Below are positions 1 through 64,000 of a stretch of 64,000 nucleotides of DNA, in pieces; position 1 is the stretch's first letter, and each line of letters starts with the position of its first letter. A model generated the notes under the pieces. That model saw only the letters and a list, made by a program, of their open reading frames with translations, was not told the DNA's origin and ran no database searches. Source of the DNA: Fusobacterium ulcerans ATCC 49185 (lineage in GTDB: Bacteria; Fusobacteriota; Fusobacteriia; Fusobacteriales; Fusobacteriaceae); NCBI RefSeq assembly GCF_900683735.1, contig NZ_LR215979.1, positions 2,976,001 through 3,040,000 of the forward strand. Reading direction: 5' to 3'. Both the position numbers and the translations under genes were made by a program.

Positions 1-776
1 AAATTATTGCTCAGTCCATAAACAAATGCTCCATGAAAAATATCTCCTGCTCCAGTAGTATCTACTGCTTTAGTTTTAAAAGCTTTGAATTTCAATAACT
101 CTCCATTTTTTTTCATTATAGAACCTCTTTCCCCTAAAGTTACTATAACAGTATTCTTATTCAATTCTTCCAATTTTTCAAGAACATATTTAAAATCTTT
201 CTCTTCTATCTTATCCATTTTACAGTAGTCTTTTGCAAAGTCTTCTGAGCACACTAGATAATCTACAAATTCTCCTATGACTAAAGTTCCTTCTTTATAT
301 GTTCCTGCATCTAATACTGATACAGCATTTGGAAATTCTTTATGGACTTTCAAAGCTATATCTAATTCATGACCATCATAAAGTATTATTTCTGGTACTT
401 TTTCATATATCATTTTAAAATCATCTATAGGTTTTTCTTCTCTGTAGTTTATTATTGTTCTTGAACCACTTTCTTCATTAGCTATTATTATACTGCATGG
501 TGTAACTAATTTATTTGATATAACTATATTTTTAGTATCTACTCCTACTTCATTGAGATCTTCCAGTATTTTTTTCCCATAAAAATCATTTCCTAAAGCT
601 GTTATATAGGAAACCTTCTCCCCATATTTTCCTAAAAGATAAGCAGCATTTCCTGCAGGTCCTCCACTTACCATTATTCTGTCTTTAGCTTTATATTTCC
701 TATTTTCTACTGGAAAGTGAGGAAGCAGATATGTTATATCATATGCTGAATGTCCTACACAAAGTATTTTTTTCAT
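1..776 (-). CDS. PfkB-family carbohydrate kinase (3' end beyond window)
   Basis: The reading frame opens at an ATG whose complement is at 774-776 and stays open to the left window edge, so the C-terminus is missing. About 258 residues are visible. The N-terminus (MKKILCVGHSAYDIT) and a GGPAGNAA segment near residue 40 are the substrate-binding signature of the ribokinase/PfkB fold. The second signature, DTTGAGDIFHGAF, with the catalytic Asp, lies close to the edge. The family phosphorylates sugars, nucleosides or sugar phosphates in the cytoplasm using ATP. The gene follows the PTS IIC gene by about 30 bp on the same strand and is probably the last visible gene of that operon. A kinase acting after a PTS suggests a sugar-phosphate kinase step. 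The exact substrate cannot be read from the sequence. Confidence 0.88.
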   Translation of the reverse strand, partial: MKKILCVGHSAYDITYLLPHFPVENRKYKAKDRIMVSGGPAGNAAYLLGKYGEKVSYITALGNDFYGKKILEDLNEVGVDTKNIVISNKLVTPCSIIIANEESGSRTIINYREEKPIDDFKMIYEKVPEIILYDGHELDIALKVHKEFPNAVSVLDAGTYKEGTLVIGEFVDYLVCSEDFAKDYCKMDKIEEKDFKYVLEKLEELNKNTVIVTLGERGSIMKKNGELLKFKAFKTKAVDTTGAGDIFHGAFVYGLSNN

Positions 777-806
777 GAAACATCATCCTTTCATTATATA
801 ATGATC

Positions 807-2174
807 TTAATACTCATCTTTTGCATTGATAACGTTTGTTTTTGTTTTTATGAAACTAGGAATAATAAGTACAGCAAGAAGAATTGCTACAATTATATAT
901 ATTCCAGCTGTTCCAATAGATGATGTTGATTTTCCTATTAAAATTCCCAACACTCCAAAATCAAAATCTCCAAATGTTGTATTTTGGAATCCAATATTTC
1001 CTAATACAGGAAGAAGCATTGCTGGTAAGAATGATAGTAAAAGTCCATTAACAAATGCTCCAACTATTGCACCTTTCTTTCCTCCAGTAGCATTTCCATA
1101 GATACCTGCTGTTGCACCACAGAAGAAGTGAGGTACAAGTCCAGGAATAATAAGAACTGCCCCAACTGCTCCAAGTATAACCATTCCAATTACTCCACCT
1201 ATGAATGAAGAGATAAATCCAATCAACACTGCATTTGGTGCATAAGTAAAGAACACTGCACAGTCAACTGCTGGTATTGCATTAGGAATAAGTTTTTGTG
1301 AAATTCCTTGGAATGCTGGAATAAGTTCAGAAAGTATCATTCTTACACCATTATATACAATTGTAACTCCAACTGCAAAACTTAAAGCAGAAGTAAGAGC
1401 AAAAACTATATAATTCTTTCCACCAGATAAAGTTTCTGTATATTCTGGTCCAGCTGCAATAGCTGCAATAAGATAGAATACAATCATAGTTATAGCTGTA
1501 GATATAGTACTGTCTCTCAAGAAATTTACTTTTTCAGGGATAACTATATTTTCTGTACTATTTTCTTTATCACCTATTTTTTCTCCAATAAATGCTGATA
1601 GATAATATCCTAAAGAACCAAAATGTCCCATAGCTATTCCATCATCATCAGTTACAAGATCTGTATATCTTTGCCCTATACTTGGAGATATAGCTGACCA
1701 TGCTCCTAATAAAATTCCACCTATAAGAATAAGTGTAGTTCCTTTCATTCCTGAAGTAGAAAGAACTGCTGAGAACATACAAGCCATAAAAAAGCTGTGG
1801 TGTCCTGTTAAGAATATATATTTGAATTTAGTTACTCTTGCTATTATAATGTTGATAATAAGTCCTGCAACTAATATAAACATTGTTTCTTTACCAAGAA
1901 TATTTTGAGCAATAGAAACTATTGCTTCATTGTTGGGTACTACTCCTGTAATTCCAAATCCTTTTTCTATCATTTTTCCTAGTGGATCAAGATTTTTAAC
2001 AATGAAATCTGCTCCAGCTCCAAGCATTATATATCCTAGTATTGGTTTCAAAGTTCCAGTTATAAGTTTATTAAATGGTTTTTTTAAAGCAATTAACCCT
2101 ACAAGTGACATAAGTCCCAATAAGAATGCTGGATTAGTAAGTATATCATTTCCTATAACATTTAAAAAATTCAT
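807..2174 (-). CDS. ulaA: PTS permease IIC, UlaA/SgaT (ascorbate) type
   Basis: This 455-residue polytopic membrane protein has about ten hydrophobic segments and the length usual for UlaA/SgaT-type EIIC proteins. The segment GHHSFFMACMF near residue 125 and the conserved NPAFLLGL start are typical of the family. It should import its substrate with concomitant phosphorylation by the partner IIB. A strong ribosome-binding site (AGGAGG, six bases before the ATG) supports the start. It lies downstream of IIA and IIB and upstream of a PfkB kinase, all on one strand. The ascorbate assignment is by family only; related IIC proteins use other substrates, and none of the UlaD/E/F/G enzymes is visible here. 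Confidence 0.88.
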   Translation of the reverse strand: MNFLNVIGNDILTNPAFLLGLMSLVGLIALKKPFNKLITGTLKPILGYIMLGAGADFIVKNLDPLGKMIEKGFGITGVVPNNEAIVSIAQNILGKETMFILVAGLIINIIIARVTKFKYIFLTGHHSFFMACMFSAVLSTSGMKGTTLILIGGILLGAWSAISPSIGQRYTDLVTDDDGIAMGHFGSLGYYLSAFIGEKIGDKENSTENIVIPEKVNFLRDSTISTAITMIVFYLIAAIAAGPEYTETLSGGKNYIVFALTSALSFAVGVTIVYNGVRMILSELIPAFQGISQKLIPNAIPAVDCAVFFTYAPNAVLIGFISSFIGGVIGMVILGAVGAVLIIPGLVPHFFCGATAGIYGNATGGKKGAIVGAFVNGLLLSFLPAMLLPVLGNIGFQNTTFGDFDFGVLGILIGKSTSSIGTAGIYIIVAILLAVLIIPSFIKTKTNVINAKDEY

Positions 2175-2208
2175 TCTTTTCCCTCCTAAATATTTTTTTA
2201 TATAAGTT

Positions 2209-2484
2209 TTATTTTACTAATTCCTTAATTTTATCTAATACATCTTCTTTAATTTTTTTCTTATTTGTATAACTTCTAATTTCTGCTACATTATATCCAG
2301 TTAATTGATCTGCAAGTTGTTTTACTGTTACAATTAAATCTGCTCCTTTTCCTGCCACAGAGTTAAAGTCTGATGATGATACATCTGCTTCTATTCCTTC
2401 TTCTTTACATATTTCTTCAATCTTCATAGCACACATCAAACTACTTCCAATTCCATTTCCACATACAGTTAATATTTTTATCAT
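2209..2484 (-). CDS. PTS IIB component, lactose/ascorbate type
   Basis: A protein of about 91 residues with the IIB P-loop-like motif VCGNGIGSSLM at the N-terminus; the Cys is the phosphorylated residue. It relays phosphate from the IIA protein to the sugar held by the IIC permease encoded just downstream. The frame can be extended three codons to a GTG, but that GTG overlaps the AAGGAG ribosome-binding site. The ATG giving MIKILTVCG, eight bases after AAGGAG, is therefore the better start. It lies between the IIA and IIC genes, with about 34 bp on each side. Confidence 0.88.
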   Translation of the reverse strand: MIKILTVCGNGIGSSLMCAMKIEEICKEEGIEADVSSSDFNSVAGKGADLIVTVKQLADQLTGYNVAEIRSYTNKKKIKEDVLDKIKELVK

Positions 2485-2518
2485 TATTACCACTCCTTTA
2501 TATATTTATCTTTAAAGT

Positions 2519-2947
2519 TTAAATTAAATCCATTATTTCTTGAACAGTTTTTGTTTCAATAATTTCCTCTATTTTGTCCTCATCTTCTATCAATTCCATA
2601 AGTTCCATAAGAGTTTCTATATGAGAATCATTATTTACTGCTCCTAACACAAAGAATACGTATACTTTTTCCTCTTCTCCTTCAAAAACAACTCCTTCAT
2701 TTATCTTCAGCATAGATACACAATTTTTATTTACTCCATCTTCTGGTCTAGAATGTGGCATCGCTACTTTTGGTGCAATTACTATATATGTTCCAAACTT
2801 ATTTACATTGGCTATCATTGCATCTATATATGAATTTTCAACACTTCCATCTTCTACTAATGGTTTTGCTGCTAAAGTTATTGCTTCTTTCCAGTCATTT
2901 ACATTTTCTACTATATTTACCCTTCCCTTAACTGCATCTTTCAACAT
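2519..2947 (-). CDS. PTS IIA component, fructose/mannitol (PTS_EIIA_2) type
   Basis: About 142 residues of a PTS_EIIA_2 domain. The active-site His is visible in VAMPHSRPEDG, the usual pattern for mannitol/fructose/ascorbate IIA proteins. It takes phosphate from HPr and passes it to the IIB encoded next. The open frame extends 15 codons upstream, but AGGAG eight bases before the ATG for MLKDAVKGRV places the start at 2947. It is the first gene of the IIA-IIB-IIC-kinase operon. The 100 bp upstream hold a regulator terminator and small palindromes (TTGTTAATACAA, TACAATTGTA) that could be activator sites. Confidence 0.87.
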   Translation of the reverse strand: MLKDAVKGRVNIVENVNDWKEAITLAAKPLVEDGSVENSYIDAMIANVNKFGTYIVIAPKVAMPHSRPEDGVNKNCVSMLKINEGVVFEGEEEKVYVFFVLGAVNNDSHIETLMELMELIEDEDKIEEIIETKTVQEIMDLI

Positions 2948-3022
2948 CTTGATATCTCCTTTTGACCTTGTTAATACAATTGTACCCTGCACCTCAATTA
3001 TTTTAAAGATTCTATTTTATTC

Positions 3023-3056
3023 AAAAAAAATGACTGGTCAGTAGACCAGTCATTTT
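3023..3056 (-). terminator. Terminator of the PRD/PTS regulator gene
   Basis: Nine-base perfect stem TGACTGGTC/GACCAGTCA with a four-base loop. On the minus strand it is followed by a run of eight T. It touches the stop codon of the regulator gene and so separates it from the PTS operon downstream. Confidence 0.85.
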
Positions 3057-5085
3057 AGTTAGTTAAATATTTTATTACATCTTTTGCAGTTTTGCTTCTT
3101 CTTATTTTTTCTTCCAGATTATTTTCTTCAATTTTTTCTACAATTTCTATTAGACCATCCAGATGTTCTCTTTCATCTTTTACACAGAAACATATTACTA
3201 CTCCAATTTTACCTTCATCTAAAAAATCTATTCTTTTATCATAAGTAACTATAGAGAAAGCTGTTTTTTTCACTAAATCTTTTGACTTTGTATGAGGAAA
3301 AATAACATTTGGAATAAGCATTATATAGTTTCCAAAGTCATCTACCAGCTTTATCATATTATCAATATATTCCTCTTCTATACATCCATCTTTCAGCAAC
3401 AATTCTCCTGCTTCTCTTATAGCTTCTCTCCAATTTGAAGCTTTTCCTTTTAATTTTATTCTTTTTTCTGATAGCAGGTCAGAGATTGTAATTTTTTTAT
3501 GAAAAAGATCATCTATCAGCTTACTATCCAGAAAAGCTTTTAAAGCTCCTAACAGTTTATCATCTGCTTTTATCTTACTATTTTTCTCAATTACTTCTAC
3601 TAATTCTGAAAATATTATTTTTTTGCTATCTCTTGATATAGGATAATTATCTAATTTTGCCATATCCTCTTTATTTAAAATAGGATTTACTTTTATAATA
3701 GTTTTATCAGTTTCAAAATCATCTAATGGAATGGTTGTCAGTATCAAATCTATATCAGTTCTTTTATTCACTTTCTCTAAAAGATATCTAGGAATAGTAT
3801 CTATAATTTCCACTCTGTACATATCTTTTAGTTGTTGAGCCAAAAGTTTAGAACTTCCATATCCTGAACCACATACAACAAGTACTTTCACTTTTTCACG
3901 TTTCTTTTTTATATTTCTGTCTATGGCAGCTTTAAAATGGATTGTAATAAAAGCTATTTCATCATTTGTAAATTTATTATCTATAAAATCTTCAAGTTCT
4001 CCTACACTTCCTTTTATCAATGAGAAAAGATTAGGATAACTTTCTACAACTTCTTCATAAATAGTATTTTCAAGTTCTATTCCATTTTTCAGTCTATAGA
4101 TAGTTGGCTTTATATGATTTACTAGGCCTGTCATAAGAGTTTCATCTGCTGATATATTCACATCTAATTTTTCATTTATCCTGTTTATAAAATTCTTTAC
4201 TATCATTTCTATCTCTACCCAGTTTTCATAATATGAGTATGAGATATTATATGTATGGCTCCCTAAAAAATAATCTGTTATCTTTAGGTATTCTTCTTCT
4301 GAAAGTTCTATCTCATAGAATCCTTCTAAAAGTGCTCTTGATTTTTCTACACATTCAAATTCAGATGTATTTTTTAAAAAATTACAATTCTTTATACTTG
4401 TTATTTTATGTCCTTTTTTATTAAAATATATAGCAAGTATCAAATACTTAGATATGATATCAAAAGCTTCATCTGACACTATTTTATTCATGAGTTTTTG
4501 GCAGTAATTTATAAAAAGTTTTACTCCCTCTATATCTATCTCTTCAAAATAATTATCAAGTATATTTTTTAAGAAACTGCTGTTGGCCTTTTTTACCATA
4601 TTCATAATCTTTAAAGTACATTGACGAATTTTTTCTTCTTCCCCTGTCACCCCAAGACCTTTTTTATGTAAAAGCTCCAACTCTAAATTATATTCATCCA
4701 GCACTTTTTTTATATCTCTCAAATGAACTTTTATTGTACTTCTGCTTGTATCAAGTTCTTCTGATATTATATTTTGATTAATCTCTCTTTCAAAGCATAT
4801 TTTCAATAATATATATATTTCTCTCTCTTTTGGAGAAAAAATATAGTCCTGCCTACTTTCATTAAGATATTTTTCCAATGCTGTATAATCATCAACAAAG
4901 CATTCACCTTTAGAAATGATGAATTCAAATCCATCTTTTGCTGAAAGTTCTTTCTGTATCTTTTCTATCTCATATCTTATGCTTCTTTCACTCAAATGAA
5001 AATTATCTGAAAGTTCTTTCAATGATACATTTCTTTTTTCTTTGAGTAAAAAGTGCAGCAAATCTATTGATTTTCTTGACAGCAT
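3055..5085 (-). CDS. PRD-containing transcriptional activator with EIIB and EIIA domains
   Basis: A 676-residue regulator of the BglG/MtlR/LicR type. In order: N-terminal HTH (LLKEKRNVSLKELSDNF), a second Mga-like HTH (EELDTSRSTIKVHLRDI, about residue 105), two PTS regulation domains (about 180-400), an EIIB-like domain with VVCGSGYGSS near residue 410, and an EIIA-like domain with the His in VIFPHTKS near residue 610. In this family, activity is set by phosphorylation of PRD, EIIB and EIIA residues by the PTS, so the neighbouring PTS operon is the likely target. The start is supported by GGAGGAG a few bases before the ATG. The intervening terminator shows the PTS genes need their own promoter. 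Confidence 0.9.
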   Translation of the reverse strand: MLSRKSIDLLHFLLKEKRNVSLKELSDNFHLSERSIRYEIEKIQKELSAKDGFEFIISKGECFVDDYTALEKYLNESRQDYIFSPKEREIYILLKICFEREINQNIISEELDTSRSTIKVHLRDIKKVLDEYNLELELLHKKGLGVTGEEEKIRQCTLKIMNMVKKANSSFLKNILDNYFEEIDIEGVKLFINYCQKLMNKIVSDEAFDIISKYLILAIYFNKKGHKITSIKNCNFLKNTSEFECVEKSRALLEGFYEIELSEEEYLKITDYFLGSHTYNISYSYYENWVEIEMIVKNFINRINEKLDVNISADETLMTGLVNHIKPTIYRLKNGIELENTIYEEVVESYPNLFSLIKGSVGELEDFIDNKFTNDEIAFITIHFKAAIDRNIKKKREKVKVLVVCGSGYGSSKLLAQQLKDMYRVEIIDTIPRYLLEKVNKRTDIDLILTTIPLDDFETDKTIIKVNPILNKEDMAKLDNYPISRDSKKIIFSELVEVIEKNSKIKADDKLLGALKAFLDSKLIDDLFHKKITISDLLSEKRIKLKGKASNWREAIREAGELLLKDGCIEEEYIDNMIKLVDDFGNYIMLIPNVIFPHTKSKDLVKKTAFSIVTYDKRIDFLDEGKIGVVICFCVKDEREHLDGLIEIVEKIEENNLEEKIRRSKTAKDVIKYLTN

Positions 5086-5122
5086 ATTCTCCTCCTTATA
5101 TCTAATTATAAAAAATTATACC

Positions 5123-5311
5123 TTAAAAAGCTCTAATATGCAATTTAAAAAAGTTTTGTTCAAAGTTTAAAATAGCAAACATTCTAACAGGCTGAGTTTT
5201 TGTTTTATGAGAAAATACTTGCATTAACTTATCAAAATCTATCTTCTCCAAAATTTTGCTAAATTCTTTCACAAAATCATATTCAAAAACTTGGTATTCT
5301 ATGAGATGAAA
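5123..5311 (-). pseudogene. Possible remnant of an IS1182-like transposase N-terminus
   Basis: An open stretch of about 60 codons without a convincing start reads KGFHLIEYQVFEYDFV, then KILEKIDFDKL, then TKTQPVRMFAIL, and ends at TAA. The order (acidic helix, short linker, KTxxPVRM followed by a hydrophobic run) resembles the N-terminal DUF772-like part of IS1182-family transposases. Nothing of the catalytic domain follows. The 406-bp gap between the regulator and the next gene otherwise holds only a terminator. Family placement is by eye and uncertain. Confidence 0.35.
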
Positions 5312-5402
5312 ACCTTTAGGTTAAGTTAAATTAAAAAAGTGTTATTATGAATTATTTAAGTATATTTACAAAAAATTTTAAGTACTTTATACCTTTTTTA
5401 TT

Positions 5403-5441
5403 AAAAAAAATGCTGAGAAGATAAAAATCCATTCAGCATTT
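5403..5441 (-). terminator. Terminator after the nhaC-membrane protein unit
   Basis: Stem AAATGCTGA/TCAGCATTT with a 16-base loop. On the minus strand it is followed by a run of T. It lies about 50 bp past the stop codon of the 137-residue membrane protein gene. Confidence 0.7.
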
Positions 5442-5492
5442 CTGTATAGTCCATTCAAAAAATGAAACAGCCCTATTTATCATTGATATTTA

Positions 5493-5906
5493 CTATTTCT
5501 TATTTACTTCTGAAATATAAATCTTTGAATTCATTTTTCTTGTAATAGCTATTGTTTTGTCAGTATCAACCTTTGATAAAATAAATCTTCTAGATATTAT
5601 ATCCTTTCCAATATGCACTTCTACATTTGGTTTAGAGCTAATCGAATCTGTATGAATTGTATTTATTTCACTCCAGCTCCACATATTATGGAACTGAACT
5701 CCACAGATAGTATAAAGAATATCCACACCCTCTTGTGAAATTATATGTTTTCTATCAGAAAAAGTAGCAAGAATCATAACAATTCCAAATGGAAAATAAA
5801 ATAAATTATGATTTATAATAGAGCTATAAATAGTATAAACACCCAAAATTATAATACCAACTTTTACCCATAGTTTTTGTTCTGTTATAATTCCATAATA
5901 TTTCAT
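5493..5906 (-). CDS. Small membrane protein of unknown function
   Basis: 137 residues. Two hydrophobic segments (about residues 14-30 and 35-50) are followed by a soluble C-terminal part of alternating beta character (VDILYTICGVQF, then WSEINTIHTD, then RRFILSKVDTDK). This layout is seen in small two-helix membrane proteins with a PH-like tail, but no family was recognised with confidence. GGAGAAA precedes the ATG. It starts 28 bp after the NhaC-type antiporter on the same strand, with a terminator behind it, so it is probably the second gene of that operon. Confidence 0.75.
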   Translation of the reverse strand: MKYYGIITEQKLWVKVGIIILGVYTIYSSIINHNLFYFPFGIVMILATFSDRKHIISQEGVDILYTICGVQFHNMWSWSEINTIHTDSISSKPNVEVHIGKDIISRRFILSKVDTDKTIAITRKMNSKIYISEVNKK

Positions 5907-5934
5907 AGTATTTCTCCTCTTACATTAAATAGTA

Positions 5935-7467
5935 TTAACTATCTTTCTGTAAACCATTAAAATTATCAGCACTTCTTTTCCTTGCCAGAGCTCTCATAGC
6001 CTTTTCATATGCTTCTTCAGGTGCCTCAGCAGGTCCACGACCTTTTTTCAGATTGCCAAATACATTAGTTCTTGAACCATCAGCATATAAAATATTTCCT
6101 CCCCAACTTAAAGTAACAATAGCATAAATAGGGTTTATTATATTCATAAAGCAATATGGTAAGTATGAAAGTGTTGGAACTCCAAGTACTGCTGCATGAT
6201 ATGCCCCACAAGATGACCAAGGAATAAGTGGTGACCATAAAGTTCCACCATCTTCAAGTGTTCTTGAAAGCATATTTCTACCAAGTCCCATTTTATCAAA
6301 GTTATCTTTATACATTGATGCAGGAATTATTAATCCTAAGTATTGGTCACACATAGTTGTGATACAAAACATTGAAGTTGTGATTGTAACAATGACTAAC
6401 TGGAATGGAGTCTTAACTTTCTTTATTAGCCCACCAAGAAGTGATTCTACTGAACCTATCTTTTGAAGTATTCCACCAAAAGCAACAGCAACTATTACAA
6501 GATTGTTAGTCCAAAGCATACTATCCATACCACCTCTATTTACAAGCTTTGTAAATAGTGCATTTCCTGATTGAGCTTCATATCCATAGTGTAACATTTT
6601 TATACAGTCAGCAATTCCAGCTCCTTGGAAGATTAAAGCAAATACACACCCAAGCAATGAAAGCAGTACTACTGAAGGAATAGCTGGCATCTTTATTACT
6701 GCTACTACTATAATCAACAAAATAGGAACAAGAAGAATTGGACTCATGTATCTATAATGCTCAAGAATTGCACCTGATAGCTCATTTGCAAGTGTAGGAT
6801 CATAAGTTTCAACCTTTGAAAGTGAAAAAAACGCATATATAATTATTGCCATAATTAGACTTGGTAAAGTTGTAGTTACCATAGCAGCCACATGATCAAA
6901 AAGACCAGTCTGTGCAGAACCTGCAGCTAGATTTGTTGAGTCTGAAAGTGGTGAAAATTTATCCCCACAACATGCTCCTGAAAGAATAGCTCCTGCAATA
7001 AGTGCTGGATTTAGCCCCATTGTTGTACCTATCGCCATAAATGCAATTCCAAGCGTTGCTGTTACAGTCCAAGCTGATCCAAGTGCAATCCCTACAACTG
7101 CACAAAGAATCGTTACAAATGGAAGGAATATAGCTGGTGTAAATAACTTTAATCCATAATACACTACTGCGGGAATAGTACCACATGCAGTAAATGAACC
7201 AATCAAGCATCCAACAAGAAGAATGATAATTATTGCTTCAAGTGACTGATTAACAGCTTCAAGACCTGCTGCAAGCATTTCTTTGTAGTTATATCCACAC
7301 AACTTCCCAATAATCATGGCAACTCCACATGAAAGTGTTACAGGAATATGAGGGTCAAGTCCCCATCCCAGCACATAGTTTGTAATCATTACTGTCAGAA
7401 GAAAAATAATAGGAATAATAGCTTCCACTTTGTTTGGTAGTCTGACTTTTCTGCTCTTTTCACTCAT
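5935..7467 (-). CDS. nhaC: NhaC-family Na+/H+ antiporter
   Basis: A 510-residue inner-membrane transporter with about twelve hydrophobic segments. The block LSGACCGDKFSPLSDSTNLA (about residues 160-180) is the hallmark of the NhaC/Na_H_antiporter family. A second conserved part, GTLWSPLIPWSSCGAY, lies near residue 385. Members exchange Na+ for H+, or swap organic substrates such as malate/lactate or amino acids in MleN-like branches, so the substrate is not certain. The start has GGGGAGG seven bases upstream. The LytS-like kinase and response regulator lie just upstream on the same strand, and this gene is a plausible target of that pair. Confidence 0.9.
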   Translation of the reverse strand: MSEKSRKVRLPNKVEAIIPIIFLLTVMITNYVLGWGLDPHIPVTLSCGVAMIIGKLCGYNYKEMLAAGLEAVNQSLEAIIIILLVGCLIGSFTACGTIPAVVYYGLKLFTPAIFLPFVTILCAVVGIALGSAWTVTATLGIAFMAIGTTMGLNPALIAGAILSGACCGDKFSPLSDSTNLAAGSAQTGLFDHVAAMVTTTLPSLIMAIIIYAFFSLSKVETYDPTLANELSGAILEHYRYMSPILLVPILLIIVVAVIKMPAIPSVVLLSLLGCVFALIFQGAGIADCIKMLHYGYEAQSGNALFTKLVNRGGMDSMLWTNNLVIVAVAFGGILQKIGSVESLLGGLIKKVKTPFQLVIVTITTSMFCITTMCDQYLGLIIPASMYKDNFDKMGLGRNMLSRTLEDGGTLWSPLIPWSSCGAYHAAVLGVPTLSYLPYCFMNIINPIYAIVTLSWGGNILYADGSRTNVFGNLKKGRGPAEAPEEAYEKAMRALARKRSADNFNGLQKDS

Positions 7468-7526
7468 TGAAATACCTCCCCAAAATTATAATTTATATAA
7501 TTATAATTTTACTATAACACTCTTAC

Positions 7527-7543
7527 TGTCAAGAAAGTGTCAA
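7527..7543 (-). promoter_or_regulatory. Tandem TTGACA direct repeat upstream of nhaC
   Basis: Two TTGACA copies (complements at 7538-7543 and 7527-7532) are spaced 11 bp apart, one helical turn, 60-75 bp before the nhaC start. Neither has a good -10 box at 17 bp. An activator site for the adjacent response regulator is therefore as likely as a plain -35 box. Inference only. Confidence 0.35.
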
Positions 7544-7588
7544 TGAGTATAAAAAATTTTCAATTTTTTTTATATTCATTTATAATTC

Positions 7589-8389
7589 TTATTTTTGATA
7601 TTTATCCATATCTAAAAAAGCATTAACTTCTTTTCCCCAAGAATATTGAGCCATATATTCTCCATGATAAAGTTTCCTCCCTTCTACAATATTTTCTCCC
7701 CATTTAAAATAATCACATTGAATACTCTCTAAGTCCAACAGTCCAATCTTTCCTCTTTCACTATATATTATTTTTTCACATCCCAGTTTATTCAGCACAT
7801 CTCGTAAGTCTTTTTTCAACATCCTATAGTAAGAGTCATGTCCTTCTTCCTCCCATAAATTTGCAATTACTTCTTTTGAAGTACATCTTGCCCCTTTCCT
7901 ATGAACAAGATATGCCAAAAGCTCCTTTGTCTTTTCAAACTTAAATTTCACAGGATTCCCATCAATAAGTATATCAAAGTTTCCAAAACAGGTTATCTGT
8001 ATCCTTTTCTTTTCATCTCCTAATAAATTTTCAGGTACAGAATATCTAAGATTTTCAAGTGCATGGCGTATCTGCTCCACATTTACTGGCTTCATTATAT
8101 AATCACTGGCATCCAATTTAAATGCCTCTCTCATATAATCTGAGTAACCAGTTACAAATATAAAATTGGTTTTTGGATACAATTTTTTAAGTTTATTTGC
8201 AAATTCTATGCCATTTAATCCTGGCATTTGTATATCAATAAAGCACACATGAAACTGTTCCTTGATAAGCTCAAGTGCCTTAACAGGATTATTTACTGTT
8301 ATAGCTTCTGCTTTTTTGTCAACTTCACATATTAATGCTACAAGATATTCTGCTGCAAGTATTTCATCGTCCAATACTAAGTATTTCAC
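7589..8389 (-). CDS. Response regulator with receiver and OmpR/SARP-like winged-helix domain
   Basis: 266 residues beginning at a GTG (complement 8387-8389) with AAAGGAG upstream. The receiver domain spans about 1-120, with the phosphoacceptor Asp in CFIDIQMPGLNG and the conserved Lys in DYIMKPVN. Residues about 140-235 form a winged-helix domain (KTKELLAYLVHRKGARCTSKEV) like those of OmpR/SARP-type activators, rather than the LytTR domain usually paired with LytS-like kinases. It overlaps the 3' end of the kinase gene by 26 bp, so the two are translationally coupled. Probable target: the nhaC operon directly downstream. Confidence 0.9.
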   Translation of the reverse strand: MKYLVLDDEILAAEYLVALICEVDKKAEAITVNNPVKALELIKEQFHVCFIDIQMPGLNGIEFANKLKKLYPKTNFIFVTGYSDYMREAFKLDASDYIMKPVNVEQIRHALENLRYSVPENLLGDEKKRIQITCFGNFDILIDGNPVKFKFEKTKELLAYLVHRKGARCTSKEVIANLWEEEGHDSYYRMLKKDLRDVLNKLGCEKIIYSERGKIGLLDLESIQCDYFKWGENIVEGRKLYHGEYMAQYSWGKEVNAFLDMDKYQK

Positions 8390-9668
8390 GCCTTTCTCCT
8401 TTCTCTAATCTTAACTTTTTTCTTTCTCCATGAATAATAATTTTTACAATTGTTCCAATTCCTATAAAGCTTGTAATTTCAAGCTCTGCATTAACAATAC
8501 TTTTTAACCGTTCTTTTACATTGCGTATACCAACATGTTCCTTCCCATCATTTAATGCACTTTCTACTTCAAAACCTATTCCATTATCTGAAATTGTTAT
8601 TATATAATCTCTCCCCTTCTTTTCTGTAGAAATTTTTATAGTTCCACCTTCAAGTTTTTTGCATATCCCATGCTTGACTGCATTTTCTACAATTGGTTGC
8701 AATGTAAGAGTTGGCATATCAAAATCAGATGATTTTATATCATATTCTACATTTACCCTATCTCCAAATCTTAGCTTTTCTATATCAAGATATATATTTG
8801 TATGCTCTAGCTCCTTAGAAAAAAGCTGGGTATCATTTTCACCCATACTATACATATTTTCTCTAAGATATCCAGAAAACTTTATAGTAGTTTCCTCTGC
8901 AAGTTTTGGATTTGCTCGACAAAGGGCAGTTATAGTATTTAAAGTATTATATAAGAAGTGAGGCTGTATCTGTGAAAGCATCAATGATATCCTCTGTTCC
9001 CTCAGCTTTATTTCTTTCTCCTCATTCACCTGCTGAGATATTTGTACATGTATTACAAGATAATAAAACAAAAAAGCTGTAGCATAACTTTCATTCAATA
9101 TTCCTGGTCTCATCCCTATTGATTCCATAATATTTGCAGTCATCAGCCATGCTATACAAAAGAAAGCCTGAAGATGATTTATCTTTGTATTTTTATAAAA
9201 TTTAAGATTCAATACAAAAAGGAATATACCCCAATATATCCAATTTGTAATAATAAAGGTATATTCTAAAAGTCCAAGTTCAATACTTCCATCAGCTCCA
9301 AAATAAAATACTTTATTTTTTAAAAATATACTACAATAAAAAAAGAAATTTACTATTGCAGGAATATAGATTAATTTATTTTTAGGTTCAATTATAGTTA
9401 TGACTATAGCCATAACTATAGGTTTTAAAGAATAATAGATTAATCCTGTTATTATGAGAGGCAATTTCATTATAGTTTGATCTTTATGACAATTCATATA
9501 AAACTCTACTATAGATAGAATCAAAAGTATGGTCATATTTATAATCATTCGTTTTTTTATAAATATATCCACTGCTGATTTCATGGAAACAATAAAATAT
9601 GTACCCAATATTATTGCAATAAGTGTATAATTTTCAACAAGATAATTTTGCAAATATGTCTCTTTCAC
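8364..9668 (-). CDS. LytS-like membrane sensor histidine kinase
   Basis: About 434 residues. The N-terminal half has about six membrane segments. The His_kinase domain carries the phosphoacceptor His in QPHFLYNTLNTI (about residue 240). The HATPase_c domain has the N box QPIVENAVKHGI and G box DNGIGFE. It autophosphorylates and passes phosphate to the overlapping response regulator. The frame can start at a GTG at 9677, but AAGGA lies only one or two bases from it; the GTG at 9668, ten bases from AAGGA, is better placed. A promoter (TTGACT-N17-TATCAT) lies about 65 bp upstream. The signal sensed is unknown. Confidence 0.88.
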   Translation of the reverse strand: MKETYLQNYLVENYTLIAIILGTYFIVSMKSAVDIFIKKRMIINMTILLILSIVEFYMNCHKDQTIMKLPLIITGLIYYSLKPIVMAIVITIIEPKNKLIYIPAIVNFFFYCSIFLKNKVFYFGADGSIELGLLEYTFIITNWIYWGIFLFVLNLKFYKNTKINHLQAFFCIAWLMTANIMESIGMRPGILNESYATAFLFYYLVIHVQISQQVNEEKEIKLREQRISLMLSQIQPHFLYNTLNTITALCRANPKLAEETTIKFSGYLRENMYSMGENDTQLFSKELEHTNIYLDIEKLRFGDRVNVEYDIKSSDFDMPTLTLQPIVENAVKHGICKKLEGGTIKISTEKKGRDYIITISDNGIGFEVESALNDGKEHVGIRNVKERLKSIVNAELEITSFIGIGTIVKIIIHGERKKLRLEKGERREILSIGR

Positions 9669-9734
9669 ATAATTCACTTCCTTTGATTTATACTACATTA
9701 TAGTCTTTATTTCTCTAAAAAACATTTGTACTTT

Positions 9735-9763
9735 ATGATACCATTATATATTTTTTCAGTCAA
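9735..9763 (-). promoter_or_regulatory. Sigma70-type promoter of the kinase-regulator operon
   Basis: On the minus strand, TTGACT (9758-9763) and TATCAT (9735-9740) are separated by exactly 17 bp, about 65 bp before the kinase start. Confidence 0.6.
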
Positions 9764-9848
9764 CACAAAACAATTTTTTTAGAACATTTACATCATTTTT
9801 GCAACTTTTTTTACATTTTTTAGATATAATTTAAAATATAGCATACTT

Positions 9849-11714
9849 TTAATTTAATATTCTATTTAATGTTCCTCTATCTATTCCTAATCTAATAGCT
9901 GTTTTAGTCTTATTATTACCTTCTTCTTCAAGTATCTCTTTTACTATTTTTTTCTCAATCTCTCTAAGTGTCATATTTGAAAATTCATTTTTTCTCCTCT
10001 CACTTTTTCCAAAAGGAAGAAGATTTAATATTTTATCATCAGAAAGTTTTAAATTTATTTTCAACACCACTACTCTTTTTATTATATTTTCCAACTCTCT
10101 TACATTTCCTGGAAATGAATATTCAGATAATTTTTCCAATATATTTATAAATCTTTCTGCTTCAAAAAGATTTAATCCAAGAAGTTCTTTTTCTAGTATA
10201 TGTTTTCCTATAATAAAAATATCCTCTTTTCTTTTTCTTAATGGTATAGTTTCTATTTCCAGTACATTCAATCTATAGAAAAGATCCGTTCTGAATTTTC
10301 CCTCTTCACATAATAAAGAAAGATTTTTATTTGTAGCTGCTACAATTCTCACATCTACATATATAGTTTCTTCCCCTCCAACTCTTCTAAAACACTTTTC
10401 CTGAAGAACTCTTAAAAATTTATTTTGAAGATGATATGGAATTTCAGATATTTCATCTAAAAAAATAGTTCCTTTATGAGCAAGTTCAAATAAGCCTTTT
10501 TTCCCTCTTCTCTTTGCTCCTGTAAAAGCTCCTTCCTCATATCCAAAAAGTTCACTCTCTATAAGATTCTCTGAAATATTAGCACAATTGAAAGCTATAA
10601 AGGGTTCATTTTTTCTTTTGCTCCCATTATGTATACTTTGAGCAAACAGCTCTTTTCCAGTTCCACTTTCTCCTGTTATAAGTATGGTATTTTCTGTTCC
10701 AGCATAATGTCTTGCAATTTTTTTAATTTCTTCAAAATTCTTATCACTAGTTACCAAATCTTTCCATGTATGTTTAGCTGAAAATTCTAAATTAACTAAA
10801 GATTTTCTTAAACTATTAGCTGATTCTTCTATATTTTTAAATCTTCTGAAAGTAAAGAGAAAACTGTTTTTATTTTCTGACTGCTGTACAGGGGTTATAT
10901 CCATGGACACCTTTTCTTTTTTGGTATCAATAAGAATATTTTTTACTTCATCTTTTAATCCAAAAATAAATTCTTGGTCTATCTCTTGTATAAAATCAAA
11001 AATATTATCATCTATATATATTTTATTATTAAACAGCTTATTTCCCATAGAATTATAATGTCCTATTTTTCCTTCATTATCTGTATATATCATTCCACAA
11101 TCTGTATTATTAAGAATAGCTGTTAGATATCTATTTTTTATTTTTTCATTCTCTTTAAACTCCAACATTTTTTTAGCCTCTTGAAAAGCCTTATGAATAG
11201 AATTATACTCTGATTTTATAAGATAAAAGTCTATATAATATGGCTTTTTCTCTAGAGTATTTAAAAGTACTGTATCTCCTATAAAAGTTTTGACTTTCTT
11301 TTCATATATCAGCTCTTCAAGAGTATTCAAATATTTATTATAACTTTGTTCCTCATCAAATATTACTTCGTATGTTTCTTTAAATCCAGCTATATTAGCT
11401 AAATAACTGCATTTATATACTGCATTTTTATATCCTACTATCCCTAATGGAGTATCTGTTTTTTCTATTTTCTTCAATGTCTTCAATATTTCTATACTAG
11501 ATATTTCTATTTCTATTACTGTAAGAGAAGTATTTTCTCTAATTATTTTTGCTGTCCCTCCTCTTGTTATAATTATTTCTCCATCATTATTCTGAAAATC
11601 TTTTGCTACCTTTACAGCTTCTGTTAAATTAGCATATTTCTTTATTAAAAATTTATCGCTTTCTTCATGCTCTAAAAAGTCTTTATATGGTGCAAGCAGA
11701 CATATTCTTTTCAT
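9849..11714 (-). CDS. Sigma54-dependent transcriptional activator with PrpR-like sensor domain
   Basis: A 621-residue enhancer-binding protein. In order: PrpR_N-like sensory domain (about 1-180), a PAS-like region (about 195-300), an AAA+ domain with Walker A GESGTGKELFAQ, the sigma54-contacting GAFTGA loop and arginine-finger region, and a C-terminal Fis-type HTH (NNKTKTAIRLGIDRGTLNRI). The frame extends 20 codons upstream, but AGGAGG four bases before the ATG for MKRICLLAP fixes the start at 11714. It is divergent from the hydro-lyase/KdgT operon, which has a sigma54 promoter, so it almost certainly activates that operon in response to a small molecule bound by the PrpR_N or PAS domain. Confidence 0.92.
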   Translation of the reverse strand: MKRICLLAPYKDFLEHEESDKFLIKKYANLTEAVKVAKDFQNNDGEIIITRGGTAKIIRENTSLTVIEIEISSIEILKTLKKIEKTDTPLGIVGYKNAVYKCSYLANIAGFKETYEVIFDEEQSYNKYLNTLEELIYEKKVKTFIGDTVLLNTLEKKPYYIDFYLIKSEYNSIHKAFQEAKKMLEFKENEKIKNRYLTAILNNTDCGMIYTDNEGKIGHYNSMGNKLFNNKIYIDDNIFDFIQEIDQEFIFGLKDEVKNILIDTKKEKVSMDITPVQQSENKNSFLFTFRRFKNIEESANSLRKSLVNLEFSAKHTWKDLVTSDKNFEEIKKIARHYAGTENTILITGESGTGKELFAQSIHNGSKRKNEPFIAFNCANISENLIESELFGYEEGAFTGAKRRGKKGLFELAHKGTIFLDEISEIPYHLQNKFLRVLQEKCFRRVGGEETIYVDVRIVAATNKNLSLLCEEGKFRTDLFYRLNVLEIETIPLRKRKEDIFIIGKHILEKELLGLNLFEAERFINILEKLSEYSFPGNVRELENIIKRVVVLKINLKLSDDKILNLLPFGKSERRKNEFSNMTLREIEKKIVKEILEEEGNNKTKTAIRLGIDRGTLNRILN

Positions 11715-11860
11715 TTTTCCTCCTATATTGAAATTTACAGCTGTAAAATACAACGCTTTTATAATATATTTCATATTATATCATTATTTTTTATTCTTTA
11801 TAATATTCTGATTTAAATTTATTCACTACTTTCGGTTATTTTTTATTTTTTTCAATATTA

Positions 11861-11876
11861 TGGCATAAAAATTGCT
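11861..11876 (+). promoter_or_regulatory. Sigma54 (-24/-12) promoter of the hydro-lyase operon
   Basis: TGGCAT at 11861-11866 and TTGC at 11872-11875 place GG and GC exactly 10 bp apart (11862-11863 and 11874-11875), matching the TGGCAC-N5-TTGC pattern. It lies about 43 bp before the first ATG of the operon, and the divergent gene encodes a GAFTGA-type activator. No clear enhancer repeat was found in the 85 bp upstream. Confidence 0.85.
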
Positions 11877-11918
11877 TTATATATCTATGGCAGACAACAA
11901 AATTCAAGGAGGCTTAAA

Positions 11919-12212
11919 ATGGAAAAACAAGGTGTTATAGTAACAAAAAATGATTCTTTAGCTACTGCAACTGTCGATTTAAAAAAAGGAGATATTGCCA
12001 AAATGTTTCTGGGGGATGAAGTAATTGAAGTAGTTATGAAAGAAGATGTTAAATTTGGTCACAAATTTGCTATTAAAGACATAAAAAAAGGAGAACATGT
12101 TATAAAATACAATGAAAGCATTGGAACTGCAACTAAAGATATTTTTACTGGAGAACATGTTCATGTACATAATGTAGAAAGTGATAGAGGAAGAGGAGAT
12201 AAAAAACATTAA
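11919..12212 (+). CDS. UxaA-type hydro-lyase, small (SAF-domain) subunit
   Basis: 97 residues forming a SAF domain, the N-terminal part of altronate/galactarate dehydratases (UxaA, GarD) and the small subunit of sulfolactate sulfo-lyase (SuyA). In E. coli UxaA this part is fused to the large domain; here it is a separate gene. AAGGAGG is seven bases before the ATG. The large subunit gene follows after 45 bp. The two together should dehydrate a sugar acid to a 2-keto-3-deoxy acid, or act on a related hydroxy acid; the sequence does not settle the substrate. Confidence 0.85.
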   Translation: MEKQGVIVTKNDSLATATVDLKKGDIAKMFLGDEVIEVVMKEDVKFGHKFAIKDIKKGEHVIKYNESIGTATKDIFTGEHVHVHNVESDRGRGDKKH

Positions 12213-12257
12213 TAACAATTTTTTAGCAGAAATAAAAAAAATCAGGAGGAAATTAAT

Positions 12258-13415
12258 ATGAAATTTATGGGATACAGAAGAAATGATGGAAAAGTAGGAA
12301 TAAGAAACTATGTACTTATTTTAGCAACTAGTGTATGCTCTAATAAATTAGCAGAAGACATTTCTAGGGCAGTTGAAGGAAGCACTCATATCAACAATAC
12401 TTTTGGTTGCTGCCAGTTAGGGGGAGATGCAAGACTTACATTAAAAACTATTGTTAATACAGGAATTCATCCCAATGTTGGTGCAGTATTAGTAGTTGGA
12501 CTTGGTTGTGAAGGAGCTGAACCTTTAGAAGTATATAATGAAATAAAGAAAACAGGAAAAAAAGTAGAAATGATAACTATACAGGGGGAAGGAGGAACTC
12601 TTAAAGCTTTTGCAAAGGGAGTTTCTATTTCTAGAAGATTTGCTCAAGAACTTTCATTAGAAAAAAAAGTAGAATGTGATATTTCAGAACTTATTCTTGG
12701 AATGGAATGTGGAGGTTCAGATACAACATCTGGATTAGCTTCAAATCCTACTTGCGGAGTAGCATCAGATATCCTTGTAGAAATGGGTGGAACTAGTATT
12801 TTATCAGAAACTACTGAATTTATTGGAGCTGAACATGTTGTTGCAAGAAGAGGTATAAATGAAAAAGTTTCTCAAGAAATTCTCGATTTAGTAAGAGGTT
12901 GTGAAGAAAGAGCAATGGCATTAGGAGAAGACATCAGAGGTGGACAGCCAACTCCAGGAAATATTGAAGGTGGTCTTACATCTATTGAAGAAAAATCTCT
13001 TGGATGTATTCATAAATCTGGAACTGCTCCATTCCAAGGTGTACTCCAATATGCTGATATTCCTGCTGAAAAAGGTCTCTTTATAATGGATACTCCGGGA
13101 CAGGATATTGAATCAATAACAGGAATGGTAGCTGGAGGGGCTCAGGTTGTTATCTTTACAACAGGTAGAGGAACGCCAACTGGTAATCCACTTGCTCCTG
13201 TTATTAAACTTACAGGTAACTTCCATACTTTTAAAAATATGGAAGATAATATAGATTTTGATGTATCAGAAATTGTTTCAGGTCATAAAACTATAAAAGA
13301 AATGGGTGAAAAATTATTTGAAGAAATAGTTGAAGTTTGCAATGGAAAGATTACTAAGGCTGAAGCACTGAAACATAGAGAATTCTGCATTTATAAAATA
13401 GCACCAACATTCTAA
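12258..13415 (+). CDS. UxaA-type hydro-lyase, large subunit (altronate dehydratase family)
   Basis: 385 residues of the UxaA/GarD C-terminal family. It starts MGYRRNDGKVGIRNYVLI and carries the conserved Cys-containing blocks NNTFGCCQLGG, GLGCEG, LGMECGGSDTTSG and NPTCG that bind the metal and substrate. Length matches the separate large subunits seen in split family members such as SuyB. GGAGGAA precedes the ATG. It lies between the SAF subunit and a KdgT-type permease in a sigma54-controlled operon. KdgT next door favours a hexonate route through 2-keto-3-deoxygluconate, but sulfolactate or another acid is possible. Confidence 0.88.
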   Translation: MKFMGYRRNDGKVGIRNYVLILATSVCSNKLAEDISRAVEGSTHINNTFGCCQLGGDARLTLKTIVNTGIHPNVGAVLVVGLGCEGAEPLEVYNEIKKTGKKVEMITIQGEGGTLKAFAKGVSISRRFAQELSLEKKVECDISELILGMECGGSDTTSGLASNPTCGVASDILVEMGGTSILSETTEFIGAEHVVARRGINEKVSQEILDLVRGCEERAMALGEDIRGGQPTPGNIEGGLTSIEEKSLGCIHKSGTAPFQGVLQYADIPAEKGLFIMDTPGQDIESITGMVAGGAQVVIFTTGRGTPTGNPLAPVIKLTGNFHTFKNMEDNIDFDVSEIVSGHKTIKEMGEKLFEEIVEVCNGKITKAEALKHREFCIYKIAPTF

Positions 13416-13432
13416 TATAAGGAGTGAATTAT

Positions 13433-14380
13433 ATGAAAATAAAAAAAAGTATTGAAAAAATTCCAGGTGGAATGATGGTAGTACCTCTTATTATTGGGGC
13501 TGTAATGAATACATTTTGTCCACAGATTTTAGATATAGGTAGCTTTACCACTAATCTAGCTAGAGGTGCAATGCCTATATTAGCTGTTTTCCTTGTATGT
13601 ATGGGAGCTGAAATAAATTTAAAAGCAGCACCCCAAGTTATAAAAAAAGGTTCTGTTATTACAATCTCAAAATTTTTAATAGGTGCTGTTATTGGTATTC
13701 TTGTAAGTAAGTTTATGGGTACAGAAGGACTGTTTGGGCTTTCAGCGTTGGCAATAATATCTGCTATGACAAATAGCAATGGAGGACTTTATGCTGCTCT
13801 TACAGGTGAATTTGGAGATGCTACTGATACTGGAGCTATTGCAATAGTTTCTTTAAATGATGGTCCATTTCTTACTATGATTGCTCTGGGAAGTGCTGGT
13901 GTTGCTGCTATTCCTTTTTCTATACTGATTGGAGCTGTTATTCCTATCCTCCTAGGTGCTTTACTTGGAAATCTTGATGAAGATATGAAAGAATTTTTAT
14001 CAAAAGCTGGAGGAGTTATGATCCCATTCTTTGCTTTTGGCCTAGGGTGTGGAATCAATCTTGCTATGCTTATAAAAGCTGGTATACCTGGAGTTATACT
14101 TGGACTTATGACAGTAATAATTGGAGGACTATTCAATATTCTCTCAGATAAGATAACTGGTGGTAGTGGAATAGCTGGTGCAGCAATCTCTAGTACATCT
14201 GGAAATGCTGTTGCTACACCTTTAGCAATTGCTGCTATGGATCCAAGACTTTTAGAAACTGCTAAAATAGCTACTGCTCAAGTTGCTGCTTCAACTATAC
14301 TTACAGCATTTTTAGTTCCTGTTTTAACAACTTATGTATATAAATATAATCAAAGAAAAAAAGAATCTATTCAGATTTAA
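13433..14380 (+). CDS. kdgT: 2-keto-3-deoxygluconate permease (KdgT family)
   Basis: 315 residues, about ten membrane segments, with the family pattern [17 protein letters not shown] at the start and SNGGLYAAL and [13 protein letters not shown] in the middle. KdgT proteins are proton symporters for 2-keto-3-deoxygluconate and similar acids. The frame also allows a GTG at 13424, but that overlaps the AAGGAG site; the ATG at 13433 is properly spaced. It is the last gene of the sigma54 operon and is followed directly by a strong terminator. Confidence 0.9.
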
Positions 14381-14384
14381 AACC

Positions 14385-14412
14385 AAAGGGCTGATCTTAT
14401 GATCAGCCCTTT
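14385..14412. terminator. Bidirectional terminator between kdgT and the GGDEF-EAL gene
   Basis: Twelve-base perfect stem AAAGGGCTGATC/GATCAGCCCTTT with a TTAT loop. It starts four bases after the kdgT stop codon, and the stop codon of the convergent gene lies inside the right arm, so one hairpin serves both genes. Confidence 0.88.
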
Positions 14413-16652
14413 ATATTATAATATTTAGATTCAAATTCTTCCACTGGCATAGGTCTGTCATAAATATATCCTTGTACCATATCACAATTTACACTTCTTA
14501 ACAATTCTAATTGCTCTAAAGTTTCTACCCCTTCTGCAACAATTTTCATATTTAATTCTCTTGCCATATTTATAACATTTCTAATAATTATATCTCCTCT
14601 TTTATTATTCTCTAAGTTTTCAAAAAATAATCTGTCAATCTTTAAAACTCCAAGAGAAACATCTTTTAATAGATTTAACGAAGAATATCCTGAGCCAAAA
14701 TCATCTATTGAACATATATATCCATGCTCTGTCAGTTTCTTTACAATCCCAGATATCACTTCATATTTTTCAAAAAAAATACTTTCAGTAAATTCTAACT
14801 CTATAAGACCATCTGGCAGTTCATATCTATTTTTAGTTTCAATATATTCTTCTGCAAAATAAGGATTGTAAAGTTGTCTTTTTGAAACATTTACAGAGAT
14901 AGGAAATACCTTTAAGCCCTCATCCAGCCATTTTCTTTGAAGTTTACATACTTCTTCATGCATATATTTATCTATACTTACAATAAAATCATTTTTTTCA
15001 AATAATGGAATAAATTCTCCTGGAGAGATGTATCCTCCATTTGCTTTCCACCTTACTAACGCTTCTCCACCTTCTGCTTTTCCACTTTTCAAAGAATATT
15101 TTGGCTGTATAAATGCAATAAATTCTCCATTTTTTAAAGCTTCTTCTTTTTTAAGCTCCATATTTTGCTCTCTTATCAAAATTTCACTCATAGTTTTGTT
15201 ATAAAAAACAAGTTTGTTAGTTTTACTGTCTTTTGCATATTTACGAGCCATATTAGCTCTGTCTAATATAGTATTTACATCATTTTTTTCTGAATCTTCT
15301 CTGCAACATACACCACCATAAATATCTAAATGATATTCCATATCTTTTACATAACTGCTGCTGCTCATTTTCTTTATTATACTATTTAATTCATCTTCAA
15401 GTATGTCTTTATTTAAATATTCAATCAATACTACAAAATTATCTGCATTTACTCTTGCTACCAAAGATTCTTTTGAAAAAAAGTTTTTTAGCTCATTTGC
15501 AATTCCTTGTATTATTTTATCCCCTATTTTATAGCTAAATACATCATTTATCATTTTAAAATTTCTTATATCCATATAGAAAACTGCATAATTTCCTAAA
15601 GGCATATCTTTTAAAATTTTATTTCCTTCTAATTTAAATTTTATAAAATTCATAAGTCCTGTAAGAGAATCATTATATGCTATTTTTTCTATTTCTTTTT
15701 CATATTTTGTCCTTGAAACCAAATATAACCATGTTCCTATTCCAACTACTAATATAATAAAAAGACATAAAAATAATGCTCTTACAACTATACTATTTGA
15801 TGCTTTTTCTACTGCTGAAAGAGGAATTACTGAAATTACATACCAATCTTCTACATTCTTTACTGGAACATAACTTATAATTCTTTCTATTCCCCTGTAT
15901 TCCATTATTCTTATACCAGCTTTATCTTCTAATAAATCTTTTCTTACTTTATCCGCTTCTTGTGAAATATTTTCTTTATATAAAATATCAAAAAAATTAC
16001 TTAAATCCTTACTACTATTTATATTTCTAGGTCTAAATAAAATATCTCCATGAATATCTATAACATATGAATATCCCATTCCATTATAAAAAGAAAGCTC
16101 ATATTCATCATAGAGCGTTTCTACATCTCTACTCTTCATGATAAGTGCTTCTCCTATTTTAGGAATATTTATCTTTTTATAAGTACTTATTTCTCTTCTT
16201 CCTGTTATATTGTTATATACTGGTCCTTTTACACCTCTTTTTCCATATTTATTAAAATCTATCTCTTCTAGTTCTCTTCTCCAAATTTTCTTAGTTCTTT
16301 TATCTAATTTATAAATCTTTCCATCATTGAGAATAAATGTAAATGAGGTTTTATACTTGTCATAAAGATGTGTCAATACCATATATATATCTTCTTCTGA
16401 AAATCCATCCCTTAATTCTATCTCCATTACACAATCAGCTGCTTCAACTTTTACTCTATCAGCTTCCAAAAATAATGCAAACTTTTCAGCACTTTGGATA
16501 GTTATTTCAGAAATATTTCCTAGTGTATCAGAAAGTATAGAATTCTTTACTTTATTGACAAATGAAAAAGAAAGAGCTGCTATGAATATTACTGCCCCTA
16601 TTGCTAATAATGTTATCATTTCTCTTATTTTGCTTTTCTTTTTTTTTGCCAT
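14403..16652 (-). CDS. Membrane sensor with degenerate GGDEF and intact EAL domains
   Basis: 749 residues. A membrane segment near residue 20 and another near residue 290 enclose a periplasmic dCache-like sensor. The GGDEF domain (about 325-490) has NADNF in place of GG(D/E)EF and so is unlikely to make c-di-GMP. The EAL domain (about 500-740) keeps EALVRW, SVNVS, ELEFTES, DDFGSGYSS, LKIDR, VAEGVET and QGY, as in active phosphodiesterases. It probably degrades c-di-GMP in response to an external signal. The ATG for MAKKKKSK at 16652 has GGAG six bases upstream; the earlier GTG at 16694 has no such site. It ends inside a terminator shared with kdgT. Confidence 0.9.
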   Translation of the reverse strand: MAKKKKSKIREMITLLAIGAVIFIAALSFSFVNKVKNSILSDTLGNISEITIQSAEKFALFLEADRVKVEAADCVMEIELRDGFSEEDIYMVLTHLYDKYKTSFTFILNDGKIYKLDKRTKKIWRRELEEIDFNKYGKRGVKGPVYNNITGRREISTYKKINIPKIGEALIMKSRDVETLYDEYELSFYNGMGYSYVIDIHGDILFRPRNINSSKDLSNFFDILYKENISQEADKVRKDLLEDKAGIRIMEYRGIERIISYVPVKNVEDWYVISVIPLSAVEKASNSIVVRALFLCLFIILVVGIGTWLYLVSRTKYEKEIEKIAYNDSLTGLMNFIKFKLEGNKILKDMPLGNYAVFYMDIRNFKMINDVFSYKIGDKIIQGIANELKNFFSKESLVARVNADNFVVLIEYLNKDILEDELNSIIKKMSSSSYVKDMEYHLDIYGGVCCREDSEKNDVNTILDRANMARKYAKDSKTNKLVFYNKTMSEILIREQNMELKKEEALKNGEFIAFIQPKYSLKSGKAEGGEALVRWKANGGYISPGEFIPLFEKNDFIVSIDKYMHEEVCKLQRKWLDEGLKVFPISVNVSKRQLYNPYFAEEYIETKNRYELPDGLIELEFTESIFFEKYEVISGIVKKLTEHGYICSIDDFGSGYSSLNLLKDVSLGVLKIDRLFFENLENNKRGDIIIRNVINMARELNMKIVAEGVETLEQLELLRSVNCDMVQGYIYDRPMPVEEFESKYYNIKG

Positions 16653-16904
16653 AGTTTTCTCCAAAAATATTATTATATTTTTAAATTTACTCACTTTTTA
16701 ATATACTAAAAAATAATTTATAATATTATTTTTAATTTTAAGAAATAAAAATATTCTTTAATACCAGTAATATTTTAACTTATATATAATTTAAAGTCAA
16801 GAAATTAAGAAACATTTAAAATATTCAAATATAACTTAATGCTCTATATCATAATTATTTATAATTTTATTTTTCAGTACTTAATATTTTTATAAATTAT
16901 AAAA

Positions 16905-16975
16905 AAAGAACTAAAATGCATTATCCTTTTATCTTAATTATCTAAGATTTTAAGATTACTACAAAATAGTTCTTT
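16905..16975 (-). terminator. Probable terminator of the nanE end of the sialate operon
   Basis: Arms AAAGAACTA (16905-16913) and TAGTTCTTT (16967-16975) enclose an inner hairpin ATCTTAA/TTAAGAT. On the minus strand a T run follows. It sits just past the nanE stop. The rest of the 332-bp gap (16653-16984) is AT-rich; nothing else was recognised in it. Confidence 0.4.
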
Positions 16976-16984
16976 CTTTATTTT

Positions 16985-17659
16985 TTAATTTTCCATTTCA
17001 GTTACAAATTTCTTTGTAATTTGCTGAGGTCTAGTTATAGCTCCACCAACTACCACTGCATAGGCTCCTAGCTCCAAAGCCTTTTTAGCTTTTACTGGAG
17101 TGTCAATATTTCCTTCTCCTATTACAGGTACAGTAACAGCCTTTATAACCTTTTCCAGTTCTGTCAAAGGATCCTTTCCTTTTGTATATTCTGTGTACCC
17201 TACTAAAGTAGTTCCTACTATATCAAATCCTACTCTTGCTGCCTCAACAGCTTCTTCTACTGAAGATATATCTGCCATGAATAATTGATTTGGATATTTT
17301 ATTTTAGCTTCTTTCATTAGATTTTCAAGAGTATTTCCATCTGGTCTTTCTCTTTTTGTTCCATCTAGAGCTATGATATCTACTCCTTCAGCTGCCAAAG
17401 CATCTATCTCTTTCATTGTAGGAGTTATATATACCTGATTATCTCCATACTGCTGTTTTATTATTCCAATAATTGGAAGATCAACATTCTTTTTAATTTC
17501 TTGTATATCAGATATAGTATTTGCTCTAATTCCAGAAGCTCCTCCCACTAAAGCTGCATAAGCCATTCTTCCCATTATGAAAGAACTGTGAAGAGGTTCA
17601 TCTTCTAAAGCCTGACAAGAAACTATAAGTTTTCCTTTCACTTTTTCCAATCTATTCAT
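16985..17659 (-). CDS. nanE: N-acetylmannosamine-6-phosphate 2-epimerase
   Basis: 224 residues, a TIM barrel of the NanE family: [19 protein letters not shown] at the start, [24 protein letters not shown], and the typical [13 protein letters not shown]. It converts ManNAc-6-phosphate to GlcNAc-6-phosphate, the last dedicated step of sialic acid use. It is the last gene of a co-directional set (yhcH, nanA, nanE) and begins about 30 bp after nanA. Confidence 0.95.
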
Positions 17660-17689
17660 TACAATGTCACCTCTCTTTAAGTACAGTAA

Positions 17690-18562
17690 TTATTTAGCAA
17701 GATATCTATCAAAAAGAACTTTAGCTCCAGCTACTTGTTCAGGAGTTACTTTTGCCATAGGTCTTCTGCAATATCCAGCATCCACACCTTGAAGTTTCAT
17801 TATTTCTTTGATAGTTCCATATAATCCATTTGAAAGAATTCCTTCAATAAGATCATTAGTTACATGTTGAATTTCTAAAGCTTCAGCAATTTTTCCTTCT
17901 TTTGCTAATCTGAATATTTCTTTTGCTCTCAATCCATTTACATTATAAGTACTTCCAATTGCTCCATCAATTCCAAGAACTGCTGCTGGTAAAAGCATTT
18001 CATCAAATCCAGCAAGGATTAATTTATTTGGGTAAGCTTTTCTCATTCTTTCTAATAAAAAGAAATCTCCAGCTGTAAATTTAACTCCAATTATTTTATC
18101 ATTAGCAAATAATTCACCAAATTGAGCAACAGACATATTTACTCCTGTTAAGAATGGAATTGAGTAAATAATCATATTGTTTCCAGTTTCTCTTACAATT
18201 GTAAAATAGTATTCTTTGATTTCTTCAAAACTAAATTTATAGTAAAATGGTGTTACAGCAGAAAGACATTTATATCCTAATTTAGTTGCATATTTACCTA
18301 ACTCCACTGATTCAAATACATTGATACTTCCCACTTGAGCTATAAGCTGTACTTGATCCTTAGCTTCATCTATGGCTATTTCAAATACTCTTTTCTTTTC
18401 TTCTGTAGAAATCATAAAGTTTTCTCCAGTACTTCCACCTACATATAATCCATCAACTTTCATATTATCAATATTATGTCTTACTATCTCTCTTAATCCA
18501 TTTTCATTTATAGATCCATCCTCATTATATGGTACCATTAAAGCTGAAAATATTCCTTTCAT
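17690..18562 (-). CDS. nanA: N-acetylneuraminate lyase
   Basis: 290 residues of the DHDPS/NanA aldolase family. GGSTGENFM binds the carboxylate, the catalytic Tyr is in MIIYSIPFLTG, and the Schiff-base Lys is in IGVKFTAGD. It splits N-acetylneuraminate into ManNAc and pyruvate in the cytoplasm. The surrounding NanE, NanK and TRAP genes single it out as NanA rather than DapA. AGGAGGAACAA precedes the ATG. Confidence 0.95.
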   Translation of the reverse strand: MKGIFSALMVPYNEDGSINENGLREIVRHNIDNMKVDGLYVGGSTGENFMISTEEKKRVFEIAIDEAKDQVQLIAQVGSINVFESVELGKYATKLGYKCLSAVTPFYYKFSFEEIKEYYFTIVRETGNNMIIYSIPFLTGVNMSVAQFGELFANDKIIGVKFTAGDFFLLERMRKAYPNKLILAGFDEMLLPAAVLGIDGAIGSTYNVNGLRAKEIFRLAKEGKIAEALEIQHVTNDLIEGILSNGLYGTIKEIMKLQGVDAGYCRRPMAKVTPEQVAGAKVLFDRYLAK

Positions 18563-18606
18563 TTGTTCCTCCTAATATATTTTTATTTTTTATTAATCAC
18601 TTGAAA

Positions 18607-19062
18607 TTAAGCCAACACTTTGAATATTACCTTTGTTATCTCTTTTACTTCTCCTACTTTTAGCAATGCCATATGAGGTTCATCTGGGAAAAACATTATA
18701 AATCTATCTGCTGATACATGAAACACATTCTTTAGCTCTCCATCATATAACTCACAATCCCCTTCTGAATCATACTCCTGTTTTACAGTTACTTCTGAAT
18801 GAGGAGTATAACCTAGATTCTCTTCTCCAGATATGACTATATGTATATCTATATATTTTTTATGACCTTCAAAGAAACCATCTTTTATCTCTTTTGTTAT
18901 TGCACAGCTTGGATAATTAAAATAAAGATTATCTCCATCTATAACATTTTTTCCTGGAATCCCTTTTTTATACTCTCCCTTTAGAATATATTCTATTGCT
19001 CTATCAAGATTTTCAGATATTCCTTTATACTGATTCAGGTCTTTTATTTCACCATATATCAT
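18607..19062 (-). CDS. YhcH/YjgK/YiaL-family protein (sialate-linked cupin)
   Basis: 151 residues with the family features FNYPSCAITKEIKDG, HKKYIDIHIVISGEE and FIMFFPDEPHMALL, where the His and Glu residues bind a metal in a cupin fold. In E. coli the homologue YhcH (NanQ) belongs to the nan operon and is linked to sialic acid anomer or ring-form handling. It is first in the yhcH-nanA-nanE segment and has its own promoter-operator just upstream, overlapping the nanK 3' end. Confidence 0.9.
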   Translation of the reverse strand: MIYGEIKDLNQYKGISENLDRAIEYILKGEYKKGIPGKNVIDGDNLYFNYPSCAITKEIKDGFFEGHKKYIDIHIVISGEENLGYTPHSEVTVKQEYDSEGDCELYDGELKNVFHVSADRFIMFFPDEPHMALLKVGEVKEITKVIFKVLA

Positions 19063-19085
19063 CTCTTATCTTCCTTTCAACTTTT

Positions 19086-19138
19086 TTGTTCTCGCGAACA
19101 TTTTATTTTAATTTATACCTTTTTAGGTGTTTTGTCAA
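19086..19138 (-). promoter_or_regulatory. Internal promoter with LacI-type operator before yhcH-nanA-nanE
   Basis: TTGACA (complement 19133-19138, inside nanK) is followed after 17 bp by TAAATT (an alternative TATAAA is at 15 bp). The palindrome TTGTTCTCGCGAACAT lies at 19086-19101, with CG in its centre and half-sites WTGTTCNC. It resembles the two other sites in this region, at 25025 and 27778. A repressor there would block the start region. Confidence 0.6.
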
Positions 19139-20063
19139 TCTTTTTTTCATTTTTATTATTAAAGTTTTCCAGTTTTTTAAGCAAAAGATATACAGCTCCC
19201 AACATTCCTGCATTATTTCCAAGTTCTGCAAATTTTATAGAAAGATTCTTTTTATAATTTAAACCAATTTTTGTTACAAGACTTTTATTTATTCTTTCAC
19301 AGAGATAATCTCCCTGTTTTGTAACTCCTCCACCAATAACTATAAGGGATGGATTAAAAATATATATAATTGTACTCAAACCATCTGTGAGGTAATCTAT
19401 CCATTCTTCTACTATCTCTTTATATACAGTTTCTCCTGCTCTTTCTCTTTCAAATATCTCTTTTCCATTTAATTTAAGTCCTGTTTTTTCCTTAACCATT
19501 CTTACCAAAGCTGTAGCAGAAGCATATCTCTCATAACAGCCTTTTTTTCCACACATACATTTGAGTCCATTTTTTACTATCTGTATATGTCCAAATTCTC
19601 CTGCTACACAAGTATCTCCTCTCAGGATATCATCATTCATGACAATCCCTCCACCTATACCTGTTCCAATAGTTACACATATAAAATCTTTTTTTTCTTT
19701 TCCTGCTCCAAGCCACTTTTCACCAAGTGCTGCACAATTTACGTCATTTTCCAGAACTGCTGGGAGAGAAAACTTCTTTTCTAACATCTTTACTAAATCT
19801 GTTCCTATCCATCCAGGAATAATATCATTTCCACCTATTACTTTTCCAATATTTCCATCTACCTGTCCTGTTCCAGAAACAGCTATACCTAAAAGTTTTT
19901 CCTTTGGATACACTTCTATTATACCAGATATTTTTTGGAATAAATTCTCTATACCTTTTTCAGCTTCTGTAGGAATTTCTCCTCCAGCTGATATCTCTCC
20001 ATCTAAAGATATCAGACCATATTTTATCATTGTTCCACCAATGTCTATACCTACTATCTTCAA
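19113..20063 (-). CDS. nanK: N-acetylmannosamine kinase (ROK family)
   Basis: About 316 residues. The ATP-binding start is VGIDIGGTMIKYG, the catalytic Asp is in LENDVNCAALGE, and the ROK zinc motif is GHIQIVKNGLKCMCGKKGCYE in two close parts. It phosphorylates ManNAc made by NanA. The longest frame begins at a GTG (20087), but TTG at 20063 sits six bases after AAGGAG and gives the usual ROK N-terminus MKIVGIDIGG; it is taken as the start. It lies between the esterase gene and yhcH. Its last bases carry the internal promoter of the next segment. Confidence 0.92.
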   Translation of the reverse strand: MKIVGIDIGGTMIKYGLISLDGEISAGGEIPTEAEKGIENLFQKISGIIEVYPKEKLLGIAVSGTGQVDGNIGKVIGGNDIIPGWIGTDLVKMLEKKFSLPAVLENDVNCAALGEKWLGAGKEKKDFICVTIGTGIGGGIVMNDDILRGDTCVAGEFGHIQIVKNGLKCMCGKKGCYERYASATALVRMVKEKTGLKLNGKEIFERERAGETVYKEIVEEWIDYLTDGLSTIIYIFNPSLIVIGGGVTKQGDYLCERINKSLVTKIGLNYKKNLSIKFAELGNNAGMLGAVYLLLKKLENFNNKNEKKIDKTPKKV

Positions 20064-20088
20064 TTTTTTCTCCTTGTTTCTAATCACT

Positions 20089-21051
20089 CTAAAGTAGTTC
20101 CATAGCCCATTTTAAATTTTCATCCTGTAAGCCATTCAACATATCTTCATGTCCATACTCTGGAAATATTAAGTGTTTTTTTCTGCATAACAACTTATTA
20201 TATACAGCAAATTGAGTGGATGGAGGACACACCTTATCCATAAGCCCAGTTGTCATTACAACATCAGCTTTTATCCAATGAGCCATATTTTGGATATCTA
20301 TATATCCTAAGTTATTAAAAAATTCATTCTCTCTTTCATGTTGTGGATCTCTTTGTCTAAAATAATCTTTTATTTCTTCATAGGCAGCTCCTGTATCCAT
20401 ATCCCAACATCTTTTATAATCACTTAAAAATGGATATACAGCAAATACTTTATTCACATTTGTATTTAAAGCTGCAAGAGCTAAGGCTATTCCCCCACCT
20501 TGAGAATAGCCCATTGTTCCAATTTTATTAATATTTATATAGTCAAACTCCATTACAATATCCATTAAATCTAACGCATCTAAAAATACTTTTTTATAAT
20601 ATAAATCTTCTGGGGTCATCACTCCTCTTATAAGATTACAATTTCTAAAATGATTTTGAACCCCAAAACTATCAGTAGAATCACCCATCTGTCCTCTGCA
20701 TTCCATAGAAAACACTGCTATTCCGCATGCTGCATATGGAAGTTTATAAGTCCAATCTTTACTGCAGCCTCCATAACCATGAAATTCTATTATAGCAGGT
20801 ATTTTTCCCCTTATATTTCTAGGTTTTAAATATTTTACATGTATGACAGCTTCTTCTATTCCATGAAAAAATATATCATAACATTCACAAAAAGGAGTTT
20901 GAAATTCATTCCTTTTTATTTCTATATTACCAGAAAAAAACTTTCTTTTTTTGAGTATATTTTCCCAATATTCATTAAAATCATCTGGCCTTTTACTGCT
21001 TCCTTGATATTTTTTTAATTGTTCTAATGACATATCCACACTTAATGGCAT
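20089..21051 (-). CDS. Acetyl xylan esterase/cephalosporin-C deacetylase-family esterase (probable sialate O-acetylesterase)
   Basis: 320 residues of the AXE1 alpha/beta-hydrolase family. The nucleophile Ser is in GYSQGGGIAL, the Asp in GLMDKVCPP, and the His in EYGHED. The Tyr-containing oxyanion part is EFHGYGGCSKDW. There is no signal peptide, so it acts in the cytoplasm. Family members remove acetyl groups from sugars. Its place between the sialate transporter and nanK suggests it de-O-acetylates imported sialic acids, taking the role of NanS. That role is inferred from context. Confidence 0.88.
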   Translation of the reverse strand: MPLSVDMSLEQLKKYQGSSKRPDDFNEYWENILKKRKFFSGNIEIKRNEFQTPFCECYDIFFHGIEEAVIHVKYLKPRNIRGKIPAIIEFHGYGGCSKDWTYKLPYAACGIAVFSMECRGQMGDSTDSFGVQNHFRNCNLIRGVMTPEDLYYKKVFLDALDLMDIVMEFDYININKIGTMGYSQGGGIALALAALNTNVNKVFAVYPFLSDYKRCWDMDTGAAYEEIKDYFRQRDPQHERENEFFNNLGYIDIQNMAHWIKADVVMTTGLMDKVCPPSTQFAVYNKLLCRKKHLIFPEYGHEDMLNGLQDENLKWAMELL

Positions 21052-21072
21052 TTTTTATTTACCTCTCTTCTA

Positions 21073-22926
21073 CTATCCTCCCATTATTAAATTAGGAAGG
21101 AATGTTATTATTCCAGGAAATATAGTTATAAATACCAGTGTTACAAATATTGGTATCAAAAATGGAAGTACACCTTTTGTTACTGTACTTACAGACATTT
21201 TTCCTACTTGTGCTACTACAAACAAAGCCATTCCCATAGGAGGAGTAAGTATTCCAATCATCATGTTTAATGTTGTCATTACTCCAAAGAAAACTAAATC
21301 TATTCCTACTTTGTCTGCTACTGGAATAAGCATAGGGAGTACAAGGAATTGAAGAGCAAGAGCATCAATAAACATTCCAAGGAATAGTAATAATAAGTTT
21401 ATCATTACTAATACAGTCAATGGAGAACTTGCATATTTCATAAATCCTGCTGCTATTTTCATAGCTATCTGTTCTCTGGCAATCATATCTCCAAAGAATG
21501 TAACTGTTATTATCATTAAAACTGTAACTCCAGTGATTGCCATAGCTTCAACACAATGTTTAAAAAACGATCTTATAGTAAGTTCTTTATAGATAAAAGC
21601 TCCTAAGAAAACTGAATAAGCTGCTGCAACTACTGCTGCTTCTGTAGGAGTAAATAATCCTGAAAATATTCCTCCAATAATGATGAATGGAGTTATTAAA
21701 GCCCAAAAAGATTTTTTAAAGGCTTCAACCTGTTCCTTAAAAGTAGCTTTTTTAGCTTTTTTATATCCTCTTTTTTTACATACAAAATAATTCATTATCA
21801 TTAAAGCTATTGTAGTAAGAACACCTGGAACAAATCCTGCAAGAAATAATTTAGCAATAGATTGATTAGCAATTACTCCGTATACTATCATACTTATACT
21901 TGGAGGTACTAAAGGTCCTATTATACATGAAGCTGCTGTGATTCCACCACAAATATCATCATCATATCCTTCATCTCTCATGGCTTTTATTTCCAACTGT
22001 CCAAGTCCACCAGCATCTGCTATAGCTGACCCTGACATTCCTGAGAAAATAAGAGATGCAGCTACATTTACATGTCCCATTCCTCCAGTAAAATGTCCCA
22101 GCAGAGCTTTTGCAAAATTAAATATTCTTTCTGTAATACCGGATCCATTCATCAGTATTCCTGTTAATACAAAGAAAGGAACACTTAAAAGACTAAAGCT
22201 GTTAAGACTATCTACCAATTTAGCAGAGGCAAAATATATAACATTCCATTTAGTAATTGAAAAGTAGAATATTGTTGCTGCCATAAGAGACCATCCAACA
22301 GGTACTCCCATAAAAATCATTACCAGCCAAACTCCAATAGTTACATATCCTGCTATAGGTCCAAACTTATAGTAATTAGCTAATCTGAATATTCTAAATA
22401 TTTTAGGGTCATATATTATTAATCCTACAATAATTATCAAAGCTGCTAAAAAAATTCCTGGATGTAATATTACTTTTTTATTATCATAATTTTCCTTGTA
22501 TGCTTGAAAAAAACGTATCATCATAAGTATTGCTACAATAGGAAGAGCTATATACATCCATCCTGCTGATATTTTTAATGATACCAGTTCAAATATCCAT
22601 TTTTTCTTATAAAGATTATTTCCTAAATACCCCATAAAAATAATAGATATAAAAATTATTATCTGTACAATAGTAAATGCAACTCTCTGCATTCTTGGAG
22701 AAAATCTGCTGCAAAGAAAATCTATAAGTACATGCTGCTGGTTTCTGATACCCATACTAATTCCCAGCATTCCTACATATACAAACAACAGACTTGATAA
22801 TTCTTCACTCCACATAAGAGGTGTTCCTAATACTTGTCTTGCCACTATCTGCATTACAAGTATTATAAACATACAGACAAAAAGTGTTCCTCCTATCCAT
22901 TCTTCTAATTTATCAAAAACTTTCAT
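21073..22926 (-). CDS. siaQM: Sialic acid TRAP transporter, fused small and large membrane subunits
   Basis: 617 residues. The N-terminal part (about 1-150) is a DctQ-like four-helix small subunit. A linker region follows, and from about residue 195 the DctM-like large subunit begins ([47 protein letters not shown]). This Q-M fusion is the arrangement of SiaQM in Haemophilus and fusobacterial sialate transporters. It imports sialic acid using a Na+ gradient together with the SiaP protein encoded upstream. Confidence 0.93.
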
Positions 22927-22959
22927 CTATTTTTACCACCCTATCTCTTTTTACACAAT

Positions 22960-23976
<1,017 letters not shown>

Positions 23977-23995
23977 TTATTTTTAATTTATGTTT

Positions 23996-25000
23996 TTAAT
24001 CATTTAAGTTCTCATAGAAGATAATATGTGATTTTGATATTTCCCAATTCCCAGTTTTTGCATCATTTTTATATAAAATATCAAACATTTTTTTCCCTGC
24101 ATTATATCCTTCAGTTGCTATTTCTTCCATTACAGTTGCTGTTATTATTTTATTTTTTATCATTCTTTTGATATTTTTTCCAATTCCATTTGTTACAATT
24201 TTTTTATCATTTAATATTTTTGAAGGCAGCTTTTCAAAAATATCCTGTGCATATCTGTTTATATAGATTCCTTTTATCTCTTCTTTTAGACATATTTCTT
24301 GTAAAATTTCTATACTTTTTTCTATTCCATTCCCTTTTAATGGCCCTACTATATCAATATCTGTTTCTCTTACTCTTTCTAAAAATCCTTTTAAATATAA
24401 TTTTGAAGATATTTTATCATCACCATTGTCTACAATTAAAAGTTTTTCCCCTTTTCTAAGAAGAGCACTCATTATACCACCAGATATTTTTCCTTGTTTT
24501 AAATGATCAGGTCCTACATGAGGTATATTTTCATGAAGCCTTATTCCCAAAGAAATTATATTAGTTTTTTCTAAATGTGGCTTTAATATATCATATACTT
24601 TTTCTTTTGCTAAAGGTGTTATAATCAAGCCATCCATATCTCCTGTGCCAAGAACTTTCTTTAATTCCTCAATTTGATTTTCCGGATCATTAATATCATT
24701 TGTTATTATTTCTAATTTATAATTATACGCCTTAAACTCTTTTTCAGCTTCTCCTAAACCTCTTATTATTTCTTGAGTATAAAAAACATTTTTAGAATTG
24801 ATCACTAAACAGTAAACTTTTTTTACCCTTTTTCCTGCAAGAGAACTTCCTATATAATTTTTTTCATAATTCATTTCTTTTACAAGCTCAAGTATTTTAT
24901 TCTTAGTTTCCTCTTTAATCAATGAACTACCATTTATAGCTCTAGCAACTGTTGTTCTACTGATCCCTAATTTTTCTGCTATTTCCTTCTGTGTAATCAT
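23996..25000 (-). CDS. LacI-family transcriptional regulator of the sialate genes
   Basis: About 334 residues. N-terminal HTH (QKEIAEKLGISRTTVARAING), a hinge-like segment, then a periplasmic-binding-protein-like sensor domain (GLIITPLAKEK, GPDHLKQGKISGG). The GTG at 25012 lies too close to the AGGAG; the ATG at 25000, nine bases after AAGGTG, is preferred. It heads the sialate operon behind a consensus promoter with an operator at the start point, so it probably represses itself and the transporter. Sialate regulators are often RpiR or GntR types; a LacI type is less usual. Confidence 0.88.
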   Translation of the reverse strand: MITQKEIAEKLGISRTTVARAINGSSLIKEETKNKILELVKEMNYEKNYIGSSLAGKRVKKVYCLVINSKNVFYTQEIIRGLGEAEKEFKAYNYKLEIITNDINDPENQIEELKKVLGTGDMDGLIITPLAKEKVYDILKPHLEKTNIISLGIRLHENIPHVGPDHLKQGKISGGIMSALLRKGEKLLIVDNGDDKISSKLYLKGFLERVRETDIDIVGPLKGNGIEKSIEILQEICLKEEIKGIYINRYAQDIFEKLPSKILNDKKIVTNGIGKNIKRMIKNKIITATVMEEIATEGYNAGKKMFDILYKNDAKTGNWEISKSHIIFYENLND

Positions 25001-25024
25001 ATTTAAAATCACCTTCTCCTAAAA

Positions 25025-25076
25025 ATGTTCGCGTGTTCATTAATATAAATATAACTTTTATTCTTAAGTTTGTCAA
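25025..25076 (-). promoter_or_regulatory. Promoter and LacI-type operator of the lacI-siaP-siaQM operon
   Basis: TTGACA (complement 25071-25076) and TATATT (25048-25053) are 17 bp apart. The 16-mer ATGTTCGCGTGTTCAT at 25025-25040 follows the -10 box directly, so it covers the start point. Its two halves, ATGTTCGC and ATGAACAC, match in the outer and central bases around a CG centre. Confidence 0.78.
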
Positions 25077-25200
25077 TGATTTTTTTAAGTTTTTTTAATA
25101 CTATTTCAAAACAAAAGGTTCTTTATATATTCTAAAATGATTATTGCATACCAAGTAACAGAGGTTGTTTAAAAGAAATTTCTACATTTTTCCATAAAAA

Positions 25201-25294
25201 AAGAAGATAAAATTTGAGTAAGAATCAGATTAAATTTTAAAATTTTTTATTAAAACTTCTAATCTTTTTTATAACTCAATCATATCCTCTTCTT
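25201..25294. repeat. Long imperfect inverted repeat between nanM and the lacI promoter
   Basis: A left arm of about 42 bases beginning AAGAAGATAAAATTTGAGT and a right arm ending CCTCTTCTT pair with several mismatches; the matched blocks are AAGAAGA, TTGAGT, AGATTA and TTTTAA. It lies past the 3' end of nanM and upstream of the lacI promoter. It could be a decayed terminator or a small mobile repeat. No coding frame was found in the 300-bp gap. Confidence 0.4.
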
Positions 25295-25305
25295 AAAATT
25301 TTTAG

Positions 25306-26442
25306 CTATTTTTTAATTATAGTTCCAATGTACATTCTACTTGTTCTGATACCTGGTTTAATTTCTCCATTTATTGAAAATACTTTGTTTCCAACCAAAA
25401 CTAATCCTTCTCCACATGGTGCATCAAATGGTATTTCTCCTATAGATTTCCAAGAATTATTATCAGAATTATATATAAGTATTTTTCTATTCCAGTTAAA
25501 TTCAGTAGGATTTGCCCCAAAATACCCAGCTTTGAATCTTGCTAATTCTTCTCCCTTTAAAGAACTTAGATTAGCTACTGCATTATCATATACATCTTTA
25601 TTAAATCCACCTATTACCATCATTTCCTTTTCATTCAATTTTACTGAAGAAGCTCCAAGAAGAGATATTCCCTTTCCTCCTAATTCTACAGAAGCTGCTG
25701 AAGTCCATCTATCAGCTGTGAAGTCATATTTATATCCATCAGTATACGCAATTGAATCTCCACCACTAAATACATATAATTTTCCATCAAGTATTTGAGA
25801 TACAGCCTGTGTTCTAGTTTCTGCTCCTGGTACAGGTGCTAATTCTTTTGACTTGCCTGTTGCAAGATCATATTCATACATTTTATTTGTAGCTTTTCCA
25901 TCTTGTTTTCCAGTTATAATATATAGTTTTCCATCTTTTTCTACTGCTGTTCCATTTTGCAAAGTAAAAGGTAAATCTCCTACTTTTTCTATATTCAGTT
26001 TTCCTTTTTTCATACTTAGAAATAATATATCATTATCTGCCTCTGCAGTTGCTCCTCCCCCAATGTAATAAACTCCACCTTTTACAGTTACAGATGCTCC
26101 ATAACCAATTTCATTGTCTAAATTTATGTGTTCTTTTACTGTTAATTTTCCATCTTTTTCTTCTAAAAGATATACATCAGAATAAAGCTTTTTTGTCCCT
26201 CCATTCAATACAGTATCATATGGAAAATTTGCCCCACCACCTACTACTACATATTTTCCTTCAAGAACTCCTGATAACATTCCTGCAGTTCCTATATTTT
26301 TTTCAAATCCTTTTTGTGCAGGTAAATTACCAGCATGTTCCCAGGTTATTTTTCTTTCTACTCCTGGTGTTTTTACTTCTGTTGAAGTACATCCTCCTAA
26401 AACTAATACAGATAATATTGCAGCAAAAACAAATTTTTTCAT
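25306..26442 (-). CDS. nanM: N-acetylneuraminate epimerase, kelch beta-propeller lipoprotein
   Basis: 378 residues with a lipoprotein signal (VLVLGGCTST; lipid-modified Cys about residue 18). Six kelch-like blades are recognisable by repeated GG pairs (VVGGGANFPYD, YIGGGA, IITGKQD, VFSGGDS, VIGGFN). NanM speeds the alpha-to-beta change of free sialic acid outside the cytoplasm, so that the transporter finds its preferred form. It follows the DMT permease gene by 35 bp in an operon with its own LacI-type operator. E. coli NanM is soluble in the periplasm; this one should be lipid-anchored. Confidence 0.9.
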   Translation of the reverse strand: MKKFVFAAILSVLVLGGCTSTEVKTPGVERKITWEHAGNLPAQKGFEKNIGTAGMLSGVLEGKYVVVGGGANFPYDTVLNGGTKKLYSDVYLLEEKDGKLTVKEHINLDNEIGYGASVTVKGGVYYIGGGATAEADNDILFLSMKKGKLNIEKVGDLPFTLQNGTAVEKDGKLYIITGKQDGKATNKMYEYDLATGKSKELAPVPGAETRTQAVSQILDGKLYVFSGGDSIAYTDGYKYDFTADRWTSAASVELGGKGISLLGASSVKLNEKEMMVIGGFNKDVYDNAVANLSSLKGEELARFKAGYFGANPTEFNWNRKILIYNSDNNSWKSIGEIPFDAPCGEGLVLVGNKVFSINGEIKPGIRTSRMYIGTIIKK

Positions 26443-26477
26443 GATAAGCCTCCTTATTTATTATTATTTATTATTAT

Positions 26478-27374
26478 TTATTTTTTCTTTAAAGCTATTA
26501 CACAGCCAAAAATAACAATTATTGCCTCTAAACATTGTAATAAAGCAATTTTTTCATCTAAAGTAAAATATCCTACAATAGCAGTAGAAAGCGGAACAAT
26601 TAATTGAATGCTGTTAAAAATTACTACCCCTTGTTTTTGCACAATATAAAAAGCCATCATCATTCCAGTTAACATTCCATATATTCCTGCAAAAACAAGT
26701 CCTATTACCATTGCTGTACTAGTTTCATATAATTGACATGTTCTTCCTGTATTGATTGCTATTAATAGATATATTATTCCAGTCATTGTCGCTGTTACTG
26801 CACTTATCACGATGCTATTAATATCTTTAGATATATTTTTTACAATTAAATTTTGAATAGATTGTATAAAAATAGCACTTATCAAAAATAATCCTCCTAA
26901 AGTAAAATTAGAATCTACTCCTGACATTTTAGTTCCATTTGTAACAAAAATTAAAGATCCTACAATAGCTATAATATTTCCTATTATAAATTTTCTATTT
27001 TTTATCTTTTCTCTTTCATCTTCATAGAAAATAGAAGCCATAATCATAGCTAATGGCATTGCTAAAATTCCAAAAATACTTCCTGTTAATGCAGATGTTT
27101 TTTTTAATCCACTTATAAAAAAATACATATTTCCACTTATAAGACAGCTTAATATCAATAATTTTAAAATTAGACTAGGAGAATTAAATATTTTTTTAGA
27201 ATCATCTCTAAATTTTAATAAACAAATTAAGATAAATAAAATTCCACCAGATAAAAATCTAACAGCATTATTATTAATTGTATCAAAATGTATGCTCATA
27301 TATCTCATTAAAGGAAATCCAAAACCCATTAAAATAATATAGAATACATTAATAAGTTGATTCTTATTATTCAT
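26478..27374 (-). CDS. DMT-superfamily (EamA) permease in the sialate region
   Basis: 298 residues, ten hydrophobic segments in two five-helix EamA halves (SGLKKTSALTGSIFGILAMPLA and the related second-half helix QKQGVVIFNSIQLIVPLSTA, each given in part). GGAGG is seven bases before the ATG. It shares a transcript with nanM downstream. The promoter for both, about 430 bp upstream, carries a sialate-type operator. DMT proteins carry metabolites of many kinds. A part in uptake or export of an amino sugar or sialate-related compound is a guess from context. Confidence 0.85.
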   Translation of the reverse strand: MNNKNQLINVFYIILMGFGFPLMRYMSIHFDTINNNAVRFLSGGILFILICLLKFRDDSKKIFNSPSLILKLLILSCLISGNMYFFISGLKKTSALTGSIFGILAMPLAMIMASIFYEDEREKIKNRKFIIGNIIAIVGSLIFVTNGTKMSGVDSNFTLGGLFLISAIFIQSIQNLIVKNISKDINSIVISAVTATMTGIIYLLIAINTGRTCQLYETSTAMVIGLVFAGIYGMLTGMMMAFYIVQKQGVVIFNSIQLIVPLSTAIVGYFTLDEKIALLQCLEAIIVIFGCVIALKKK

Positions 27375-27396
27375 TTAAATTCCTCCAAAATATTTT

Positions 27397-27745
27397 AAAA
27401 ATTAAACTATCTGAACCATTACAGCAAATATTTCTTCATCTCTAACATATATTTTTCAACTATATCTTCTAAAAATATTTGATAAGAAGAAAATAGTCTC
27501 ATTGGAAATTCTGACATAATTGTCTTTGCATAAAATTTGTCACTTGCTTTGTACATACTCTAAATAAGATCTCCTATAATATAGTTACTTCCTTTTCTAA
27601 TTTTGCAATAGTATCAATATCTTTAATAAGATCTGCTTGATATAATCTCAATAAAATTGGAAAATAAGAAAATATACTTGAAAAAAACATACTCCATTCT
27701 TCATATAAACATCCTAACCCATAACTATATTTACTTAAATAACTT
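27397..27745 (-). pseudogene. Relic of a frameshifted gene downstream of a sialate-type operator
   Basis: On the minus strand, two coding-like stretches lie in different frames. One reads YGLGCLYEEWSMFFSSIF, continues to IDTIAKLEKEVTIL, and stops. The next starts MYKASDKFYAKTIMSEFPM and ends EKYMLEMKKYLL. Together they look like the C-terminal part of one protein broken by a frameshift, just before the DMT permease. The order faintly recalls the C-terminus of DHDPS/NanA-type aldolases, but that is not secure. It is the first thing a transcript from the operator at 27778 would meet. Confidence 0.35.
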
Positions 27746-27777
27746 TAAGGGAATATAAACTATTACATTTCTCATTA

Positions 27778-27829
27778 ATGTTCTCGTGTTCATTTTCTTG
27801 ATAATAACTCATATAATTTTATTTGTCAA
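27778..27829 (-). promoter_or_regulatory. Promoter and LacI-type operator ahead of the DMT-nanM unit
   Basis: TTGACA (complement 27824-27829) and TATTAT (27801-27806) are 17 bp apart. ATGTTCTCGTGTTCAT at 27778-27793 lies just past the -10 box. It matches the site at 25025 in 15 of 16 bases and in position relative to the promoter. Confidence 0.78.
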
Positions 27830-28041
27830 CATTTTTTTATTTTTTAGAACATAACAAATTAAAATAGGACTATTTTTTACAGTAACTATTAAAAAAATAT
27901 ATATATTTCTATCCATTGATTTTATTAAATTTTTACTTAATTTTTTATTTCTCAAACAGAAAAAAATGATCTATTTATATACATTTTATATAATTTATTT
28001 TATAAAAAAGACTTTACATTTTTTTAAAATACTTTATTATT

Positions 28042-28298
28042 TCAGTAGATTCACTTTAACTGTAGAAGACAAATTTAAAGATGGAGATAAAAGAGCTAAA
28101 GATACAGTTGGAAGATATGAAGATTTTGGAAGAAATAGAATTTATTTAGGTGCAGATTATCAAGTTAATACAAACTTAAATGTTTATTTAAAATATGGGT
28201 ATGAAATTAGGAATATGGAGAAAGTTAATGATGGAAAATCTTTTGATAGTAATAATTATTATGGAGACTTTATTGTTGGATGGAATTATAAATTCTAA
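28042..28298 (+). pseudogene. 3' remnant of an outer-membrane porin gene
   Basis: The frame reads FTLTVEDKFKDGDKRAKDT, then RYEDFGRNRIYLGADYQV, and ends FIVGWNYKF followed by TAA. Alternating polar/apolar beta strands and a C-terminal aromatic residue are the marks of a Gram-negative outer-membrane beta barrel. Only the last four or five strands remain. The upstream bases of the open frame (27966-28041) read as a low-complexity hydrophobic run without porin character, and no signal peptide is present. A deletion or insertion removed the rest of the gene. Confidence 0.65.
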
Positions 28299-28422
28299 TG
28301 TTCCTTAAGTAAAAAGCTGGCTATTAAGTATAAATAAAGCTTTATTCCTTTATTATCTTTTTAGTCAGTTTATATAAATAAAAATAATTTTCTTTTAAGT
28401 ATTTCCCTCATAATTCCCCATA

Positions 28423-28466
28423 TAGAAAACAATTTTAGACTCCCCCAATTTTAAAATTGTTTTCTA
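28423..28466 (+). repeat. Perfect 15-bp inverted repeat upstream of the IS91-like element
   Basis: TAGAAAACAATTTTA (28423-28437) and its exact complement (28452-28466) with a 14-base loop holding CTCCCCC. T-rich sequence follows on the plus strand. It could end the porin transcript or belong to the element boundary. The rest of 28299-28422 shows nothing recognisable. Confidence 0.5.
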
Positions 28467-28488
28467 TTTTAACATTTTTAATAAAAAA

Positions 28489-28533
28489 AGCTGAGTAACA
28501 TTTAAAAAAATGTTTTACTCAGCTCTCTTTTTT
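28489..28533 (+). terminator. Hairpin with T run just before the transposase gene
   Basis: AGCTGAGTAACATTT pairs with AAATGTTTTACTCAGCT (two bulged bases), followed by CTCTTTTTT. It may be an intrinsic terminator guarding the transposase from outside transcription, or an end structure of the element. Confidence 0.55.
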
Positions 28534-28575
28534 GTATAATATAGTTACCACCCTAATTATACAAAGGAGACATAC

Positions 28576-29784
28576 ATGCAAATCAAACATATTATCTCTA
28601 AAATCAATATAACAAATCTTTTAGGTAAAATCAAGAAATATTTTAAAAATGAGCATTTTGAGGATGTTAAACAGACTATTCAAAAATTCTTAGCTTGTTC
28701 TATTGATAAATCTTTTCTCTCTCTTCAATGCCCTAATTGTCATGATGCGCATAAAATTAAAGTTACTTGTAAATCTAGATTTTGTCCTTCCTGCGGTAAA
28801 CGTTATTCTGCTCTTTGAACTGAAAAAACTTCCACTTCTCTTATTGATGTTAAACATAGAAGTGTCCTTTTTACTATTCCTGAAGAACTTAGAATGTTTT
28901 TCTTCTATGATAGAGATCTTTTAACTAAGCTTGCTTATGCTGTTAATGATGTTTTTAAATATCAATTTCATAACATTAAAGCAAAAAATCAAAGAATTCA
29001 TAAAATTTCAAAATATTCTTCTAAATACTTTACTAACTCAGATATCATTCATTATGGATTGATTACTGTTATTCACACCTTTGGACGCGATCTTAAATGG
29101 AACCCTCATATTCATGCTATTGTTACTTTAGGTGGTTTCAATAAAAACTACCAATTTCTTGAAAAAAAATATTTTCATGTCAATTCCATTGCTGGACAAT
29201 GGAAAAAAATGGTTATTGATATTGTTAAATCTGGAAATTATGACAAGCCTGAAATTAAAGCTAAAGCTTATGCTGCTGCTAACTACCTTTATCGCAAAAA
29301 TACAAGATTCTTTTTCAATGTTGCAAAAAATGATTTAAATAATAATATTTATGCAATTAAATATATTGGCAGATATCTAGCAAGAGCTCCTATCGCAGAA
29401 TATAAAATTATTGATTTTTATGATAATAAGGTTACTTTCTATTATGAAAGTCTTGCTGATGATAAACAAAGAATTGAGCTTACTTTAGATGCAGAAACAT
29501 TTCTTTCCAAATTAATTATTCACATTCCCCCTAAACATTTCAAAATGATTAGGCGCTTTGGAATCTATTCTAGAAATATTAAATCAGAACTTAAAAACAT
29601 CATGAAATTCATGAGAAAATATGTCTCTAAATATTCCAATTTTACTTTTTATCAACTTGAAATATGGAAAGCTTTTGGAGTAAATCCTTTTTATTGTTTT
29701 AAATGTAATACCAGAATGAAAGTTAAAAAAATATCATATTTTAATATACATACAGGCTCCATTTGCTGGAAAGAATATCGCTAA
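28576..29784 (+). pseudogene. IS91-family (Y2, HUH) transposase with an in-frame TGA
   Basis: One frame runs from an ATG with AAAGGAG upstream to TAA at 29784, about 402 codons, broken only by TGA at 28816-28818. The N-terminal zinc ribbon is CPNCH, CKSRFCPSCGKR. The Y2 domain has the HUH pair in WNPHIHAIVTLGG and the tyrosine pair in YAIKYIGRYLAR; the usual IPPKHFKMIRRFGIYS block follows. The stop falls where the family usually has Trp (SALxTEKTS), so TGG to TGA is the simplest reading. IS91-type enzymes move DNA by rolling-circle transposition. This copy should be inactive unless the stop is read through. Confidence 0.85.
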
Positions 29785-29786
29785 AT

Positions 29787-29811
29787 AGCTGATTAACAAT
29801 CAGCTTTTTTG
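29787..29811 (+). terminator. Terminator of the transposase gene
   Basis: Eight-base stem AGCTGATT/AATCAGCT, loop AAC, then six T, starting two bases after the transposase stop. Confidence 0.8.
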
Positions 29812-29921
29812 TGCTGTCAATTTTAATCTTATTCAATTAATATATCTAGTATGAATACAAAATAATTAATATTTTTTATTTTTTCAACAAATTTATCAAA
29901 TTATAATTTCCTAAGAAAAAA

Positions 29922-29948
29922 TAAAAAAAGAGCCCATTTAGAGCTCTT
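29922..29948 (-). terminator. Terminator of the phosphoribosyltransferase gene
   Basis: Stem AAGAGC/GCTCTT with a nine-base loop. On the minus strand a run of T follows. It lies right after the stop at 29954. Confidence 0.65.
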
Positions 29949-29953
29949 CTTTT

Positions 29954-30547
29954 CTATTTATCATCTATACTGCTTTTTGCGACTACTAATACATATATAT
30001 TTTCTACATTAGTATCATCTTTCAATAATGTACAAAGACTTTTTAAAGTTGTTCCTGTGCTGTATAAGTCATCTATAAGAAGAATATTTCCTTTTCTAGT
30101 TAGATCTCTATTTTTTCTTATGCTGTTTTTAAAAAGGTCTAATTTTTTTTCCACTGGAAGATTTTTTATCTCTTCTGGAGTAAGTTTGCTAAAAAAATCT
30201 AAAGATATAGGTTTTTTAACTTTTTCTCCAACTAGTTTAACTAATTGAAATAATGGCTGTATTATTCTAGGTTTTGAAGGAGGAACAGCAATTATTCCAT
30301 CTATTTTGTCAAGAAGATTCCATTCATTTGTAATGTGATCTGCTATTTCATCTGCTATTTCTACTGCCTTAAGATAATCTTTATGATATTTTAATTCATT
30401 CAGTGCTTTTCCTATTTCACTATATGTTACATCAAACTCTGGATATCCAAATATATCCTCACCCTTATATTCACTTTTAGTTGTAAAATAATCCAGAGCA
30501 TAGCCTTCATTCCATACCCCTTCTAATTTTATAGGATTTAACTTCAT
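29954..30547 (-). CDS. ComF-like phosphoribosyltransferase
   Basis: About 197 residues. The PRPP-binding motif is LLIDDLYSTGTTLKSL near residue 145; an upstream IIAVPPSKPR segment matches ComF/PRTase proteins. There is no N-terminal zinc finger of the ComF kind. The frame extends to an ATG at 30586, but AGGAGG nine bases before MKLNPIKLEG supports 30547, and a -10-like TAAAAT lies near the longer start. It stands alone between two terminators. Which base or competence role it serves is not evident. Confidence 0.82.
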   Translation of the reverse strand: MKLNPIKLEGVWNEGYALDYFTTKSEYKGEDIFGYPEFDVTYSEIGKALNELKYHKDYLKAVEIADEIADHITNEWNLLDKIDGIIAVPPSKPRIIQPLFQLVKLVGEKVKKPISLDFFSKLTPEEIKNLPVEKKLDLFKNSIRKNRDLTRKGNILLIDDLYSTGTTLKSLCTLLKDDTNVENIYVLVVAKSSIDDK

Positions 30548-30637
30548 ACCTGATGACCTCCTAAATACTTTTTGTCTTACATACATTTTAACATATTTAT
30601 TAAATAATTCAAATATAGGGTATAATTTTCATATAGT

Positions 30638-30667
30638 AAAAAAAGAAGGACAACCATTCGGTTGTCC
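30638..30667 (-). terminator. Terminator of hppA
   Basis: Eight-base perfect stem GGACAACC/GGTTGTCC with an ATTC loop, followed on the minus strand by TTCTTTTTTT. Confidence 0.85.
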
Positions 30668-30695
30668 CCAAAGCATTTTATTTATTATAACATAA

Positions 30696-32714
30696 TTACA
30701 TAAATTTTACAAATAATGGTACTAGAACTAGTGAAACAATACTCATTAATTTGATAAGAATGTTAAGAGATGGTCCAGATGTATCTTTAAATGGATCTCC
30801 AACTGTATCTCCAACAACTGCAGCTTTATGTCTGTCAGATCCTTTTCCATCTCCTTTGTATCCAGCTTCGATTTGTTTCTTAGCATTATCCCATGCTCCA
30901 CCAGCATTAGCCATCATTATAGCCATTAGCACACCAGTAACTAGAGATCCAGCTAATAATCCTCCTAGAGCTTCAACTGACCAAATTCCTACTGCTACTG
31001 GAACTACTATTGCAAGTACTCCAGGAAGTATCATTTCTCTTAATGAAGAGTGAGTAGAAATTTCAACACATCTCTTGTAGTCAGGTTTTCCCTTTCCTTC
31101 CATGATTCCTGGGATTTCTCTAAATTGTCTTCTTACTTCTTCAACCATTTCCATAGCTGCTTTACCAACTGCTGTCATTGTAAGAGCAGAGAATAGGAAA
31201 GTAAGCATCCCTCCAATAAATAGACCAGCTATTACTTCTGGGTTTGTTACTTCTATAATGAAATCAAATCCTGGAGTTGAAGTTTGTACTGCTTCTTTAT
31301 AAGCTGCAAATAGAGATAGAGCTGTAAGAGCTGCTGATCCAATTGCAAATCCTTTTCCAACTGCTGCTGTTGAGTTACCAACTGCATCAAGCTTATCTGT
31401 ACATTCTCTAACTTCATGTGGAAGTTCTGCCATTTCAGCAATTCCTCCAGCATTGTCAGCCACTGGTCCATAAGCATCAACTGCTACTACCATTCCTGTA
31501 CTTGCAAGCATTCCAACTGCTGCTACAGAAATTCCATAAATTCCAGATACATCTTTAGAAGCCATATAAGCAACAATTATAGCTAAAGCAATAATAATTA
31601 TAGGCGCAACTGTAGATTCCATTCCAACTGCTAATCCTTCAATTATAGTAGTAGCTGGTCCTGTTTTAGCAGCATCAGAAATTCTGTTAACTGCTTTTTT
31701 ACCAGTATCTGTATATAATCCTGTGAAATAAGCTATAACTAATCCTGCAACTAATCCTGCAACAATAGCATAAAATATTCCCATTTCCAATCCTAAATAT
31801 TTAATTATTCCAAATGAAGCAACTAATGAAAGGATTCCAGCTATTCTAGTTCCATTTTCTAATTTGTGATAAACTTCATCAGGATTATCAGTTTTAACTG
31901 TTAGTGTAGCTAAAATAGAAGTAATAATTCCTAGTGCTGCTATTAGTACAGGTGCAATTAGGTATCCAAAGTTACCAGTTGCATGTGTTATAGTAGCTCC
32001 TATAGTCATTGCAGCTATAATAGATCCAACATAAGATTCAAATAGGTCTGCTCCCATTCCAGCAACGTCTCCAACGTTATCTCCAACGTTATCTGCAATT
32101 GTAGCTGGGTTTCTAGGGTCATCTTCAGGAATTCCTGCTTCTACTTTACCAACAAGGTCTGCTCCAACGTCAGCAGCTTTAGTATAGATTCCTCCACCAA
32201 CTCTTGCAAATAGAGCTATTGATGAAGCTCCCATTCCAAATCCAGTAACAATACTCATATCCCAGTTGAATATAATTATCATAATAGATAGTAAAAGCAT
32301 TCCAAGTCCAACAACTGCAAGCCCCATAACTGCTCCACCAGCAAATGCTACATCAAGAGCTTTTGAAAGCCCTCCCTCTTTAGCAGCTATTGAAGTTCTT
32401 CCGTTAGCTTTAGTTGCTATTCTCATTCCAACATTTCCTGCCACAGCTGAAGTTACAGCTCCACATACAAATGTTATTGCAACTGAAATATTTAAGAAAA
32501 TTCCTAATAATACAGCTACTGCTACTACGAAATACACCAATATTTTGTATTCAGCAAGTAAGAAAGCCATAGCTCCCTCTCTGATAGCGTCTGTTATTTC
32601 CGCTACTCTTGGAATGTTAATTTGATAACTTTCCACTTTTTTAGAATAACCAAAGGCAGCAATCAATGCAAGTATCCCAGCAATTATTCCAACATAGATC
32701 AACGAATGTTCCAT
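30696..32714 (-). CDS. hppA: Membrane-bound ion-pumping pyrophosphatase
   Basis: 672 residues with about sixteen membrane helices. The PPi-binding segment [20 protein letters not shown] and the [15 protein letters not shown] block are diagnostic. The [15 protein letters not shown] segment has Ala where K+-independent enzymes have Lys, so it should be of the K+-dependent class, which includes Na+ pumps. It uses pyrophosphate hydrolysis to pump H+ or Na+; which ion cannot be told by eye. AGGAGG precedes the ATG; a promoter and a terminator make it a single-gene unit. Confidence 0.95.
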
Positions 32715-32752
32715 TACTTAATCCTCCTATATTAATTTAAATTACACACTAC

Positions 32753-32781
32753 ATTATATTTGAAAACTCAATTTATTACAA
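32753..32781 (-). promoter_or_regulatory. Promoter of hppA
   Basis: TTGTAA (complement 32776-32781) and TATAAT (32753-32758) with a 17-bp spacer, about 40 bp before the hppA start. Confidence 0.55.
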
Positions 32782-32804
32782 GTATTTTTATTCAAAAAGT
32801 GCTC

Positions 32805-33791
32805 TTATTTTTTAAATAAATTAAGATTTTTTGTTTTTAATATATTCATATCCTTATCCACAATTAAAACTTTCATTTTTTTATTATTTTCAGCGTATTT
32901 CATAACTTTTTCTACTGGCATAGTAAAAAATGCAGTTGAATATAAATCAGCTAGAAAAGCATCCTCACAGATGACCATTACCAGTTTTTTATCTCGAACT
33001 GGAAAACCTGTTGTTTTATCTAATATATGATGATATTTTTTCCCATTTATCTCCACATAAGTTTGATAATCACCTGATACTCCCATACCTTCATCATTTA
33101 ATTCTACAATTCCAAGTAAATCTTCGGGATTTTCTGGGTTTTGCACTCCTATTCTCCATGGTTTATTTTCTGGTTTTGTATTTATTACATCTATACTTGA
33201 TATGGTAGTTATAAAAGCACTTGTTATTCCAATTTCTTCCATTACTTTTTTAGCTCTTGCTACAGCATACCCTTTTAAAAAAGATCCAGTATCTATTTCA
33301 TTTACAGGGGATTCCATGTACATTTGATTCCCCTCTATTTTTACTTTATCAAAATCTATTTCTGTAAGTATCTGGGCTAAGCACTCTTTTGATGGAATAG
33401 AAATTTCTCCAACTTCACCAAACCCCCATGCCTTTAATAATGGCCCAATAGTTATGTCATATTTTTTATCTGAAAGTTCATATACTTCTCTCACTTTAGA
33501 AAAAAGCATTAGTCCCTCATCATCTAATTCCACTGGAATAGCAGGATCTGAATTTAATTTTCCTATTATACTAGTTTTTATCTTGCTGTTGAATTTATTA
33601 TCTAATCTCTCTATTTCATTAAATGCTTCTTCCATCCCTTTTTTGGCTAATTTTTCATCCTTATCATAAACTGTTATCTTTATATAAGTTCCAAAAAGAA
33701 ATTTTTCACTTTCGAATTTCTGCATCTTTTTATCTGTACACCCAATAAAAGCAAGTGGAAGTAGCAAAATTATCAAAAGTCTTTTTATCAC
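32805..33791 (-). CDS. apbE: FAD:protein FMN transferase (ApbE), lipoprotein
   Basis: About 328 residues from the GTG chosen here. The signal peptide RLLIILLLPLAFIGC ends in a lipobox Cys. ApbE features follow: GTYIKITVYD, the GPLLKAWGFG block, DTGSFLKGYAVARA, GVSGDYQTY and HILDKTTGFPV. It attaches FMN to Thr residues of exported or membrane flavoproteins such as Rnf/Nqr subunits. The frame extends back into rpoZ to 33845, but the GTG at 33791, one base after the rpoZ stop, gives a normal signal-peptide length. Last gene of the yicC-remA-gmk-rpoZ run. Confidence 0.88.
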   Translation of the reverse strand: MIKRLLIILLLPLAFIGCTDKKMQKFESEKFLFGTYIKITVYDKDEKLAKKGMEEAFNEIERLDNKFNSKIKTSIIGKLNSDPAIPVELDDEGLMLFSKVREVYELSDKKYDITIGPLLKAWGFGEVGEISIPSKECLAQILTEIDFDKVKIEGNQMYMESPVNEIDTGSFLKGYAVARAKKVMEEIGITSAFITTISSIDVINTKPENKPWRIGVQNPENPEDLLGIVELNDEGMGVSGDYQTYVEINGKKYHHILDKTTGFPVRDKKLVMVICEDAFLADLYSTAFFTMPVEKVMKYAENNKKMKVLIVDKDMNILKTKNLNLFKK

Positions 33792-33792
33792 A

Positions 33793-34008
33793 CTATTCAC
33801 CAGCTTCTTCTTCACCAAATTCATAACCAATCTTTCCATCAGCAATTTCTCTGAAGGCTTTTTTGATATCAGTATCTTTTTTGCTGCATTTAGTTAAAAG
33901 TGTAGCTCCTTTTCCTATTTCTCTAGCTCTTTGACCACTGATTATTGTCAATATATATTTGTTTGGTATTTTATCAAGTAACTCATCATAAACTATATCT
34001 TTTTTCAT
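33793..34008 (-). CDS. rpoZ: RNA polymerase omega subunit
   Basis: 71 residues. The omega signature ILTIISGQRAREIGKGA is present, with an acidic tail. It helps assemble RNA polymerase around RpoC. It follows gmk by 10 bp, the usual gmk-rpoZ order. Confidence 0.92.
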   Translation of the reverse strand: MKKDIVYDELLDKIPNKYILTIISGQRAREIGKGATLLTKCSKKDTDIKKAFREIADGKIGYEFGEEEAGE

Positions 34009-34018
34009 AATTAGCCTC

Positions 34019-34573
34019 CTATTTATTTTTTTCTATAATTTTTTTTAATTCATTACATGCTTGTTCTACAGTATAATTTATTATTGTTATATCATATTCC
34101 TTCTCATATTCCAATTCTTTTATAGAATTTGCAAGTCTAAGCTGGATAGTTTCCTCACTATCTGTTTTTCTTCCTCTCAATCTCATTTCAAGATCTTTTT
34201 CTGTTGGTGTTTTAAAGAAAATAAGATTTGCTTCAGGATATTGATCTCTCACTTGAAGACCACCTTGTACATCAATTTCTAATATTATATTTTCACCTTT
34301 AGCCATTCTATTTTCCACTTCTGATTTTAGAGTTCCATAATAATTTCCATGAACTGTTGCAGTTTCTAAAAAATCTCCATTTTCTCTTTTTTTAAGAAAT
34401 TCTTCTTTAGTAAGAAAATAATAATCTCTTCCATCTACTTCCCCTGTTCTTGGTTCTCTTGTAGTTGCAGAAGTAGCAAGGTTTATTCCAAGCATTTTAC
34501 GTACAAGTCTACAGATAGTAGATTTTCCAGCACCACTAGGTCCTGATACTACATATAGATTTCCTTTTGGCAT
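34019..34573 (-). CDS. gmk: Guanylate kinase
   Basis: 184 residues. The P-loop is VSGPSGAGKSTICR; TTREPRTGEVDGRDYYFLT binds GMP; the lid Arg-rich part is RLRGRKTDSEE. It phosphorylates GMP or dGMP to the diphosphate. AAAGGAG precedes the ATG. It starts one base after the remA stop, in the order yicC-remA-gmk-rpoZ that is common in Firmicutes-like genomes. Confidence 0.96.
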   Translation of the reverse strand: MPKGNLYVVSGPSGAGKSTICRLVRKMLGINLATSATTREPRTGEVDGRDYYFLTKEEFLKKRENGDFLETATVHGNYYGTLKSEVENRMAKGENIILEIDVQGGLQVRDQYPEANLIFFKTPTEKDLEMRLRGRKTDSEETIQLRLANSIKELEYEKEYDITIINYTVEQACNELKKIIEKNK

Positions 34574-34574
34574 T

Positions 34575-34814
34575 TTATTCTCCTTTCTCTATTCTAGCTG
34601 ATATCGTTTCTGGATTTATAGCTGACATTATAACATGATTTGAATCTGTTATTATCAAGGTTTTTGTTTTTCTTCCCAAAGTTGCATCTATAAGCCTGTT
34701 TTGAAGTTTTGCTTCCTCTCTCAATCTCTTGCTTGGAGCTGAGTCAGGATTTATGACAGCAATTATTCTTATATCCATCACCATATTGTTAAATCCGATA
34801 TTAATTGGTCTCAT
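34575..34814 (-). CDS. remA: RemA/DUF370-family regulator
   Basis: 79 residues of the DUF370 family: INIGFNNMVMDIRIIAVINP, then SAPSKRLREEAK, then GRKTKTLIITDSNHV. In Bacillus, RemA is a DNA-binding activator of biofilm matrix genes. Here its targets are unknown. It lies between yicC and gmk, the same place as in Bacillus. AGGAGG precedes the ATG. Confidence 0.88.
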   Translation of the reverse strand: MRPINIGFNNMVMDIRIIAVINPDSAPSKRLREEAKLQNRLIDATLGRKTKTLIITDSNHVIMSAINPETISARIEKGE

Positions 34815-34822
34815 AGATCCTC

Positions 34823-35701
34823 CTATTCGATATTCATAGCTTGTTCTCTAATTTTTTCAAGTTCATTTTTACATTCTACTATAAGCTTTGAAATATCATA
34901 CAGGTTACATTTTACTCCTGTAGTATTCAGTTCCCTAAATATTTCCTGAAGAATAAAATCCATTTTCTTGCCTACTGCTGTATCCTTGCTTTCCATTTCT
35001 TTTCTTAACTGTTCCATGTGGCTGTCAAGTCTTGATATTTCTTCAGATATATCTGATTTATCAGTAAAAAGAAGTATTTCTTTTAGGATATCTTCTTCTT
35101 TAAAATCTATCGTCCCTCTTAATTTATCAAGTCTTTCCATAAGTTTTTCTTTATAATTTTCAACTACAATTTCTTTATATTTCTTTATTTCAATTATTTT
35201 CTCTTCAAGAACATTTACTCTTTCCAGGAAATAAGTTTTTAATCTATCCCCTTCATCTTCTCTGGTTTGAATAAACGGAATGAGCAACTCATTCACTTTT
35301 CCTAATATAAAAGCTGAATACTCACTTTCATCAATTTCAAAATCATTTTTTTGTATAACATTTAAATTTCTAACTAAAATATCCATTTTATTTGTAAATT
35401 TTTCATTAAAATCATTTTCCATCTCTTTAAGTACATTCATATAAGCTGAGCTTAAATTTCTATCATAATCAAAAAGTTTCCCCAGCTCTCTTTTATCTTC
35501 AAACTCTATTTTTAGATCTAAAGAACCTCTGCTAATTTTTGAGGCAACCTCTGTCCTTATTGCTCCTTCTAAAAAATTTAAATTATATGGAAGTTTTATT
35601 TTTAAATTTAAATTTTTATTATTTACACTTTTAAGTTCCATGTTGATAGCAAAACTTTCATCTTGGTATGTAAGTTTTGAATATCCTGTCATACTTCTCA
35701 T
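34823..35701 (-). CDS. yicC: YicC-family endoribonuclease
   Basis: 292 residues starting MRSMTGYSKLTYQDESF and ending with the conserved block GKKMDFILQEIFRELNTTG. E. coli YicC is an endoribonuclease that clips small RNAs such as RyhB. It begins about 70 bp after rpoC, past a hairpin, and heads the remA-gmk-rpoZ-apbE run. GGAGG precedes the ATG. Confidence 0.9.
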   Translation of the reverse strand: MRSMTGYSKLTYQDESFAINMELKSVNNKNLNLKIKLPYNLNFLEGAIRTEVASKISRGSLDLKIEFEDKRELGKLFDYDRNLSSAYMNVLKEMENDFNEKFTNKMDILVRNLNVIQKNDFEIDESEYSAFILGKVNELLIPFIQTREDEGDRLKTYFLERVNVLEEKIIEIKKYKEIVVENYKEKLMERLDKLRGTIDFKEEDILKEILLFTDKSDISEEISRLDSHMEQLRKEMESKDTAVGKKMDFILQEIFRELNTTGVKCNLYDISKLIVECKNELEKIREQAMNIE

Positions 35702-35735
35702 AATTTTTTCCTCCAGGAAAGATGAAACAAATACA

Positions 35736-35762
35736 GGAATAGGCGACCTTGTCGCCTATTCC
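35736..35762 (-). terminator. Strong hairpin between rpoC and yicC
   Basis: Twelve-base perfect stem GGAATAGGCGAC/GTCGCCTATTCC with a three-base loop, directly after the rpoC stop. The T run after it is poor (TGTATTTGTTTC), so it may only weaken read-through, or protect the rpoC 3' end. Confidence 0.6.
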
Positions 35763-35769
35763 TATTATA

Positions 35770-38700
35770 TTATTCTTCTTCTAATTCTAATTCTTTACCT
35801 TCCAATTCAACTGCTCTTACATTTTTATATGCATTGAATCCAGTTCCTGCTGGAATCTTTTTACCAATGATTACATTTTCTTTCAGTCCTTCTAAATAGT
35901 CAATTTTACCTTCTATTGCTGCATTAGAAAGAACTTTTGTAGTTTCTTGGAATGAAGCAGCTGATATAAAGCTTCCTGTATTAACAGCAGCTTTAGTAAT
36001 ACCTTGAATGATTGGCTCATACTTGATTAAAGGTTTTCCTAACTCTTTCAATCTTGCATTTTCCATATCAACAACTCTTTTTTCAACAACTTCATCTTCT
36101 AGGAATAGAGATACTCCTGAATCAATAACTCTTACTTTCTTAAACATCTGTTTAACAATAATTTCGATATGTTTATCGTTAACTCCAACTCCCTGATCTC
36201 TATATACTTGTTGTACTGACTCAAGTATAAACTGTTCAGCAGCTACAAGTCCTTTGATGTTTAATACGTCAAATGGCGAAATAGCTCCCTCTGTTATCTT
36301 ATCCCCAGCCTTAACAAGCATACCATCAGTTACTACTAGACGTTCTCCAACTGGTACTAAGTATTCTCTGAAATCTTTTGGATCATTTGTAGACTTTACA
36401 ATGATAACTCTCATACCTTTCTTTTTCTTACCAGTTACTTCTATTTTACCTTCTATATCAGTAAGCATTGCTTTACCTTTAGGGTTTCTTGCTTCAAATA
36501 GCTCTTGTACTCTTGGAAGACCTCCAGTGATATCTTTTGTTCCAGCACCTTCTTTAATGATCTTAGCTATTGTCTGCCCTTTTTTAACTTCTTCTCCCTC
36601 TCTTACCATTAAGTAAGCACCAAATGGGATAGTATAACTTCCTCTTGTATTTCCATCATTATCAAATATTACAACTCTTGGGTTGATATCTCCTGATTCA
36701 ACTGGTTTAATAGCCATATACTCAGTAACATCATACTTTTCATCATAATTTTCTTTTACATAAAGCTCTCTATATTCAATTCTACCATCTTGGTCAGCTA
36801 TAATAGGGATATGGAATGGATCAAATGTTACCAATGTAGTTCCAATTTCAACTTTTTCTCCCTCTTTTACTTTAAGTATTGATCCTGATGGAATTTCGTA
36901 GTCATAATTTCCAATGATTATTTTAGCAGACTGACTTACTACTGTTTGTTCTCCAGTAGTATCGTTTTCAAGAATTTTTATATCTCTATAAACAACTTTA
37001 CCTGCATTTTCTGCTCTGATTCCACTTATTACTGTAGCTGCTGTTGCAACCCCTCCTGTATGGAATGTTCTCATTGTAAGTTGTGTCCCAGGTTCTCCAA
37101 TTGATTGAGCTGCAATAACTCCAACTGCTTCTCCTAGAAGTATTTCTCTATGATTAGCTAAGTCCATACCATAACATTTTTTACATACTCCTTTTTCAAG
37201 AGAACAAGTCAATGGAGATCTAATTTTTACTTTTCTTATACCTAGTTCGCTTATTTTATCTATAAGTTCTTTTCCAATCATAGTATTTCTAGTAGCAATT
37301 ACTTCACCTTCATGTACTAAATCTTCTGCAAGAACTCTTCCTCTGATTCTTTCTTCTAATTTTTCAATAACTTTACCTTCTGATACAAGTTCTCCAACTT
37401 CAATTCCTTGCTCACTTCCACAATCTTCTGCATTTACTATAACCTCATGTGAAATATCAACAAGTCTTCTTGTTAAATATCCTGAATCGGCAGTTCTTAG
37501 GGCAGTATCTGCCAGTCCTTTTCTTGCTCCATGTGATGACATGAAGAATTCCAATACTGTTAGTCCTTCACGGAAGTTCGCTTTAATAGGAACCTCAATG
37601 ATTCTTCCTTGTGTATCGGCCATGTTCCCCCTCATAGCAGCTAGCTGTCTCATCTGAGAAATGTTACCTCTGGCTCCTGAGTTCGCCATCATATAAACTG
37701 GGTTGAATTGATCTAGTCCATCCATCATTGCCTTTGTTACAGCTTCAGTAGCTTCAGACCAAACAGCGATAGTTTTTCTATATCTTTCTTCATTAATGAT
37801 TTTTCCTGATTTATAATCAGCATCTATTTGAGCAACTTCATCATCTGCTTTTGCAAGAATTTCTTTTTTAGCTTCTGGAATCTCCAAATCTTCTATACCT
37901 ACTGAAACTCCTGCCATAGCACCATAATGGTATCCAAAATCTTTGATTTTATTAATAAGCTCTGCAGTTTCAGCAAACCCATGCTCATCATACAATCTAG
38001 CTATAAGTTTTTTAAGTTGTGATTTACCAAATGTTACATGGTATTGTTTATCCACTTCAGGAAGCATTTCATTGAACATAATTCTTCCAGGAGTAGTTTC
38101 TACTATTTCACCTTTAATTCTTACTTTAATAATAGCATGAGTATCCAGTACTCCATTATTATAAGCTGTAAGAGCTTGGTCTATATTTGAGAAACATTTT
38201 CCTTCACCTTTTGATCCTGGTCTGTCTTTAGTCATATAGAAACATCCCATAACCATATCTTGAGAAGGTACTGCTATAGGTTCTCCATTCGATGGAGAAA
38301 TAATGTTATTTGGAGCCAGCATTAGAAGTTTTGCTTCCATTATAGCTTCTGGTGATAGCATTAAGTGTACAGCCATTTGGTCTCCATCGAAGTCAGCATT
38401 GAAAGCTGAACATACTAGTGGATGAAGTCTGATAGCTTTTCCTTCTATCAATACAGGCTCAAATGCTTGAATAGACAATCTATGAAGAGTTGGAGCTCTG
38501 TTAAGAAGTACTGGGTGATCTTGAATTACATCTTCAATTACATCCCATACTTTATCATCTGCATCTTCAACTAATTTTTTAGCTGTTTTGATATTTGAAG
38601 CAAGTTCTCTTTTTACAAGTTCTCTCATAATAAAAGGTTTGTAAAGTTCCAGAGCCATTTTTTTAGGAATTCCACATTGGTTCATTTTTAATGATGGTCC

Positions 38701-39747
38701 AACAACGATAACTGATCTTGCTGAGTAGTCAACCCTTTTTCCAAGTAAATTTTGTCTAAATCTACCTTGTTTACCTTTTAGCATATCAGAAAGGGATTTT
38801 AGTTCTCTGTTATTTTGAGCAACAACTGGTTTTCCTCTTCTTCCATTATCAATAAGGGCATCTACAGCCTCTTGAAGCATTCTTTTTTCATTTTTTACAA
38901 CTATTTCAGGAGCTTTTATTTCTAAAAGTTTTTTAAGTCTATTATTTCTGTTAATAACTCTTCTATAAAGATCATTTAAGTCAGAAGTAGCAAATCTTCC
39001 TCCATCTAATTGCACCATTGGTCTTAAGTCAGCTGGAATTACAGGAACATTTTTAAGTATCATCCATTCAGGCTTATTATTAGAAGAGATAAAGTCTCTA
39101 ACTATTTTAAGTCTTTTAACTACTTTCTTTCTTTTTTGTGAAGAAGTTACATCTTCCAATTCTTTTTCTAATTCATCTCTTAATGATTCAAGATGAGTCT
39201 TTTCAAGAAGCTTCAATACAGCTTCAGCTCCCATTAGCGCTTCAAATTTATTTCCATATAATTGTTTGTACAATTTATACTCTTTTTCAGTAAGGATTTT
39301 TCCTTCTTTTAAATTGCTTTCACCAGCTTCTGTAACTATATATCTCGCAAAATATAATACAGATTCCAATTCTTTTGGAGATAGTCCAATGATAAGTGAC
39401 ATTTTATTTGGAGTTCCTTTAGAATACCAAATATGAGATACTGGAGCAGCCAAAGAAATATGTCCCATTCTTTCTCTTCTTACTTTAGATCTAGTTACTT
39501 CTACCTCACACTTTTCACAAACAAGACCTTTATATCTCATTCTCTTATATTTACCACAAGCACATTCCCAATCCTTAGTTGGTCCAAATATTTTTTCACA
39601 AAACAGACCATCTCTTTCTGGATTTAAAGTTCTATAATTGATAGTTTCAGGTTTTGTAATTTCCCCATATGACCATTCTTCAATCTTTTCAGGGGACGCC
39701 AATCTAATTCTTATTTTCTCAAAACTTCTTATTCCCATTAAATGCAA
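35770..39747 (-). CDS. rpoC: RNA polymerase beta' subunit
   Basis: 1325 residues. N-terminal zinc motif [19 protein letters not shown]; the catalytic Mg motif [12 protein letters not shown]; the switch/bridge regions ([20 protein letters not shown]); the second zinc site [18 protein letters not shown]; and the trigger-loop area [19 protein letters not shown]. Full length. It follows rpoB after about 113 bp that hold a conserved-looking hairpin. Confidence 0.98.
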
Positions 39748-39794
39748 AGCCTCCTTAATTGAGATAAAGCTACATATAATTTATCTATATGGAC

Positions 39795-39834
39795 GATAAC
39801 ATGGATTATTTGTTATATATAACCCATGTTTATC
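39795..39834 (-). other. Stem-loop in the rpoB-rpoC spacer
   Basis: GATAACATGGATT (39795-39807) pairs with AACCCATGTTTATC (39821-39834), one bulge and one mismatch, with a 13-base loop. No T run follows on the minus strand, so it is more likely an RNA-processing or stability structure than a terminator. Confidence 0.5.
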
Positions 39835-39860
39835 CCTAACAGTTCTTTTTATTTTATTGG

Positions 39861-42800
39861 TTAATCTTTGAATTCAGCTAAAGGAGAATACTCAGTAGTT
39901 ATATCCTCTTTATTTAATTCTTCATCTACATTTATAATATTATCTTCTTTGTCAAATAATTCAACATCAAGTGCTAATGCTTGGAATTCTTTCAACAATA
40001 CTTTGAAAGATTCAGGTAGATCTGGCTCAGGCATTTCTTCACCTTTGATTATAGCCTCATAAGTTTTTGTTCTTCCTGTAACATCATCTGATTTTACAGT
40101 AAGCATTTCTTGAAGTATGTTTGAAGCCCCATATGCTTCCAGTGCCCAAACTTCCATTTCTCCAAGTCTTTGTCCTCCAAATTGAGCTTTTCCTCCCAAT
40201 GGTTGTTGTGTAACCAATGAATAAGGTCCAATCGCTCTAGCATGCATTTTATCTTCTACCAAGTGGTGAAGTTTAAGCATGTACATTCTTCCAACTGTTA
40301 CTGGATTGTCAAATTTTTCTCCAGTTCTTCCATCATAAAGATCAACTTTTCCACTTCTAGGAAATCCTAGTTTTTCAAGATAGTCTTTGACCTGATCTTC
40401 AGATGCTCCATCAAATACTGGTGTAGCAATATGAGTTCCACCATTATAGTTACCCATAGCCATACCTAAGTGAACCTCAAGTACTTGTCCAATATTCATA
40501 CGTGAAGGTACTCCTAGTGGATTAAGTACAACATCTAAATGTGTTCCATCTGCTAGGAATGGCATATCTTCAGCAGGAAGTACTCTTGATACAACCCCTT
40601 TATTTCCATGACGCCCAGACATTTTATCTCCAACAGTTATCTTTCTTTTTTCAGCAACAAGTACCCTTATAGCTTTATTGACTCCAGCTTTAAGTTCATC
40701 TCCATTTTCTCTAGAAAGTTCAAGAATCTCTACAACAGTTCCTTTTGATCCATGAGGCATTCTAAGTGATGTATCTCTCACATCTCTAGCTTTTTCTCCA
40801 AAGATAGCTCTCAATAATTTTTCTTCTGCTGGTGGTTCAGTTTCTCCTTTTGGAGCTGTTTTACCTACAAGTATATCTCCAGGTCCAACTTCTGAACCAA
40901 TAGTTATTATTCCTTTAGAATCTAATTTTCTCAATGCTTCCTCAGAAATGTTAGGTATTTCTCTAGTTATTTCTTCATCTCCAAGTTTAGTATTTCTAGC
41001 TTCTATTTCATATTCTTCCACATGGATAGATGTAAATACATCATCTTTTCTCAATCTATCAGATATTAAGATCGCATCCTCATAATTATATCCTTCCCAA
41101 GGCATGAATGCCATTAGAATATTTCTTCCAAGTGCTAAATCTCCACCTCTTGTAGCAGGTCCATCTGCTATTACTCCTCCAGCTTTTACTTCTTCCCCTG
41201 GAGAAACAAGTGGCGTTTGATGTAAACACATAGATTGGTTAGATCTTTCAAAGTTAAGCATCCTATATTTATGCTCTTTCCCCTCTGGATCTTCTATTAT
41301 TATTTTTTGTGCATCTACATATGTAACTCTACCATCAGTTTTAGAAATAACAACAGCCCCAGAATCTACAGCCACTTTTCTTTCCAGACCAGTTCCTATA
41401 TATGGTGCTTCTGTTCTTAATAATGGTACAGCCTGTCTTTGCATGTTTGATCCCATCAGTGCTCTATTGGCGTCATCATGCTCCAGGAATGGTATTAATC
41501 CTGCTGATACTGATACCACTTGTTTAGGTGAGATATCTAGATAATCAACTTTCTCTCCACTGATACTTACAATTTCATGGCCAAATCTACATACAACATC
41601 TCCAAGAAGCGACCCATCTTCTCCAATTTTTGTATCGGCTTGTGCAATAAATAGTCCTTCTTCTTCATCCGCTGCAAGGTAATCTATTTGATTAAAATCA
41701 GCCTTACCATCTATAACTTTTACATATGGAGTTTCAATAAATCCATATTTATTTATCTTAGCATATATTGCTAATGAACCAATAAGACCGATATTTGGTC
41801 CCTCTGGTGTTTCTATAGGACAGATTCTTCCATAATGAGAATCGTGAACGTCCCTTACCTCAAATCCCGCTCTTTCTCTTGAAAGTCCTCCAGGTCCTAG
41901 AGCTGATATTCTTCTTTTATGAGTCAATTCAGCTAATGGATTAGACTGGTCCATGAACTGAGATAATTGTCCAGATCCAAAGAAATCTAAGATAAGTGCA
42001 TTCAATGGTCTAGTATTAAGTAATGATTGAGAAGTTAAAGTTTCAGAATCCTGAACTGTCATTTTCTCTTTTACCATTTTACCCATTTTAGAAAGTCCTG
42101 CTTTAATTTGCATCAATAACAGCTCTCCTACACCTCTTACACGTCTATTAGATAGATTATCTATATCATCAGTATGTCCATTTCCATTATTTAGATTAAT
42201 TACATATTTCATTGTTCCTATAATATCATCTTTAGTTAATAATATTTCATCTTCAGGAACATTAAGTTTTAATCTTTTATTCATTTTATATCTTCCAACT
42301 GGCTCAAGATCATATCTTTGAGGATTGAAGAACATTTGTCTGATAAGCGATCTTGCAGACTCTACAGTCACTAGATCTCCTGGTCTTAATTTCTTAAATA
42401 CTTCTGTTACTGCTTCCTCTTTTGTAAGTGTACTATCATTTAAAACAGTATTAGCTAAAAGTTTATCCTCTGGTTTTACTTCCCAATAAGTAACTTTTTC
42501 TATTTTGAATTCTATCATTTTTTCTATTAAAGCTTCATCTATAACTGCATCCGCTTCTGCTATAACTTCACCTGTTTCATCATCATAGATATCTTCTTTA
42601 ATAAAACTTCCTTCAAATCTTGTTCTGATTACACTTAAAAGTTCTTCTTTGTTTTTATATTTTTGGAATATTGAGGCTAAATCTAATTCTTTAGTTTCTA
42701 AGAAATAGTCTTTTATCTCTGTATTGTTGTTGAAGAAATCAATAGCCTTTAGGAATACAGTAGCTAACACCTTTTTCTTTCTATCTATTTTTATGCTCAA

Positions 42801-43361
42801 GAAATCATTTTTATCTGTTTCAAACTCAAGCCAAGTACCTTTATATGGAATAATTTTTCCAGAGAAAAGGTCTTTTCCTGTTTGAATATTGATCTCTTTG
42901 TTGAATGAAACTCCTGGAGATCTGTGCAACTGTGATACAACAACTCTTTCAGCACCATTGATTATGAATGTACCTCTTTCAGTCATCATTGGAACTTCTC
43001 CAAAGTAAACTAAAGACTCTTGTATCTCATTTCCACTTTTCTTATTAATAAGTCTTAATCTTACTTTCAAAGAAGTAGAATAAGTTTTTCCTCTTTTTTT
43101 ACACTCAAGCTCATCATTTAATGGTGGCTCTGCTTCATGTAATTCATAAGAAACATACTCCAACTTGATATCTCCATTAGAAGATTCAACAGGGAAAATT
43201 TCTCTAAAAGCTGATTCTAACCCCTTATCTTTTCTATTATTTGGAGCCTCTTTAGCTTGTAGAAAATCTTCATAGGAATCCAATTGGAACTCAAGAAAAT
43301 GAGGCATTGTTCCTCTTTCTTTTATCCTTCCAAAATTCAATCTTTCAACGAGTTTCCCCAT
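39861..43361 (-). CDS. rpoB: RNA polymerase beta subunit
   Basis: 1166 residues. The rifampicin-binding cluster is visible as [20 protein letters not shown] and [11 protein letters not shown] with the usual Ser, Asp, His and Arg residues, so the gene reads as rifampicin-sensitive type apart from a Lys after the cluster His. [10 protein letters not shown] and the C-terminal [12 protein letters not shown] block are present. It lies after rplL, separated by about 240 bp with an intrinsic terminator that should set the ratio of ribosomal protein to polymerase. Confidence 0.98.
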
Positions 43362-43523
43362 TAATTCACACCCCTTACTAATTCTTTAAAGTTTAATACC
43401 TAATCACTTGAAAATAAAAGGCTAAAATCTATTTCCAAATGATTAATTATCACTGTTCCAAAACAAAAATTTACATCATGATGTAATACAATTTATACTT
43501 TTAAGTTATCCTTAATAATTAGT

Positions 43524-43558
43524 AAAAAGGCACTCTGGTTAAGAGTGCCTATTTTTTT
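43524..43558 (-). terminator. Partial terminator between rplL and rpoB
   Basis: Stem GGCACTC/GAGTGCC with a seven-base loop and a TTTTT run on the minus strand. A terminator at this place, crossed by part of the transcripts, is the common way to make less RpoBC than L10/L7-L12. The rest of 43362-43601 is AT-rich. Confidence 0.75.
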
Positions 43559-43601
43559 TAATTAAATAAGATTTTTAGTTCAAAATTAAAAGTCCAATCA
43601 A

Positions 43602-43967
43602 TTATTTAACTTCTACTGTAGCTCCTGCTGCAGTTAGTTTTTCTTTTACAGATTCAGCTTCTTCTTTAGAAACTGCTTCTTTAAGTTTTCCACCATTATC
43701 AACTAATTCTTTAGCTTCTTTTAATCCTAATCCAGTAATTCCTCTTACTTCTTTAATTACTGCAATTTTATTAGGTCCTGCTGCAGTTAATACTACATCG
43801 AACTCAGTTTTTTCTTCAGCAGCTTCTGCTACTGCTGGTCCTGCTACTGCTACTGGAGCTGCTGCAGTTACACCAAAATGCTCTTCTAGTGCACTTACTA
43901 AATCTTTTAATTCTAAAACTGTCATAGCTTCTAATTCAGCTATAAATTTTTCTCTATCGAATGCCAT
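43602..43967 (-). CDS. rplL: 50S ribosomal protein L7/L12
   Basis: 121 residues: an N-terminal dimerisation helix ([20 protein letters not shown]), an Ala/Val-rich hinge, and the C-terminal factor-binding domain ([20 protein letters not shown]). Forms the L12 stalk with L10. Follows rplJ after about 90 bp. Confidence 0.97.
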
Positions 43968-44059
43968 TTATTGTTTCCTCCTTAGTTTTTACACACAAAT
44001 TTGTGATTTATTATAATTATTATTTTATTTCATCAAATTAAACCAATTGAATCCTATAA

Positions 44060-44572
44060 TTATTCAGCTGTTACTTCTTTTTTATCAGCTATAGCGACAG
44101 TTGCATAAGCAAGTTTTCTGATTGGTCCAAGCATTGAGTTAAGTAACATAGAAAGTAATTGATCTCTTGAAGGTAATTTAGCTAGAGCTTCTACTCCTTC
44201 AGCTTCAACTCTTTTTCCTGTTAAAACTCCACCTTTTATTTTGAAAATATTTTGTTTTGCTTTAGCCTTATCTTTTGCTAAATCAAAAACAATTTTTGCA
44301 GGAGCTACTGGATCAGTATATCCAAAAGCGAAAGCTGTAGTTCCTTCCAAAATATCTTCAAAAGAATCCTCAACACCTGCTTCTTTAAGAGCTATTTTGA
44401 ATAATCTGTTTTTAGTTACAAGATATTCAGCACCAGCTTCTCTCATTTTTCTTCTCAATGCAGTTTCGTCATTAACACTGATTCCTTGATAATCAACTAA
44501 TACTACTGATTGAGCTTTTTTAATTTTTTCTACTAGTTCAGCTACGTGATCTATTTTTGCTTGAGTTGCCAT
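44060..44572 (-). CDS. rplJ: 50S ribosomal protein L10
   Basis: 170 residues; anchors the L7/L12 stalk. Recognised by VVLVDYQGISV, LRRKMREAGAEYLVTKNRL and TAFAFGYTDP. An L10-binding leader RNA lies directly upstream, so L10 probably represses its own synthesis. AGGAGGTG precedes the ATG. Confidence 0.97.
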   Translation of the reverse strand: MATQAKIDHVAELVEKIKKAQSVVLVDYQGISVNDETALRRKMREAGAEYLVTKNRLFKIALKEAGVEDSFEDILEGTTAFAFGYTDPVAPAKIVFDLAKDKAKAKQNIFKIKGGVLTGKRVEAEGVEALAKLPSRDQLLSMLLNSMLGPIRKLAYATVAIADKKEVTAE

Positions 44573-44589
44573 TTATTTTTCACCTCCTC

Positions 44590-44715
44590 TTTTCTTAAAA
44601 ATTACCTCCGTGCCAAAGAATGGAACGGAGGTTGAAATCACACTATGAGGCTAGCGAAACCTGCTTCCAACCTCGGTAGGGTAATTAAGGTTTAAACCAC
44701 CTACGGTCTTTGGTT
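44590..44715 (-). promoter_or_regulatory. Ribosomal protein L10 leader RNA
   Basis: The 160-bp rplA-rplJ gap reads, on the minus strand, CCAAAGACCGTAGGTGG, later CCCTACCGAGGTTGG, then paired arms ACCTCCGTTCC and GGCACGGAGGT just before rplJ. This arrangement, a kink-turn-like stem holding an L10 binding site near the rplJ start, matches the known L10 leader class of low-GC bacteria. Confidence 0.8.
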
Positions 44716-44734
44716 TGGATCTATATTAAATTAT

Positions 44735-45442
44735 TTATCCAACATATTTAGCTACTAATGCAGGGTCCATTTTGATTCCTGGTCCCATTGTTAGTGATAC
44801 AGCAACAGTTCTTAGGTATTGTCCTTTAGAAGATGCTGGCTTTAATCTTGTGATTTGATCTAAGAAAGCTTTGAAGTTTTCTTCAATTTTCTCAGGAGCA
44901 AAATCAGCTTTACCAATTGGTACATGAATTGATCCAAGTTTGTCTACTCTGAATGCTAACTTACCTTTTTTGAATTCAGAAACAGCACCAGCGATATCTG
45001 GAGTTACAGTTCCTGATTTTGGATTTGGCATTAATCCTTTAGTTCCCAATATTTTTCCTAATCTTCCTAGTTTAGGCATCATGTCAGGTGTAGCTATAAC
45101 TAGATCGAAATCTAACCAACCTTGTTGAATTTGAGCGATATATTCATCAGAACCTGCATAGTCAGCTCCTGCTTCTAAAGCTTTTTCTACATTAGCTCCC
45201 GAAGTAATAGCTAGTACTTTTACAGTTTTTCCAGTTCCATGTGGAAGAACAACTGTTCCTCTAACTTGCTGGTCTGCATGTCTTGGATCTACTCCAAGTC
45301 TTAATGCAACTTCTACAGTTTCTGTAAATTTAGCAGTATTTGTTTTTAAAACTAATTCTAAAGCTTCTTTTACTTCATAAAGCTTTCCAGTTTCTATTAA
45401 CTTAGCAATTTCTAAGTATTTTTTTCCTCTATGTTTTGCCAT
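44735..45442 (-). CDS. rplA: 50S ribosomal protein L1
   Basis: 235 residues from the ATG at 45442 ([15 protein letters not shown]); GGGAGG lies upstream. The open frame runs 16 codons further but without ribosomal-protein character. The L1 signature [15 protein letters not shown] is present, as is the C-terminal [16 protein letters not shown]. Confidence 0.96.
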
Positions 45443-45547
45443 TTTTTTAATTTCCTCCCTTTGTGGTGATGCGGAATTAATTCCTACCACTTAATATAAC
45501 CATGGTACTTTGTACCATATACAACAGATTAATTAGCTTACTATTAA

Positions 45548-45973
45548 CTAGTCTACTATTTTGATTCCCATAGATCTTGCTGATCCAGCTATGATTCTCA
45601 TAGCAGCTTCTACTGATCCAGCGTTTAAATCAGGCATTTTAGTTTCTGCAAGTTCTCTTAATTTTGCTGTTGTTATTTGTCCAGCAACTTCTTTTTTAGA
45701 GTTTTTAGCTGCTGATTGGATTCCTGCTGCTTTCTTTAATAAGTCAGATGCAGGTGGAGTTTTAAGTATGAATGTGAAAGATCTATCATTATAAACAGAA
45801 ATTTCTACTGGAATTACCCATCCAGCTTTATCTTGAGTTTTTGCATTGAACGCTTTACAGAATTCCATAATGTTAACTCCGTGTTGTCCTAATGCTGGTC
45901 CAACTGGTGGAGCTGGATTAGCTTTACCTGCTGGTAATTGTAGTTTTATTATCTTAATTACTTCTTTTGCCAT
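45548..45973 (-). CDS. rplK: 50S ribosomal protein L11
   Basis: 141 residues; [22 protein letters not shown], given in part, is the L11 start, and the end carries the L11 signature region [10 protein letters not shown]. Binds 23S rRNA at the GTPase-associated centre. Lies between nusG and rplA. Confidence 0.97.
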
Positions 45974-46044
45974 TTTATTTAATTACACCTCCATAAATTG
46001 TGTGGTAATGACGGTGTCATCTCCCACTAAAAAGACATAACTTA

Positions 46045-46644
46045 CTATGCCTTCTCAACACTGTTAAAATCTACCTCTACAGGAGTCATTCTCCCGAACA
46101 TTTCGATCATAACTTTTACTTTCTTTTGTTCCATATCTATTTCTGCTACTTTTCCTTCATGACCTGCAAAGCCTCCTCCAAGGATCTTTACAAACTCACC
46201 AAGTCCAAAGTTAATTTTTACAACTTCTTTGTTCTCTTTTTCTTCCTCTGGAATGTCATAACCAATAACTCTAAAGATATTTAAAACTTCATCATCTTCC
46301 ATAGGAATAGGGTCAGAACCAACCCCAACGAATCCTGTTACACCATTTGTGTTTCTTACTACATACCAAGCATTAGAATCAACTCTAAAGTTTATTCCAT
46401 CTTCACTTTCCTCTCTTGTTGCTACCATTTCTAGCATAACATATCCTGGAAATATTTTTCTGGCTACAGTTTTCTTTTTCCCTCTAACCTCTTCAATAGT
46501 TTCTTCTTCAGGAACTAGTACTTTTGTAACTATGTCTCCTATACCAAGTGTTTCTATTTTTTGTTCAAGGTCAGTTTTAACTTTTTTTTCATACCCTGAA
46601 TATGTATGAATCATAAACCATTTTTTCACTAATGTTTTTTCCAT
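46045..46644 (-). CDS. nusG: Transcription termination/antitermination factor NusG
   Basis: 199 residues from the ATG at 46644, with GGAGG five bases upstream; the frame allows five more codons. NGN domain: KKWFMIHTYSGYEKKV, IFPGYVMLEM, VVRNTNGVTGFVG. KOW domain: VKILGGGFAGHEGKVAEID. Starts four bases after secE. Confidence 0.96.
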   Translation of the reverse strand: MEKTLVKKWFMIHTYSGYEKKVKTDLEQKIETLGIGDIVTKVLVPEEETIEEVRGKKKTVARKIFPGYVMLEMVATREESEDGINFRVDSNAWYVVRNTNGVTGFVGVGSDPIPMEDDEVLNIFRVIGYDIPEEEKENKEVVKINFGLGEFVKILGGGFAGHEGKVAEIDMEQKKVKVMIEMFGRMTPVEVDFNSVEKA

Positions 46645-46648
46645 TATA

Positions 46649-46831
46649 TTATCCTCCAAAGAGAGATACCAATACTTTCAACAGTCTAGAAGCAATTAAA
46701 TCAAAAACTCCCAAATAAACGCTTAAAACTAAGCTCATAACAATTACCCAAAGAGTTGAATTCACAATCTCTTCTTTCTTAGGCCATTGAACCTTGGAAT
46801 ATTCCATTTTTATTCCTTGAAACAGATTCAT
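46649..46831 (-). CDS. secE: Preprotein translocase subunit SecE
   Basis: 60 residues, one membrane helix (TLWVIVMSLVLSVYLGVFD) after an amphipathic KMEYSKVQWPKKEE segment, the single-helix form of SecE. Stabilises SecY. Sits between tRNA-Trp and nusG, its usual place. Confidence 0.93.
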   Translation of the reverse strand: MNLFQGIKMEYSKVQWPKKEEIVNSTLWVIVMSLVLSVYLGVFDLIASRLLKVLVSLFGG

Positions 46832-46865
46832 AAAATCACCTTTATTTTCGACTTAATAAAAAAAA

Positions 46866-46941
46866 TGGCAGGTCAAGAGGGACTCGAACCCCCAACCCTC
46901 GGTTTTGGAGACCGATGCTCTACCAATTGAGCCATTGACCT
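46866..46941 (-). tRNA. tRNA-Trp (CCA anticodon)
   Basis: 76 bases on the minus strand. Acceptor arms AGGTCAA/TTGACCT, discriminator G and an encoded CCA end; D arm GCTC...GAGC; anticodon loop CTCCAAA giving CCA; T loop GGTTCGAGTCC. It lies between rpmG and secE. Confidence 0.95.
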
Positions 46942-46967
46942 GCATGTTGTAAACTTACGTTAAAAAA

Positions 46968-47120
46968 CTATTTTTTAGTTTCTTTGTGTAAAGTAACTTT
47001 TTTGTCCCACTTACAGTATTTATTAATTTCTAATCTTTCAGTAGTGTTCTTTTTATTTTTTGATGTACTATAGTTTCTTCTTTTGCACTCTGTACATTCT
47101 AATTGAATATTTACTCTCAA
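46968..47120 (-). CDS. rpmG: 50S ribosomal protein L33
   Basis: 50 residues: [20 protein letters not shown], then [17 protein letters not shown], ending LHKETKK. It keeps the first CxxC pair of the zinc-binding type (CTEC), but the second pair is reduced to a single Cys (YCKWD), as in the partly Cys-free forms. It starts with TTG, with GGAGGTG five bases upstream; no ATG or GTG fits. It is the first gene of the rpmG-tRNA-Trp-secE-nusG run. Confidence 0.9.
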
Positions 47121-47224
47121 TTTTACACCTCCACTCATTAACGGTATCTTTGCGATCCTCCCATATTAAAATTATAATATGGTGAAAAAGAGTTTACTCT
47201 ATCTTGCTTTCTAAGACATAGAAT

Positions 47225-47253
47225 ATGATATCAGATTTTCTCAACTTTGTCAA
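47225..47253 (-). promoter_or_regulatory. Promoter of the rpmG-secE-nusG operon
   Basis: TTGACA (complement 47248-47253) and TATCAT (47225-47230), spacer 17 bp. A leader of about 100 bases follows before the TTG start, with a perfect hairpin CCATATTA/TAATATGG at 47160-47181 ending just before a GGAGG. Confidence 0.7.
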
Positions 47254-47303
47254 ATATTTTTATTAAAATATTTTTAAAATTTATTTTTTTGACAAAGAAA
47301 AAA

Positions 47304-47421
47304 GCTTGGCAAGTTCCTATCCTCCCAGGAGGCTTCCCTCCAAGTACTTTCAGCGTTTACGGGCTTAACTTCTGGGTTCGGAATGGGACCAGGTGTACCC
47401 CCGCAGCTATTCTTACCAAGC
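47304..47421 (-). rRNA. 5S ribosomal RNA
   Basis: About 118 bases on the minus strand. Terminal arms GCTTGGTAAG/CTTGCCAAGC, and the internal blocks CCCATTCCGAACCCAGAAG and AAGCCC are those of bacterial 5S. Six T follow the terminal stem directly, so the 5S helix may also end the operon transcript. Confidence 0.93.
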
Positions 47422-47445
47422 TGTGTCTTTATTTTTTCTAATAGA

Positions 47446-47470
47446 CACTTGAAACTATATAGTAGCATAC
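47446..47470 (-). other. 3' arm of the 23S rRNA processing stem
   Basis: The 23S-5S spacer holds CTACTATATAGTTTCAAGTG (minus strand), complementary to GGAAACTATATAGTAG with CATT before it in the 16S-23S spacer (about 50475-50500). The two arms flank 23S and should form the long stem cut by RNase III. Confidence 0.65.
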
Positions 47471-47492
47471 GCTTTCGCGCTTTCAATCTTTA

Positions 47493-50402
<2,910 letters not shown>

Positions 50403-50574
50403 ATTTTGTTTTTGTTTAATTTGATTGACAGCTAACTCTGTTTATATAAACAAGAGTTAAAATTGTATTTTATCTACTATATAGTTTCCAATGTCCATTT
50501 GATAAGTTATCCAGCGCTTAATACGCTGCAAGAACATTATCAATAGAATAGAGAAAGAGAAATGATCTCCTTAG
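50403..50574 (-). other. 16S-23S internal transcribed spacer without tRNA
   Basis: 172 bases. No cloverleaf of tRNA-Ile, tRNA-Ala or any other was found on either strand. It holds the 5' arm of the 23S processing stem (about 50475-50500) and a second hairpin TAACTCT/AGAGTTA. Confidence 0.75.
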
Positions 50575-52078
<1,504 letters not shown>

Positions 52079-52230
52079 TTCAATCTATTTACTCAGTTTT
52101 TTAACTGATTGTTTACACCTTTTTATTGTTTGTTGATTTTTTCTTCTCTCTCTATTCTGTTGTTAATGTCCTTATTTTCTTTATTTAATTTATTTCTTCT
52201 TTTGTTCCGCTTTCCTGCGGCACATTGATT

Positions 52231-52259
52231 ATAATATCACAAATACTATTTTCAGTCAA
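52231..52259 (-). promoter_or_regulatory. rRNA operon promoter
   Basis: TTGACT (complement 52254-52259) and TATTAT (52231-52236), spacer 17 bp, about 155 bp before 16S. TATAAT is also present at 20 bp. The leader between it and 16S is T- and C-rich on the plus strand, with a short GC hairpin (CCGC..GCGG, about 52207-52220). Confidence 0.65.
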
Positions 52260-52345
52260 CAACTTTTTTTCAATTATTTTCAAATATTTTTTATTCTTTT
52301 GAAGAACCCTTTATTTTACTGGGTTTTAAAAAATAAAAATAATTT

Positions 52346-52385
52346 AAAAAGGGCTGTCTGATATTCATAACTTATCAAACAGCCC
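52346..52385 (-). terminator. Terminator upstream of the rRNA promoter
   Basis: GGGCTGT with TGATA pairs with TATCA and ACAGCCC around an eight-base loop; five T follow on the minus strand. It would stop transcripts entering from the gene-free region to the right. Confidence 0.7.
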
Positions 52386-53035
52386 CCTATCTTATCTCTT
52401 CTATGTTCAAAAATTCCTCCTAATATTTATAGCTATCTATATAAATTTATTTCACATATCCTTAAATTATTAATTATTACTTTCAAAGAAATTATCTACC
52501 CATTTCTTAGAAGATCATTAGTTCTTCCAAATGTTAAAAATTTCTTATATTCTAAGCCTATAAATCAATTTACTTCTTCAGATATTTTTATTATTAAATC
52601 TATGATTTTATTTAGTTACCTTAAATATATGCCTAAATATTATCCTTGATTAATAATTTTTATTTATCTACAATTTTATCTTTTAGATTAGAATCACTCT
52701 TAACTCTCAAAATTATATTTCTCTATAAACTGATTTTATTCTCTATATATTTCTACCAAATATAAAAGGTTAAATATAATTTTTTTCTTGTATTCTTCTC
52801 TAAATTTTTAAAATTAAATTACTATATTCATAGATAAGTTCTTTAAGTTTTAATAAAATTTTTTTTATTTCTTTTAGTAATATTTATCCTATTCACATCT
52901 AAGAAATAAAAATTAATTACTATAAAAGACTTAAAACAACTTTAAATTATAAGGATAGTGATTTTCTAAAACATTTTTAAATATCTTTTCTGATAAAGCT
53001 ATTTAAATTTTTATATCTTTAAATATACTATGTTC
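52386..53035. other. AT-rich gene-free stretch between rrn and leuS
   Basis: No intact frame longer than about 40 codons. On the minus strand one piece (about 52500-52570) reads FIGLEYKKFLTFGRTNDLLRNG between stops, which looks coding but matches no family known to me. In-frame stops elsewhere are about as frequent as chance gives at this base composition. Possibly the remains of a gene. Confidence 0.4.
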
Positions 53036-53046
53036 TTAATTATCTG

Positions 53047-53187
53047 AAAAAAGTTCTTAACTTGATTTAAGTTCTTTTTTCTTTGCATTTTATTTCATGG
53101 GTCTCTCCTCCTTTAGATACAATTTATTGTCTAGACTCATGTATCTTTTCTTGATATATTATTACCTCATAAAATTTATTTTGTCAA
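53047..53187 (-). ncRNA. Candidate short transcript: promoter, SD, two-codon minigene, hairpin
   Basis: On the minus strand: TTGACA (complement 53182-53187), 17 bp, TAATAA (53159-53164). Then arms GATACA/TGTATC, a near-perfect AAAGGAGG (53107-53114), an eight-base gap, and ATG AAA TAA (53090-53098). After that comes a hairpin AAAAAAG, CTTAA / TTAAG, CTTTTTT (53047-53080). The transcript would be about 110 bases and code only for Met-Lys. It may be a small RNA, a leader peptide whose gene is gone, or the start of a pseudogene. Confidence 0.45.
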
Positions 53188-53300
53188 TAGCAAAAGCTAA
53201 ATTTTTTTTCATTTTTTAAAATTTAAAAATTAAATTTTTAAAAAGAATTATTAATTCATCTTAAATCACCCTATAACTCATATATTTTATAACTAGGATT

Positions 53301-53357
53301 TAAAAAAATGACTCAAAAAATAAATAAGTTTTTCAAACTTTCTTTACTCTTGAGTCA
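53301..53357 (-). terminator. Terminator of leuS
   Basis: TTGACTCAA pairs with TTGAGTCA across a loop of about 33 bases, with a seven-T run behind it on the minus strand, 15 bp after the leuS stop. Confidence 0.7.
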
Positions 53358-53371
53358 ATTTTTCTAAAAAA

Positions 53372-55981
53372 TTATTTTACTACTATATTAACTATTTTTT
53401 CAGGAACAACTATAACTTTTGCTAAAGTTTTTCCTTCCATATGTTTTTTAACATTTTCTATTTCTAAAGCTAATTTTTCAACAACTTCCTTAGAAGTTCC
53501 TCTTTCTACCTCTACAGTTCCTCTTACTTTTCCATTTACTTGTACAGCTATAACAACATCTGAAGATATTGTAAGTTCTTCTTTATAAGTAGGCCACGCT
53601 TCATTGAAAAGGTATCCTTTATTTCCCATTTCTTCCCATAAATCATCACAGAAATGAGGAGTAAAAGGAGAAAGCATTAATATTATATTTCTTGCTACTT
53701 CTCCAAATATTTTTCTAGATTCAGAAGTTGATTTTCCTGCCTCTATTATATTTGTTTTAAAGTCTTGAGTTTCATTAATAAGTTCCATAGTAGCTGCTAT
53801 AGAAGTATTGAAGTGATAATCATTTTCTATAGATTCAGTTACTTTTTTTATAGTTTGATTTAATTTAATAATAAGAGCTTTATCCTCTCTGCTTACAGCA
53901 TTAAGATTTATTTCCCCAAATTCCATATTTTCTTTGTGTTCCATTACCATTCTCCAGATTTTAGTAAGGAATCTGTATGCTCCTGCCAAACCATTTTCAT
54001 TCCATTCAAGCTCTTTTTCAGGCGGTGCAGCAAACATTATAAATAATCTAGTAGTGTCTGCCCCATATTTTTCTACCATTTCCTCTGGGTCTACTCCATT
54101 ATTTTTCGATTTAGACATTTTCTCTATTTTACTGATAAGTTCTTCTCCAGTTACTTTAGAATATGCCTTTTCCCCCTTTATTTCTACTTCTTCTATATAA
54201 AGGAATCTATTTTCATTATTTGAATAGTAAGAAGCTCCTAATACCATTCCCTGTGTTAAAAGTCTTTTAAATGGTTCATTTGATGAAAGTAATCCCATAT
54301 CTCTCAATACTTTATGGAAGAATCTTGCATAAAGCAAGTGCATTACTGCATGTTCTATTCCTCCTATATATTGATCTACAGGGAACCATCCATCTACAAT
54401 ATTTTTATCAAATGGTAATTCTATATTTTTAGGATCACAATATCTTAAGAAATACCAAGACGAATCTACAAAGGTATCCATTGTATCAGTATCTCTTCTT
54501 GCTGGTCCACCACATATTGGACATACTGCATGTTTAAAACTTTCAGAAGTTTCAAGTGGATTTCCTGTTCCTGAGAATGAAACATCTTCTGGAAGTTTTA
54601 CAGGAAGATTTTCATCTTTTTCCATAACAGTTCCACATTTTTCACAGTATAATGCTGGAATAGGTGTTCCCCAATATCTTTGTCTAGATACTCCCCAGTC
54701 TTTTAATCTGTATTTTACAGTTCTTGTTCCATATCCTTTTTCTTCTACAAATATAGCTATATCAGTAAGAGCTTTCTTAGAAGGAATTCCATTAAATTCT
54801 CCTGAATTTGTCATTATTCCCATCTCTGTAAATGCTTCTGTCATTTTATCTGCTTCTAAAACTACTTCTTTTTTACTTTCTTTATCTATAGGATTTATTA
54901 CCACTTTTAATGGAAGATTATATTTTTTAGCAAAAGCAAAGTCTCTTTCATCATGACAAGGAACTGCCATAACTGCTCCTGTCCCATAGTTCATAAGAAC
55001 ATAGTCAGCTACCCATAATTGCACTTTCTCTTTTGTCACAGGGTTGATTACATGCCATCCTGTAAATACCCCTCTTTTTTCTCTTCCTTCTGCTGATCTT
55101 TCTATTAAATCAGTATTCTTCATCTCTTGTACTGCTGCTTTTATTTCTGTATTTGTTTTTAATATTTCAGAAACAATTGGATGTTCAGGTGCTACTACAC
55201 AATAAGACACTCCATATATAGTATCTATTCTAGTTGTAAACATTGGAAGTTTCTCACCTGTTTCTTCTACTGTGAATACTATCTCAGTTCCATAAGATTT
55301 TCCAATCCAGTTTTTTTGCATTGTAAGAACTTTTTCAGGCCATCCATCTTTTATTTCTTTATGTCCTTCTAATAATTCATCTGCATAGTCTGTTATCTTA
55401 AAAAACCATTGTTCCAATTCCTTTTGAATAACAGAAGTTTTGCTGTGTCTCCAACATTTTCCATCTTCAACTTGTTCATTTGCTAAAACAGTATTACAAT
55501 CTGGGCACCAGTTAACAAGGGATTTTTTCTTATAAATTAACCCTTTTTCATATAATCTTTTGAATATCCATTGATTCCATCTATAGTATTCAGGTGTGTA
55601 CGAAGCTATTTCTCTTTCCCAATCATATGAGAAACCAAGCATTTTCAGCTGTCTTTTCATATTTTCAATGTTAGATTTAGTCCATACTGCTGGATGTGCT
55701 CCATTTTGAATAGCAGCATTTTCTGCTGGTAATCCAAAAGAATCCCATCCCATAGGGTGAAGTACATTGTATCCCTTCATTCTTTTATATCTAGATATAA
55801 CATCTCCAATAGTATAGTTTCTGGCATGTCCCACATGAAGTTTTCCAGAAGGATAAGGCAGCATCTCGAGCACATAATAATTTTCTTTTCCAAAAACACT
55901 ATTCTCCGTTCTGAAAATATTTCCATCTGCCCATTTTTTTTGCCACTTAGCTTCTACTTCTTTAAAATCATATTCTCTCAA
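53372..55981 (-). CDS. leuS: Leucyl-tRNA synthetase
   Basis: 869 residues from the TTG at 55981. HIGH-type motif GKLHVGHARNYTIGD and KMSKSKNNGVDPE are intact. The CP1 editing domain (about 225-415) has TTRIDTIYGVSY and GTGAVMAVPCHDERD, and a zinc-type Cys set CEKCG...CPICGG follows. A longer ATG start (55999) exists but has only a weak GGA about 15 bases away, while GAGGTGA sits five or six bases before the TTG and gives the usual MREYDFKEVEAKW start. Last gene before the terminator. Confidence 0.95.
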   Translation of the reverse strand: MREYDFKEVEAKWQKKWADGNIFRTENSVFGKENYYVLEMLPYPSGKLHVGHARNYTIGDVISRYKRMKGYNVLHPMGWDSFGLPAENAAIQNGAHPAVWTKSNIENMKRQLKMLGFSYDWEREIASYTPEYYRWNQWIFKRLYEKGLIYKKKSLVNWCPDCNTVLANEQVEDGKCWRHSKTSVIQKELEQWFFKITDYADELLEGHKEIKDGWPEKVLTMQKNWIGKSYGTEIVFTVEETGEKLPMFTTRIDTIYGVSYCVVAPEHPIVSEILKTNTEIKAAVQEMKNTDLIERSAEGREKRGVFTGWHVINPVTKEKVQLWVADYVLMNYGTGAVMAVPCHDERDFAFAKKYNLPLKVVINPIDKESKKEVVLEADKMTEAFTEMGIMTNSGEFNGIPSKKALTDIAIFVEEKGYGTRTVKYRLKDWGVSRQRYWGTPIPALYCEKCGTVMEKDENLPVKLPEDVSFSGTGNPLETSESFKHAVCPICGGPARRDTDTMDTFVDSSWYFLRYCDPKNIELPFDKNIVDGWFPVDQYIGGIEHAVMHLLYARFFHKVLRDMGLLSSNEPFKRLLTQGMVLGASYYSNNENRFLYIEEVEIKGEKAYSKVTGEELISKIEKMSKSKNNGVDPEEMVEKYGADTTRLFIMFAAPPEKELEWNENGLAGAYRFLTKIWRMVMEHKENMEFGEINLNAVSREDKALIIKLNQTIKKVTESIENDYHFNTSIAATMELINETQDFKTNIIEAGKSTSESRKIFGEVARNIILMLSPFTPHFCDDLWEEMGNKGYLFNEAWPTYKEELTISSDVVIAVQVNGKVRGTVEVERGTSKEVVEKLALEIENVKKHMEGKTLAKVIVVPEKIVNIVVK

Positions 55982-56062
55982 AAATCTCACCTCTGCCATT
56001 TACTTTTATATATTCCAATTCAATATATCATATTTAAATCTCTATAACAATAGAAAATTTAA

Positions 56063-56677
56063 TTATCCATGTTTTTCCTGATAACTATTTATCCACAGTT
56101 CGCTTTTTCTTTTTATTCTTTGAAAACTATTATCTATTGTCTTCAAGCTTTTATTCATTTCATCAGCTATTTCTCTATAAGAATATCCTTTTATCATATA
56201 ATTAAAAACCTCTTTTTCAAAAGAACTGAAGTTTTCATTAATAAAAGCTCTAAAATTATTAAGTTTCTCTTTAGTAAGAAATATTTCCTCAGGATCGTAA
56301 TTTACATATGACTTCAGTCCCTTATTATATTCTATTTCTTTTCCTCCATCACACTCTATATAATTTCCTGATGCAAGATTAAGGGCTGTATTTTTTTGTG
56401 TATTTGACGCCTTCACTGCTGTTAATATCTGCCTTCTTATGCAGATCATTGCAAAAGTTTTGAATGAAGATTTTCCTTTTTGATAAGCTTTCAATGCTTT
56501 AAGCAGTCCAATAGTCCCTTCTTGTAAAAGGTCATCCTGCTCTGCTCCTATTATAAAATAGTTTCTTACATTGAGATATATAAGATTTTTATATTCTTTC
56601 AATATTATATTAATAGATTCCTGATCGCCCAGCTGAGCTTGTTTTATCACATCTTCATTTACCAACTCGATAGCCAT
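56063..56677 (-). CDS. SigH-like RNA polymerase sigma-70 family factor
   Basis: 204 residues. Region 2 is clear (DDLLQEGTIGLLKALKAYQ, then SSFKTFAMICIRRQILTAV) and region 4 has an HTH (GYSYREIADEMNKSLKTIDN). The closest known type is the SigH (Spo0H)/ComX group of Firmicutes, not an ECF factor: the region 2-4 linker is longer. Fusobacteria do not sporulate, so its regulon is an open point. It lies between rlmB and leuS, the place sigH has next to rlmB-type genes in Firmicutes. No anti-sigma gene is adjacent. Confidence 0.88.
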   Translation of the reverse strand: MAIELVNEDVIKQAQLGDQESINIILKEYKNLIYLNVRNYFIIGAEQDDLLQEGTIGLLKALKAYQKGKSSFKTFAMICIRRQILTAVKASNTQKNTALNLASGNYIECDGGKEIEYNKGLKSYVNYDPEEIFLTKEKLNNFRAFINENFSSFEKEVFNYMIKGYSYREIADEMNKSLKTIDNSFQRIKRKSELWINSYQEKHG

Positions 56678-56703
56678 TTCTTTCCCTCTCCTGTATGTCT
56701 TCT

Positions 56704-57411
56704 TTAGAACGATTTTACTATTTCAGAAAGAATTATTCCTCCAGCTACTGATACATTTAAAGAGTTTATCTTTCCATACATAGGTATTTTTATCAAAACA
56801 TCACAGTTCTCTTTTACTTTTTTTCTTATACCATTTCCTTCACTTCCAAGTACAAGAGCTGTTCTGTCTGGATATTTTTCTTTTGAATAATCTTTGCTTC
56901 CTTCTCCCTCTGCTCCATATACCCAGTAATCTAATTTTTTCAGTTTAAGCAAAGCTTCTGATATATTTGTTACTTTTACTATATCCACATGTTCTATTGC
57001 TCCAGTAGAAGTTTTAACTACTGTTTCATTTACTCTTACTGCATTTCTTTCTGGAATTATTATTCCTTTTACTCCAAAAACTTCTGCACTTCTTATTAAA
57101 GCACCAAAATTTCTAGGATCTTGTATTTCATCTAAAACAAGGACAATTGATTTCTTCATTGGAGCTATTTTTTCTAAAAATTCTCCAAATTCTACATAGT
57201 AGTCATATTCACTGATATATACTGCTACTCCTTGAGAATTTTCTATTTTTTTATCTGTATAAAATATTTTAATATTTCTTTCAGATGCAAGTTTCTTTAT
57301 CTTGTTGAGTTTTTCATCTTTGTTCCCTTTAAACATTTCCAACTTTTCTATATTTTTTTCTTTGTTCTGCAATACTTCTATTACAGGATTAACTCCTATG
57401 ATTCTCTCCAT
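56704..57411 (-). CDS. rlmB: 23S rRNA/tRNA 2'-O-ribose methyltransferase, RlmB/TrmH (SpoU) family
   Basis: 235 residues. N-terminal substrate-binding part (GVNPVIEVLQNKEKNIEKLEM), then the SPOUT domain with motifs DEIQDPRNFGALIRSAEVFG, ALVLGSEGNG and IPMYGKINSLNVSVA. Uses S-adenosylmethionine to methylate a ribose, by family the 2'-OH of a 23S rRNA guanosine. GGAGG precedes the ATG. Same strand as murA and the sigH-like gene. Confidence 0.9.
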   Translation of the reverse strand: MERIIGVNPVIEVLQNKEKNIEKLEMFKGNKDEKLNKIKKLASERNIKIFYTDKKIENSQGVAVYISEYDYYVEFGEFLEKIAPMKKSIVLVLDEIQDPRNFGALIRSAEVFGVKGIIIPERNAVRVNETVVKTSTGAIEHVDIVKVTNISEALLKLKKLDYWVYGAEGEGSKDYSKEKYPDRTALVLGSEGNGIRKKVKENCDVLIKIPMYGKINSLNVSVAGGIILSEIVKSF

Positions 57412-57428
57412 TTATCCTCCAAATTTTA

Positions 57429-58697
57429 TTATATTTCTGCTTTTATTCTTTCTATGTCTGCACCAATTTTTTTAAGTTTCAAATCAAGATTTTCATACCC
57501 TCTATCCACATGATATATTCTATTTATAACACTTACTCCATCAGCTTTTAATGCTGCAAGTATCAAACTGGCTCCAGCTCTTAAATCACTTGCCATTACT
57601 TCTGCTGAAGAAAAATTACCAACTCCAGTTATAGTAGCAGAGCTATTGTTTATATCTATCTTAGCTCCCATTCTATTTAATTCAGGTACATGCATAAATC
57701 TATTTTCAAAGATAGTTTCTTTTATTTCACTTGTTCCATTCGCCAAAGACATTAATGTCATTATGGGTGATTGAAGATCTGTTGCAAATCCAGGATGAGG
57801 CATAGTAGTTACTTTTACAGGCTTTAAATCAGAAAGCTTAGACAGCACTCTCAATTTATCTCCTTCTATATCAAATTTTACACCCATTTCTTCCAATTTT
57901 AAAAGAAAACTTCCTATATGTTCTTTAACTACACCCTTTACCTCTATTTTTCCATCAAACATTACAGAGGCAATTATAAATGTTCCTGCCACTATTCTAT
58001 CTGGTATTATTGTATGTTCACATGGAAATAACTTTTCAACACCTTCTATTTCTAGTCTGCTTGTTCCTATTCCATTTATTTTAGCTCCCATATCATTTAA
58101 GAAATAACAAAGATCTTCAATTTCAGGTTCTCTTGCTGCATTCTCAAGAATAGTTTTTCCTTTAGCTTTTACTGCAGCCATTATTATGTTTTCTGTAGCT
58201 CCTACACTTGGAAAATCAAGAATTATTATTCCACCTTTTAATTCTTCTGCTTCAGCATCTACATATCCATGATCTATTGTAAGTTTTACTCCAAGAGATT
58301 CAAATCCTTTTAAGTGAAGATCTACAGGTCTGGCTCCAATAGCACATCCTCCTGGAAGAGAAACTCTTGCTTTTCTTTCATGTGCAAGCATAGCTCCCAT
58401 CACTAAAAAAGAAGCTCTCATTTTCTTTACAAGCTCATATCCTGCTACTAAATTTGTAAGTCCATTATTTACAATTTTATATGAATGTTCATCTAGTTTT
58501 TCTATTTCCAACCCAAGACTCTCTAATAATTTCACTAATGTTCTTATATCCATTAAATTAGGTACATTTCTCAAAATATATGTTCCTTTTTCTATAAGAG
58601 TTGCAATCATTATAGGAAGAGCTGCATTTTTTGATCCCTCTACTTCCAATATTCCTGAAATTTCCTTTCCTCCTGTTACTCTGAACGCTTCTACCAT
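57429..58697 (-). CDS. murA: UDP-N-acetylglucosamine 1-carboxyvinyltransferase
   Basis: 422 residues from the ATG at 58697 ([15 protein letters not shown]), with AAGGA eight bases upstream; a longer frame to 58727 overlaps yueI. The catalytic Cys is in [15 protein letters not shown], the fosfomycin target. [10 protein letters not shown] and [13 protein letters not shown] are also typical. First committed step of peptidoglycan synthesis. Starts four bases after the yueI stop. Confidence 0.95.
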
Positions 58698-58701
58698 CGA
58701 T

Positions 58702-59265
58702 TTAATCCTTCTCCTTTTCTTTACCACATATAGGACATGTTCTTCCTAATAGTCTGTCTAATAAACTAAGTTCCCCAAATTTTCCTTTGTATGATGGCAT
58801 CTTTTCAGCAAGCAATTTATAATGTTTAGGGCATAATTTTTCTTCTAAATGTTTAGCATACTCCCCACTCAATCCTGCTTTTCTGAATTTTTCCTCCTCA
58901 TCTTCCACTAATACTTCTCTATTTTCATCTTCTATAGCTTCCTTTGAAACAACAACTAAAACTATATCTCCCTTCATATCTAAAGCGTCCACCAATGTAT
59001 ACTGAATACCTGCTTTCTCTGCCTCCATTATATAGGGATTAAAATCTTTAAGAGGAACATCCCTTCTCATTTTTATACAAGCTGTTCCTTCCTTCTTCAT
59101 CTCTTCTATAACTTCAGTGTAAATTATCCCAGACATAACCTGTTTTCTTGTAAGAGCAAGTATTACATTTTCTTTAAACTCATCAAGATATAAGCTTTTT
59201 TCACTTAGAGTTTTTAAAAAATTAATCTTTGTACTATTTTTTTTATCTATAACGTTCTCACTCAT
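58702..59265 (-). CDS. YueI-like (DUF1694) protein
   Basis: 187 residues. The middle ([51 protein letters not shown]) matches the pattern of the DUF1694/YueI family, a small alpha/beta domain of unknown role. A C-terminal tail ends with a CPICG pair, and CPKH upstream could complete a zinc site; this tail is unusual for the family. AAGGAG precedes the ATG. First gene of yueI-murA-rlmB-sigH-leuS. Confidence 0.75.
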
Positions 59266-59472
59266 TTTTCTCTCCTTGATAATACACTTTTACTTGTGAT
59301 TATATCATATATCTAATACTTTTTAAATACAAAACGATTAAAAGAAAAAAACTTTAAGTTTAGAATAATATAAAAAAGTGATATAATAAATTCAATCAAA
59401 GTGCTTAATCTAAAATATAATATTTTTTTGAACATACATTAATATTACAAAATTATAATTATGGAGGAAAAC

Positions 59473-60519
59473 ATGCTGAAACTAACATCTTTTTTTCTTT
59501 TACTTCTTTTAACAATTACTTCTTTTTCTAGAGAAATCTATATAAAATTTAATACACTAAAGGGTAATATAAAATATTACAAACCTGGAGATAAGGAAAT
59601 CAGAAGTATCGATTTTTTTAATGGAGAAATTAAATTTTCTTTAAAAGATGATAAATATATATTTCTTTTTACTTCTCCAGAATTTGCTCCTATTGAAAAG
59701 AATATTGATACCAAAAAAGAAAATAATTTTTCTATAAAATTTTCAAAAGCTGACACTGTTTTAATAACTGGAACTGTTCAAGCTGATAATATGAATATTG
59801 GTGGAACTGAAATCTCTTTTGTAAACAGTAAAAATAAAAGTTATACTGTTACAACTGATTTTCTAGGAAAATTTACTGCTTATATTCCTAAAGGAGATTA
59901 TAGAATAAAAACAAATAGATTTGGTTATTCTTTAGATAAGAAGAATGCTCTTGTTTATGAATTTACTTCAACAGGAAAACCTTATAATATCATTATAAAT
60001 CTTCATGAAATTTCAAGTTTTATTGAAGGAAGAGTTATTGATGAGAAAGGAAACCCAATAGCTAATACTGATATAACTGTGAAGAATGGTACTGAAACCT
60101 CTAAAATAACAAGTGATGAGTTTGGAAAATTCAGAAAAAGAGTAGATGCTGGAATAGTTACCCTTATATGTAAAAAAGATGGTTTTATTCAAAATGGGCT
60201 TATAAGAAAAATAGACAGACAATCATCTATTACTAACTTGGAAATTGTATTAAATAAATCTAAATTTAATGTTGAAGGAGTTGTAACTGATGGGGTAAAA
60301 GCTCTTGTAAATATTCCTGTCACTATACATGATGAAGATATTAATAAAATTTCCACTGTTCTTTCCAATGAAAATGGATATTATGAATTCAATGGTATTG
60401 AAGGCGATAAAGATGTATTTATTTCTGTGTCAGATCCTAATTATAAAAGATTTAAAACTCCATTATTTAGACTTGATAAAAATATAACAGATAATAACTT
60501 GATTCTGGAGAAAAATTAA
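59473..60519 (+). CDS. Exported protein with three carboxypeptidase-regulatory-like domains
   Basis: 348 residues. A Sec signal peptide (KLTSFFLLLLLTITSF) is followed by a first beta region and then three similar Ig-like beta domains of about 80 residues: ITGTVQADNMNIGGTEISF, IEGRVIDEKGNPIANTDITV and VEGVVTDGVKALVNIPVTI, each with a later DExGKF/NENGYYEF strand. These CarboxypepD_reg-like repeats occur in surface and periplasmic adhesion or scaffold proteins. The ATG at 59473 is five bases after GGAGG; an earlier ATG at 59461 overlaps that site. Function unknown. Plus strand, alone. Confidence 0.82.
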   Translation: MLKLTSFFLLLLLTITSFSREIYIKFNTLKGNIKYYKPGDKEIRSIDFFNGEIKFSLKDDKYIFLFTSPEFAPIEKNIDTKKENNFSIKFSKADTVLITGTVQADNMNIGGTEISFVNSKNKSYTVTTDFLGKFTAYIPKGDYRIKTNRFGYSLDKKNALVYEFTSTGKPYNIIINLHEISSFIEGRVIDEKGNPIANTDITVKNGTETSKITSDEFGKFRKRVDAGIVTLICKKDGFIQNGLIRKIDRQSSITNLEIVLNKSKFNVEGVVTDGVKALVNIPVTIHDEDINKISTVLSNENGYYEFNGIEGDKDVFISVSDPNYKRFKTPLFRLDKNITDNNLILEKN

Positions 60520-60524
60520 AAAAT

Positions 60525-60553
60525 TTGACAGATTTTTGTTTTTTTATTATAAT
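60525..60553 (+). promoter_or_regulatory. Full-consensus sigma70 promoter
   Basis: TTGACA (60525-60530), exactly 17 bp, TATAAT (60548-60553). It lies right after the stop of the exported repeat protein and drives the RNA element that follows. Confidence 0.85.
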
Positions 60554-60559
60554 TTAAAC

Positions 60560-60676
60560 AATTAAATATCTTTAGAAGTATTTTTCTACGGCGTCCAAAG
60601 TACTCGTTAGGTTTAAACCAATCTTAACTATGGGCGAATTGTAATTAAAAACCAGCCCAAAAGGCTGGTTATTTTT
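60560..60676 (+). ncRNA. Candidate small RNA or attenuating leader
   Basis: From the expected start near 60560 to a strong intrinsic terminator (AACCAGCC/GGCTGGTT, 60650-60670, then ATTTTTAT) lie about 115 bases without an open frame that has a ribosome-binding site. CGTCC (60592-60596) can pair with GGGCG (60632-60636), enclosing GTTAGG/CTTAAC (60606-60611, 60623-60628). The next gene, an exported flavoprotein, begins 20 bases after the T run with its own AGGGAGG, so the unit may be a separate small RNA or a riboswitch-like attenuator. No known riboswitch class was recognised. Confidence 0.6.
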
Positions 60677-60695
60677 ATATATCAAGGGAGGATTT

Positions 60696-61547
60696 ATGAA
60701 AAAATTATCATTATTATTTTTAGTTGTTGCTTTATCTATTTCAGCATTCTCAGCAGAAAAAGCTGATGGTAAAGCTGGAGCTTCTGTCACTGAATCTAAA
60801 AAAGTTGATATGGCAAATATTGATGCCATTACTTCTGCATCTATTGTTCCTACTGCAATTGTAAAAGAATATGTTCCAAAGGGATTTACTGATTCAAAAA
60901 ACAAAAAAGCCTTATTTGTAATAGGTGATCCAAGACATAATAGTGTAACCTTCGATATGGCTTACACTGCTATGAAATTTTTTGAAGAAAATGGAATAGA
61001 AGTAACTCTTCGTGACCTTTATGCTATGAAATGGAATCCAGTTCTTTCATATGATGAATTCTATTATCAAAAAGATGGAATAGGAACTCCTACAAAAGAT
61101 GTAGCTGAAGAACAAAAACTTGTAACTCAGGCTGACTATATTATTTTTGTATATCCTAATTGGCATGATAGTGCTAATTCCATTGTAAAAGGATATCAAG
61201 AAAGAGTATTTGCTAAAGAATTTGCTTATACAGCAGATAATAACGGATTACGAGGTTTATTAAAAGGAAAAGGTCTTTTTACTATGATGAATTGTGGATT
61301 CCTTGGTGGAGGAAGAGGATTTATTGGAAATGGTGTTGGCATATCTGATGAAAAATGGGATTCATATATGAAAGCTTACAAAGTTTTTGATGATGATCTT
61401 GCTGACTGGTGGGGAATGGATAACTATGGAAGATTTATGAATGACAGATATCCAAAAAATCTTTCTGAAAATTATTCTAAAGAAATTGAAAAATTAAGAA
61501 CTGATCTTAAAACTTTACTTCAAAAAACTTTTATTGATAAAAAATAG
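60696..61547 (+). CDS. Exported NAD(P)H-dependent oxidoreductase, flavodoxin-2 fold
   Basis: 283 residues. A signal peptide (LSLLFLVVALSISAFSAEK) and a linker are followed by a Flavodoxin_2 domain: KKALFVIGDPRHNSVTFDMA (flavin phosphate region), a DLYAMKWNPVLSYDEF segment, YIIFVYPNWHDSANSIVKG, and a GLRGLLKGKGLFTMMNCGF stretch. Members such as MdaB and the KefF-type proteins are cytoplasmic quinone reductases; an exported one is uncommon. Outside the cytoplasm there is little NADPH, so the electron donor is unclear. It follows a promoter-terminator leader and ends at its own terminator. Confidence 0.85.
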   Translation: MKKLSLLFLVVALSISAFSAEKADGKAGASVTESKKVDMANIDAITSASIVPTAIVKEYVPKGFTDSKNKKALFVIGDPRHNSVTFDMAYTAMKFFEENGIEVTLRDLYAMKWNPVLSYDEFYYQKDGIGTPTKDVAEEQKLVTQADYIIFVYPNWHDSANSIVKGYQERVFAKEFAYTADNNGLRGLLKGKGLFTMMNCGFLGGGRGFIGNGVGISDEKWDSYMKAYKVFDDDLADWWGMDNYGRFMNDRYPKNLSENYSKEIEKLRTDLKTLLQKTFIDKK

Positions 61548-61560
61548 ATAATTATATAAT

Positions 61561-61586
61561 AAGGAAGGTATACTTGTACCTTCCTT
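61561..61586. terminator. Terminator between the flavoprotein and the LysE exporter
   Basis: Ten-base perfect stem AAGGAAGGTA/TACCTTCCTT with a six-base loop, 13 bp after the plus-strand stop. AAATTTT follows on the plus strand. It can also close the convergent minus-strand gene. Confidence 0.75.
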
Positions 61587-61602
61587 AAATTTTACCAATT
61601 TA

Positions 61603-62214
61603 TCAAATTACCATTTGGATAAAACTATAAAATAATTTTATTCCATAAAATATTATAACTGTTCCACATACTATGTTTATTATCCTCAGTACATTTTCTG
61701 TAATTTTATTACTAAAACACGTTATAAATATTGTCATTCCTATAAACCACATACATGATGCGAAGGCTACTCCAGATATAAATTTTATTCCATCTCCTAA
61801 TGGAAGAGAAGCTCTGAATGCTCCTAACATCATACTTCCATCTATAATTGCCTGGGGATTAAACCATGTAACAGCACAAGCTGTAGTCAAAACTTTTATT
61901 AAGGGAATATCTACATCAGTGGAACTATTAAGTGAACCTTTTGCTTTTATAAGACCTATTCCTATATAGACAACAATAAAACTTCCTATAAAAAGTATTC
62001 CCATTTCTAAAAGTTTTGATTTTTCCATAATGCTTCCTATTCCAAAGAAACATGCTAATGCAAGAGTTACATCAAAAAATATAACAATAAGTGCTGTTAT
62101 AAATGCTCTGCTTTTCTTTTGAGTAAGAGCTGTATTTATAACAAATAAGTTTTGCAGTCCTATTGGAGCTACATATGCAAGTCCCATTGTAACACCTTGT
62201 AATAGAAATTTCAT
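61603..62214 (-). CDS. LysE/ArgO-family amino-acid exporter
   Basis: 203 residues, six membrane segments. The start LLQGVTMGLAYVAPIGLQNLFVINTAL and the middle ACAVTWFNPQAIIDG are close to LysE/ArgO proteins, which export basic amino acids. The TWFNPQAIID motif favours the ArgO/LysE branch over RhtB. Stands alone; no regulator next to it. Confidence 0.88.
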   Translation of the reverse strand: MKFLLQGVTMGLAYVAPIGLQNLFVINTALTQKKSRAFITALIVIFFDVTLALACFFGIGSIMEKSKLLEMGILFIGSFIVVYIGIGLIKAKGSLNSSTDVDIPLIKVLTTACAVTWFNPQAIIDGSMMLGAFRASLPLGDGIKFISGVAFASCMWFIGMTIFITCFSNKITENVLRIINIVCGTVIIFYGIKLFYSFIQMVI

Positions 62215-62294
62215 TTTATTTTCCCCTTAATTTTTTATTTATTTAATTTTATCTTAAAAATATTGTACAGTCTAAACCTTAATAAAATTATATC

Positions 62295-63095
62295 TTACCA
62301 TTTTTTTAAACTTCCTTTTTCAAAAAGCCATTCAGGTGTTACAAGTTTAGCATCCTCTACTTTATACCAAGGAGAAATATCAGAAATACTTTTTAAAATA
62401 TGAAGTTCCTGAGATGGCATATAGCTTTGAACCAACATCATAATTCTTTCTCCTGTTTTTTTATTTACTGCAGTATCAACTATTATTACAGCATGCCCTG
62501 GAGAGCCTCCTTGAATGAATACATCTCCTATTTCTATATCTTTTATATCTGCTTTTTTCATTTCTTTTGATAACGAAAGTGTTCCTGCATATGTATATAT
62601 AAATTTGAGATACTCTTCAAATACTTCTCTTCCATATCCTGTTTTATAGTTCCCTTTTACCCATACAGTTTTATTTCCACTAACTTTAACTCTTTCTCCT
62701 TTTACAAATTTTGAAAATGGAACTTTCATCCCATTTGTTAAATCAAAGGATATTGTATCATATTTTTTTTGCTTATATAAATATTCTGCTCTCAATTTTA
62801 TCACTGCATCAGCACATTGAATCAAATCTTGAGGAAGAATAGGCATGTCTATCACTGAAATGTGCGATTTTACAAACTTCTCTCTTCCATCATACAACAA
62901 TACTGGAGTCCCCATCTTTTTAAGTTTTAATTCTCTTAAATAAGTACCAAAAGAATCTTCTGGATAATTTTCTCTTTCATATCCTGATGGAACAAGAAAT
63001 CTACTGCTTACTGTATCTCCCTCTTTGACTATCAGGTTTTTAGAAAATGTCATTGCATGTAATATAAAAAGTATAAAAATAAGTATTTTTTTCAT
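62295..63095 (-). CDS. Exported DUF4846-type protein
   Basis: 266 residues with a signal peptide (KILIFILFILHAMTFS). The mature part has the pattern of the DUF4846 family: RFLVPSGYER, EDSFGTYLRELKL, QCADAVIKLRAEYLY, and GDVFIQGGSPGHAVIIVD with a Gly-His that could be catalytic. The last part resembles a papain-like or NlpC-like layout, but the family function is unknown. A normal RBS (AAGGAG) precedes the ATG. Confidence 0.8.
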   Translation of the reverse strand: MKKILIFILFILHAMTFSKNLIVKEGDTVSSRFLVPSGYERENYPEDSFGTYLRELKLKKMGTPVLLYDGREKFVKSHISVIDMPILPQDLIQCADAVIKLRAEYLYKQKKYDTISFDLTNGMKVPFSKFVKGERVKVSGNKTVWVKGNYKTGYGREVFEEYLKFIYTYAGTLSLSKEMKKADIKDIEIGDVFIQGGSPGHAVIIVDTAVNKKTGERIMMLVQSYMPSQELHILKSISDISPWYKVEDAKLVTPEWLFEKGSLKKW

Positions 63096-63167
63096 TATGT
63101 ATCTCCTTCTCCTAATGACTTTTTACTAATATCTATTATGTTTCCCTCTTACTTTTGTATATTTATT

Positions 63168-63527
63168 TTAGCTTACACTAACTCTGAAACGACATTTTTT
63201 TGCTCCACTTAAAACTGTTTCAATCATCTCAACATTTATATTTTTATCTGGCAATAAATTTCCAATGATATATAATATGCTTTGTCTTGAACATTCACAA
63301 TGCAATGGATTATTTATTTTTCCTGACAATACTTCAGGACAAACACATTTAGGATAACCAATCTCATAAATATGACCTGCTTCGATTATCTCTGCAAAAA
63401 GTGCCTCTGTATTTCCATATTTTTTATATTGTTCATCTAGATTATATCCACACTCTTCAAATTGTCTTTTTTGTTCCAATAAAACTGTGTCTTTTACACA
63501 ATTTATTGCTTTGTTTCTATAGTCCAC
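63168..63527 (-). CDS. Small cysteine-rich protein of unknown function
   Basis: 119 residues starting at a GTG five bases after AAGGAGG. Seven Cys; four lie in two CxC pairs (PKCVCPEV and LHCECSRQS) 12 or so residues apart, and a last one is in KKCRFRV, a pattern that suggests a metal or iron-sulfur site. The end matches the C-terminal half of larger proteins in which CRFR ends a ligand-binding domain, but I cannot name the family. Alone between an exported protein and a sugar dehydrogenase fragment. Confidence 0.78.
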   Translation of the reverse strand: MDYRNKAINCVKDTVLLEQKRQFEECGYNLDEQYKKYGNTEALFAEIIEAGHIYEIGYPKCVCPEVLSGKINNPLHCECSRQSILYIIGNLLPDKNINVEMIETVLSGAKKCRFRVSVS

Positions 63528-63654
63528 TGTTCCTCCTTGATTGTTACTTTTTTTTGTAATTTTAAAACGATTAAGACCATACTTAGATTTATTATAGCAT
63601 ATTTTCTTTTTCTTATCCTTAGTTATAAAGTTTCTTACATTTTCCTTAATTAAA

Positions 63655-63699
63655 ATAAAAAACAGCTCTTTATGATTTTATTTTATCATAAAAAGCTGT
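63655..63699 (-). terminator. Terminator of the sugar dehydrogenase gene
   Basis: AACAGCTCTTTATGAT pairs with ATCATAAAAAGCTGT across an eight-base loop, with six T after it on the minus strand. Confidence 0.8.
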
Positions 63700-63740
63700 C
63701 TTCATTTTGGGCTATCTGAATTTGAGAGTTAAATTATTTT

Positions 63741-64000
63741 TTATTTTTCACCATTATATTTAATCATTAATATTGAACCAGGATTTTGCAGTTTAGTAGT
63801 TGGTTTTAAATCCATATCTCTTGCTGATCCTGCACTGTCAGTTAGAATATAAAAAGTATTTCCATCTGGGCTTATGGCTATATCACGATAACGATTTGGT
63901 GTATGGAAGAATGTTGCTATCTCTCCCTGAACATTATCTTTTTGATTATTTAATTTTATTCTGAAAAGAGTTCCAGCTTTTAATGTAGTCATTAAAATAC
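63741..64000 (-). CDS. PQQ-dependent sugar dehydrogenase-like protein (C-terminal end only)
   Basis: The frame is open through the right edge, so the Met at 63992 is internal. The 86 visible residues (TTLKAGTLFRIKLNNQ, then RYRDIAISPDGNTFYILTD, then NPGSILMIKY) are the last blades of the soluble glucose/sorbosone dehydrogenase (GSDH, YliI-type) beta propeller. These enzymes oxidise sugars in the periplasm with PQQ. The N-terminus with the active-site His lies outside the window. Confidence 0.8.
   Translation of the reverse strand, partial: ILMTTLKAGTLFRIKLNNQKDNVQGEIATFFHTPNRYRDIAISPDGNTFYILTDSAGSARDMDLKPTTKLQNPGSILMIKYNGEK

What the first reader, a model, noticed from the sequence alone, without database searches (positions are those of the whole stretch)
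26478..27829. DMT permease and a decayed gene inside the sialate regulon
The operator-controlled promoter at 27778-27829 first meets a frameshifted relic (27397-27745), then a DMT permease, then nanM. The permease is an unexpected partner in sialate genes that already have a TRAP system. It could be a second carrier for sialate or a breakdown product. The relic may once have been an aldolase-like gene.
Basis: inference. Interest (0 to 1): 0.5.

Follow-up and report, generated by a model that had tools for sequence, protein, structure and literature searches.

The report
DMT permease captured by sialate operator
A small membrane carrier of a kind not listed among bacterial sialic-acid transporters sits behind the sialic-acid switch of a fusobacterium, and some of its relatives sit beside sialic-acid genes in unrelated bacteria, so it may be an overlooked route for taking up sialic acid or a close derivative.

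Summary
A near-consensus promoter (27829-27801) and an 18-base operator (27777-27794; exact core only here and before the LacI-type gene) precede a frame-broken relic, an intact 298-aa EamA/DMT permease and nanM. Relatives indicate that relic and permease entered as one block between operator and nanM. The closest relative keeps the relic but only fragments of the permease. The relic drifts without coding constraint; no aldolase match was found. Permease orthologs (mostly 54-67% identity) are rare and scattered. A sialate gene lies within 1.5 kb in 8 of 38 loci (control EamA loci 0 of 18; the query genes were partly chosen after seeing the neighbourhoods): after nanE in Fusobacterium vincentii, after a sialate esterase in a Proteus nan cluster, beside NanA-like/YhcH in a Spirochaetia MAG, near a NeuA-like gene in another fusobacterium, beside NanOx (two of three only fragments). 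Elsewhere it pairs with a Gfo/Idh oxidoreductase, also on E. coli plasmids, or stands alone. Best reading: accessory permease for a sialic acid or close derivative, from a superfamily absent from the sialate-transport papers seen. Substrate and direction are untested. 'Second carrier' is supported; 'breakdown product' fits the relative; 'aldolase relic' is unsupported.

The parts
27801..27829 (-). promoter TTGACA-17-TATTAT
   Evidence: 11 of 12 matches, best in the region; operator begins after 6 further bases
27777..27794 (-). sialate operator 2 (AATGAACACGAGAACATT), before relic-DMT-nanM
   Evidence: identical in G002; degenerate copies before nanM in G001, G003, G004
27397..27745 (-). relic of a coding gene of unknown kind; frame-broken, unconstrained
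   Evidence: in 98 genomes found in G000 and G002, plus one marginal hit in G028 (E 0.0098)
26478..27374 (-). EamA/DMT permease, 298 aa, open frame
25306..26442 (-). nanM-type cyclically permuted mutarotase, next gene after the permease
25024..25041 (-). sialate operator 1 (AATGAACACGCGAACATT), before the LacI-type gene
   Evidence: TTGACA-17-TATATT at 25076-25048
23996..25012 (-). LacI-family regulator
   Evidence: PF00356 and PF13407
16985..23952 (-). main nan genes: siaP, siaQM, AXE1-type esterase, ROK kinase (NanK-like), YhcH, nanA, nanE
   Evidence: NanA, NanE, YhcH/YiaL, DctP and DctM models above cut-offs, AXE1 by Pfam; the kinase passes no cut-off
28045..28298 (+). 3' remnant of a divergent gene, whole (284 aa) in G002, probably an outer-membrane barrel
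   Evidence: about 705 bases of G002 with its 5' end are missing here; only sub-threshold barrel-type Pfam matches

Best explanation
The permease is an accessory inner-membrane carrier for a sialic acid, either Neu5Ac or a close derivative such as an anhydro, dehydro or acetylated form. It entered as a block between an existing sialate operator-promoter and nanM, so that it is made only when the LacI-type repressor lets go, beside the TRAP importer. Shown: open gene with predicted DMT fold, operator and promoter in place, block between operator and nanM relative to relatives, neighbourhood of some orthologs with sialate genes. Inferred: that the LacI-type protein binds both operators, that relic, permease and nanM are one transcript, that the substrate is a sialate, and that the direction is inward. 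The relic is a decayed passenger of the inserted block.
For: Operator and promoter. Insertion: in G001, G003 and G004 a degenerate copy of the operator lies directly before nanM; in G002 the relic+DMT block fills that gap. Linkage within 1.5 kb in 8 of 38 loci against 0 of 18 control EamA loci: F. vincentii SB055, DMT 144 bases after nanE behind nanM-LacI-siaP-siaQM-nanK-nanA; Proteus faecis cluster with NanA, NanT-type, NanM and NanR above NCBIfam cut-offs, KdgM porin and sialate-esterase-type gene, then DMT; Spirochaetia MAG ROK-DMT-Gfo/Idh-NanA-like-YhcH; G005, a NeuA-like CMP-sialate synthetase one small gene away, then flippase and GT52 gene; NanOx beside a broken DMT in Testudinibacter aquarius and NanOx fragments beside open DMT genes in two relatives. 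Co-occurrence: in the order of Romboutsia, DMT in 3 of 393 genomes, close NanA in 28 of 393, all 3 DMT genomes among the 28. Fold: DMT superfamily, near LicB (choline importer) and the CMP-sialic acid transporter.
Against: 30 of 38 loci are unlinked at 1.5 kb; many Pasteurellaceae copies stand alone. The linkage test is partly circular: the queries included the esterase, NanOx, NeuA, GT52 and NanA-like genes of the linked loci; with the window's own nan genes alone, 3 of 38 loci hit (window, F. vincentii, Spirochaetia MAG), that is 2 of 37 others. Two of the eight rest on NanOx fragments of 38-43 residues. On the DMT tree linked rows need 4 changes but well-supported branches force only 2. Three of 20 DMT genomes tested have only DapA-level NanA matches (L118, L124, L129). 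In F. vincentii a 13-pair terminator-like hairpin and a promoter-like site lie between nanE and DMT. The Gfo/Idh partner is not an RgNanOx ortholog. G002 lost the gene, so it is dispensable. Neither substrate nor direction can be read from sequence.
Confidence: 0.5

Rival explanations
1. Overflow or detoxification exporter: the DMT protein expels sialate, ManNAc or another intermediate when sialate is in excess.
For: Some DMT proteins export; 5i20 (YddG, an amino-acid exporter, by recall) is among the fold neighbours. In F. nucleatum 20 mM sialic acid slowed growth (PMC4045943, passages seen). Would equally explain operator control.
Against: The neighbourhood with a NeuA-like and a GT52 gene fits supply better than disposal; LicB, an importer, is at least as close in fold.
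Confidence: 0.13
2. Carrier for something else: DMT plus Gfo/Idh is a mobile pair that imports or expels an unrelated compound (an inositol- or aminosugar-like molecule, or a drug), and its nearness to sialate genes reflects chance or shared insertion sites.
For: The pair (whole, split or remnant) recurs without sialate genes, on E. coli plasmids and on two contigs of about 4.7 kb with relaxase-like genes; the Gfo/Idh resembles inositol and UDP-GlcNAc dehydrogenases more than RgNanOx; 30 of 38 loci unlinked.
Against: Linkage occurs in different arrangements in several phyla, control EamA loci show none of 18; in Proteus the Gfo/Idh is at most a weak remnant (E 2e-4) while the DMT in the nan cluster is open.
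Confidence: 0.22
3. Non-functional passenger: the block landed by chance behind the operator and is on its way out, as in G002.
For: G002 keeps only fragments of the DMT; the neighbouring relic and barrel gene have decayed; the window protein departs at 5 of 78 otherwise invariant positions, joint highest of 24.
Against: Full-length open frame with the family's core and a confident DMT fold; open orthologs beside sialate genes elsewhere.
Confidence: 0.12
4. LicB-like choline permease.
For: Fold match to S. pneumoniae LicB, TM 0.83 by target, Z 26.8.
Against: 13-14% identity; no choline-pathway gene recognised beside the copies looked at (by eye and annotation, no search made); the PDB profile search by sequence did not list LicB.
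Confidence: 0.03

Closest known systems
NanXY of E. coli (MFS carrier NanX plus NanOx-type oxidoreductase NanY, under NanR)
   Same: accessory carrier inside a sialate regulon that already has a main Neu5Ac importer; orthologs of this DMT are often paired with a Gfo/Idh oxidoreductase (PMC7535918, passages seen)
   Different: DMT instead of MFS; the paired Gfo/Idh is not a NanOx ortholog, and no copy of it was found in this window
Known bacterial sialate transporters: ABC, TRAP, SSS, MFS
   Same: placed in or beside nan clusters
   Different: EamA/DMT superfamily; a July 2026 paper names four superfamilies, without DMT (PMC13398819, passages seen)
CMP-sialic acid transporter (mouse structures 6oh2, 6oh3)
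   Same: DMT fold, Z 22.5 to 6oh3
   Different: 10-13% identity, binds the nucleotide sugar; a shared fold shows no shared function
LicB choline importer and 5i20 (YddG by recall)
   Same: bacterial DMT proteins among the best fold matches
   Different: 12-17% identity; other substrates
F. nucleatum nan operon FN1470-FN1476
   Same: nanM, regulator, TRAP, NanA/K/E (PMC4045943, passages seen)
   Different: no DMT in the passage that lists its genes; in this window the DMT precedes nanM behind its own operator

Membership tests
EamA/DMT superfamily | EamA profile match, two repeats | tested here: met
   PF00892, 81.4 bits, 2 stretches, cut-off 28.2
EamA/DMT superfamily | DMT fold with about ten membrane helices | tested here: met
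   pLDDT 86; the 21 best VIA-align rows, Z 20-27, are DMT-type carriers (some so named by recall), the next row Z 7.2
Sialate regulon member | regulon operator at its promoter | tested here: met
   binding itself not tested
Bacterial sialate transporter | recurrent linkage of orthologs with sialate genes | tested here: inconclusive
   8 of 38 against 0 of 18 controls, but queries partly chosen from the linked loci, and 30 loci unlinked
Bacterial sialate transporter | transport of a sialic acid | not testable with these tools
   needs uptake or growth assay
Known sialate superfamilies (ABC, TRAP, SSS, MFS) | sequence family of the carrier | tested here: not met
   EamA, otherwise only DUF1304 at E 2.5
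NanOx (partner enzyme of the orthologs) | high identity to RgNanOx (PMC7535918 used at least 49%) | tested here: not met
   RgNanOx E 8e-10, partial, against 8e-17 for an inositol dehydrogenase
Dihydrodipicolinate synthase/NanA family (relic) | DHDPS profile or pairwise similarity | tested here: not met
   no Pfam match at E 10; 27 family proteins, within or near shuffles, with a 19-residue patch in four of them for the G002 reading; 115 of 300 (G002) and 40 of 300 (G000) shuffles as good
LacI family (relic) | similarity to the local regulator | tested here: inconclusive
   9.5 bits for the G002 reading, 1 of 5000 shuffles as good (4029 reported), but 1.5 bits for the G000 reading; picked as best of 14 profiles

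The most novel reading that the evidence does not exclude
A fifth superfamily of bacterial sialate transporters: a DMT carrier that spreads between phyla alone or as a two-gene cassette with a Gfo/Idh oxidoreductase, some copies on plasmids, is captured into sialate regulons (here by insertion between operator and nanM), and gives access to a sialate form that the resident TRAP or NanT importer takes poorly, with the oxidoreductase turning it into Neu5Ac in a NanXY-like way.
Probability: 0.33. Interest if true: 0.75.

Novelty: new variant of a known kind. Interest (0 to 1): 0.58.

Why it matters
The sialate-transport papers I could see name ABC, TRAP, SSS and MFS carriers only. A mobile DMT carrier in mucosal bacteria, including fusobacteria and E. 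coli plasmids, would add a route for using host sialic acid or decorating the cell with it, and would give a single-gene test in an existing transport-null E. coli. It also shows how an operator can capture a foreign gene without any new regulatory site.

Tried and rejected
Relic identity: Pfam and NCBIfam scans of joined readings gave nothing; PDB phmmer gave three hits (best E 0.0026, over 19 residues of designed or repeat-type chains), taken as chance; 98 genomes of the phylum held it only in G000 and G002, plus one hit at E 0.0098. Profiles from 14 local queries against 300 shuffles each: LacI scored best (0 of 300 for the G002 reading, 1 of 300 for the G000 reading); the AXE1 esterase profile gave 2 of 300 for the G002 reading only; others were ordinary. 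LacI was followed up and left unresolved. Rfam: one below-threshold CRISPR-repeat match in 27370-28060.

Gfo/Idh as the relic: tblastn of two Gfo/Idh proteins found nothing in the window at E 1e-3. LicB/choline: see rivals.

Hits not counted as sialate linkage: L120 (its own Gfo/Idh resembles NanOx; at 1.5 kb), L135 and L145 (DapA-level matches), L140 (distant TRAP genes), the last three only at 5 kb. The 38 loci are 33 from the genome scan, the window, F. vincentii, G005, G021 and one of six E. coli plasmid copies; they include near-copies (Rodentibacter) and contigs with short flanks. The 18 controls are paralogs or distant EamA genes of fusobacteria with 1.5-kb flanks. The genome scan is pattern-based and not exhaustive.

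One search was given 20 of the 33 genome-scan loci. The genome samples include the centre genomes and other known carriers. Most forks of the trees are weak; T. aquarius and other broken or partial copies were left out of them.

Papers: searches; most listings were capped at 10-15 rows of larger totals, and I saw titles and abstract starts only. PMC7910532 mentions EamA only as part of a fused E. coli gene (passages). The 2021 classification paper by Severi and others was not opened; I know it through citing papers.

Full report
What is there. The window lies in a 3.84-Mb, one-contig genome, by its content a Fusobacterium of the varium/ulcerans kind (recall, not tested by name). The main nan genes run on the minus strand: LacI-type regulator 23996-25012, siaP, siaQM, an AXE1-type esterase, a ROK kinase of NanK type, YhcH, nanA and nanE (the kinase passes no NCBIfam cut-off). 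Upstream of them, in the same direction, come nanM 25306-26442, the permease 26478-27374 and the relic about 27397-27745. Operator 2 (27777-27794) and a TTGACA-17-TATTAT promoter (27829-27801) stand before the relic; operator 1 (25024-25041) stands before the LacI-type gene with the same architecture. The core of the operator occurs exactly only at these two places in the genome; a one-mismatch match lies in siaP, and the reversed-pattern control gave four sites at up to one mismatch, so one-mismatch hits mean little. The promoter is the best of 21 promoter-like matches in 25100-28600, a number no higher than in shuffles; no terminator-like site was found there. A GGAGG stands before the permease start (sequence).

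History of the locus. In G001, G003 and G004 (nanM 79-89% identical) the gene order is PRT-nanM-LacI without permease or relic. There a degenerate copy of the operator (2, 3 and 3 mismatches of 17 fixed positions) lies directly before nanM, and in G001 and G003 it follows the same TTGACA promoter. Alignment of G001 and G003 with G002 runs through promoter and operator, breaks, and resumes at the nanM start, with relic and permease remnants in the gap. So the two came as one block between operator and nanM (inference from the alignment); a clean loss in three relatives is less likely but not excluded. G002, the closest relative by these genes (nanM 94%, LacI 97%), has the same operator and relic, but only the start, short inner pieces and the last 32 codons or so of the permease. 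G002 also has a whole divergent 284-aa gene, probably an outer-membrane barrel, of which the window keeps the 3' end (28045-28298); about 705 bases are missing here.

The relic. In G002 it is one frame of 119 codons with a single TAG; a 118-codon window with so few stops turned up in 1 of 1000 dinucleotide shuffles, six frames searched. The window copy shares the TAG and lacks 16 bases. The 19 substitutions between the copies fall 7/6/6 over the codon positions, against 8/11/32 in nanM. It probably was a gene and is none now. Its kind is unknown: no Pfam or NCBIfam match, no DHDPS similarity beyond a 19-residue patch in four of 27 family proteins, no profile support for nanA (115 of 300 and 40 of 300 shuffles as good). 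A LacI-like score (9.5 bits, 1 of 5000 shuffles as good) was the best of 14 profiles; the window copy scores 1.5 bits, so I leave it open.

The permease. 298 aa, EamA, predicted fold pLDDT 86 with about ten membrane-length helices (my count). Its 21 best VIA-align matches (Z 20-27) are DMT-type carriers, among them LicB, the CMP-sialic acid transporter, nucleotide-sugar and triose-phosphate carriers; the next row has Z 7.2. It departs at 5 of 78 positions that are invariant in the other 23 orthologs; the highest value among those 23, each left out in turn, is also 5. Arg39 is invariant in the 24 orthologs and is Met in the three paralogs; that it could bind a carboxylate is a guess.

Relatives. 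A pattern-based scan of 84,980 species genomes gave 33 loci, 47-67% identical in the best segment, in Bacillota, Pasteurellaceae, one Proteus, one Spirochaetia MAG and one Cetobacterium MAG. The gene is rare in the samples drawn, which include known carriers: 6 of 295 genomes in the order of Proteus at E 1e-50, three of them weaker (E 1e-77 to 1e-82); 1 of 31 in the class of the Spirochaetia MAG (that MAG itself); 3 of 393 in the order of Romboutsia. In fusobacteria G021 (64%) and G005 (57%) have it. The plasmid collection gave one F. vincentii record and six E. coli plasmids.

Linkage with sialate genes. (1) F. vincentii SB055: nanM, LacI, siaP, siaQM, nanK, nanA, nanE, then the permease 144 bases on. 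A 13-pair terminator-like hairpin and a promoter-like site stand between, so shared transcription is doubtful. (2) Proteus faecis: nanA, NanT-type MFS, esterase, KdgM porin, nanM, esterase, NanR (reversed), sialate-esterase-type gene, permease. This permease gene is 89% identical in DNA to five E. coli plasmid copies and is followed by a weak Gfo/Idh remnant (E 2e-4). (3) Spirochaetia MAG: ROK regulator, permease, Gfo/Idh in two frames, NanA-like enzyme (below the NanA cut-offs), YhcH, esterase. (4) G005: permease, a small FMN-binding gene, a NeuA-like CMP-sialate synthetase (best PDB match a CMP-NeuNAc synthetase, E 8e-47; PseF model below cut-off), a flippase and a GT52 gene, a family that includes sialyltransferases (the last by recall). 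I recognised no neuB or neuC in that stretch by eye; no search was made. (5) Testudinibacter aquarius: a permease broken by an insertion, next to a NanOx ortholog (RgNanOx E 6e-196) and ABC transporter genes. In P. testudinis and another Testudinibacter the permease is open and a 38-43-residue NanOx fragment lies beside it.

Counting. Within 1.5 kb, 8 of 38 loci (the window included) have a sialate gene, against 0 of 18 control EamA loci. This is partly circular: the query set held the esterase, NanOx, NeuA, GT52 and NanA-like genes of the linked loci, chosen after I had seen them. With the window's own nan genes only, the same output shows 3 of 38: the window, F. vincentii and the Spirochaetia MAG. 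One further raw hit (L120) was its own Gfo/Idh. On a tree of 28 orthologs the linked rows need 4 changes (bootstrap 4-6), of which well-supported branches force 2; 10 of 500 shuffles were as low.

The other partner. A Gfo/Idh oxidoreductase follows the permease, whole, split or as remnant, in L119, L120, L123, L130, L132, L133, L134, L142 (weak), L143, L149, L150 and the E. coli plasmids. In the six plasmid records it is covered to 96% in 2 and to 67% in 4. L123 and L149 are contigs of about 4.7 kb that also carry relaxase-like genes (named by eye). The enzyme is nearer to inositol and UDP-GlcNAc dehydrogenases than to RgNanOx. The pair recalls NanXY of E. coli in layout, not in family.

Genome co-occurrence. 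All 20 DMT genomes tested (of 33 loci) match NanA at E 1e-30, but only 15 at 69% identity or more; Proteus (40%) and the Spirochaetia MAG (30%) have theirs in the linked cluster; three (L118, L124, L129) have DapA-level matches only. Pasteurellaceae commonly have nanA (recall), so they add little. In the order of Romboutsia close NanA is in 28 of 393 genomes and in all 3 with the permease; these three may be close kin.

Judgement. Operator, insertion and repeated linkage make a sialate-type substrate the best single reading, at about 0.5. NanA and NeuA both use free sialic acid, which favours Neu5Ac or something readily turned into it; NanOx neighbours point to anhydro forms. Since TRAP (here) or a NanT-type carrier (Proteus) is already present, an accessory role is likely. 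Against it stand the many unlinked copies, the circularity of the count, the unexplained Gfo/Idh, the terminator in F. vincentii and the loss in G002.

Literature. Papers seen in passages name ABC, TRAP, SSS, MFS (and GPH) carriers; the terms DMT and EamA do not occur in PMC10017367, PMC10955332 and PMC13398819 ('four superfamilies'), and DMT does not occur in PMC7535918 (EamA was not asked there). Searches listed no title or abstract start that assigns a bacterial DMT protein to sialate; the listings were capped and subscription papers are mostly not in the library.

Noticed in passing
28045-28298; L050 6425-7279: 5'-truncated, probably outer-membrane barrel gene divergent from operator 2; whole in G002, and similar-looking genes (by eye, N-terminus) stand beside nanM in L076-L078, L036, L081, L082. 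It may be the sialate outer-membrane pore of the genus, like nanC beside nanM in E. coli; no family above cut-off.
   Followed up: partly
28576-29784: IS91-type transposase split by a stop (Zn_Tnp_IS91 and Y2_Tnp domains), next to the decayed barrel gene; no such ORF at this place in G002.
   Followed up: partly
L181-L183, L185: DMT plus Gfo/Idh on E. coli plasmids, mostly from human stool or rectal samples; the ORFs overlap in L181. In four of six records only 67% of the Gfo/Idh is covered, while the permease is covered in all six.
   Followed up: partly
L123 and L149: Contigs of about 4.7 kb with DMT (partial in L149), Gfo/Idh and relaxase-like genes: look like small mobilizable plasmids whose cargo is this pair.
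   Followed up: partly
L147 9995-18637: Broken DMT beside a whole NanOx and ABC transporter genes, while two relatives have an open DMT and NanOx fragments: looks like one sialate system replacing another.
   Followed up: partly
L184: Record NZ_CP084075.1 is called a plasmid but is 2.1 Mb with nan and core-type genes (by eye); probably a mislabelled chromosome.
   Followed up: no
20089-21051: AXE1-type esterase among the nan genes, a possible sialate O-acetylesterase; conserved in G001-G004 and G007.
   Followed up: no

What the first reader, a model, noticed from the sequence alone, without database searches (positions are those of the whole stretch)
60525..60676. Undescribed promoter-terminator RNA unit ahead of an exported flavoprotein
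A full-consensus promoter (TTGACA-N17-TATAAT) drives about 115 bases that contain no translatable frame and end in a strong intrinsic terminator, 20 bases before the next gene's own ribosome-binding region. Stems CGTCC/GGGCG and GTTAGG/CTTAAC can nest. It fits either an independent small RNA or an attenuator or riboswitch controlling the exported flavoprotein. I recognise no known riboswitch class. A perfect promoter is rare in this window and suggests high expression.
Basis: partly seen in the sequence, partly recalled or inferred. Interest (0 to 1): 0.72.

Follow-up and report, generated by a model that had tools for sequence, protein, structure and literature searches.

The report
Conserved small RNA gene, narrow clade
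Between two exported-protein genes lies a short stretch with its own strong promoter and stop signal that most likely makes a small regulatory RNA found in only three closely related species; it looks real and undescribed, but of a familiar kind.

Summary
A perfect promoter (TTGACA-N17-TATAAT, 60525-60553) precedes about 110 non-coding bases that end in a strong intrinsic terminator (60650-60678). The genome has 35 such promoters, against 5 for a control pattern. Two congeners (G003, G001) carry the unit at the same locus; core plus terminator is 84/87 invariant, against 54-73% at fourfold sites of the flanking genes, so it is under selection. It matches no Rfam family, and a covariance model finds it in only 3 of 98 genomes of the phylum. 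A fourth congener (G002) has the same genes side by side without it.

The best reading is a trans-acting small RNA gene in the 3' region of the upstream gene, sharing that gene's terminator. The riboswitch/attenuator reading is weaker. The core hairpin and the terminator fold independently, no competing antiterminator was found, and one species keeps the RNA intact beside a flavoprotein gene with a premature stop. A cis role is not excluded: no promoter consensus lies between terminator and flavoprotein, so any transcript of that gene seems to need read-through. No transcript or target is shown. This is a new member of a known kind.

The parts
59461..60519 (+). Upstream gene: 352-aa exported protein with carboxypeptidase-regulatory-like repeats (PF13620). 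No terminator lies between its stop codon and the RNA unit, so its mRNA probably ends at the RNA's terminator
60525..60553 (+). Full-consensus sigma-70-type promoter; both hexamers kept in three species while 5 of 17 spacer positions vary
60560..60676 (+). Predicted non-coding RNA of about 110-117 nt; the start site is inferred from the -10 position
   Evidence: no transcript data
60573..60588 (+). 5' hairpin UAGAAG-UAUU-UUUCUA; one-sided, pair-keeping changes between species. It competes with the optional UACGG/UUGUA extension of the core stem
60587..60643 (+). Core hairpin: P1 60592-60597 with 60631-60636, upper stems around internal loops, palindromic GGUUUAAACC at the tip; 58 of 60 columns of 60584-60643 invariant
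60650..60678 (+). Intrinsic terminator, 8-bp stem and U tract; stem invariant in three species
60686..60691 (+). Shine-Dalgarno sequence GGGAGG of the flavoprotein gene; no promoter-like site listed between terminator and start codon
60696..61547 (+). Downstream gene: exported flavodoxin-fold protein (Flavodoxin_2, related to NAD(P)H:quinone oxidoreductase) with the motif DAITSAS near its N terminus

Best explanation
The interval is a small RNA gene. A sigma-70 promoter directly after the upstream gene's stop codon makes an RNA of about 110 nt, which ends at an intrinsic terminator shared with the upstream mRNA. The structured, near-invariant core of about 60 nt is the functional part and most likely acts in trans on mRNAs or a protein. 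As a side effect the terminator separates the flavoprotein gene from the upstream gene and leaves it to read-through. Shown by sequence: promoter, terminator, lack of a coding frame, selective conservation, narrow distribution, clean absence in one relative. Inferred: transcription, action in trans, targets.
For: Perfect promoter, genome-wide excess over control (35 v 5), hexamers kept while the spacer varies. Strong terminator. Core plus terminator 84/87 invariant in three species, against 54% and 73% at fourfold sites of the two neighbours (binomial P about 6e-8 at 0.75). The core folds better than shuffles on the + strand (z -2.3) and not on the - strand (z 0.16). Core hairpin and terminator are separate domains: forcing the terminator's 5' arm to pair upstream costs about 10 kcal/mol. 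The RNA is intact in G003 although its flavoprotein gene has an in-frame TGA. G002 keeps both neighbours without the RNA. FoxJ, an F. nucleatum sRNA detected by northern blot, was likewise first taken for a 5' UTR (PMC11005410).
Against: No transcript data. No covariation (0 two-sided changes), one inner pair is broken in G003, and only three close species carry it. No promoter lies between terminator and flavoprotein, which fits a leader as well. A crude target scan of the window gave nothing beyond shuffled controls. The G003 stop may be a sequencing error or a recent loss.
Confidence: 0.55

Rival explanations
1. Cis-acting leader of the flavoprotein gene: an attenuator or riboswitch-like element. 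The core senses a ligand, protein or RNA and sets read-through at the terminator.
For: The order is promoter, structured RNA, terminator, Shine-Dalgarno, gene. No promoter-like site lies in the 25 bases after the terminator stem, so expression of the gene seems to need read-through. The 24-25 bases after the terminator are conserved too. FoxJ is proposed to act on terminators inside operons in F. nucleatum, so controlled read-through has a precedent in the phylum (PMC11005410).
Against: No antiterminator: the best structure engaging the terminator's 5' arm upstream is -6.2 against -15.9 kcal/mol. The core occurs only at this one place in three genomes, and beside no other flavoprotein gene among its homologues in the genus and family. 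G002 does without it. In G003 the gene is disrupted and the RNA unchanged.
Confidence: 0.27
2. Promoter plus terminator with no regulatory RNA: the unit only ends the upstream mRNA and supplies a weak read-through promoter for the flavoprotein gene. The RNA between is a by-product.
For: The upstream gene has no other terminator. The unit arose or was lost as one block with the signal-peptide coding region.
Against: The 60-nt core between them is 58/60 invariant, which such a role does not need.
Confidence: 0.13
3. The core is a DNA operator with imperfect dyad symmetry bound by a regulator downstream of the promoter.
For: The core is an imperfect palindrome around GGTTTAAACC (I10).
Against: It is longer than usual operators. 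Fold stability is strand-specific and uses G-U pairs of the + strand.
Confidence: 0.05

Closest known systems
FoxJ sRNA of Fusobacterium nucleatum (PMC11005410)
   Same: About 156-nt sRNA gene between two genes, with its own promoter and terminator, just ahead of a gene, first taken for its 5' UTR
   Different: Locus der/ylmH, a sigma-E promoter, conserved across F. nucleatum strains, and ylmH has its own start site. Here the promoter is sigma-70 consensus, the neighbours differ and no separate downstream promoter is seen. FoxJ's sequence was not compared directly.
sRNAs from mRNA 3' ends made from an internal or own promoter, such as MicX (PMC9438474)
   Same: Starts at the 3' end of a coding gene and apparently shares its terminator
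   Different: MicX is from Vibrio cholerae and its promoter lies inside the coding gene; here the promoter lies just after the stop codon and no target is known
Transcription-terminating riboswitches, such as the FMN riboswitch
   Same: Structured RNA and intrinsic terminator ahead of a flavin-related gene
   Different: No Rfam match, no alternating antiterminator, present in three species only

Membership tests
Any Rfam 15 family | Covariance-model match at gathering score | tested here: not met
   nothing at gathering score; best sub-threshold matches on the + strand are far below cut-off
Transcriptional riboswitch or attenuator | Terminator and antiterminator as mutually exclusive folds | tested here: not met
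   the terminator's 5' arm finds no competitive upstream partner
Transcriptional riboswitch or attenuator | Same aptamer ahead of related genes in several lineages | tested here: not met
   one copy each in three congeners, none ahead of other flavoprotein orthologues
Transcriptional riboswitch or attenuator | Ligand-dependent termination | not testable with these tools
   Needs in-vitro transcription or reporters
[quoted passage not shown]
Intergenic small RNA gene | Sequence conserved beyond neutral expectation | tested here: met
   84/87 against 54-73% at fourfold sites
Intergenic small RNA gene | Discrete transcript of that size | not testable with these tools
   No RNA data held
Intergenic small RNA gene | Compensatory changes in stems | tested here: inconclusive
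   0 two-sided changes, 2 one-sided changes that keep the pair, 1 broken pair; too little divergence
FoxI/FoxJ sigma-E-dependent sRNAs | Sigma-E promoter | tested here: not met
   the promoter is an exact sigma-70 consensus
FoxI/FoxJ sigma-E-dependent sRNAs | Sequence relationship to FoxI or FoxJ | not tested
   Their sequences were not retrieved; the R1 model finds no convincing match in other genera of the phylum

The most novel reading that the evidence does not exclude
The core is a new class of regulatory RNA sensor that controls read-through into an exported, probably covalently flavinylated, flavodoxin-type protein, and is therefore a clade-specific redox or flavin sensor.
Probability: 0.06. 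Interest if true: 0.7.

Novelty: new member of a known kind. Interest (0 to 1): 0.34.

Why it matters
A strongly conserved, clade-specific RNA gene gives a testable case of recent sRNA gain or loss at a fixed locus, with a natural relative (G002) that lacks it. If the terminator really sets flavoprotein read-through, it would also be a natural case for the intra-operonic terminator control proposed for FoxJ.

Tried and rejected
Known RNA family: rejected. Mobile or repeated element: a single strong copy per genome, and no match in phage or plasmid records. Viral-contig pattern matches: L058 shares only the short pattern itself and L063 gives no model match. The weak G077 match (27.7 bits, E 0.07) rests mostly on its terminator hairpin. 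A degenerate core pattern had no match in the named genome collection, which may leave out records near the window. Small protein: only MGEL. Antisense or target search in the window: best duplexes no better than shuffled controls. Literature: no paper holds F. varium, RNA-seq and sRNA together.

Full report
OBSERVATION. The window holds TTGACA-N17-TATAAT at 60525-60553 and a strong intrinsic terminator at 60650-60678. It is the only perfect promoter in the 64 kb. The genome has 35 on both strands, against 5 for the same pattern read backwards, so such matches are mostly real. Between them are about 95 bases with no coding frame longer than MGEL. The whole 119-nt stretch folds at -29 kcal/mol, z -3.4. 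Much of this is the terminator (z -3.5). The core 60585-60645 alone has z -2.3 on the + strand and 0.16 on the - strand.

SURROUNDINGS. The unit begins 5 bases after the stop codon of a 352-aa exported protein with carboxypeptidase-regulatory-like repeats (59461-60519). It ends 25 bases before the start of an exported flavodoxin-fold protein (60696-61547; Flavodoxin_2, nearest solved relatives NAD(P)H:quinone oxidoreductases). There is no terminator before the unit and no promoter-like site after its terminator. So the upstream mRNA probably ends at the same terminator, and the flavoprotein gene seems to depend on read-through. This is inference from consensus scans.

COMPARISON. BLASTN finds the unit in two congeners, G003 (98%) and G001 (94%), at the same locus. 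A covariance model from the three finds no convincing fourth copy in 98 genomes of the phylum; G077 at E 0.07 rests mostly on its terminator. In three-way comparison core plus terminator is 84/87 invariant. The promoter spacer is 12/17, the 5' part 20/30, and fourfold sites of the neighbours 51/95 and 72/98. The -35 and -10 hexamers are unchanged. That is selection on the RNA and its signals, not slow drift of the region.

PRESENCE AND ABSENCE. G002, an outgroup to the three by protein identity (83% against 94-95%), has the same two genes separated only by AAAAGGAGATATTGTAA, with no promoter, RNA or terminator. The start of its flavoprotein also differs: a membrane-anchor-like N terminus instead of a Sec-type signal. 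The unit was gained or lost as a block. Flavoprotein orthologues in other members of the genus and family also lack it. In G003 the flavoprotein gene carries an in-frame TGA where the others have a tryptophan codon, while the RNA is intact.

STRUCTURE. The model has a 5' hairpin (60573-60588), a core hairpin (P1 60592-60597 with 60631-60636, with a possible UACGG/UUGUA extension and a palindromic GGUUUAAACC tip) and the terminator. 98.9% of cells pair, but there are no two-sided changes, 2 one-sided changes that keep the pair, and 1 broken pair. Structure is therefore plausible but not proven.

MECHANISM. For a terminating riboswitch one expects an antiterminator. Folding successive transcript lengths leaves the core unchanged at -15.9 kcal/mol up to the terminator, and forcing the terminator's 5' arm to pair upstream gives only -6.2. 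Together with the narrow distribution and the G003 and G002 cases, this favours an independent small RNA over a cis switch. It does not exclude a leader that works with a protein or a trans RNA. FoxJ of F. nucleatum is the nearest analogue: an sRNA first annotated as a 5' UTR, and one proposed to act on terminators inside operons (PMC11005410).

VERDICT. A real, conserved sRNA gene candidate with no Rfam match and none found in the papers searched, restricted to one small clade. It is a new member of a known kind. Transcription, targets and mechanism remain to be shown.

Noticed in passing
60696-61547; also L067-L076: The exported flavodoxin-fold protein and all orthologues checked carry T-S-A-S, mostly as D-x-x-T-S-A-S, just before the flavodoxin domain, one residue off the ApbE flavinylation motif D-x-x-[ST]-G-A-[ST] (PMC12052999). 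Several homologues in Bacillota (Hungatella, Oscillospiraceae, Anaerorhabdus) carry a canonical motif (DAVSGAT, DTLSGAT, DAETGAT) ahead of it. The genome has one ApbE gene, inside this window. This may be a covalently flavinylated exported quinone-reductase-like family.
   Followed up: partly
59266-59378: The intergenic region between the divergent DUF1694 gene and the 352-aa gene holds about 85 bases that are identical in all four related species, G002 included. The 129-base stretch tested is 97-98% identical in all four; weak partial hits elsewhere in the family look like A+T-rich chance.
   Followed up: partly
L065 (G003), flavoprotein gene: In-frame TGA in place of a tryptophan codon (K-stop-NP) in an otherwise intact flavoprotein gene; sequencing error or recent disruption.
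   Followed up: no
44590-44731: Ribosomal protein L10 leader (RF00557) on the minus strand, and an rRNA operon at 47304-52082.
   Followed up: no
32865-33695 (minus): ApbE flavin transferase gene, the only one found in the genome.
   Followed up: no
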